From Candidatus Rokubacteria bacterium GWA2_73_35 (GTDB lineage Bacteria > Methylomirabilota > Methylomirabilia > Rokubacteriales > CSP1-6), in assembly GCA_001790205.1 (NCBI GenBank), contig MGBU01000034.1:1-32286 (forward strand): a DNA stretch of 32,286 nucleotides, read 5' to 3'. Below the pieces are notes generated by a model. That model made no database searches, was not told where the DNA came from, and saw only the letters and a list, made by a program, of their open reading frames with translations. Each line of letters opens with the position of its first letter. Position 1 is the first letter of the stretch. Shown piece by piece: positions 1-32,286 of the stretch. The translations under genes were made by a program, and so were the position numbers.

Positions 1-12
1 CTCTGCGTCCAT
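1..12 (-). CDS. Start of a gene leaving the window on the left (5' end only)
   Basis: On the minus strand an ATG at 12-10 is preceded by a perfect AAGGAGG (26-20) at a 7-nt spacing, which is about as strong a ribosome binding site as this window contains. Only four codons (M-D-A-E) lie inside the window, so the product cannot be identified. The start is divergent from the plus-strand ORFs that follow. The call rests on the Shine-Dalgarno and start arrangement alone. Confidence 0.5.
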
Positions 13-29
13 CGCGGCACCTCCTTGTC

Positions 30-269
30 GTGGTGGTGCAACGATGGCCTATCGGTGGGGTCAGCTACCAGACGGGGAAACGCGAGGAGTTACACTTCAG
101 CTACCATACCCTTCAGGACGCGCGAGAGCTCGCCGCCTTCGTTGCGACCGTGTTACCGCAAGCGCTCGAACGGTTTCTCCGAGGACGCGTCGCCAAGCCG
201 GTTGACGAGACGCCACCTCACCTGAGGCCCAAGTGGCTCACGACCTTGGGGAAACCAAGCGACGGTTGA
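30..269 (+). CDS. Small hypothetical protein (start uncertain, may be 5'-partial)
   Basis: This is a 79-codon frame opening with consecutive GTG codons. The frame is also open to the left edge of the window, so it could be the 3' end of a longer gene. The product has a plausible amphipathic helical middle (residues about 25-50, ARELAAFVATVLPQALERFL) and no motif I recognise. The only good Shine-Dalgarno nearby serves the opposite strand, which weakens the case for a start here. Codon use is less GC3-biased than in the metabolic genes further right, as for the other genes of the first 1.7 kb. Function unknown. Confidence 0.35.
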   Translation: MVVQRWPIGGVSYQTGKREELHFSYHTLQDARELAAFVATVLPQALERFLRGRVAKPVDETPPHLRPKWLTTLGKPSDG

Positions 270-306
270 TGAAGAAGTCGCCCAACAGCCGCATCAGCAC
301 CGGCCA

Positions 307-402
307 GTGGCGGTGAGATCTCTGACGACCGCGGGGCTGGCGGTCCTTGCCCTCTTGCTCGCCGTGGCGCGGCGGCTCCCACTCCTGCACGCCAGGACAT
401 GA
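307..402 (+). CDS. Possible 31-residue membrane/leader peptide
   Basis: A GTG-initiated frame encodes a 31-residue peptide with one hydrophobic stretch (residues about 8-20, rich in A, L and V) flanked by arginines, like a signal peptide or single membrane helix. Its TGA overlaps the ATG of the zinc-ribbon gene in an ATGA arrangement (399-402), which suggests translational coupling. There is no clear ribosome binding site and the frame is short, so it may be fortuitous. Confidence 0.22.
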   Translation: MAVRSLTTAGLAVLALLLAVARRLPLLHART

Positions 403-917
403 GTGAGCCGTATACCGGGAGGTGCGACACCTGCGGCGCGCGGTTCCCGTGCGCCCTCGTGCACAACGGCTTCAACGATTCGGCGTTCGCCTACTGCGAG
501 CAGTGCGGGACCGCGGGCTTCGTGAGCGCGTGGCGGGACGACATTCCCAGGGAGGCCCACTTCGAGGCCCATGGTCCCGTCTCAGCCGCGACCGAATCGC
601 TGCTCGCCCCCTGCTCGTGCGGCGGGCGCTTCCGTCGCGACGCCGCGCCGCGCTGCGCCTCCTGCCACAGCGCGCTGTCCGCGACGGCGGCGGCCTCGTG
701 GCTCGAGGCCCAGGCACCGGGCGCGGCGAAGGGGTGGCGCTGGCAGAGATCGTGGCAAGGGCTCTACAGCCTCATCGTCGCTGGCAGGTCGCAGCAGCTC
801 GCATGGGCCCCGGCGCGAGCGAGCGCCGAGAGCGACCCGGCGGCGAGCCCGAGACCCCGTCTCGAACCGGACGACCCTACCGAGGGAGGCGGCCGATGGA
901 GGTCGCGAGGCACATGA
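399..917 (+). CDS. Zinc-ribbon hypothetical protein
   Basis: The 172-residue product has two CxxC knuckles in its first 40 residues (CDTC near 9-12 and CEQC near 35-38). A second cysteine-rich pair follows near residues 70-90 (PCSCGG and CASC), so two zinc ribbons are likely. The block GWRWQRSW around residue 112-119 and the N-terminal pattern (HNGFNDS-YC) recall, from memory, a family of small uncharacterised bacterial proteins. The last 40 or so residues are proline- and arginine-rich and look non-homologous to that family, as if the original C-terminus had been replaced. It overlaps the next gene, whose start lies inside its 3' end. Likely cytoplasmic. The zinc-binding fold is well supported and the function is unknown. 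Confidence 0.65.
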   Translation: MSEPYTGRCDTCGARFPCALVHNGFNDSAFAYCEQCGTAGFVSAWRDDIPREAHFEAHGPVSAATESLLAPCSCGGRFRRDAAPRCASCHSALSATAAASWLEAQAPGAAKGWRWQRSWQGLYSLIVAGRSQQLAWAPARASAESDPAASPRPRLEPDDPTEGGGRWRSRGT

Positions 918-1387
918 CGGACGCCGAGATCCGTCGGCTCGTCGGTCGTCTGGACACGACGTCCGCGCGAGACGAGGAGGAGGCCTGGGGACAGCTCCGC
1001 GAGCTCGGCGTGACGGTGGTCCCCTATCTGGCGGAGGCGTACGGCGCCTTCCGCAAGTGGCAAGGCCGTGTGGCGCTGGTCTTCCATTCCATCCGGCACG
1101 CGCGTGCAAGCGAGGACGCGTTTCGGCTGGGGGTGGAAGCCTTGTCGGACAAGGCCACCCTGGTCAGGTACCGCGCGTGCGGGCTCCTGGCGTACTCGCA
1201 GCGACCCGACGCCCTCCCTCATCTCAGAGCGTTGCTCGAGCACTCCGACGCGCGGACCGTCGAAGACGCCCGAGCGGCCATCGATGCGATCTCACACAAG
1301 AACCACCATTACTTCGTCGATCGACAGCACTCCGGTCGGTCGTTCTGGCGGGTCAACGAAGGTGACGAAGGCGACACGCGTGCCTGA
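896..1387 (+). CDS. HEAT-repeat-like helical protein
   Basis: The 163-residue product is almost all helix. Residues about 55-140 read as two or three HEAT-type units, each a helix pair with D/A-R-x-x-A signatures (for example DKATLVRYRACGLLAYS and DARTVEDARAAIDAI). The ATG at 896 has GGGAGG six bases upstream. An alternative ATG at 914 overlaps the preceding stop as ATGA and would remove six residues. Homologous repeats usually mediate protein contacts and no catalytic residues are seen. It overlaps the zinc-ribbon gene upstream and the membrane-protein gene downstream, so the three look co-translated. Confidence 0.6.
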   Translation: MEVARHMTDAEIRRLVGRLDTTSARDEEEAWGQLRELGVTVVPYLAEAYGAFRKWQGRVALVFHSIRHARASEDAFRLGVEALSDKATLVRYRACGLLAYSQRPDALPHLRALLEHSDARTVEDARAAIDAISHKNHHYFVDRQHSGRSFWRVNEGDEGDTRA

Positions 1388-1676
1388 CCCCACGCTGAAG
1401 AGCGTCATCCTCGCGGCGGGCCTCCTTGGCCTGATGATCGGGATAGCGTTCGTGACCAATCGCCTGGTCTATGGAGTCCGACCGCGATCTCCCGTGCTGA
1501 CAGGGCACCTCCGGCGACGGGTCAGGATCGCCGTGTGCGGGGTGTTGATCGCCTGGGTCCTGTCGTCGCTGATCGCGCTGGCGCTGGCAGCCTCGTGGGC
1601 GGTCGGGGTCCTGACCCTCGCGATGCTGGCCATCCTGGCCGGCTGCGCCTGGGAGTTCGGTCGTGATGTTCTCTGA
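1380..1676 (+). CDS. Small integral membrane protein
   Basis: A GTG start lies inside the 3' end of the preceding gene (8-nt overlap), and the frame encodes 98 residues. There are three hydrophobic segments: about residues 7-27, 42-60 and 64-84. A basic loop (RPRSPVLTGHLRRRVR) sits between the first and second, which the positive-inside rule would place in the cytoplasm. No family is recognised. It ends two bases before the convergent stop of the next minus-strand gene. Its position after the zinc-ribbon and HEAT-like genes suggests a small accessory operon of unknown role. Confidence 0.5.
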   Translation: MPDPTLKSVILAAGLLGLMIGIAFVTNRLVYGVRPRSPVLTGHLRRRVRIAVCGVLIAWVLSSLIALALAASWAVGVLTLAMLAILAGCAWEFGRDVL

Positions 1677-1678
1677 GG

Positions 1679-2257
1679 TCACCCGCGCGGCTTCACCCAG
1701 GTCTCCGACCACGCCAGGCAGGCGCTCGAGGCCTGCCGGTCGCCGCGCGTCTCGGGCCACGGTCGGCCCGTCGCCACGCGCCCGCCGAACTCGACCTGCG
1801 CGGCGCGCGCCGGGAAGAACGTGCTGAACACGCCGATCGGGCGGTCGTTGAAGCCGGGCGGCAGCGTGAGGACGAACGGGTCGAGGCAGTCCCACCAGGT
1901 GAGCCGGATCCGCTCCGTCGCCGAGACGACCGTCTCCCAGGCCGCCGAGCGCGGATCGCCGCCGCGCGTGAACTCGGCCGCGATGATCGGCAGCGTCTCG
2001 TCGGCGAATGCCGGAAAGAGCAGCGTCTCGATCGTGCGCTGCAGCCAGCGCGCGACGGCGGGGTTGTCGCTGTAGACGCGCACGCGGCCGTCGGTCAGCT
2101 CGCTCTGCACGAACAGGGCGTGGCCGGCGCCCGCGGGGCACCAGAGCACGCGCCAGTGGCTCAGCCGGTCCGACGGCGTCGCGCCGCCGTCGTGGCTCAG
2201 CCGGATGAAGGAGTTCTCGCCGGTCATCAGGACGTCGGTCGGGTCCACGGGCGGCAT
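1679..2257 (-). CDS. Hypothetical protein, 192 aa
   Basis: The ATG at 2257 has AGGAG seven bases upstream on the minus strand, and codon bias matches the core genes. The product is soluble, rich in aromatic residues and alternating beta-like stretches (FVQSELTDGRVRVYS, RIRLTWWDCLDPFVLTLP). It has no signal peptide, and no motif I can assign. A W-W-D-C-L-D segment near residue 120 and an F-S-T-F-F-P segment near 145 would be useful anchors for a search. It lies downstream of the molybdoenzyme gene on the same strand with a 32-nt gap, so it may be its operon partner. Function unknown. Confidence 0.7.
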   Translation of the reverse strand: MPPVDPTDVLMTGENSFIRLSHDGGATPSDRLSHWRVLWCPAGAGHALFVQSELTDGRVRVYSDNPAVARWLQRTIETLLFPAFADETLPIIAAEFTRGGDPRSAAWETVVSATERIRLTWWDCLDPFVLTLPPGFNDRPIGVFSTFFPARAAQVEFGGRVATGRPWPETRGDRQASSACLAWSETWVKPRG

Positions 2258-2289
2258 GCGGGCTCCTCTCGGACGGGCTCCTCGTCAGG

Positions 2290-4320
2290 TCAGGGCGCGA
2301 GCGGGCCGACCTCCACGCGGGCGTCGTTGAAGCAGGCGCCCTCGCAGATGTCGGCGTGGTGCGCCGGGCAGAGCGCTGACACGGTCTGGCCGTTGGCGCT
2401 CGTCCTGAGCCAGGCGCCCTTGAGCGTCGAGACGACGCCGCGCGGCACCGCGTCGGTGATCCGGAGCGGCAGGTGGATCTCGCCGAGGTCGTTCCAGACC
2501 CGCACGCGCTGGCCGTCGGCGAAGCCCCGGGCGCGCGCATCCTCGCGGTGGATCTCGAGCACCGGCGGCGCGTCGCCGTCCACGCCGCCGAAGGTGGACG
2601 TGATCCGCCGGTCCGACGCGGGCGAGAGCAGCGCGAGGGGGTAGCGCGACTCCAGGGGGCGGAAGCCCGGCAGCCGCGCGCCGTACCGCTCCTCCAGGTA
2701 GCTCGACACCAGCTCGACCTTCCCGGACTTCGTCTTCGGGAACACGTTCTTGAACAGGATCGCGTCCTCGCCGCCGACGGTCATCGCGAGCGCGCGGTCG
2801 GTCGCGAGCTTGCTCGGCGGGACGCCCTGGAGGCGCGGGTCGGCCGGGTCGAGCGCGTCGTCCGTGAGCTCGGCGTCGCTCGCCCGGAAGGCCGGGTCGG
2901 TGAAGCCGAAGCGCGCGGCGAGCCGGCGGAAGATCTCGGTGTTCGGCAGCGCCTCCCCCACGGGCGGGATGAGGGGCTCGGCGCGCTGGAGCCAGTGCTG
3001 GCCGTACGCCGCGTAGACGTCCGCGTGCTCGAAGTGCGTCGCCGCCGGCAGCACCACGTCGGCGTACGCCATGCTGTCGGTCATCACGACGTCCGCGCCG
3101 ACGACGAAGAGATCCTCGCGCGCGAGGCCCCGGCGGAGCCGGTTCTGGTCGGGGTGCACGATGACCGGGTTGTGGTTGTAGATGAAGACGGCCTTGATCG
3201 GCGGCTCGAGGCGCGGGTCGAGCAGGTGCGCGCCGACATCGATGATGTTGAAGGTCCGCGTGCCCGCGGGGGTGAGGTCGGGCCTCGCGAGCCGCGCGGG
3301 CGTCTTGGGGAACGCGAACGAGGCGCCGTTGACGAGGCCGCCGCCCGGCACGCCGAACTTGCCGGCGAGGGCGGGCAGCGCGAAGACCGCGCGGATGCCG
3401 CTGCCGCCGTTCTGGTTGCGCTCGAGCCCGTTGCCGACGCTGATCGCCGCCGGCGAGAGCGCGTGGTACTCCTCGGCGAGCCGGCGCACGACGCCCACCG
3501 GGACGCCGCAGACGCGCGCGGCCTCCTCCGGCGTCCACCGGCGCGCCAGCGTCATGAACTCCTCGAAGCCCGCCACGTGGCGCGCGACGAACGCGCGGTC
3601 GATCCAGCCGCGGCGCTCCAGCTCGGCGGCGACGGCCCACGCCAGCACCACGTCCGTCCCCGGCCGGAGCGCGACGTGCAGGTCGGCCTGCTCGGCGACC
3701 TTCGTCCGCCGCGGGTCCACGACGACGAGCTTCGCGCCGCGCCGGCGCGCGCGGTTGAGCACGGGCATCAGGTGCAGGTTGGACCAGGTGACGTTGTTGC
3801 CCCAGGCGATCACGAGCCGCGCGTGCTCGACCTGCTCGGGGCGGATCCCGGGCACCGGGCCGAACGTGCCCACCCACGCCTCGGTGCGGATGCCGCCGCA
3901 GAGGGGCTTCCTGTTGAGCAGGCTCGCGCCGAGCCGGTGGAAGAAACGCAGGTCCATCGAGCCGGCCGCGAGCATCCCGTGCGGGCCCGCGTAGTTGAGC
4001 GGCAGGATCGCCTGCGGGCCGTGCGCGGCGATGACCGCGCTCAGGCGCTCGTGGACCAGGTCGAGCGCGGCGTCCCACGAGATCGGCTCGAAGCGTCCCG
4101 CGCCGCGCGCGCCGACCCGCCGGAGGGGCGTGCGCAGGCGCCCGGGGCCGTGCACGAGCTTCGGATAGAGCGCCGGCACCTTCGCGCAGAGCACGCCGGC
4201 CGTGTACGGGTTCGCGCGCGAGCCGCGCACGGCGACGATCGTGCCGTCCTCGACCGTGACCGTGAGGCTGCACGTGTCGGGGCAGTCCAGGGGGCAGACG
4301 CTCGCGCGCTCGACGCTCAT
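2290..4320 (-). CDS. Molybdopterin-dependent oxidoreductase (bis-MGD, [4Fe-4S])
   Basis: The 676-residue product belongs to the DMSO-reductase superfamily of molybdenum or tungsten enzymes. The N-terminal cluster motif is clear: CPLDCPDTC (residues about 9-17) and a fourth cysteine in GVLCAK near 44, ligating a [4Fe-4S] cluster. The molybdopterin domain follows, with typical cofactor-contact stretches such as IAWGNNVTWSN, VVVDPRRTKVAEQADLH and ADVVMTDSMAYADVVLPAATHFEHAD. The last 110 or so residues form the molydopterin-dinucleotide-binding beta-barrel. There is no twin-arginine leader, so it should be cytoplasmic. I chose the ATG at 4320 because conserved sequence begins directly after it; the longer frame upstream is low-complexity. 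The substrate cannot be deduced; related enzymes act on formate, sulfur compounds, hydrated alkynes and others. It is divergent from the LarA-like gene. Confidence 0.9.
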   Translation of the reverse strand: MSVERASVCPLDCPDTCSLTVTVEDGTIVAVRGSRANPYTAGVLCAKVPALYPKLVHGPGRLRTPLRRVGARGAGRFEPISWDAALDLVHERLSAVIAAHGPQAILPLNYAGPHGMLAAGSMDLRFFHRLGASLLNRKPLCGGIRTEAWVGTFGPVPGIRPEQVEHARLVIAWGNNVTWSNLHLMPVLNRARRRGAKLVVVDPRRTKVAEQADLHVALRPGTDVVLAWAVAAELERRGWIDRAFVARHVAGFEEFMTLARRWTPEEAARVCGVPVGVVRRLAEEYHALSPAAISVGNGLERNQNGGSGIRAVFALPALAGKFGVPGGGLVNGASFAFPKTPARLARPDLTPAGTRTFNIIDVGAHLLDPRLEPPIKAVFIYNHNPVIVHPDQNRLRRGLAREDLFVVGADVVMTDSMAYADVVLPAATHFEHADVYAAYGQHWLQRAEPLIPPVGEALPNTEIFRRLAARFGFTDPAFRASDAELTDDALDPADPRLQGVPPSKLATDRALAMTVGGEDAILFKNVFPKTKSGKVELVSSYLEERYGARLPGFRPLESRYPLALLSPASDRRITSTFGGVDGDAPPVLEIHREDARARGFADGQRVRVWNDLGEIHLPLRITDAVPRGVVSTLKGAWLRTSANGQTVSALCPAHHADICEGACFNDARVEVGPLAP

Positions 4321-4393
4321 GGCCCCCCATGGTACCTCATCCGCCGCGCAGGCCGCCGCGAGGGCATTGTGCCCGCCGGGCGCCCTCCGTATC

Positions 4394-5785
4394 ATGCCCG
4401 CCATGCGGGTCGAGATCCCGTACGCGGAGCGCACCCTGACCGCCACCCTGCCCGACCGCACCCGCGTCCTCTCGACCACCGAGGCGCGGACGCTCGCGCC
4501 CGTGCCCGACCTCCCCGCGGCGGTGCGCGCGGCGCTCGCGGAGCCCCGCGGCCTCCCGCGCCTGCGCGACCTCGTCCGGCCCGCCGCCGCGGTCACGATC
4601 GCCTTCGACGACGCCACCGTCGCCTCCTACGGCCCGATCCGGGGCGTCGCGATCGAGGCCGTGCTCGACGAGCTGGCGGAGGCCGGCGTGCCGCGGGCGC
4701 GGGTCAGGCTGGTGTGCGCCAACGCGCTCCACCGGAAGCTCCGCTCGCGCGAGCTCGTGCGCCTGCTCGGCGACGAGCTCGTCGCGGAGTTCGGGGGACG
4801 CCTCTCCTGCCACGACGCCGAGGACCGCGACGCGCTCGTGGACCTCGGCCGCACGCCGGAGCACGGCTATCCGGTGCAGGTCCACCGCCTGGTCGCCGAC
4901 TCGGACCTGACCGTCTACGTCAACGCCCGCTACAACCGCGGCTTCAACGGCGGCTGGAAGTCGGTCTGCGTGGGGCTCTCGACCTGGGAGTCGATCCGCG
5001 TCACCCACACGCCGGACGGCATGTCCATGTCGGTCCGCGACAACCGCATGCACGCGGTGCTCGACGAGATGGGCCGCCACCTCGAGGCGCGCCTGGGCCG
5101 CCGCGTGTTCAAGCTGGACACGCTCCTGGCCGACGCCTGGAACGTCGCGAAGGTCGTGGCGGGCGGCGTCGGGGAGACGCGGCGCGAGATGCTGGAGACG
5201 GTGGCGGGGCTCTACCCGCCGCGGCGCGACCTCGCGCGCGAGCGCTTCGACGTCCTCGTCTGGGGCGTGCCGGACTCGAGCCCCTACGCGGTCTTCTCGT
5301 TCATGAACCCGATCCTCACGCTCGTGTCCTCGGGCCTCGGCTACCTGGGCGGCGTCGTGGACGCGGCGGGTGCGCCCGGCTGCACCGTGATCCTGGCCAC
5401 GCCCGTGCCCGACCGGTGGGACCGCGTCGCGCACCCCGCGTACCCGGAGGTCTGGGAGCGCGTGCTCCCGGCGACGCGCGACCCTTACGAGATCATGCGC
5501 CGCTTCGCCGAGGACTACGCGCGCCGGCCCGAGTACCTCCAGGCGTACCGCGCGGGCTTCGGCTTCCACCCCGTGCACGCGCTCCTCGCCGTGCACCCGC
5601 TGCGGCGCCTCGAGCACGTCGGCCGCGTCATCGTGGCGGGACCCGAGGACCCGGCGGTGCCGCGTCACCTCGGCTTCGAGAGCGCGGCGAGCGTCGAGGA
5701 GGCGGTCGCCCGCGCCGAGGCGATCCACGGGCGGGATTGCGCGCTCGCCTACGTCGAGCAGCCGGTGCCGGCGCGCCTGCGCTGA
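4394..5785 (+). CDS. LarA/DUF2088-family protein (lactate racemase-like)
   Basis: The 463-residue product spans the LarA N-terminal domain and C-terminal region. In characterised LarA a nickel-pincer nucleotide is attached to Lys184, with nickel bound by His200 and His108/His174 as acid/base (established for Lactiplantibacillus). Here H113 (NALHRK), K189 (GGWKS) and H205 (RVTHTP) sit at a constant +5 offset to three of these, but the position of His174 is R179. The protein may therefore bind the same cofactor yet use another catalytic base or substrate; many DUF2088 members are not lactate racemases. ATG at 4394 and ATG at 4403 are both possible and neither has a strong Shine-Dalgarno. Larger than typical LarA (about 425 residues). 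The 73-bp gap to the divergent molybdoenzyme must hold both promoters. Confidence 0.85.
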   Translation: MPAMRVEIPYAERTLTATLPDRTRVLSTTEARTLAPVPDLPAAVRAALAEPRGLPRLRDLVRPAAAVTIAFDDATVASYGPIRGVAIEAVLDELAEAGVPRARVRLVCANALHRKLRSRELVRLLGDELVAEFGGRLSCHDAEDRDALVDLGRTPEHGYPVQVHRLVADSDLTVYVNARYNRGFNGGWKSVCVGLSTWESIRVTHTPDGMSMSVRDNRMHAVLDEMGRHLEARLGRRVFKLDTLLADAWNVAKVVAGGVGETRREMLETVAGLYPPRRDLARERFDVLVWGVPDSSPYAVFSFMNPILTLVSSGLGYLGGVVDAAGAPGCTVILATPVPDRWDRVAHPAYPEVWERVLPATRDPYEIMRRFAEDYARRPEYLQAYRAGFGFHPVHALLAVHPLRRLEHVGRVIVAGPEDPAVPRHLGFESAASVEEAVARAEAIHGRDCALAYVEQPVPARLR

Positions 5786-5807
5786 CGCGCGCCGGCGCGC
5801 GAGAACC

Positions 5808-8186
5808 CTAGCGGCCGGCGGCGAGCTGGGCGAGCGCCTGGGTGGCGGGCTCGAGGCGCGGGCTGGCGAGGTCCACGGTGACGCGGAGCGCGCGCAGGCC
5901 CTGCATGCCCTGCAGCTCCTCCAGCTCCACGTCCTCGACGGCGCCCGTCACGTACCCGAGGTGCTGGAGGTACTCGATGTAGCCGCGGTACTCCTGGGCC
6001 TCGGCCGCCTGCGCGTAGACGATGGCGATGCGGCCCGGCTGGGTCACCCGCTCGCTCGTGCCCCGGATCAGCGCCTTGTCGATCCGCTTCTTCACGATCT
6101 CGTAGCGGATGTCGTAGGCGCCGTCCACGTCGAAGCGCTTCTCGTCGAAGCGGAAGCGGATCGCGAGCGGCGCGTGCTGGACCAGGACCAGGTGCGTCGT
6201 CTCGAGCGGCACCGGCAGCCGGTCGCGGAGCTGGTGGGCGCGGAGCGCGACCCCGCAGGTGACCATGAGCTGCCAGAGTCTGAGATTCCGGAGGTACAGC
6301 GGGTCGAAGCGGCCGTCCTCGAGGAGCGAGGCGCCGGCGTAGATCTGGTAGTCCACGCCGTCGGTCTTCTGCTTCTCGAAATAGTGCGGGCACATGGCCT
6401 GCGCCGCCTGCTCCTCGAGGTCGAGGTAGGCGGAGATGGTGTCGGCCACGCGCGTCACGCTCTCCTCGAACAGCCGCCGCCGATCGTAGACGGCGGCGCG
6501 CCGCGGGTCGAGCGCGGCCCGGTACGCGTCCACGCGCGCGCGGACGGCCGGCCCGAACTCCTGGAGGTGGTCGAACAGGCGCTCGACGTCACCGCGCAGG
6601 AACGCGACCACGCCGACCTCGTCGCCCGAGCGCAGGCCGCTCTCGATCTGCGCGGCGTGGCGGTCCACGCGGTAGCGCAGCTCGTCGAGCGCCGGCAGCG
6701 CGCGCGCCCCGTGCGCGGCGTCCAGCACCTGGCGCGCGAGCCCGAGCTGGCGCAGGAGGTCGGCCTGGATCGCGAGCGCGCGCTGCGTCGAGGAGCCCCG
6801 GATGTCCGCGAGCGCGTAGAGCGGGTGGACGCCCTCGAAGACGATCGGCTCGATCTCCGGCGCGCAGCCCTCCGCGGCGCCGCACTCGATGCCCCGCAGC
6901 ACGGCCCGGCGGAACCGCCACTCCACGACGGGGTGGATCGCGGTGCACCGCTCCTTGATGAACGCCTGGATGCGCCCGTTCAGCTCCTCCATGCTCCGCT
7001 GGACGGCCATCGAGAACAGGGGCAGGACCTCGGCGAGCTTCGGCAGGTGCGCCGTGTTGAGGTCGCCGGGGCGCGGCGAGCCGAGCTCGAGCGTGCCGAT
7101 CACCTTGTCCTGGTAGAAGAGCGGCGCGACCACGATGTTGCGCACGCCGCTCTTGACGATCTCGTCCTCGATGCACCCGCGGCCCGGCCACGCGAGGAGG
7201 TCCTCGACCACGAGCGGCTGGCCGCTCGTCACCGCGCGCTCGTAGATCGAGCCCGCGAACTCCGCCGTCGAGTGGTGCCGCGAGTCGGCGAAGATGCAGC
7301 CGTGCTCGTGCGCCGCGCCGGAGCTCAGGATGAGTACCTGGTCGCCCTCGAGCGCGGCGAGGCCGAAGCGCAGCTCGGGCCGCCGGAAGAGCGTCCGGAG
7401 CTTCGCCTGGAGGCTCTGGAAGCGCGCCGCGGAGACGACCGACTCCTTCTCGATCAGGTCGCGCTCGATCGAGGAGAGGACCTCCTGGTCCGTGACCTCG
7501 ACCGCGCGGAACACCGTGAACCCGCGGAAGAGGAAGCGCTCGGGCGGGAGGATCGTCCCCAGATGGCCGGGGTCGAGCAGCTCGCTCGCGAGCCGCCGGC
7601 GCAGCGCCTCGTCGAGCGCCGGCGGCGGGCCGCCGAGCGTCTCGACTTCGATGAAGCGCCAGTCGAAGTCGACCTTGAAGTGGCGCTCGAGTCCCGTGTC
7701 CGGGTCGGTGACCGTCAGGACGAGCGGGTAGTCCATCACCGCCTCGACGCCGTAGACCCGGAGCAGGATCAGCGCGTACGCGTAGATGAGCCGCACCGTG
7801 GCGAGCGTCGCCGCGTCCAGGTTCACGCGGCCGCGCAGCGTGCCGTCCGCGGCGCGCAGCAGGCGGTCGAACGCCGGCGTGCCGTAGAAGCTCTGGAGCT
7901 GGAACGGCACCAACGCCGCGCCGAACGTCTCGTCGAAGAACGCGGGCGGGAAGATCGCGGCCATCAGGACGTCCACGAGCTTGCGATGGCGCGCGATCAC
8001 GGCGGTGTCGGTGATCGCCCCGCCCAGCTCGGGGGTGCGCGCGACCTCCTCGCGGACGATGGGCGCGAAAGTATTGCTCCTGGTCCAGAAGGCGACCAGC
8101 GGCGCGAGGCTCAGCTCCACGCTGAACGGAAAGCCCCGCGGGTCGGCGCGCAGGGCCGCCATGAGGTCCGCGGACCTGGTCTCCAT
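5808..8186 (-). CDS. Large GAF-domain protein of unknown function
   Basis: The 792-residue product is soluble and multidomain. An N-terminal helical region (1-270) begins with the pattern [17 protein letters not shown] central GAF-type segment (about 290-440) contains [19 protein letters not shown], a Y-E-R-A-V[11 protein letters not shown] stretch and [18 protein letters not shown], the usual GAF beta-sheet ending. A long C-terminal helical region contains a [11 protein letters not shown] block. No kinase, cyclase, HTH or phosphodiesterase output domain is visible, so the response mechanism is unclear. Proteins of this architecture are known to me as uncharacterised GAF proteins, from memory. 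I prefer the ATG at 8186; an in-frame start at 8237 would run into the divergent reductase promoter. GAF domains bind small ligands such as cyclic nucleotides; the ligand here is unknown. Confidence 0.8.
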
Positions 8187-8251
8187 CGCAGGGTGTATTG
8201 TACCGCGGCGGTCCAGTAGAATGCCCGGCGATGCCACCCACGGGAGGAGCC

Positions 8252-9235
<984 letters not shown>

Positions 9236-9261
9236 TCAGCGTCTACCTCCAGGAGGGCGCG

Positions 9262-10167
9262 ATGAAGCTCTGCCAGTTCCACCTGCCGGGCCGCGGCCCA
9301 CGCGTCGGCGTGGTCGAGGGCGACCGCGTCGCCGACGTCACGGGCAAGGAGGCGCCGTCGGTACGCGCGCTGATCGAGGCCTGCGGCACCGCCGAGCGGC
9401 TCGAGCGCCGCGCGGCGCAGATCGCGAAGCGCGCGCGGACGCGCGTCGCGTGGCGCGACCTCGACCGCCCGCCCTCGCCGCGGCGCGCGCACCTGCTGGC
9501 GCCGCTCGACCCGGCGGAGGTGTGGGGCGCCGGCATCACCTACCGGCGCAGCCGCGAGTACTACGAGGCGCACACGGGCGAGGGCGGGCGCACGAAGGGC
9601 ATCTACGACCACGTGTACGAGGCCGAGCGGCCCGAGCTGTTCTTCAAGGCGACGGCGGCGCGCACCGCGGGCCCGAACGCCCCGATCGGCGTCCGGCGCG
9701 ACTCGACGCTGACCGCGGTCGAGCCCGAGCTGGCCGTCGTCATCGGGCCGCGGGGCCGCATCGTCGGCTACACGGCCGGCAACGACCTCTCGGCGTGGGA
9801 CATCGAGCGCGAGAACCCGCTGTTCCTGCCCCAGTCCAAGATCTTCCAGGGCTGCTTCGCGATGGGGCCCGTGCTCGCGACGCCGCGCGAGGTGGGGGAC
9901 CCGCACGCCCTCGACCTCACGTGCCGCATCCACCGCGGCGGCCGCCTCCTCTTCGAGGGCCGCGTCAACACGCGCGAGATGCGGCGCCGGTGCGAGGAGC
10001 TGGTCGACTGGCTCGGCCGCTCGAACCCGGTGCCCGCAGGCACCGTGCTCTCGACCGGCACCGGCATCCTCGTGCCCGACGCGCACGCGCTGCGCGAGGG
10101 TGACGTGGTCGAGATCGAGCTCGAGCGGATCGGCACGCTCCGGAACCCGGTCACGCGTCTCGCGTAG
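9262..10167 (+). CDS. Fumarylacetoacetate hydrolase-family enzyme (2-keto-3-deoxy-sugar-acid dehydratase-like)
   Basis: The 301-residue product has the FAH fold. The metal-binding acidic residues are visible in EPELAVVIG and in GYTAGNDLSAWDIE. The sequence YEAERPELFFKATA, RDSTLTAVEPE and ENPLFLPQSKIF resembles, from memory, the clade of 2-keto-3-deoxy-D-arabinonate dehydratase. Acylpyruvate hydrolase or lyase activity on a related compound is the main alternative. AGGAGG lies five bases before the ATG at 9262. Together with the adjacent aldo/keto reductase it suggests a sugar-acid or aromatic-fragment degradation step; the substrate is inference. Soluble and cytoplasmic, with no truncation. 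Confidence 0.88.
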   Translation: MKLCQFHLPGRGPRVGVVEGDRVADVTGKEAPSVRALIEACGTAERLERRAAQIAKRARTRVAWRDLDRPPSPRRAHLLAPLDPAEVWGAGITYRRSREYYEAHTGEGGRTKGIYDHVYEAERPELFFKATAARTAGPNAPIGVRRDSTLTAVEPELAVVIGPRGRIVGYTAGNDLSAWDIERENPLFLPQSKIFQGCFAMGPVLATPREVGDPHALDLTCRIHRGGRLLFEGRVNTREMRRRCEELVDWLGRSNPVPAGTVLSTGTGILVPDAHALREGDVVEIELERIGTLRNPVTRLA

Positions 10168-10178
10168 CCGCGCCGGGC

Positions 10179-11294
10179 ATGCCCTTCCTCCTGAGCCTCG
10201 CGCCGCTGGTCCTCGTCCTGCTGGTCCTCGTGAACCTCGGGACGATCTGGCGCCGCCTCCCGGCCCGCTGGGCGCTGGTGGCCGGCGCGCTCGGCGGCGT
10301 CGGTGGGAGCGTCCTCTACGTGGGCCTGGTCTTCCAGCAGCGCTCGTCCACCGCAGCGATCGGCTTCCTCTTCACGCCCTGGGTCTTCGCCGTCGCGGCG
10401 GGCTCGGCCGCGGCCTGGGGCTTCGGCCTCCACCAGCTCGTCCACACGCGGCAGGCGCTCCGCGGCGGGCCGCGCCCCGTCGCCGTCTGGGCCGTCGCCG
10501 TCGGCTTCCTGCTGGCCTCGACGTACTACACGGGGCGCGACGCGCGGAGCGTCGCCGGGTTCCTCCGCATCACGCGCGCGCCCGCCGACGCCCGCGTCCT
10601 GGAGGACGCCTACCGCGGCGCGCTGGCGCGCCGGGACTACCTCCAGCTCGCCGCCGTCGCCGCCCACCCGGGCACGCCGCCCGCGATCCTCCTCGCGATG
10701 GCGCGGAGCGACGACCCCGGCATGCACGCCAGGCGCCGCGGGCTCGTCACCCTCTTCGGCCGCGACTCGCTCGCGGTCGTGCGCGAGGTTCTCCGCAACC
10801 CGAACGCGCCGGCGGAGGCCGTCGCCGCCCTCGCGGCGTCGCCCAGCGACGAGGTGCTCTACGACGTGGCCGCGAGCGCGCACGCGACGGAGGCGATCCT
10901 GCGCGACCTCGCGCGGCGGCGCGACGGCTCCCTCGTGCGCTGGGGGCTCGCGCTCAACCCCCGGACGCCGCCCGACATCCTCGAGCGGCTCGCGAAGGAC
11001 GCCGACGACGCCACCACGCGGCACCTCGCGGGCAACCCGGGCACGCCGCTCCCGATCCTGCGCGGCCTGGGCGCCTCCGGGAGCGCGCTCGCGCGCGCGG
11101 CCGTCGCGCGCAACCCGGGCATCGACGCCGCGCTGATGGCGCGCCTGGCCGGCGATGCCGAGGACGACGTCCGCCTCGCCCTCGCGCTCAACCGCGGGGC
11201 GACGCGGGAGGTGCTGGAGCGCCTCGCGCGGGACGAGAACGCCCGCGTACGGCGCCACGCCGCCGACGGGCTCCGGAGGAAGCGAACCCCGTGA
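10179..11294 (+). CDS. Membrane protein with leucine-rich-variant (LRV-type) repeats
   Basis: The 371-residue product has four hydrophobic segments in its first 120 residues (about 3-22, 32-53, 60-82 and 98-115). A long soluble repeat domain runs from about 150 to 365. The repeats follow a roughly 24-residue pattern of the type N-P-x-T-P-x-x-x-L-x-x-L-A-x-D, for example NPRTPPDILERLAKD and NPGTPLPILRGLG. This is the LRV repeat of alternating alpha and 3-10 helices first described in an Azotobacter protein. Unlike that protein, no N-terminal iron-sulfur cysteine cluster is present, and a membrane anchor replaces it. Its TGA overlaps the GTG of the thioesterase gene (11291-11294), so the two are translationally coupled. 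The likely role is a protein-interaction scaffold at the inner membrane (inference). Confidence 0.75.
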   Translation: MPFLLSLAPLVLVLLVLVNLGTIWRRLPARWALVAGALGGVGGSVLYVGLVFQQRSSTAAIGFLFTPWVFAVAAGSAAAWGFGLHQLVHTRQALRGGPRPVAVWAVAVGFLLASTYYTGRDARSVAGFLRITRAPADARVLEDAYRGALARRDYLQLAAVAAHPGTPPAILLAMARSDDPGMHARRRGLVTLFGRDSLAVVREVLRNPNAPAEAVAALAASPSDEVLYDVAASAHATEAILRDLARRRDGSLVRWGLALNPRTPPDILERLAKDADDATTRHLAGNPGTPLPILRGLGASGSALARAAVARNPGIDAALMARLAGDAEDDVRLALALNRGATREVLERLARDENARVRRHAADGLRRKRTP

Positions 11295-12172
11295 GCGACT
11301 GGCTCGAGACCTATCGCGGCTGCGTCTTCCGCTGGGAGGTGGACCACAACGACCACTTCACCGTCGGCTACTACTTCGCGCGCTTCGCCGACGCGGGCCT
11401 GGCCCTGCTGGCGGCGCTCGGCCTCGGCCCCGCGTACATGGCGCGCGCGGGGTGCGGCTGCGTGACGACGGACGGCTACGCCCGCTACCAGCGGGAGCTG
11501 CGGGCGGGCGACCTCCTGCACGTGACGAGCGGGGTGATCGGCGTCGAGGCCGACGCCCTCGTGCTCGGCCACAAGCTCCTCGACTCCGGGAGCGGCGAGC
11601 TGTGCACGACGTTCGAGCAGCGCGTGCGCCACGTGGAGCTGGCGGGCCGCGCGGCCGTGCCCTTCACCGCCGCGCAGCGCCGCGCCGCGGAGGCGAGGCA
11701 GGTCGCCTGGGACGGCCCGCCGCGCGAGCGGCGCCCCCGGCCGCGGAGCCTCGACGGCTTCCGCGACACGGCGCGCGACACCGTGAAGCCGTGGGAGCTG
11801 GACCTCGATGGCCAGAGCGCGCTCGCGCACTACATCCTGCGCTTCTCGGCGTCCAACGGCCACGCCATCGCCGCCTTCGGGCTCACGCCGGGCTACATGC
11901 GCGCCGAGCGGCGGGGCTTCTCGACCTTCGAGTTCCAGCTCGAGGTGCTGGCGCCGCTCCGGCCCGGCGACCTCGTGCGCGTGCGCTCGGCCCTGCTCCA
12001 CGTGGGCGGCTCCTCGATGCGCCTGCTCCACGTCATGGCGCGCGAGGCCGACGGCGGGCGCGTCGCGACGCTCGAGCAGCTCGGCGTCCACCTCGACATG
12101 GACGCGCGGCGGCCGACGCCGCTGCCCGACGCGGTCCGCGACCGCGCCCGGGCGCTCCTGATCCCGACCTAG
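11291..12172 (+). CDS. Double-hotdog acyl-CoA thioesterase-like protein
   Basis: The 293-residue product contains two hotdog-type halves. Each opens with a similar W-E-[VL]-D motif: EVDHNDHFTVGYYFARFADA near residue 17 and a W-E-L-D segment with a conserved H-x-x-x-x-F near 167. The first half carries the D-x-x-x-H-F-x-x-x-x-Y-F pattern of 4-hydroxybenzoyl-CoA thioesterase-type enzymes. The second ends in a typical beta-sheet run (FEFQLEVLAPLRPGDLVRVRSALLHVG). It should hydrolyse an acyl-CoA or related thioester, or act as a dehydratase-like fold; the substrate is not visible. The start is GTG, inside the stop of the LRV-repeat gene. Cytoplasmic. Confidence 0.82.
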   Translation: MSDWLETYRGCVFRWEVDHNDHFTVGYYFARFADAGLALLAALGLGPAYMARAGCGCVTTDGYARYQRELRAGDLLHVTSGVIGVEADALVLGHKLLDSGSGELCTTFEQRVRHVELAGRAAVPFTAAQRRAAEARQVAWDGPPRERRPRPRSLDGFRDTARDTVKPWELDLDGQSALAHYILRFSASNGHAIAAFGLTPGYMRAERRGFSTFEFQLEVLAPLRPGDLVRVRSALLHVGGSSMRLLHVMAREADGGRVATLEQLGVHLDMDARRPTPLPDAVRDRARALLIPT

Positions 12173-12255
12173 CGTTCCGTGCAGGACGCCGCGCCACCGG
12201 TCGCTGCGCGACGGGGCGCGACGCGGCTTCGAGACCGGCTCACGAGGAGGCAGGC

Positions 12256-12729
12256 ATGTCAGACAACGGCGGCTGGGCGAAGCGGGAGACTCAGGCGGAG
12301 GACTCGGTCACGATCCGCCGGGGCGGCGTGCGGCACCTGTCCGCTCAGGACGTGACGATCCGCCAGGGCGGGGCCGTGCGCGTCGAGGCCAACGACGTGA
12401 CGGTGAAGCAGGGCGGCGTCCTGCTCGCGCGCGCCGGCTCGCTCGAGCTGACGGCCGGCACGGTCGGCGTCGTGCTGGCCGCGGAGGCGGCGCTCCCGCT
12501 GTCGGCCGCGAGCGTGGTGGTCGCGCGGGAGGCGCGGCTCGATCAGTCCGCGGGCGCCGTCGTCGCCGCCGGGACGGCCCACGTCCACGACAGCGTCATC
12601 GCCGTCCTCGTGACCCGCGAGCTCAAGGGCGAGGGTGTGCGCGTGCTCTTCGGCCCGCGGGCCGCGTTCGCGTTCGGCGCGGGCCTGGCGCTCGTGCTCG
12701 GGCTCCTGCGGCTCGCCCGCGGGCGCTAG
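12256..12729 (+). CDS. Tail-anchored protein of short beta-helix-like repeats
   Basis: The 157-residue product, with GAGGAGG five bases before its ATG, is built of about seven degenerate 15-16-residue units. Examples are DSVTIRRGGVRHLSA, DVTIRQGGAVRVEAN and DVTVKQGGVLLARAG, each with alternating V/I/L and a Q-G-G or A-G turn. This pattern predicts a stacked beta-solenoid resembling bactofilin or pentapeptide-style folds, though neither family signature is complete. A hydrophobic helix (about residues 133-150) followed by R-G-R at the very end makes it tail-anchored, with the solenoid in the cytoplasm. I do not recognise the family. It sits one base before the GTG of the rhodanese gene and 83 nt after the thioesterase, so it probably shares their transcript. 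Confidence 0.75.
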   Translation: MSDNGGWAKRETQAEDSVTIRRGGVRHLSAQDVTIRQGGAVRVEANDVTVKQGGVLLARAGSLELTAGTVGVVLAAEAALPLSAASVVVAREARLDQSAGAVVAAGTAHVHDSVIAVLVTRELKGEGVRVLFGPRAAFAFGAGLALVLGLLRLARGR

Positions 12730-12730
12730 C

Positions 12731-13567
12731 GTGGCCCCGCCCCTCGTCTCCGCGGCGTGGCTCGCCGAGCGCCTCGAGTCGCCGGGCGTCCGCGTCGTCG
12801 AGGTCTCCTCGGTGAACGACGACGCCCCGTGGCGTGCGGGCCACCTCCCGGGCGCGGTGTGGTGGTACTGGAAGGCCGCGCTCTGGCACGAGTCGGACCG
12901 CGAGTTCCCGACGCCCGCGGAGATGGCCCGCCGCCTCGGCCGCCTCGGTGTCACGCCCGACACGACCATCGTCCTCTCCGGCGATCCGGTGCAGTACGGC
13001 GCCTACGCCTTCTGGGTGCTCACGCTGTGCGGGCACCCCGACATCCGTCTCCTGGACGGCGCCCGGACCCGCTGGCTCGCCGAGGGCCGGCCGCTCTCGA
13101 CGGAGATCCCGCGCTTCGCGCCCGCGGAATACCCGCCGCAGCCGGGCGACGCCACGAGCCGCGTCGGGCGCGACGAGGTGCGCGCCGGGCTCGGCCGGCC
13201 CGACCGGCTGCTGCTCGACGCGCGCGCGCCCGAGGAGTACCGGGGCGAGCGCGTGATGCCGCCGCCGTTCTTCGACCACGGCGCCGAGCGGACGGGTCGG
13301 ATCCCCGGCGCCGTCCACCTCTACTTCCGCGAGCTGCTGAACGAGGACGACACGTTCAAGCGTCCCGAGGAGCTCCGCGCGGTGCTGCGCGCGCGCGGCC
13401 TCACGCCCGACAGGCCGGGCGACATCGTGACCTACTGCCGCCTGAGCCACCGCGCGACGCTCGTCTGGTTCGCGATGCGCCACCTGCTCGGCTACGCGAA
13501 CGTGCGCGTCTACGACGGCTCCTGGACGGAGTGGGGCAGCATCGTCGGCTTCCCCGTCGAGCGGTGA
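12731..13567 (+). CDS. Tandem rhodanese-domain sulfurtransferase
   Basis: The 278-residue product has two rhodanese domains, as in thiosulfate or 3-mercaptopyruvate sulfurtransferases. The N-terminal domain (about 1-130) has lost the catalytic cysteine, with L-S-G-D-P-V-Q-Y at the loop. The C-terminal domain carries C236 in the active-site loop TYCRLSHRA, which should form the persulfide. The CH2A-like motif (LLDARAPEEYRGE) and the G-x-I-P-G-A-V-H element are also present. The loop C-R-L-S-H-R differs from the C-G-S/T-G-V-T loop of mercaptopyruvate enzymes and fits thiosulfate-type or broader specificity (inference). The GTG start follows the preceding stop by one base, so the two genes are almost certainly cotranscribed. 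Cytoplasmic, no signal peptide. Confidence 0.9.
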   Translation: MAPPLVSAAWLAERLESPGVRVVEVSSVNDDAPWRAGHLPGAVWWYWKAALWHESDREFPTPAEMARRLGRLGVTPDTTIVLSGDPVQYGAYAFWVLTLCGHPDIRLLDGARTRWLAEGRPLSTEIPRFAPAEYPPQPGDATSRVGRDEVRAGLGRPDRLLLDARAPEEYRGERVMPPPFFDHGAERTGRIPGAVHLYFRELLNEDDTFKRPEELRAVLRARGLTPDRPGDIVTYCRLSHRATLVWFAMRHLLGYANVRVYDGSWTEWGSIVGFPVER

Positions 13568-13585
13568 GGCGGCCGCGCCCGCGCG

Positions 13586-14404
13586 CTAGTCGATTCGGAG
13601 CGTGCGCGCGAAGTCGAGCAGCGCGTCGGCGAACGGCCGCGGCCGCTCGGTCGGGATCAGGTGGCCGGCGTCGGCGAAGGTCAGCGTGCGCCGCGTGGGG
13701 ATCCGGGCCGCCAGCTCCTCGACGTCCGCCGCGAGGTAGAACACTCGGTCGTGCAGGCCGGTCATGACCAGCACGGGCACCGTGAGCCGCTCCCAGGGGA
13801 AGTCCCAGTCGGCGGCGAGCGAGCCGGCGAAGAGCCGGAAGAGGCCGTCGCTCGGCTCCAGCGGACGGTACGGCTCGGCGGTGAACACGCCCGGACGCAT
13901 CGCCGCGAGCTGCCCGGGGTTCACCAGCAGCGGGAGGTTCGCCTCCATGACGAGCCGCGTGCCGCCGGCGCGCGCGAGCGCGACCACCGCCTGGTTGATC
14001 CACTCGAGGCGCGGCCCCGGCTTCCTGAGCGTGTTGACCAGCACGAGGCCGACCGCCGGCACGCCGGCGAGGTGCCCCTGCGCGGCGAACAGCCCGCCGA
14101 TCGAGAGGCCGACCAGGATCGGCCGCGGCGGCCTGACGTGGGCGGCGAGGCGCCGGAGATCCTCGACGACGACCCGCGGGGACAGCTCGGTCGCGGGCCC
14201 GCACCGGCTCTGGCCCTGGCCGCGGAAGTCCCAGCAGAGCGTGCCGAACCCGGCCGCCCGGAGCACCGGGCCGATCTCCTGGTGCTGCCACGTGGCGGTG
14301 CTGCCGGCCAGCGCGTTGACGAAGACGAAGGTCGCGCCGGCCGCGCCGGGAGCGTCGTACTCGTAGTGGAGGCTCTCGCCGGCGGCGATGTCGAGGCTCG
14401 GCAT
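13586..14404 (-). CDS. Alpha/beta-fold hydrolase
   Basis: The 272-residue product is a canonical alpha/beta hydrolase. The nucleophile elbow is GLSIGG (serine near residue 99), the acid is in TGLHDRVF and the histidine is in ADAGHLIP. The oxyanion-hole segment is V-N-A-L-A-G-S rather than the common H-G. WDFRGQGQS is the typical strand-4 turn. A G-rich Shine-Dalgarno (AGGGGGG) lies before the ATG, 12 nt after the stop of the MFS gene, so transporter and hydrolase form one operon. The enzyme probably hydrolyses an ester or lactone imported by, or exported through, the neighbouring carrier (inference). Confidence 0.88.
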   Translation of the reverse strand: MPSLDIAAGESLHYEYDAPGAAGATFVFVNALAGSTATWQHQEIGPVLRAAGFGTLCWDFRGQGQSRCGPATELSPRVVVEDLRRLAAHVRPPRPILVGLSIGGLFAAQGHLAGVPAVGLVLVNTLRKPGPRLEWINQAVVALARAGGTRLVMEANLPLLVNPGQLAAMRPGVFTAEPYRPLEPSDGLFRLFAGSLAADWDFPWERLTVPVLVMTGLHDRVFYLAADVEELAARIPTRRTLTFADAGHLIPTERPRPFADALLDFARTLRID

Positions 14405-14416
14405 TGGTCCCCCCTC

Positions 14417-15709
14417 TCAGTCCAGGTGTTCGTGGCCGGTGACGCCCGCGGGCGTTCGCAGGAAGACCGTCGCCGCGGCGCACGCGAGCGGCAGCGACGC
14501 GAGCAGGCGGAGCGTGCCGCCGGCGCTGCCGATCAGGTCGAAGGCGAGCCCCACGGGCAGCGGGCCCAGGGAGGCGCCCACGACGCCGATCATCTGCCCG
14601 GTGCCCTGGATGCTCCCGAGGTGGAGGCGGCCGAAGTAGCGCGGCCAGAGATAACCGAACATCGTCATGCTGAACGCGTTGTTGAGCCCGAACAGCATCG
14701 CGTACGGCACGGCCGTCGTCAGGTCGCGCACGAGGGTGACGCCGACGAGGGACGCCGTCGTGACGAGCAGCCCGGCCGCGAGCACCCGGCGCGTGCGGTA
14801 GCGGTCGAACATGCGCCCGACGAGGGGCATGCTCACCACCATCGTCAGCGCGGAGACCGGGAACACGCGCGCCGCGACCTCGGCGGCGACCCCCTGCGCC
14901 GTGAGGATCGAGACCTGGTAGAAGTGCAGCGTCGTGACCAGCATCGCGATCGCGAACCAGCCGGCCCCGAGGATGTAGAAGGCCGACGTGCGCAGCGCCT
15001 CGGCGAGCGTGAGCCCGCCCACTGCCGGCGCGTCGCCCTTCGCCGGCGCGTCGCCCGCCCCCGCAGCGTCGCCGTCGGGCCGGAGCCCCACGCCCTCCGG
15101 CGTGTCGTGGACGAGCAGGAGCACCGGCGGCAGCATCAGGCCCCACGTGAGCACGCCGAGGACGACCCAGGCCTGCCGCCAGCCGAGCGTCTCGGTCAGG
15201 TACTGGCCGAGCGGCGGGTGGATCGCCATGGAGGCGGCGAAGCCGAGCGCCATCAGGCCCAGCGCGAAGCCGCGCCGCCGGCTGAACCACTGGGAGACCA
15301 GGCTGGCGCAGTTCAGCATGAGCGAGCCCTGGCCGAGGAAGCGCAGCGCCGCGAAGCCGAGGGCGAGCGAGGCCAGGCCGCCGACGGCGCCGAACGCGAG
15401 CGCGGCCGCGCCGAGCAGCAGGACCACGACCGTCGTCGTGCGCCGCGCGCCGAAGCGGTCCACGAGCCGGCCCATGTACGGCAGGCAGAAGGCCGCCACG
15501 AGCGTCGCCAGCCCGTAGGCCGACGCGATCGAGGCCTTGGAGAGTCCGAGGTCCTCCGCGATCGGCCCGACGAACACGCTGAAGTTGTGCGACTGCCCGG
15601 GGCCCGTCGCGAAGATGCCGAGCCCGGCCACGGCGAGGATCGTCCAGCCGTAGAACCACCGCTTGCCCATGGCGGCGAAGATCGCCGCCCGCACCGCGCC
15701 GTCGCTCAC
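14417..15709 (-). CDS. MFS transporter (monocarboxylate/OFA-like)
   Basis: The 430-residue product has about twelve hydrophobic segments in two six-helix halves, separated by a charged cytoplasmic loop near residues 200-225 (alanine-, glycine- and aspartate-rich). The MFS motif A region reads GRLVDRFGARR after helix 2, with its counterpart GRMFDRYRTRR in the second half. The N-terminus K-R-W-F-Y-G-W-T is typical of the oxalate/formate antiporter-like and monocarboxylate carriers. The annotated GTG at 15709 has no good Shine-Dalgarno; the ATG at 15670, just before K-R-W-F-Y, would shorten it by 13 residues and is equally possible. Inner membrane. The partner gene downstream is the alpha/beta hydrolase. 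Substrate probably a carboxylate (inference). Confidence 0.88.
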   Translation of the reverse strand: MSDGAVRAAIFAAMGKRWFYGWTILAVAGLGIFATGPGQSHNFSVFVGPIAEDLGLSKASIASAYGLATLVAAFCLPYMGRLVDRFGARRTTTVVVLLLGAAALAFGAVGGLASLALGFAALRFLGQGSLMLNCASLVSQWFSRRRGFALGLMALGFAASMAIHPPLGQYLTETLGWRQAWVVLGVLTWGLMLPPVLLLVHDTPEGVGLRPDGDAAGAGDAPAKGDAPAVGGLTLAEALRTSAFYILGAGWFAIAMLVTTLHFYQVSILTAQGVAAEVAARVFPVSALTMVVSMPLVGRMFDRYRTRRVLAAGLLVTTASLVGVTLVRDLTTAVPYAMLFGLNNAFSMTMFGYLWPRYFGRLHLGSIQGTGQMIGVVGASLGPLPVGLAFDLIGSAGGTLRLLASLPLACAAATVFLRTPAGVTGHEHLD

Positions 15710-15853
15710 CGGGAGGTCACCGCCGCCAGTCTAGCCGCTCGGCGGCCCGTGCGATACGCGCCGCGTGCGCGGCGCCACCGCCAAACACGCTACTTTCCCC
15801 CGCTGCACGAACGGGATTGACTTCGTCAGCGGCTGCGCGTGTAGTGGGGCCCC

Positions 15854-17002
15854 ATGGCGGGCGAGGACATCTACGGCAGCCCCGAGCACCAGGCGTTCCG
15901 CGCCGTCGCGCGCAAGTTCATCCAGACCGAGCTCGCGCCGCGGGCGCGCGAGTTCGACGAGGCGGGGCGGCCGGACAAGGCGATCTTCCGGCGGCTCGGC
16001 GAGATGGGCCTGCTCGGCATCCGCTACGACCCCCGGTACGGCGGCCAGGGGCTCGACTACTCCTTCCAGGCCGTGTTCCTCGAGGAGCTGACCCTCTGCG
16101 ACAACGCCGGCGTGGCGATGGGCGTGAGCGTGCAGACCGACATGGCGACGCCCGCGCTCGCCCGCTTCGGTACTGAGGCGCTGAAGGAGCGCTACCTCGT
16201 GCCCGCGATCCGCGGCGAGCACGTGGCCGCGATCGCCGTCACCGAGCCCGGCGCCGGCTCCGACGTGGCGGGGATCAAGACGCGCGCGGTGCGCGACGGC
16301 GACTGGTGGGTGATCAACGGCTCCAAGATGTTCATCACCAACACGGCCAACGCCGACTGGCTCTGCCTGCTGGCCGTCACCGACCCCGGGGCGGGCTACA
16401 ACGGCTACACGCAGATCATCGTCCCCACGGACACACCCGGCTTCACTTATCGGCTGCTCGACAAGATCGGCAACCGGGGCTCGGACACCGGCCTGCTGTT
16501 CTTCGACGACGTGCGCGTGCCGGTCGCGAACACCATCGGCGACCCGAACCGCGGCTTCCAGCAGCAGATGAACCAGTTCCAGGACGAGCGCATGGTGCCG
16601 GTCGTCACCGGGCCCGTCGCCGCGCGGCGTCTCTGGGAGCTGACGCTCGAGCACGCCCAGCAGCGCGTGGTCTTCGGCAAGCCGCTCGCGAAGATGCAGG
16701 TGAACCGGTTCAAGTTCGTCGAGATGCAGATCCAGATCACCGCGGCGCAGGAATTCAGCCACCGCTGCATCCGCAAGATCGTCGCCGGCGAGGACGTGAC
16801 GCTCGACGTCTCGATGGCCAAGGTGTTCGTCGCCAACATGAAGCAGTACGTGGCGACGACCTGCGTGCAGCTCTTCGGCGGCAGCGGCTACATCTGGGAG
16901 AACCCCGCCGCGCGCGCCTACGTGGACTGGCGCCTCGGCACGATCGGCGGCGGCGCCGACGAGGTCATGAAGGAGGTCGCCGCCAAGCTGCTCCGCATCT
17001 GA
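15854..17002 (+). CDS. Acyl-CoA dehydrogenase
   Basis: The 382-residue product is a complete flavin-dependent acyl-CoA dehydrogenase that introduces an alpha-beta double bond and passes electrons to ETF. Both family signatures are present: AVTEPGAGSD near residue 131 and the C-terminal QLFGGSGYIWENPAARAY. The C-terminal catalytic glutamate position of short/medium-chain enzymes (Y-E-G-T) is replaced by G-G-A-D. E245 in QDERM lies where isovaleryl-CoA and long-chain enzymes place their base, so it is probably the base here. The ATG at 15854 follows only a weak purine run. The VOC gene begins 14 nt downstream with a good Shine-Dalgarno, so they are likely cotranscribed. Cytoplasmic. Confidence 0.93.
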   Translation: MAGEDIYGSPEHQAFRAVARKFIQTELAPRAREFDEAGRPDKAIFRRLGEMGLLGIRYDPRYGGQGLDYSFQAVFLEELTLCDNAGVAMGVSVQTDMATPALARFGTEALKERYLVPAIRGEHVAAIAVTEPGAGSDVAGIKTRAVRDGDWWVINGSKMFITNTANADWLCLLAVTDPGAGYNGYTQIIVPTDTPGFTYRLLDKIGNRGSDTGLLFFDDVRVPVANTIGDPNRGFQQQMNQFQDERMVPVVTGPVAARRLWELTLEHAQQRVVFGKPLAKMQVNRFKFVEMQIQITAAQEFSHRCIRKIVAGEDVTLDVSMAKVFVANMKQYVATTCVQLFGGSGYIWENPAARAYVDWRLGTIGGGADEVMKEVAAKLLRI

Positions 17003-17016
17003 GCCGGAGGATCGCG

Positions 17017-17442
17017 ATGAAAGCGGCGCTCTATCACGTGCAGGTCAACGTGAGCAGGGCCGCGCGCTCGTTCCCGTTCTACCGCGCCCTGCTCGGGTAC
17101 CTCGAGTTCCGCCGCGTCCACGAGGACGCGCAGAGCCTGGGCTTCTCGGACGGGACGGTGGACGTGTGGCTCATCGAAGCCGAGGAGCGGCACGCCGGCT
17201 TCGGCTTCCACCGGAAGCGCACCGGGCTCAACCACCTGGCGTTCCGCGTGGACTCGCAGGGCGCGGTCCAGCGCTTCGCGCGCGAGTTCCTGGCGCCGCG
17301 CCGGCTCACGCCCCTCTACGACACGCCCCGCGAGTTCCCCGAGTACGCGCCCGGCTACTACGCGGTCTTCTTCGAGGACCCCGACCGCCTCAAGCTCGAG
17401 CTCGCCCACGTGCCGCACCTGCTCGAGGCTCCGCACGCCTAG
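17017..17442 (+). CDS. VOC-superfamily (glyoxalase/dioxygenase-fold) protein
   Basis: The 141-residue product is a single vicinal-oxygen-chelate unit pair. Candidate metal ligands are H7 (YHVQVNV), the histidine of GLNHLAF near residue 73 and the glutamate of RLKLELAH near 128. This is the usual H-H-E set of lactoylglutathione lyase and related isomerases. F-x-D-P-D-R near the C-terminus is typical of the family. GGAGG sits six bases before the ATG. It follows the acyl-CoA dehydrogenase by 14 nt, which suggests an acyl-CoA-related role such as an epimerase, but that is inference. The TAG stop lies inside the left arm of the long palindrome that follows. Confidence 0.88.
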   Translation: MKAALYHVQVNVSRAARSFPFYRALLGYLEFRRVHEDAQSLGFSDGTVDVWLIEAEERHAGFGFHRKRTGLNHLAFRVDSQGAVQRFAREFLAPRRLTPLYDTPREFPEYAPGYYAVFFEDPDRLKLELAHVPHLLEAPHA

Positions 17443-17622
17443 CCCGGCTTGCTCATGAACGACTCCCGCGTGCGCCGAACGGGTCCTGCCGCGGCGGGCA
17501 GCCCCACGAAGCTCGCCACCCCCGCCCGGTGTGGGGGTCCCCCGGCTCGCTTCGTGGGGCCCCCCGCCCGCCGCGTCACCCGTTCGACCACCGTGGGCGC
17601 GTTCATGAGCAAGCCGGGCTAG
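17439..17622. repeat. 184-bp long imperfect palindrome with 22-bp perfect terminal inverted repeats (MITE-like)
   Basis: Bases 17439-17460 and 17601-17622 are exact reverse complements. The interior keeps pairing in blocks: CGAACGGGT with its complement, GCGGCGGGC with its complement, and GCCCCACGAAGC (near 17499-17510) with GCTTCGTGGGGC. A small G/C hairpin lies at the centre (about 17519-17539). The outer ends begin and finish with CTAG, so a TA duplication is possible. The element fills the gap between the VOC gene and the radical SAM gene. It could be a miniature inverted-repeat transposable element, a REP-type palindrome, or a strong bidirectional transcription barrier. It encodes nothing. 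Confidence 0.75.
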
Positions 17623-17624
17623 CG

Positions 17625-19076
17625 GTGCGCGTCCTGCTCGTCTACTGGAACCCGTCGCGCGAGCTGCTGCCCGCGCCGCCGATCGGCCTCGCCTACGTCG
17701 CGAGCGCGACCCGCCGCGCGGGCCACGACGTCCGCGTCCTCGACCTGGTCGGCCGGCGGCGGCCGCTCGAGGCGCTGCGCGCGCGCGTCGCCGCCGCGGC
17801 ACCGGACGTCGTGGGCCTCTCGATCCGCAACATCGACAACGTCGTCCGCCAGCGCCCGGCCTGGCACCTCGAGGACGCCGGCCAGCTCGCGGCGGCCGTC
17901 CGCGCGTCGAGCGCCGCCCGGATCGTGCTCGGCGGCCCGGCCGTCTCCGTCCTCGGCGCGCGGGTGCTCGCGCACGTGGACGGCGACTTCGCGGTCGTCG
18001 GCGAGGGGGAGGAGGCGTTCCCGCGCCTCCTGGCCGCACTCGCGTCGGGCGGGGGCGCCGCCGCGATCCCCGGCGTCTGCACCCGCGCCGGGGACGGCCC
18101 GCCCGCCGAGCCCGCGCGGCTGCCGCGCTTCGGCGCCTCGGGGCTGGAGGACTGGATCGACTGGCGCCCGTACGCGCGCGCGGGCGCGACGTGGCCGATC
18201 CAGACCAAGCGCGGCTGCGGGCTCGCGTGCAGCTACTGCGCCTACCCCACCGTCGAGGGCCGCGTCGCGCGCCGGCGGGCGCCCGCGGACGTCGCCGACG
18301 AGATCGAGCGCGTCCGCGCGCGGGTCGGCCCGCGCACCTTCGAGGTCGTCGACTCCACCTTCAACGTGCCCCCGGAGCACGCCGAGGCGCTGTGCGAGGA
18401 GCTCGTGCGGCGGCGCCTGCGCGTGCGCCTCACCGCGATGGGCGTCAACCCGCTCGGCGCCTCCGCGCGCCTGTTCGCGCTCATGCGGCGGGCCGGCTTC
18501 AACTCCATGATGATCACGCCCGAGGCGGCGAGCGAGACGATGCTCCGGAGCCTGCGCAAGGGCTTCGGCGTCGAGGAGGTCCGCGAAACCGCCCGGCTGG
18601 CCCGCGACTCGGGCCTGGCCAGCATGTGGTTCTTCATGCTCGGCGGGCCGGGCGAAACGCGCGAGACGGTCGAGGAGACGTTGTCCTTCGTCGAGCGGCA
18701 CCTCGATTGGCCCGCCTGCGTCAGCATCTTCATGACGGGGATCCGCGTGCTGCCCGGCACGGCCCTCGCGCGCGACGCCGTGGCCGCGGGCGCGCTCGCG
18801 GCGGAGCGCGACCTCGCGGAGCCCACCTTCTACCTCTCGCCCGCGGTGGACGAGGACTGGATGCTCGGCCGGATCAACCGGGCGATGCGGCGCACGCCCG
18901 CGATCGTACACGCCGCGGAGGAGGGCATGTCGACCTACGAGCGCATCGCGGACCGCGCCCTCGCGGCGGCCGGCGTCGCGCCGCCCTACTGGCGGTTCCT
19001 GCCGCTGCTCCTCCGCGTCCCGCCCGTGCCGGCGCTCCGGCGCCGCTGGCCCCCGCTCGGGCGGCCGGGGGATTGA
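17625..19076 (+). CDS. B12-binding-type radical SAM protein
   Basis: The 483-residue product has an N-terminal cobalamin-binding-type Rossmann domain (about 1-140). It includes PPIGLAYVASATRRAGHDVRVLD and VLGGPAVSV, but no D-x-H-x-x-G motif, so cobalamin binding may be base-off without a histidine ligand or absent. The radical SAM core follows with C198-x3-C202-x2-C205 (RGCGLACSYC) for the [4Fe-4S] cluster. The G-G-P-G-E-T element near residue 345 is the SAM-contact motif. A helical C-terminal tail completes it. The class includes methyltransferases and ring-forming enzymes of lipid and pigment biosynthesis (BchE/HpnP-like); the substrate is unknown. The GTG start is the only reasonable one and lies two bases after the palindrome. 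The last 91 bp overlap the phosphorylase gene on the other strand. Confidence 0.87.
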   Translation: MRVLLVYWNPSRELLPAPPIGLAYVASATRRAGHDVRVLDLVGRRRPLEALRARVAAAAPDVVGLSIRNIDNVVRQRPAWHLEDAGQLAAAVRASSAARIVLGGPAVSVLGARVLAHVDGDFAVVGEGEEAFPRLLAALASGGGAAAIPGVCTRAGDGPPAEPARLPRFGASGLEDWIDWRPYARAGATWPIQTKRGCGLACSYCAYPTVEGRVARRRAPADVADEIERVRARVGPRTFEVVDSTFNVPPEHAEALCEELVRRRLRVRLTAMGVNPLGASARLFALMRRAGFNSMMITPEAASETMLRSLRKGFGVEEVRETARLARDSGLASMWFFMLGGPGETRETVEETLSFVERHLDWPACVSIFMTGIRVLPGTALARDAVAAGALAAERDLAEPTFYLSPAVDEDWMLGRINRAMRRTPAIVHAAEEGMSTYERIADRALAAAGVAPPYWRFLPLLLRVPPVPALRRRWPPLGRPGD

Positions 19077-21520
19077 GCGGGCGCGAGCGGGAGCGGTACC
19101 AGCGACCAGATCTCCCGCGCGTACTCCCGCACCGTCCGGTCGGAGCTGAAGCGTCCGGCGCGCGCCACGTTCAGGAGCGCCGCCCGCGCCCAGGCCCCGG
19201 GATCGCGGTAGAGCGCGCCCGCGCGCTCCTGCGCGGCGACGTAGGCGCCGAGGTCGGCGAGGTGGAGCCACGGGTCGGGCTGCTCCACGAGGCACTGGCG
19301 CACCCGCGCGAGCTCCTCGGCCGAGAGGCCGTCGAAGTGGCCCGAGAGCAGGAAGTCCACGGCCCCCCGGATCTCCTCGTCGCGCTCGTAGACCTCCCGG
19401 CCCGGGTTCGCGCCGGAGGCCCGGAGCGCCGCCACCTCGTGGGCCTCGAGGCCGAAGGCGAAGAAGTTCTCGGCCCCCACCGCCTCGCGGATCTCGACGT
19501 TGGCGCCGTCGAGCGTGCCGATGGTGAGGGCGCCGTTGAGCGCGAGCTTCATGTTGCCGGTCCCCGAGGCCTCGGTCCCCGCGGTGGAGATCTGCTCGGA
19601 CAGGTCCGCGGCCGGCACGATCCGCTCGGCCAGCGAGACCCGGTAGTCGGGCAGGAACACGACGCGCAGGCGCCCCCGGACCGCGGGGTCGCGCTCGAGC
19701 GCGCGCCCCACGGAGTGGATCAGCCGGATCACGCGCTTGGCCTGCCAGTACGCCGGCGCGGCCTTCGCCGCGAACAGGACCGTGCGCGGGACGAGGTCGA
19801 GGGCCGGGTCCGCGCGCAGCCGCCGGTAGAGGAGCACGACGTGGAGCAGGTTCAGGAGTTGGCGCTTGTACTCGTGCAGGCGCTTGATCTGGACGTCGAA
19901 GAGGCTCGCCGGATCGACGCGCGTGCCGAGCGTGGCGGCGACGTGCGCGGCGAGAGCCTCCTTGGCCCCGCGCTTGATGGCCAGGAACTCGGTCCGCGCG
20001 CCCGCGTCCTCCGCCGCCGGCTCCAGCGCGCGGAGGCGATCGAGGTCGGTGATCCAGCCCTCGCCGATCCGCCGGGTGATGAACGCCGACAGCCCGGGGT
20101 TGCAGAGGCGGAGCCAGCGCCGCGGCGTGACGCCGTTGGTCTTGTTGGTGAAGCGCTCGGGATAGAGGGCGTGGAAGTCCGGCAGCAGGCGCTCGCGCAC
20201 GAGTGCGGTGTGGATGGCCGAGACGCCGTTGATCGCGTGGGAGCCCACGGTCGCCAGGTGCGCCATCCGCACGCGCTTGGGCGGGCTCTCCTCGAACAGG
20301 CTCAGGCGCCGCAGCCGCTCGGCGTCGCCGGGCCAGCGTCGCGCCGCCTCGTCGAGCAGCCGGCGGTTCACTTCCTCGACGAGCTGGAGGTGGCGCGGCA
20401 GGAGCCGCTCGAGCATCTCCACCGGCCACTGCTCCAGCGCCTCCGGCATCAGCGTGTGGTTCGTGTACGCCGTCGTCCGCGTGGTCACGTCCCAGGCCGC
20501 GTCCCACGCCATGCCCCCCTCGTCCACCAGCAGGCGCATCAGCTCGGCGACGGCCAGCGAGGGATGCGTGTCGTTCAACTGGATGGCGACCTTGTCCGGC
20601 AGCGCCTCGAGCGGGTTCCGGTCAGCGCGGTGGCGCCGCAGGATGTCCTGGAGCGTGCACGAGACCAGGAAGTACTGCTGCCGGAGCCTCAGTTCGCGGC
20701 CCGCGTAGACGCGGTCGTCCGGGTAGAGGACCTTGGTCAGGTTCTCGGCCTGCACCTTCTGGTCCACGGCCGCCGCGTAGTCGCCCTCGCTGAAGTCCTG
20801 GAGGTCGAACTCCCGGTCGGAGCGCGCGGACCAGAGCCGCAGCGTGTTCACGTGGGCGCCGCCCCAGCCGACGATCGGCACGTCGTAGGGCATCCCGACG
20901 ATCGTCCGCGCGTCCACCCAGCGGAACCTGAGCGCGCCCGCGTCGGGCGCGGGCGCGCTGCGGCCCTCGAAGGGGACGCCGAACACGTACTCGGGGCGCG
21001 CGAGCTCCCAGGGATGGGCCAGCCTGAGCCAGTTGTCGGGCTCCTCGACCTGGGCGCCGTCCCGGATGCTCTGACGGAACAAACCGTACTCGTACCGGAG
21101 CCCGTAGCCCATGGCCGGGTAGCCGAGCGTCGCGAGCGAGTCGAGGAAGCACGCGGCCAGCCGGCCGAGCCCGCCGTTGCCGAGCCCCGGGTCGGCCTCC
21201 AGCTCGCAGAGGTCGGTGAAGCCGAGGCCCCCCGCGCCGCCCGCGTCGCGGCACGCCGCGTCCAGGCCGAGGTTGATCGCGTTGTTGAGCAGGTAGCGCC
21301 CGGGCAGGAACTCCATCGACAGGTAGTAGACGCGCTTGACGTTCTCGCGGTGATAGGCCTGCTGCGTGACGATCCAGCGCTCGAGGACCCGGTCGCGCAC
21401 GGCGTAGGCGAACGCGAGGAAGCGGTCGTAGGCCGTCGCGCTGTAGTCGTCCTTGGCGAGCGAGTAGCGGAGGTGGCGGCCCGCGTCCCGCGCGAGGGCC
21501 GCCGCGGCGCGGCGACTCAC
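18986..21520 (-). CDS. glgP: Glycogen/starch/maltodextrin phosphorylase
   Basis: The 844-residue product is a full-length GT35 alpha-glucan phosphorylase, releasing glucose-1-phosphate from glycogen or maltodextrin. The pyridoxal-phosphate lysine is K658 in the signature EASGTGNMKLALNGAL followed by T-I-G-T-L-D-G-A-N-V-E-I. Other landmarks are YYLSMEFLPGR near residue 64, GNGGLGRLAACFLDS near 113, IQLNDTHPSLA near 338 and FDVQIKRLHEYKRQLLN near 533. The last 30 or so residues, rich in R, G and S, are encoded opposite the 3' end of the radical SAM gene and look like read-through rather than conserved sequence. The GTG start overlaps the stop of the alpha/beta hydrolase gene by four bases (21517-21520), so translation is coupled. 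Cytoplasmic homodimer in characterised members. Confidence 0.95.
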   Translation of the reverse strand: MSRRAAAALARDAGRHLRYSLAKDDYSATAYDRFLAFAYAVRDRVLERWIVTQQAYHRENVKRVYYLSMEFLPGRYLLNNAINLGLDAACRDAGGAGGLGFTDLCELEADPGLGNGGLGRLAACFLDSLATLGYPAMGYGLRYEYGLFRQSIRDGAQVEEPDNWLRLAHPWELARPEYVFGVPFEGRSAPAPDAGALRFRWVDARTIVGMPYDVPIVGWGGAHVNTLRLWSARSDREFDLQDFSEGDYAAAVDQKVQAENLTKVLYPDDRVYAGRELRLRQQYFLVSCTLQDILRRHRADRNPLEALPDKVAIQLNDTHPSLAVAELMRLLVDEGGMAWDAAWDVTTRTTAYTNHTLMPEALEQWPVEMLERLLPRHLQLVEEVNRRLLDEAARRWPGDAERLRRLSLFEESPPKRVRMAHLATVGSHAINGVSAIHTALVRERLLPDFHALYPERFTNKTNGVTPRRWLRLCNPGLSAFITRRIGEGWITDLDRLRALEPAAEDAGARTEFLAIKRGAKEALAAHVAATLGTRVDPASLFDVQIKRLHEYKRQLLNLLHVVLLYRRLRADPALDLVPRTVLFAAKAAPAYWQAKRVIRLIHSVGRALERDPAVRGRLRVVFLPDYRVSLAERIVPAADLSEQISTAGTEASGTGNMKLALNGALTIGTLDGANVEIREAVGAENFFAFGLEAHEVAALRASGANPGREVYERDEEIRGAVDFLLSGHFDGLSAEELARVRQCLVEQPDPWLHLADLGAYVAAQERAGALYRDPGAWARAALLNVARAGRFSSDRTVREYAREIWSLVPLPLAPAQSPGRPSGGQRRRSAGTGGTRRSSGRNRQ

Positions 21521-22293
21521 GTCACCGGCGGGAGCGAGTCGAGGAAGCCCAGCAGGACGCGGTTAAACGCCTCCGGCTGATCGAGGTTGGCCGCGTGGCC
21601 GGCGCCGGCGATGACCTCGAGCCGGGCGCCCGGGATCTTCTTCGCCATGTACTCCGACGGCGCGAGGAACGGCTGGTCCTGGTCGCCGACGACGATCAGC
21701 GTGGGGACGCGGATCGCCGGCAGCCCGTCGATCACGCGTGAGCCTTGCTGGGCCAGCATCCCGCGCGCGGCGTGCGCGAGCCCCTGGGCGGAGCGGTGCT
21801 CGCCCATCGCCTCGCGCATCTCGCGGCTGCGGTCGCCGAGGGCGGCGGGCCCGCGCGCCTCCAGCTCGGCGGCGCGCTCGTGGGCGCGCGCGTTCCACGC
21901 CGCCCGCGCCTCGTCGCTCCGGTAGCCCGGGCCCGAGTCGCAGACGACGAGCGCCTCGACCAGCGCCGGGTGCGTCAGGGCGAACGCGAGCGAGACGTAG
22001 CCGCCGAGCGAGAGTCCGCCGACCACCGCGCGCGCCACACCGAGGTGCTCGAGCAGGGCCCGCATGTCGGCGACCGTCAGGTCCGCCGAGTATTGCGCCG
22101 GGTCCGCGGGGCTCTCGGTCCGGCCGTGGCCGCGCAGGCTCCAGCTGATCACCCGGTAGCGCTCGCCGAGGGCGCGGTGCTGGCCGTCCCACATGCGGCG
22201 CGTGGCCGAGTAGCCGTGGCTCAGCAGCACCGTCCGCCCCCGGCCGGTCGCCTCGTAGTCGATCTCGATCCCGTTGAGCCGCGCCGTCGCCAT
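21517..22293 (-). CDS. Alpha/beta-fold hydrolase
   Basis: The 258-residue product is a canonical alpha/beta hydrolase with the oxyanion segment LSHGYSATRRMW, nucleophile elbow GGLSLGG (serine near residue 96), acid in VGDQDQPF and histidine in GAGHAANLDQPE. The A-G-H-x-x-N-x-D-x-P-x-x-F-N ending is typical of the 3-oxoadipate enol-lactonase and carboxylesterase-like group. It is the first gene of a two-gene unit with glycogen phosphorylase, its TGA lying inside the phosphorylase GTG. No functional link between an esterase or lactonase and glycogen breakdown is known to me. The ATG at 22293 has only a loose G-rich ribosome binding site. Soluble. Confidence 0.9.
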   Translation of the reverse strand: MATARLNGIEIDYEATGRGRTVLLSHGYSATRRMWDGQHRALGERYRVISWSLRGHGRTESPADPAQYSADLTVADMRALLEHLGVARAVVGGLSLGGYVSLAFALTHPALVEALVVCDSGPGYRSDEARAAWNARAHERAAELEARGPAALGDRSREMREAMGEHRSAQGLAHAARGMLAQQGSRVIDGLPAIRVPTLIVVGDQDQPFLAPSEYMAKKIPGARLEVIAGAGHAANLDQPEAFNRVLLGFLDSLPPVT

Positions 22294-22381
22294 CGTGTGG
22301 GTCCCCCGCGAGAGATGATAGCCCCACGCGCGGCCGCCAGGAATCGCCCGTGGGCCGGCCGCCCAGGGGTAGCATCACGCC

Positions 22382-23242
22382 GTGGAGACGGCGATCCGCG
22401 CGACCCGACGGGCCGCCCGGGCGGAGGAGTGGGCCCTCGTGCTCGCCGCCGCGGGCATCCCGCACCGCGTCGCGCCGGACGGCGCGGGCTTCAGCCTGCT
22501 CGTCCCCGCCGACGAGGCCCCGCGGGCGCAGGCCGCGCTCGCCGCCTACGACGAGGAGGCCCGTTCGGAGCCGGCCGCCGCCAGCCCCCCGGGCGCCTCG
22601 CCCCGCGTGGCGTGGACGGTCGGCGGCGCCGTCGGCGCGCTCCTCCTCGCGTTCTTCATCGTGACCGGCCCGCCCGCCGCCGGCTCCCGCTGGTTCGCGC
22701 AGGGCGCCGGCGCGGCCGGGCGCATCGTGGACGGCGAGCCGTGGCGGGCGGTGACGGCGCTGACGCTCCACGTGGACGCGGTCCACGTGGCCGGCAACGC
22801 CGTCGCGACCGCGGTGCTCCTGGCCGCGGTCGTGCGGGAGCTGGGGCCGGGGTGCGGCCTCTGGCTCGTGCTCCTCGCGGGCGCGGCCGGCAACCTGCTC
22901 GGCGCCCTCGCGCGGGACCCGCGGCACGTCGCGGTCGGCGTCTCCACCGCCACCTTCGGGGCGATCGGGATCCTCGCGGCGCTCCGCCTCGCCGGGGCCC
23001 CACGGCGCGCGCGGGGGAAGCGCTGGCTGGTGCTCGCCGCGAGCCTGCTGCTGCTGGCGATGCTCGGGACGAGCCCGGACGCCGACGTCCTGGCGCACGG
23101 CCTCGGGCTCCTCTGCGGCGGTGCCCTCGGGCTCACCGCCGGCGTCGCCCTCCGGCGCCCGCTCGGCCCGCGCGCGCAGTGGACGCTCGCGGCGCTGGCC
23201 GCGCTCGCCGTCGCGGGCGCCTGGCGTCTGGCGCTAGGCTAG
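22382..23242 (+). CDS. Rhomboid-family intramembrane serine protease with N-terminal DUF2007-like domain
   Basis: The 286-residue product starts with a soluble domain of about 60 residues (EEWALVLAAAGIPHRVAPDG then a V-P-A-D-E-A-x-x-A-x-x-A-L segment) that resembles DUF2007-type putative signalling modules. At least six hydrophobic segments follow. The rhomboid elements are H-x-x-x-N in VHVAGN, the nucleophile S188 in VGVSTATFG (usual pattern G-x-S-G/x-x-x-G) and the paired H239 in DVLAHGLG. It should therefore be an active intramembrane protease, cleaving membrane protein segments. The residue after the serine is T rather than the frequent G. GTG start, no strong Shine-Dalgarno. The methyltransferase gene follows after 38 nt. 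Confidence 0.85.
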   Translation: METAIRATRRAARAEEWALVLAAAGIPHRVAPDGAGFSLLVPADEAPRAQAALAAYDEEARSEPAAASPPGASPRVAWTVGGAVGALLLAFFIVTGPPAAGSRWFAQGAGAAGRIVDGEPWRAVTALTLHVDAVHVAGNAVATAVLLAAVVRELGPGCGLWLVLLAGAAGNLLGALARDPRHVAVGVSTATFGAIGILAALRLAGAPRRARGKRWLVLAASLLLLAMLGTSPDADVLAHGLGLLCGGALGLTAGVALRRPLGPRAQWTLAALAALAVAGAWRLALG

Positions 23243-23280
23243 TGAGTCAGTTTGATGCGCCACCCCGAAGGGAGAGAGCC

Positions 23281-24441
23281 GTGAGGTTATCAGCCCAGCT
23301 CGGCCGCGCGGGAACGCTCCTCGTGCTCGGCATCGCGGCGGCGGAGGTGCTGATCATGATCAGCCCCTTTGCCGGGTTCTTCTATGCGAGCCTCCAGTTT
23401 GGGTCTCTTCTCGAGGGCCTCTCAACGAGCCCGCTGACGGCGTGGCTCGACGGCTTCTTCCTCAATCACTCCGCCATGACGACCTCGCGCCTGCTCGAGT
23501 GGCACCGCACGCTCGGCATGGCGCTCCTCGCGCTCGGGCTCGCGGGGTTCGTCGTCTCGGCCGCTCAGGTCTACGGCAAGAAGCTCACCCGCCGCGGCGT
23601 GGCCAAGGGGTTCCTCTACCGGCTCGTCCGCCACCCGCAGTACCTGTGCCTCGCCGTGGCCGGCTGGGGCCTCTTGACGATATGGCCGCGGTTCCTCCTG
23701 CTCGGCACCTGGGTGACGATGCTCTTCCTCTATGCGGGCCTGGCGCGCTTCGAGGAGCGGCGGATGGCCGGGCGTTTCGGAGATGACTACCTCGGCTGGG
23801 CACGGGGCCGCGGCGCTTTCCTCCCCGGCAGCCCCGTGCGCCGGCTCTTCGAGAGGATCTTCGGGCGGCTCCGGCCTCGCGCCGTCGGGTGGGCGACCGC
23901 CTACGTCGTGTGCCTGACGCTCGCCTTCGCGCTCGGTTTCGCGCTCCGCGCCTACACGCGGGCGAGCATCCCCATCCTGTCTCGTCCCGAACAGCGCGCG
24001 GTCGTGCTGAGCGTCTGGCCCAAACCCGAGTCCTGGATGGCCCGGGTGTTCGACGCGGCGCTTGCCGACGCCCGGGTGCGTGCCCGCCTGGAGGCGACGC
24101 GGGCCGACGGGCCGGTGGTGGCTACGATCCTGCCGCCCCGGTACGGGATGAAGGGCATGTACTACACCCTTCCGCCGGGGCAGGCGCCGGACCGGCGCCA
24201 CGGGGGCCCGGAACTCGGCGTCGATCCCGATGGCGTCGACGAGCCTGTCGAGGTCGTGCTCTCGCGGGCGGAGAAGGCCTACGGCGGGCGTCTCACGCTC
24301 GAAGACGCGCTCGACGTCGACGTTCGGCTCATCCCACTCGCGATTGTGGAGGTACTGCCGGCCAGCGGCGAGGTCACAGGCCTCCGCATCCCGCTGCCGC
24401 AGAACCACTGGGGGCCCCGCGTCGTCATGCCCGTGTTCTGA
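23281..24441 (+). CDS. ICMT/NnrU-like membrane methyltransferase with unusual C-terminal domain
   Basis: The 386-residue product has an N-terminal membrane domain (helices about 11-35, 80-100, 122-145 and 148-165). It carries the isoprenylcysteine/phospholipid methyltransferase signature: RLVRHPQYLCL near residue 116, then E-E-R-R and a D-D-Y-L-G-W block near 160-177, which bind SAM. A further membrane helix lies near 202-222. A soluble C-terminal domain (about 225-386) has no match I recognise; it contains a Y-G-M-K-G-M-Y-Y-T-L-P stretch. Natural substrates of bacterial members are mostly unknown. GTG at 23281 follows a GGGAGAGAG purine run. Codon use is slightly less GC-biased than in the rhomboid gene before it (for example ATA and TTT codons), hinting at a different history. 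Confidence 0.75.
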   Translation: MRLSAQLGRAGTLLVLGIAAAEVLIMISPFAGFFYASLQFGSLLEGLSTSPLTAWLDGFFLNHSAMTTSRLLEWHRTLGMALLALGLAGFVVSAAQVYGKKLTRRGVAKGFLYRLVRHPQYLCLAVAGWGLLTIWPRFLLLGTWVTMLFLYAGLARFEERRMAGRFGDDYLGWARGRGAFLPGSPVRRLFERIFGRLRPRAVGWATAYVVCLTLAFALGFALRAYTRASIPILSRPEQRAVVLSVWPKPESWMARVFDAALADARVRARLEATRADGPVVATILPPRYGMKGMYYTLPPGQAPDRRHGGPELGVDPDGVDEPVEVVLSRAEKAYGGRLTLEDALDVDVRLIPLAIVEVLPASGEVTGLRIPLPQNHWGPRVVMPVF

Positions 24442-24499
24442 CGGCGGTCGCCCCGGGCCTTCGCCCTCATTTAGGGCCAAGAGGAGCGCGGCATCGATC

Positions 24500-25555
24500 C
24501 TAGACCAGCGCCGCGATCGCCTCCGCGACCTCGCGCGTCGTCGCGCGGCCGCCCAGGTCGCGCGTCAGGGTCTTGCCCTCCTCCACGACGCGCTCGATCG
24601 CCCCGACGACCGCGGCCGCCGCCTCCGCGTGGTCGAGGTGCTCGAGCAGCATCGCCCCCGTCCAGATCTGCGCGATCGGGTTGGCGATCCCCTTGCCCGC
24701 GATGTCGGGGGCCGAGCCGTGCACCGGCTCGAACATCGACGGGAACTCCTTCTCGGGGTTGATGTTGCCGCCCGGCGCGAGCCCGATGGAGCCGGCGATG
24801 GCGGGGCCGAGGTCCGAGAGGATGTCGCCGAAGAGGTTCGAGGCGACGACGACGTCGAACCAGTCGGGGTGCTGCACGAAGTGCGCGGCCAGGATGTCGA
24901 TGTGGTACTGCGCGGTCTTGACGTCGGGGTACTCCTTCGCGATCGCCGCGAAGCGCTCGTCCCAGTACGGCATGCTGTGGATGATCCCGTTCGACTTGGT
25001 CGCCGAGGTCACGTGCCGGCGGGGCCGCCGCATCGCCCGCTCGAACGCGTAGCGCATGATGCGGTCGCAGCCCCGTCGCGTGAAGATCGCCTGCTGGACC
25101 GCCAGCTCCTCGGGCGTGTCGCGGTAGAGCCGCCCGCCGATCTCCGAGTACTCACCCTCGTTGTTCTCGCGCACGATCAGCATGTCGATGTCGGCGGGCC
25201 CGCGGCCGGCGAGGGGCGAGCGGGCGCCCCGGAGCAGGCGCACCGGGCGCAGGTTGACGTACTGGCGGAACCCGCGCCGGATCGGGATCAGGAGCCCCCA
25301 CAGCGACACGTGGTCGGGCACACCGGGGAAGCCGACCGCGCCGAGGAAGATGGACTCGAACCGCCGGAGCTGGTCGAGGCCGTCCTCGGGCATCATGCGC
25401 CCGGTCCGCGCGTAGCGCTCGCAGCTCCAGTCGAACGTCGTCCACTCGAAGTCGAAGCCGAACCGGCGGCCGGCGGCGTCGAGGACGCGCATGCCCTCGG
25501 GCACGACCTCCTTGCCGATCCCGTCGCCGGGGATCACGGCGATCCGGTGTCTCAC
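24500..25555 (-). CDS. Tartrate/isocitrate-type dehydrogenase (beta-decarboxylating)
   Basis: The 351-residue product is a complete beta-decarboxylating dehydrogenase. IPGDGIGKEVVPEGMRVL starts the fold, N-L-R-P-V-R-L-L and a R-E-N-N-E-G-E-Y-S segment bind substrate, and the metal/cofactor signature is NLFGDILSDLGPAIAGSIGLAPGG. S-M-F-E-P-V-H-G-S-A-P-D-I-A-G-K-G gives the NAD pocket. The substrate-loop block R-E-N-N-E-G-E-Y-S-E-I-G-G-R and the F-D-W-S-C-E-R-Y N-terminal motif match tartrate dehydrogenase/D-malate dehydrogenase rather than isocitrate or 3-isopropylmalate enzymes (from memory). It should oxidise tartrate, D-malate or a similar 2-hydroxy acid with NAD. The GTG start overlaps the stop of the upstream peroxiredoxin-like gene (25552-25555), so it is the last gene of a coupled operon. 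Confidence 0.93.
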   Translation of the reverse strand: MRHRIAVIPGDGIGKEVVPEGMRVLDAAGRRFGFDFEWTTFDWSCERYARTGRMMPEDGLDQLRRFESIFLGAVGFPGVPDHVSLWGLLIPIRRGFRQYVNLRPVRLLRGARSPLAGRGPADIDMLIVRENNEGEYSEIGGRLYRDTPEELAVQQAIFTRRGCDRIMRYAFERAMRRPRRHVTSATKSNGIIHSMPYWDERFAAIAKEYPDVKTAQYHIDILAAHFVQHPDWFDVVVASNLFGDILSDLGPAIAGSIGLAPGGNINPEKEFPSMFEPVHGSAPDIAGKGIANPIAQIWTGAMLLEHLDHAEAAAAVVGAIERVVEEGKTLTRDLGGRATTREVAEAIAALV

Positions 25556-26202
25556 GGGAGCCTCGTGAGCGCCGCGACGGTCTCCGCGGGCTCGGTCCGT
25601 CGCGTGTAGTCGGGATGGACGTCCGCCGCGCGGACGACCCCCTGCCGGTCCACGACGTAGCGGGCCGGCATGGGCAGGGTCCAGGAGGCGTCGCCGTTCG
25701 CCGTCTCGAGGTCGGTGCCGAACTTCCGGTAGATGTCGCGGATCTCGTCCGGGAGCGCGAAGACGAGCCCGAAGCGCCGCGCCACCTCGTTGCCGCGGTC
25801 GAGCAGCAGTTCGTAGGCGTGCTCGGGGTGCTGCACGCCCGCCTCGCGCGGGCTCGCCGCCACCTGCGGCGAGATGACGACGAGCGTGGCGCCGGCGGCG
25901 GTGATGTCGGGCAGGGTCTGCTGCAGAGCTGCCAGCTCTGCGACGCAGTACGGTCACCAGCGGCCGCGGTAGAAGCTCACGACGAGCGGGCCGCGCGCCA
26001 GCAGCGCGTCCGAGGCGACCCGGCGCCCGGAGACGCCCGGCAGCGTGAAGGCCGGCATGCGGTCGCCGACCTTCACCGCCCGCGCGGCGAGCCCCGCCGC
26101 GACGAGGTCGGCGGTGGCCTTCGCCATCACCTCGTAGAGCGGGCCGGGGATGCGGGCCTTCGCACCCTCCTTGATCTGGTCCAGCCGCTCCTGGAGACTC
26201 AT
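25552..26202 (-). CDS. Peroxiredoxin-like selenoprotein (in-frame UGA = selenocysteine at 25956-25954)
   Basis: The frame encodes 216 residues if TGA at 25956-25954 is read through. Before it lie the 82 residues of an AhpC/TSA-like N-terminus (GDRMPAFTLPGVSG, then LVVSFYRGRW). After it the same frame continues with PYCVAELAALQQTLPDI, VVISPQ, a FGLVFALPDEIR-type segment and a P-A-R-Y-V-V-D-R-Q-G-V-V ending. The stop therefore falls exactly on the first cysteine of the family motif R-G-x-W-C-P-Y-C, giving U83-P-Y-C86. A hairpin meeting bacterial SECIS rules follows. Expected role: thiol-dependent reduction of hydroperoxides in the cytoplasm, with Sec as peroxidatic residue. Start at 26202 is ATG with GGAGGG a few bases upstream, 12 nt after the PIG-L gene stop. 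The alternative is a pseudogene or sequencing error. The sel machinery is not in this window. Confidence 0.85.
25918..25948 (-). promoter_or_regulatory. Bacterial SECIS-like hairpin in the peroxiredoxin-like mRNA
   Basis: On the minus strand a perfect 8-bp stem (25941-25934 with 25930-25923) closes a three-base loop GGC. A lower 4-bp stem (CTGC at 25948-25945 with GCAG at 25921-25918) is separated from it by an internal loop. The first loop base is a G and is the 21st base after the UGA. This agrees with the known bacterial rules: apical loop 16-37 nt downstream and a G among its first two bases, for SelB recognition. Folding energy was not computed. Confidence 0.7.
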
Positions 26203-26214
26203 GCGCCCTCCTTC

Positions 26215-26955
26215 TCAGGCTCCGTTCAGGACGAACCGCTTGTAGCCCTCCGCGTGGCGGACGCCGGCGCGCTTGCCGGCGCGCTCGGCCCAGCCGGTGA
26301 GGAGCGCTTCCACCCACTCGCCCGGCCCGACCTGGCTCGCGTGGGCGCGGAGCGCGGCGATCTTGGTCGGCAGCGTCTCGCCGATGTCCACCCACGTGTC
26401 GGGCTCGAGGCTCGCGGCGAGCAGGACCGTCCGCACCTTGTGCGGCGGCAGGCCCTCCTCGAGCAGCTCGGGGAAGATCGCGCGCGTCTCCGCCGACGGG
26501 AAGACCGCGTCGAGGGCCGCGCCGGCCGCGGCGCGGTGGTCGGGGTGGTTCAGGTACTCCTGGCCGAACCAGCGCACGGTCGGGTCGCCGCACACGACCA
26601 CGTCGGGCCGGCGCCGGCGGATCACGCGCGTGAGGTCGCGGCGCAGGTCGAGCGTGGCCTCGAGCACGCCGTCCGGGTAGCCGAGGAAGACCAGCTCCCG
26701 CACGCCCAGGATGCGCGCGGCCTCGCGCGTCTCGCGCTCGCGGACGGCGACGAGGCCCGCGGACGAGGGCGTGTGCTCGTTGGTGCCGGCGGCGCCGGTC
26801 GTCACCAGGCAGAAGACCACCTCGCGCCCCGCGCGCGCCCAGCGCGCGACGCTCCCGCCGATCAGGAACTCGTTGTCGTCGGGATGCGCGGAGATGCAGA
26901 GGATCCGCGCGAAGGCCGGCGGGAGCTCGTATGGCTTCGCGCGCGCGCGCGGCAT
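26215..26955 (-). CDS. PIG-L/LmbE-family zinc deacetylase
   Basis: The 246-residue product has the zinc-site motif AHPDD (H24, D27) near the N-terminus and the second histidine in LNHPDHRAA, the hallmarks of PIG-L/LmbE/BshB N-acetylglucosaminyl deacetylases. Members remove acetyl groups from GlcNAc-inositol, GlcNAc-malate (bacillithiol pathway), mycothiol precursors and other amides. Proximity to a thiol peroxidase makes a low-molecular-weight-thiol pathway tempting, but that is inference. The ATG at 26955 overlaps the aminotransferase TGA by one base (TGATG), indicating coupled translation. The stop is 12 nt from the peroxiredoxin-like start. Cytoplasmic. Confidence 0.9.
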   Translation of the reverse strand: MPRARAKPYELPPAFARILCISAHPDDNEFLIGGSVARWARAGREVVFCLVTTGAAGTNEHTPSSAGLVAVRERETREAARILGVRELVFLGYPDGVLEATLDLRRDLTRVIRRRRPDVVVCGDPTVRWFGQEYLNHPDHRAAAGAALDAVFPSAETRAIFPELLEEGLPPHKVRTVLLAASLEPDTWVDIGETLPTKIAALRAHASQVGPGEWVEALLTGWAERAGKRAGVRHAEGYKRFVLNGA

Positions 26956-28319
26956 CAGCGGCCGAGCGCCTCCGCCGTCTCGTCGAGCGCCCGGCGGAAG
27001 CGCCGGAGCAGCTCGTCCGTCTCCGCTTCGGAGATCACGAGCGGCGGGGAGAGCGCGACGGTGTCCTGGAGCGCCCGGAGGATGAGCCCGTTGGCCTCGG
27101 CGCGCCGGACGAAGACCGCGCCCGCGGAGCCCGGCGGATCGAACGTGCCGCGCCCGGGCTTGTCGGGCGTGAGCTCGACGCCCGCCAGCAGGCCCACGCC
27201 GCGCACCTCGCCGACGAGCGGGTGGCCGGCGAGCGCGCGGAGCCCCTCGAGCAGCCGCGGCCCGACGCGCCCGACGTGCCCCAGGAGGTCGCGCTCGGCG
27301 AAGATGTCGAGCACCTCGAGGGCGACGGCGCACGCCGCCGGGTGCCCCGTGTAAGTGTAGCCGTGGGCGAACATGCCGAGCTTCTCGCTCTGGCGGACGC
27401 ACGCCCGGTAGATCTCCTCGGAGACGAGCGTGGCCGAGAGCGGCAGGTACGCCGAGGTGAGCGCCTTGGCCATCGTCATGATGTCGGGCCGGAGCCCGAA
27501 CGTCTCGCTGCCGAACATGCGCCCGGTGCGACCGAACCCGCAAATGACCTCGTCGGCGATGAGCAGCACGTCGTACTTCTCGAGGACCGGCTGGACCTTC
27601 TCGAAGTACGTCCGCGGCGGGACGAGCACGCCGCCCGCGCCCATGACGGGCTCGGCGATGAACGCCGCGACGGTGTCCGGGTCCTCGCGCAGGATCTGCG
27701 CCTCGAGGCTCTCGGCCAGGCGCGTCGCGAAGTCCTCCTCGCTCTCGCCGGGCCGCGCGTAGCGGTACGGGTACGGGCAGTCGGCGTGGCGCACCTGCGG
27801 GATCGGCAGGTCGAAGTCGCGGTGCGCGATCGTGAGCCCCGTGAGGCTCGCGGCGCCGAGCGTGACGCCGTGATAGGCCCGCAGGCGCGAGAGGATCTTC
27901 TTCTTCCGGGGACGGCCGAGCGCGTTGTTGTAGTACCAGCAGAGCTTGATCGCGCTCTCGTTGGCCTCCGAGCCCGAGTTGTTGAAGAACACCTTGGACA
28001 TCGGCGCGGGGACCAGGCCAATCAGCCGCTCGGCCAGCCGGATCGCCGTGTCGTTGGCCTTGCCGCCGAACTGGTGGTAGTAGGGCAGGCGCCGCAGCTG
28101 CCGCGTCGCGGCCTCGACGAGGCGCTCCTCGCCGAAGCCGAGCGCCGTGCACCAGAGCCCCGCGAGCCCTTCGAGGTACTCGCGCCCGGCCTCGTCGTAC
28201 ACGTACACGCCGCGGCCGCGCGTGATCACGAGCGGCCCCTCGGCCTCGTGCCGGCCGAGGTTGGTGAAGGGGTGGAGCTGGTAGGCAACGTCGCGGCCCT
28301 GGATCGTCTTCGGGTCCAT
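26955..28319 (-). CDS. Class III aminotransferase (omega-amino acid/taurine-pyruvate type)
   Basis: The 454-residue product is a complete PLP enzyme of aminotransferase class III. The phosphate-binding N-N-S-G-S-E-A-N-E-S motif is near residue 118. The class signature, beginning LLIADEVICGFGRTGRMFG, runs up to the PLP lysine K285 in TMAKALTSAYLPLSA. The N-terminal block HPFTNLGRHEAEGP matches the beta-alanine/taurine/putrescine-pyruvate group, so amino transfer from an omega-amine to pyruvate is likely; the donor is unknown. It heads the four-gene minus-strand operon. The ATG at 28319 lacks a clear Shine-Dalgarno. The 72-bp gap to the divergent acyl-CoA synthetase must carry both promoters. 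Confidence 0.94.
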   Translation of the reverse strand: MDPKTIQGRDVAYQLHPFTNLGRHEAEGPLVITRGRGVYVYDEAGREYLEGLAGLWCTALGFGEERLVEAATRQLRRLPYYHQFGGKANDTAIRLAERLIGLVPAPMSKVFFNNSGSEANESAIKLCWYYNNALGRPRKKKILSRLRAYHGVTLGAASLTGLTIAHRDFDLPIPQVRHADCPYPYRYARPGESEEDFATRLAESLEAQILREDPDTVAAFIAEPVMGAGGVLVPPRTYFEKVQPVLEKYDVLLIADEVICGFGRTGRMFGSETFGLRPDIMTMAKALTSAYLPLSATLVSEEIYRACVRQSEKLGMFAHGYTYTGHPAACAVALEVLDIFAERDLLGHVGRVGPRLLEGLRALAGHPLVGEVRGVGLLAGVELTPDKPGRGTFDPPGSAGAVFVRRAEANGLILRALQDTVALSPPLVISEAETDELLRRFRRALDETAEALGR

Positions 28320-28391
28320 GCGCGGAAGGATCGCACGGCGCGGCGGGCGGCGCCAGCGCACGCCGCCCGCGCCGGGGTAGACTTGGGCGGC

Positions 28392-29972
28392 ATGACCAGG
28401 CTGACGGAGTACACGAGCTACGCGGACGCGCACCGCCACTACTCGTCGGCGGCGCTGTGGGAGCTGTTCGACGGCAACCGGCGGGCGCTCAACATCGCCC
28501 ACGAGTGCGTCGACCGTTGGGCGGACACCGGGCGCGTCGCGGTGCGCGTGGCGCACGCGGACGGCCGCGACGACGCCTTCACCTTCGCCGAGCTGTCCGC
28601 CTGGTCCTCCCGCTTCGCCCACTGGCTCGCGGCGCGCGGTGTGGTCCCCGGCGACCGGGTGGCAATCATGCTCGAGCCGTCGCTCCCCTTCTACGTCGCC
28701 CTCTTCGGCACCGTCAAGCGCGGCGCCATCGCCGTGCCGCTGTTCACGCTCTTCGGCCCCGACGGCGTGCGCCTGCGCGTCGAGGACTGCACGCCGCGCC
28801 TGCTCCTGACGACCGCCGAGAAGGCGGCAACCGCCCGCGGGATCCCGGGCGTCGACGTCGTCGCCGCCGACGACGCGCTGCTGGCGGCGCTCGCGCGGCA
28901 CCCGGTGCGCTGGAGGGTGGAGAGCGCGGCCGACGACCTCGCCGTCTTCCAGTACACGTCCGGCACGACGCGCGAGCTGCCGGCGGCCGTCCGCCACACC
29001 CACCGCGCGATCGTCGTCGTGATGGTCGCCGCGCTCTACGGCACCGGCATCCGGCCCGGCGACGTCTTCTTCTGCCCTTCCTCGCCCGCGTGGGGGCACG
29101 GCCTCTGGCACGGCACGCTCGCGCCCCTCGCGCTCGGCGTGACGACGGGCACGATGGCCGGGAAGTTCGACCCGGTTCGTCTGCTCCGCGCGCTCCAGGA
29201 CTACGGCATCACGAACCTCGCGGCGGCGGCGACGCACTACCGCATGCTGAAGGCGTCGAGCGAGACGGCGAAGTATCGTTACGCGCTCCGCAAGCTGTCG
29301 TTCACGGGCGAGCCGATCGACGGCGCCACGCGCACGTTCGTCGAGCAGACGCTCCGCGTGCCGGTGTCGAGCATGTACGGCACCACGGAGGTCGGCGTAG
29401 TCCTCGCCGACTATCCGGGCGCCCCCGACTACGTGGTCCGGCCGGGCGCCCTCGGCAAGCCGGTGCCCGGCGTGCGCCTGGAGGTGCAGGGACCCGACGG
29501 CCGGCCGGGCGCCCCGCGCCAGGTCGGCGAGATCAAGGTGTGGCGGCGCGACGCGTGGCTCGCGACGAAGGATCGCGGCTGGGTCGACGAGGAGGGCTAC
29601 TACTACCACGCGGGCCGCGCGGACGACGTGATCATCTCCGCGGGCTGGACGATGAGCGCCGTGGAGATCGAGCATGTCCTGCTCAAGCACCCGGACGTGC
29701 GCGAGGCCGCCGTGATCGGCGTCGCCGACGCGCTGCGCGGCCAGGTCGTGAAGGCGTTCGTCGTGAGCGCGCGCCCCGGCGACGCGGCGTTCGCGCGCGA
29801 GCTGCAGGAGTTCACGCGCACGCGGCTCAGCCGGCACGAGTACCCGCGTCACGTCGCGTTCGTCTCCGAGCTGCCCAGGACGCCCGCGGGCAAGGTCAAC
29901 CGGAAGGCGCTCCGGGAGGCCGAGCTCGCGGCGCCATCGCCGGCCGACCGGGAGAACACGCATGCCCCGTAA
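28392..29972 (+). CDS. AMP-forming acyl-CoA synthetase (acetyl/medium-chain type)
   Basis: The 526-residue product is a member of the adenylate-forming superfamily, activating a carboxylic acid to acyl-AMP and then acyl-CoA. The phosphate-loop motif is YTSGTTRELPA (residues 188-198), in place of the usual T-S-G-T-T-G-x-P-K-G. The A5 motif is SMYGTTEVG, and A8 includes a Y-Y-H-A-G-R-A-D-D-V-I segment. The C-terminal catalytic lysine is probably K501 in TPAGKVNRKAL. The overall pattern recalls acetyl-CoA synthetase/medium-chain ligases. The ATG at 28392 has no strong Shine-Dalgarno. The last 11 bp overlap the MaoC-like gene, so the two are translationally linked, consistent with activation followed by (de)hydration of an acyl-CoA. 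Confidence 0.92.
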   Translation: MTRLTEYTSYADAHRHYSSAALWELFDGNRRALNIAHECVDRWADTGRVAVRVAHADGRDDAFTFAELSAWSSRFAHWLAARGVVPGDRVAIMLEPSLPFYVALFGTVKRGAIAVPLFTLFGPDGVRLRVEDCTPRLLLTTAEKAATARGIPGVDVVAADDALLAALARHPVRWRVESAADDLAVFQYTSGTTRELPAAVRHTHRAIVVVMVAALYGTGIRPGDVFFCPSSPAWGHGLWHGTLAPLALGVTTGTMAGKFDPVRLLRALQDYGITNLAAAATHYRMLKASSETAKYRYALRKLSFTGEPIDGATRTFVEQTLRVPVSSMYGTTEVGVVLADYPGAPDYVVRPGALGKPVPGVRLEVQGPDGRPGAPRQVGEIKVWRRDAWLATKDRGWVDEEGYYYHAGRADDVIISAGWTMSAVEIEHVLLKHPDVREAAVIGVADALRGQVVKAFVVSARPGDAAFARELQEFTRTRLSRHEYPRHVAFVSELPRTPAGKVNRKALREAELAAPSPADRENTHAP

Positions 29973-31113
29973 GGAGAAAGCGGCGCTCTTCCCGAAGATC
30001 ACCGACCAGGGCCTCGAGGACCTGCGCAAGCGCATCGGCGTCAGGATCACCGACACGCTGGAGCCGTGGTGCCGCGAAGCGACGCTCGATGCCATCCGTC
30101 ACTACGCGCACGGCATCGGCGACGACAACCCGCTCTGGTGCGATCCGGACTACGCGGCCCGCACGCGCTACGGCGGTATCGTCGCGCCGCCGAGCTTCCT
30201 GTTCGCCACGAACCGCATCATCTCCGGCTACGTCGGCGGGCTGTCGGGCGTGCACGCGATGTGGGCGGGCGCCGACTGGCGCTGGCACCTCCCCGTGCGG
30301 CGCAACGACGAGATCACGACGGAGGCGTGGCTGAAGGACGCGATCGAGCACGAGACGACGTTCGCCGGGCGGGCGATCCAGCAGATCTACCACGTCGACT
30401 TCCACAACCAGCGCGGCGAGCTCGTCGCCGACGCCGAGAGCTGGTGCTTCCGCACCGACCGCGACCTCGCGCGCGAGGCGGGCACGAAGTACACCGCGCT
30501 CCGGCGCAAGCCGCCGAAGCGCTACACGGAGGAGGAGCTCGCCGAGACCTACCGGCTGTACGCGAACGAGGAGGTGCGGGGGGCCACGCCGCGGTACTGG
30601 GACGACGTGCGCGAGGGCGAGCGCCTGCCGACGATGGCCAAGGGCCCGATGACCGTGACGGGCTTCATCGCGTACGCGCAGGGCTGGGGCGGGCTCTACA
30701 TCCGCGCGAACAAGCTCGCGTGGAAGCTGATTCACCGCCACGCCGGGCTCGGCATCACGAACCGCTTCGGCATCCCCGACTGCCCCGAGCGCGTGCACTG
30801 GGAGCACGAGCTCGCGACGATGGTCGGCGCGCCGGGCGCGTACGACTACGGCCCGGAGCGCTGCTCCTGGCTGACGCACCACCTCACGAACTGGATGGGC
30901 GACGACGGGTTCCTCCGCCGCGCGCAGTCGAAGATCCGCCGCCACAATCCCGAGGGCGACACGCTCCGGATCGACGGCACGGTCGTGCGGAAGTTCGTCG
31001 AAAACGACCGGCACCTCGTGGAGATCGAGCAGGAGGCGCGCCAGCAGGACGGCGAGCTGTCGATCGTCGGCAGCGGCATCGTGGAGCTGCCGGTGCGGAG
31101 GTTGCGAGACTAG
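29962..31113 (+). CDS. MaoC-like/FAS1-type acyl dehydratase (double hotdog)
   Basis: The 383-residue product has an N-terminal hotdog with the hydratase motif: YAHGIGDDNPLWCDPDYA (residues about 48-65), then a T-R-Y-G-G-I-V-A-P-P-S-F element. A second hotdog-like half follows from about residue 200, in which the catalytic D/H signature is degenerate (GFIAYAQGWGGLY). Such double-hotdog proteins add or remove water on enoyl-CoA or beta-hydroxyacyl-CoA. The Shine-Dalgarno GGGAG lies eight bases before the ATG, inside the 3' end of the acyl-CoA synthetase gene. It is the last gene before composition changes; the stop TAG is part of a short inverted repeat. Confidence 0.88.
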   Translation: MPRKEKAALFPKITDQGLEDLRKRIGVRITDTLEPWCREATLDAIRHYAHGIGDDNPLWCDPDYAARTRYGGIVAPPSFLFATNRIISGYVGGLSGVHAMWAGADWRWHLPVRRNDEITTEAWLKDAIEHETTFAGRAIQQIYHVDFHNQRGELVADAESWCFRTDRDLAREAGTKYTALRRKPPKRYTEEELAETYRLYANEEVRGATPRYWDDVREGERLPTMAKGPMTVTGFIAYAQGWGGLYIRANKLAWKLIHRHAGLGITNRFGIPDCPERVHWEHELATMVGAPGAYDYGPERCSWLTHHLTNWMGDDGFLRRAQSKIRRHNPEGDTLRIDGTVVRKFVENDRHLVEIEQEARQQDGELSIVGSGIVELPVRRLRD

Positions 31114-31134
31114 CTAGTGTGGCACAGGCTAGCT
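31112..31134. repeat. Short inverted repeat at the MaoC gene 3' end and start of the accessory region
   Basis: AGCTAG (31112-31117) and CTAGCT (31129-31134) pair, with TGTG/CACA continuing the stem inside. It overlaps the TAG stop at 31111-31113. There is no U-tract, so it is only a possible terminator. It also marks the point where GC3-biased core coding ends. Confidence 0.35.
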
Positions 31135-31545
31135 CGGCATATGGTTTACGGCCGACCCGCATCTTACATCGTGGTCGTCGAGCTACCGGGCGACGGCCTT
31201 TGGCGGGGCCATCATGCCGATCGTCGGCCTGTTCAGCCGGCGCAGCACGTTCAACGAGTGCATGGAGGCGCGCGGGTGGAAGCGGAAGGCGGAGTGAGCC
31301 GCTGGCAGGCCGGAACGGACGTACCGTTGATGCTTCCCGCCGCTGCTTGCAGCACCGGCCGGCAATCGCCAGCGCGGTCGCCGAAGAGCTGAAGGTCCTC
31401 ACGCTCTTCGCTGACGAAGGGAGGCTGACGACTGACGCGCGCATGAGAGTCATGTCGATGCGCGATCTCGCCCCCCTGTGCGGCCTGCGATGGCACGCCC
31501 GGCGGCGACGGCGCCAGCACCTATGTAGAAGTCGCCATGACAAGC
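31114..31545 (+). other. 432-bp stretch without an intact gene; probable decayed first cassette
   Basis: No convincing full ORF is present. Three coding-like pieces lie in different frames. A frame open from 31133 ends at 31297 with ...FNECMEARGWKRKAE, which resembles the tail of small glycine-zipper-type lipoproteins (weak impression). A frame around 31370-31500 reads VAEELKVLTLFADEGRLTTDARM. A third, open from 31447, ends with ASTYVEVAMTSAEQAA and a TGA (31561-31563) inside the first attC site. Cassette genes often stop inside attC, so the last piece fits a cassette ORF that has suffered a frameshift. No upstream attC or attI was found. Confidence 0.4.
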
Positions 31546-31603
31546 GCCGAACAAGCCGCTTGAGCGGACCGGCTACGCCGGCCGCTCAGCGCCGACGTTG
31601 GGC
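31546..31603 (+). other. Integron attC recombination site 1
   Basis: The outer boxes are R'' GCCGAAC (31546-31552) and R' GTTGGGC (31597-31603); R' fits the GTTRRRY consensus and R'' is complementary at six of seven positions. The interior is a near-perfect palindrome: 31561-31567 pairs with 31582-31588 and 31569-31573 pairs with 31577-31581. The loop is TAC and A31568 is left unpaired like the extrahelical bases that orient attC recombination. The AACAAGCCGCT...GCGCCGACGTT layout is typical of environmental 59-base elements. The cut would fall between G31597 and T31598. Confidence 0.85.
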
Positions 31604-31654
31604 GGCCTCGGTCCGTGTAGCGCTGATCTCGCCGTGAGGCGATAATGGTGGCCA

Positions 31655-31888
31655 ATGCCCTTCGAGATCGTCGGCGAGATCACGCAGATCCAGACGATCG
31701 CGGTGGGGTCGAGTATTCGAGGTCTTCAACGCCTTCGCAGGCTGTACGGGAGGGGCCGGTGGCGGAAGTTGAGGGGCGTAGCCCTGGTCCGGCTGCGGAG
31801 CGGAACGATACGAAAGGCGGAGTTGCACTGGTATGAGGCGCATGGGATCGGCCGTAAGGAAATCAAGCGCAAGCGGTATGTCGACTAG
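31655..31888 (+). CDS. Small basic hypothetical protein, cassette gene 1
   Basis: The 77-residue product is strongly basic. It has a core of the form IRGLQRLRRLYGRGRWRKL, then a R-L-R-S-G-T-I-R-K-A-E-L-H-W-Y-E-A-H-G-I-G-R-K-E block and a terminal K-R-Y-V-D. From memory this is a recurrent family of short uncharacterised bacterial proteins. Its Lys/Arg-rich surface would suit nucleic-acid or ribosome contact, or the toxin of a toxin-antitoxin pair (inference). The ATG at 31655 has GGTGG four bases upstream. Its last 11 bases overlap the next gene. Codon use is less GC3-biased than in the core genes (for example AAA, GTA, CGA and GAT codons), consistent with acquisition as a cassette. Confidence 0.75.
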   Translation: MPFEIVGEITQIQTIAVGSSIRGLQRLRRLYGRGRWRKLRGVALVRLRSGTIRKAELHWYEAHGIGRKEIKRKRYVD

Positions 31889-32147
31889 AACCAGCAAACC
31901 ACGGCGTCGTTCGGCTCTCAGGTTCGTCGTGTGCGTCGAGAACTCCGCGTATCCGGCGTCGTTGGAGTTGCACAAAATCTATCGGGCACTTCCCGATGAA
32001 GGCGCGGCACGGGAGGGCGACCTGCGGATCGTCGACGAGAGCGGCGAGGACTACCTGTACCCAGCGGAATGGTTTGCTGCCGTTGACTTGCCGCGCAGGG
32101 TCAGGTCATCTCTGGTTCGTCGGTCGGCTCGGCTTCAATCCGCATAA
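31878..32147 (+). CDS. Small acidic hypothetical protein, cassette gene 2
   Basis: The 89-residue product starts at an ATG (31878) inside the 3' end of gene 1. After a basic leader of about 14 residues it reads RFVVCVENSAYPASLELHKI, a Y-R-A-L-P-D-E segment, and an I-V-D-E-S-G-E-D-Y-L-Y-P-A-E-W-F block. This is a pattern I recall as a widespread family of short uncharacterised proteins (C-V-E/K-N-x-x-Y...LPDE...DESGEDYLYP). The acidic middle complements the very basic partner, so the two could form a complex. The stop TAA lies inside the R'' box of attC2, as is common for cassette genes. Function unknown. Confidence 0.75.
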   Translation: MSTRTSKPRRRSALRFVVCVENSAYPASLELHKIYRALPDEGAAREGDLRIVDESGEDYLYPAEWFAAVDLPRRVRSSLVRRSARLQSA

Positions 32148-32198
32148 CTTCGGCATGCAGCCGGCGGCCTTCGGCCGCGGCTGATACCGGCGTTGGGC
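32142..32198 (+). other. Integron attC recombination site 2
   Basis: R'' is GCATAAC (32142-32148) and R' is GTTGGGC (32192-32198), pairing at five of seven positions plus one G-T wobble. The interior pairs 32158-32162 with 32079+100 positions 32179-32183, and 32164-32169 with 32173-32178; the loop is TTC and G32163 is unpaired. Both attC sites share the R' box and the following GG, and have the same architecture although their stems differ in sequence, as expected of different cassettes in one array. Confidence 0.83.
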
Positions 32199-32222
32199 GG
32201 ATAGAGGAGGGATCGACTCCAT

Positions 32223-32286
32223 GTGAGGATCGCAGTCCTCGCGTCCCACGAGGGCACCACGCTGCAGGTCGGGCAAGTTATCAGCA
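32223..32286 (+). CDS. Formyltransferase-like protein (PurN-type), 3' partial, next cassette gene
   Basis: A GTG at 32223, with GAGGAGGG about 10 bases upstream, opens a frame reading V-R-I-A-V-L-A-S-H-E-G-T-T-L-Q before the window ends after 21 codons. This is the N-terminal strand and loop of phosphoribosylglycinamide formyltransferase-like enzymes (M-x-I-x-V-L-x-S-x-x-G-T/S-x-L-Q). It starts 25 bases after attC2, so it is probably the payload of the next cassette. The alternative ATG at 32221 meets an immediate TGA. With so little sequence the substrate cannot be judged. Confidence 0.55.
   Translation, partial: MRIAVLASHEGTTLQVGQVIS

Follow-up and report, generated by a model that had tools for sequence, protein, structure and literature searches.

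A stop-codon-associated palindrome in a Candidatus Rokubacteria genome is probably a MITE of the IS1380 transposon family

Results

Location and folding of the palindrome

The stretch of DNA analyzed here (the window; 32,286 bp of Candidatus Rokubacteria bacterium GWA2_73_35) contains a 184-bp non-coding palindrome at 17439-17622, which is very probably a non-autonomous MITE mobilized in trans by a DDE transposase of the IS1380 family. This assignment, based on sequence comparison, follows from the combination of IS1380-type ends, a target-site duplication, additional copies, and empty sites. An earlier note on this DNA had already proposed a MITE, a reading that the dispersed copies, the empty sites of sibling copies, and the IS1380 ends support. 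The features of the locus are as follows.

17017-17442, + strand: VOC/glyoxalase-fold gene (PF00903, profile match), 141 aa, ending in the CTAG site
17439-17442, no strand: target-site duplication, left copy, CTAG (sequence, non-CTAG direct pairs, and empty sites of siblings)
17443-17461, + strand: left terminal inverted repeat, CCCGGCTTGCTCATGAACG (family consensus CCYGGATTATTCATGAA; arm comparison)
17462-17480, + strand: left outer stem, variable from copy to copy yet paired with 17582-17599 (fold and copy alignment)
17481-17581, + strand: conserved hairpin core, GGGTCCTGCCGC...GCGTCACCC, common to elements with other ends or no recognized ends
17485-17488, + strand: CCTG bulge of the core, conserved in 47 of 49 aligned copies
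17582-17599, + strand: right outer stem (fold and copy alignment)
17600-17618, - strand: right terminal inverted repeat, same as the left (arm identity)
17619-17622, no strand: target-site duplication, right copy, CTAG (sequence, direct pairs, and empty sites of siblings)
17625-19076, + strand: B12-binding radical SAM gene (PF02310 and PF04055; the nearest NCBIfam model, TIGR04072, scores below its cut-off)

The earlier note had given the same coordinates and had suggested that the whole segment folds as one hairpin. Both points were confirmed. A 201-base DNA stretch including a few flanking bases folded into one hairpin at -89.8 kcal/mol (mean of 200 shuffles -51, z = -11.8, with no shuffle as stable), and the 184-base element folded as RNA at -144.6 kcal/mol (z = -13.9). 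The ends were perfect, as had been noted, over 23 bp rather than 22 bp: the left arm (17439-17461) and the right arm (17600-17622) have the same sequence (CTAGCCCGGCTTGCTCATGAACG), and their pairing extends to 17432-17629 if mismatches are tolerated (30 nt, 93%). The element ends 2 bases before the radical SAM start codon, a GTG at 17625, in agreement with the earlier description, and begins one base before the VOC stop codon TAG (17440-17442) rather than within it. The arm had no further match within the window at up to 3 mismatches, and 100 shuffles likewise gave none. A known RNA family was ruled out, as the Rfam models gave no match in the window at the gathering score.

Read outward from the right end (17605-17622), the element offers a five-codon open frame, ATG AGC AAG CCG GGC TAG, whose stop codon lies in the duplicated CTAG, 2 bases ahead of the next gene. 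The consensus end retains a comparable frame, ATG AAT AAT CCG GGC TAG.

Copies in the same genome and in relatives

The palindrome is a dispersed mobile element rather than a terminator present once. The genome of origin, whose assembly comprises 281 contigs and is 77% complete, contains at least five additional copies, and numerous copies occur elsewhere in the order. The closest of these is on contig C125 (91% identical), and relatives of the element with partly different interiors are located on C197, C239, and C259 (two on the latter). Matches were also found in 20 of 60 related genomes, including one with 14 copies (G037). The scan of relatives scored the best 13 candidates per genome, which makes the counts minimum values; isolated weak matches may be due to chance. 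Thus, the search for copies that the earlier note had recommended yielded them both on other contigs of the genome and in related genomes, with different flanks. No plasmid-borne copy was found in PLSDB.

Scanning the same genome for end-like sequences gave 17 matches versus 7 for a reversed-pattern control. Four of them (C171:2990, C191:3007, C251:3833, and C252:601) are lone sequences with 2-3 mismatches and no recognized partner, possibly decayed elements or chance matches. In a relative (L359, G003 C103), a hairpin element of another type, about 250 bp long (855-1102) and with CTAG at each end (CTAGTGTTCGATCCTCGAAGTC / CTAGCGTGCCGTGCTCGAAGTC), occupies the gene-end site that carries the 103-bp C239 element in the genome of the window.

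Target-site duplication and empty sites

Since CTAG is its own reverse complement, only copies flanked by other 4-mers can separate a duplication from a terminal repeat. We therefore considered 78 elements, all chosen because both of their ends have a central TA. Same-direction pairs were TTAG/TTAG in three cases and CTAA/CTAA in four, versus none for the inverted combination TTAG/CTAA; a single TTAA/TTAA pair, which is palindromic, was uninformative on direction. The two ends agreed directly for T at position 1 (Fisher p = 5e-5) and A at position 4 (p = 1e-6), although these p-values are optimistic because the set includes related copies from the same genomes. Unequal 4-mers at the ends of 9 of the 78 elements (GTAG/CTAG in three cases, for example) were taken as later mutations. 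Judged from these pairs, the CTAG at the outer ends is a duplicated 4-bp target site of the form YTAR. The duplication of TA alone, which the earlier note had considered possible, was ruled out because bases 1 and 4 also agree between the ends; the duplicated unit is 4 bp long (CTAG and YTAR variants).

Empty sites, also proposed as a check, were searched for by joining the flanks of six elements of the genome and comparing them with 36 relatives. They were present for three sibling copies, each with a single CTAG, GTAG, or TTAG. The site of the C197 copy was empty in G002 and G003 (GTAG), that of C259:1480 in G001 (CTAG), G002 (TTAG), and G003 (CTAG), and that of C259:4913 in G001, G006, and G007 (CTAG). 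No clean empty site was found among the relatives for the copy in the window, because the VOC/radical SAM neighborhood is rearranged in these genomes.

REPs are short hairpins that are not known to have either a target duplication or terminal repeats in common with DDE insertion sequences. Spread of a REP/BIME-type repeat by a TnpA-REP (RAYT) tyrosine transposase would account for a multicopy extragenic palindrome with conserved stem bulges and a TAG-containing end. This reading is nevertheless very unlikely here, since the element has a target duplication as well as the terminal repeats of DDE insertion sequences.

Terminal repeats shared with IS1380 elements

A scan of one genome per species for the end consensus CCTAGNSSGGATTATTCATGAA recovered at least 119 stretches from many phyla, and the matches listed were mostly convergent pairs 60-270 bp apart; records of Nitrospira, Sedimenticola, Myxococcales, and Planctomycetota contain such pairs. 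Among the matches listed, 49 of 70 small elements with such end pairs had an interior fold with z < -3.

Longer end pairs enclosed transposase genes. In L156, ends located 1688 bp apart enclose a 457-aa protein matching PF13701 (E = 2e-128) and the IS1380 model NF033539 (E = 1e-108). Two other full-length elements, L221 (1692 bp) and L230 (1696 bp), have ends as in the palindrome around an IS1380 transposase. The L221 protein (NF033539, E = 2e-108) is 57% identical to that of L156, and both score far above the NF033539 cut-off. The terminal repeats CTAGCCYGGATTATTCATGAA differ from the ends of L156, L221, and L230 by 1-3 mismatches; the ends of L222, L224, L225, L227, L232, and L233 are recognizable and more diverged. 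Full-length IS1380 elements with matching ends came from the same family as the window and from a gammaproteobacterium. PF13701 is present in 27 of 60 genomes of the order, with no such gene in the genome of the window or in its three genus-mates, which is weak evidence for its absence given an assembly that is 77% complete and split into 281 contigs. The transposase with the same ends that the earlier note had suggested looking for was thus found (L156, L221, and L230), though outside this incomplete genome.

Mobilization of the MITE by an IS5-type transposase, which would fit the target pattern, as IS5 has the same YTAR/CTAG preference (PMC5493358), is highly improbable: the transposase genes found between these ends were PF13701/NF033539.

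Insertion at stop codons

The window contains 14 CTAG sites versus 77 expected from base composition, an approximately 5.5-fold depletion. Excluding the duplicate at 17619, 13 native sites remain, 8 of which coincide with the in-frame stop codon of a predicted gene.

CTAG sites coinciding with such stop codons: 5808, 12169, 12726, 13586, 17439, 23239, 24500, 31110

Inspection of the joined flanks revealed stop-codon siting for five of the six elements of the genome. Among all copies, 86 ends had a long upstream open frame, and the frame stopped by the site was the longest of the three in 50 of them (one third expected, p = 3e-6). Depletion of CTAG and its concentration at stop codons thus explain why the element is found on a stop codon, and this site choice accounts for its position without any regulatory function. 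Separately, three CTAG lie within 23 bases just past a gene end at 31110-31132 (CTAGCTAG, the third 11 bases further).

The main alternative is a regulatory hairpin or terminator maintained by the host and selected to decouple the VOC and radical SAM genes. The hairpin is very stable and lies right at a stop codon, the ribosome-binding region of the radical SAM gene would fall within its right arm, and core hairpins without recognized ends, found at matching gene ends in both G078 and G030, indicate that some copies may be retained for function. This explanation is unlikely in view of the dispersion of copies at variable positions, the empty sites of relatives, the transposon ends, and the 4-bp duplications. 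For an intrinsic terminator, moreover, no T run pattern was found within 16900-18000, and a single-copy terminator was ruled out by the copies, the empty sites, and the missing T run.

The gene pair to be decoupled is itself not conserved, since VOC and radical SAM genes were adjacent in none of the relatives examined. In G003 (L357), the VOC gene also ends in CTAG and is followed by a glycogen phosphorylase gene; the radical SAM gene adjoins an aminotransferase gene at a distance of about 7.8 kb. G021, a more distant genome, has a CTAG upstream of the radical SAM start with the same spacing as in the window. The lack of this adjacency in relatives places the element within 2 bases of a synteny breakpoint. 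One-ended transposition is known for ISEcp1. Such a joint transfer of the element and the radical SAM gene was rejected, as positions 19077-19130, following the gene, contain neither CTAG nor an end-like sequence. The glycogen phosphorylase of the window (18986-19130 region) has an altered C-terminal tail extending into the radical SAM gene.

A hairpin core shared by elements with different ends

The core, consisting of GGGTCCTGYCGC on the 5' side and GCGYCACCC on the 3' side, recurs around very different interiors. A census based on a 27-base pattern of the 5' side retrieved 79 places in G078 (one for the reversed-pattern control), 26 in G077, 21 in G019, and 16 in G023; the pattern was also present in a single genome, G093, from a less closely related family of the class. 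The core was found between IS1380 ends of the window type, between ends of a second type (YTARCCCCAATCCGAAATAAT; core copies L287, L288, L292, and L293 of G078), and without recognized ends.

Stem pairing was analyzed in 49 distinct arm sequences. Variable positions were paired in 637 of 735 cells, versus a mean of 476 and a maximum of 506 in 1000 shuffles, a contrast inflated by kinship among copies. The mismatch adjoining the CCTG bulge was of the pyrimidine-pyrimidine type, T.C in 32 copies and C.T in 14. The pattern used to collect the copies tolerated two substitutions and itself contains the GGGT, CCTG, and ACCC anchors, so their conservation follows in part from the selection; the stems that vary lie outside the pattern. 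Either selection or copying from arm to arm within the palindrome can maintain stem pairing. Homogenization of this kind could also have produced the perfect arms of the copy in the window, which weakens the case for the recent insertion suggested in the earlier note.

Ends of the second type and their relatives were observed in L287, L288, L292, and L293 (G078), L071 (G025), L363 (G093), and L235 (G065). They also show 4-bp YTAR duplications and flank small elements, with the core present in the G078 and G025 copies. In L235, ends of this type, 1513 bp end to end, surround an IS1380-like protein (NF033539, E = 2e-59) that is 25% identical to the L221 protein over 253 aligned positions. In two genomes of one genus, L290 (G078 C112) and L324 (G030 C53) share the same gene-end junction, with the core apparently in opposite orientations.

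It is conceivable, if on balance doubtful, that the core, with its covarying stems, forms an independent module, passed between at least two very different groups of IS1380 ends and persisting at gene ends in copies without recognized transposon ends. Its retention would then reflect either help of the folded strand in mobilization by several transposases or a role for the host.

Discussion

In the mechanism that we propose, an IS1380 transposase would bind both terminal repeats of approximately 19 bp and excise the element, which would then insert into a 4-bp YTAR site, preferably CTAG, with duplication of the site. As CTAG is scarce in this GC-rich genome and consists mostly of C followed by an in-frame TAG, insertions would tend toward stop codons. 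Duplication restores the stop codon, thereby leaving the upstream protein unchanged. We infer both the mobilization in trans by the transposases found here and the order of events at the locus. Most likely, the element is a transposon-derived parasite landing harmlessly on stop codons. Translation of the radical SAM gene could be reduced by the right arm, which overlaps the region upstream of that gene, and decoupling of the two genes is possible as a side effect.

The element shares terminal repeats and a duplicated target with the IS1380 family (PF13701, NF033539), from which it differs as a geneless palindrome of 184 bp with a 4-bp YTAR duplication; a 5-bp duplication was reported for IS1247, a member of this family (PMC3281130). 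Like other bacterial MITEs (e.g. MITEAba12 and TIMEs), it is short, non-coding, and multicopy, with the terminal repeats of an autonomous relative and a target duplication, but the palindrome is full-length and its core occurs between two unrelated sets of ends. IS5 has a different family of transposase and shares the YTAR target with CTAG favored (CTAG 15, CTAA 3, and TTAG 3 of 24 targets; PMC5493358). IS1380 transposases have been used as the prokaryotic outgroup for piggyBac, which is eukaryotic and similarly targets a 4-bp palindrome, TTAA, rarely TTAG/CTAA (PMC10813416). A literature search for MITEs and Rokubacteria found nothing, and the combination of a full-length palindrome, a CTAG stop-codon target, and a core between different ends was absent from the literature searched, which covers journals in part.

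The shared bulged core is the new part of these observations. A structured DNA or RNA module that apparently changes transposon ends is unusual. The same terminal repeat occurs in several bacterial phyla. A rare target 4-mer that survives mainly as C-TAG stop codons in GC-rich genomes would provide a simple and testable reason for the build-up of such elements at stop codons without damage to genes.
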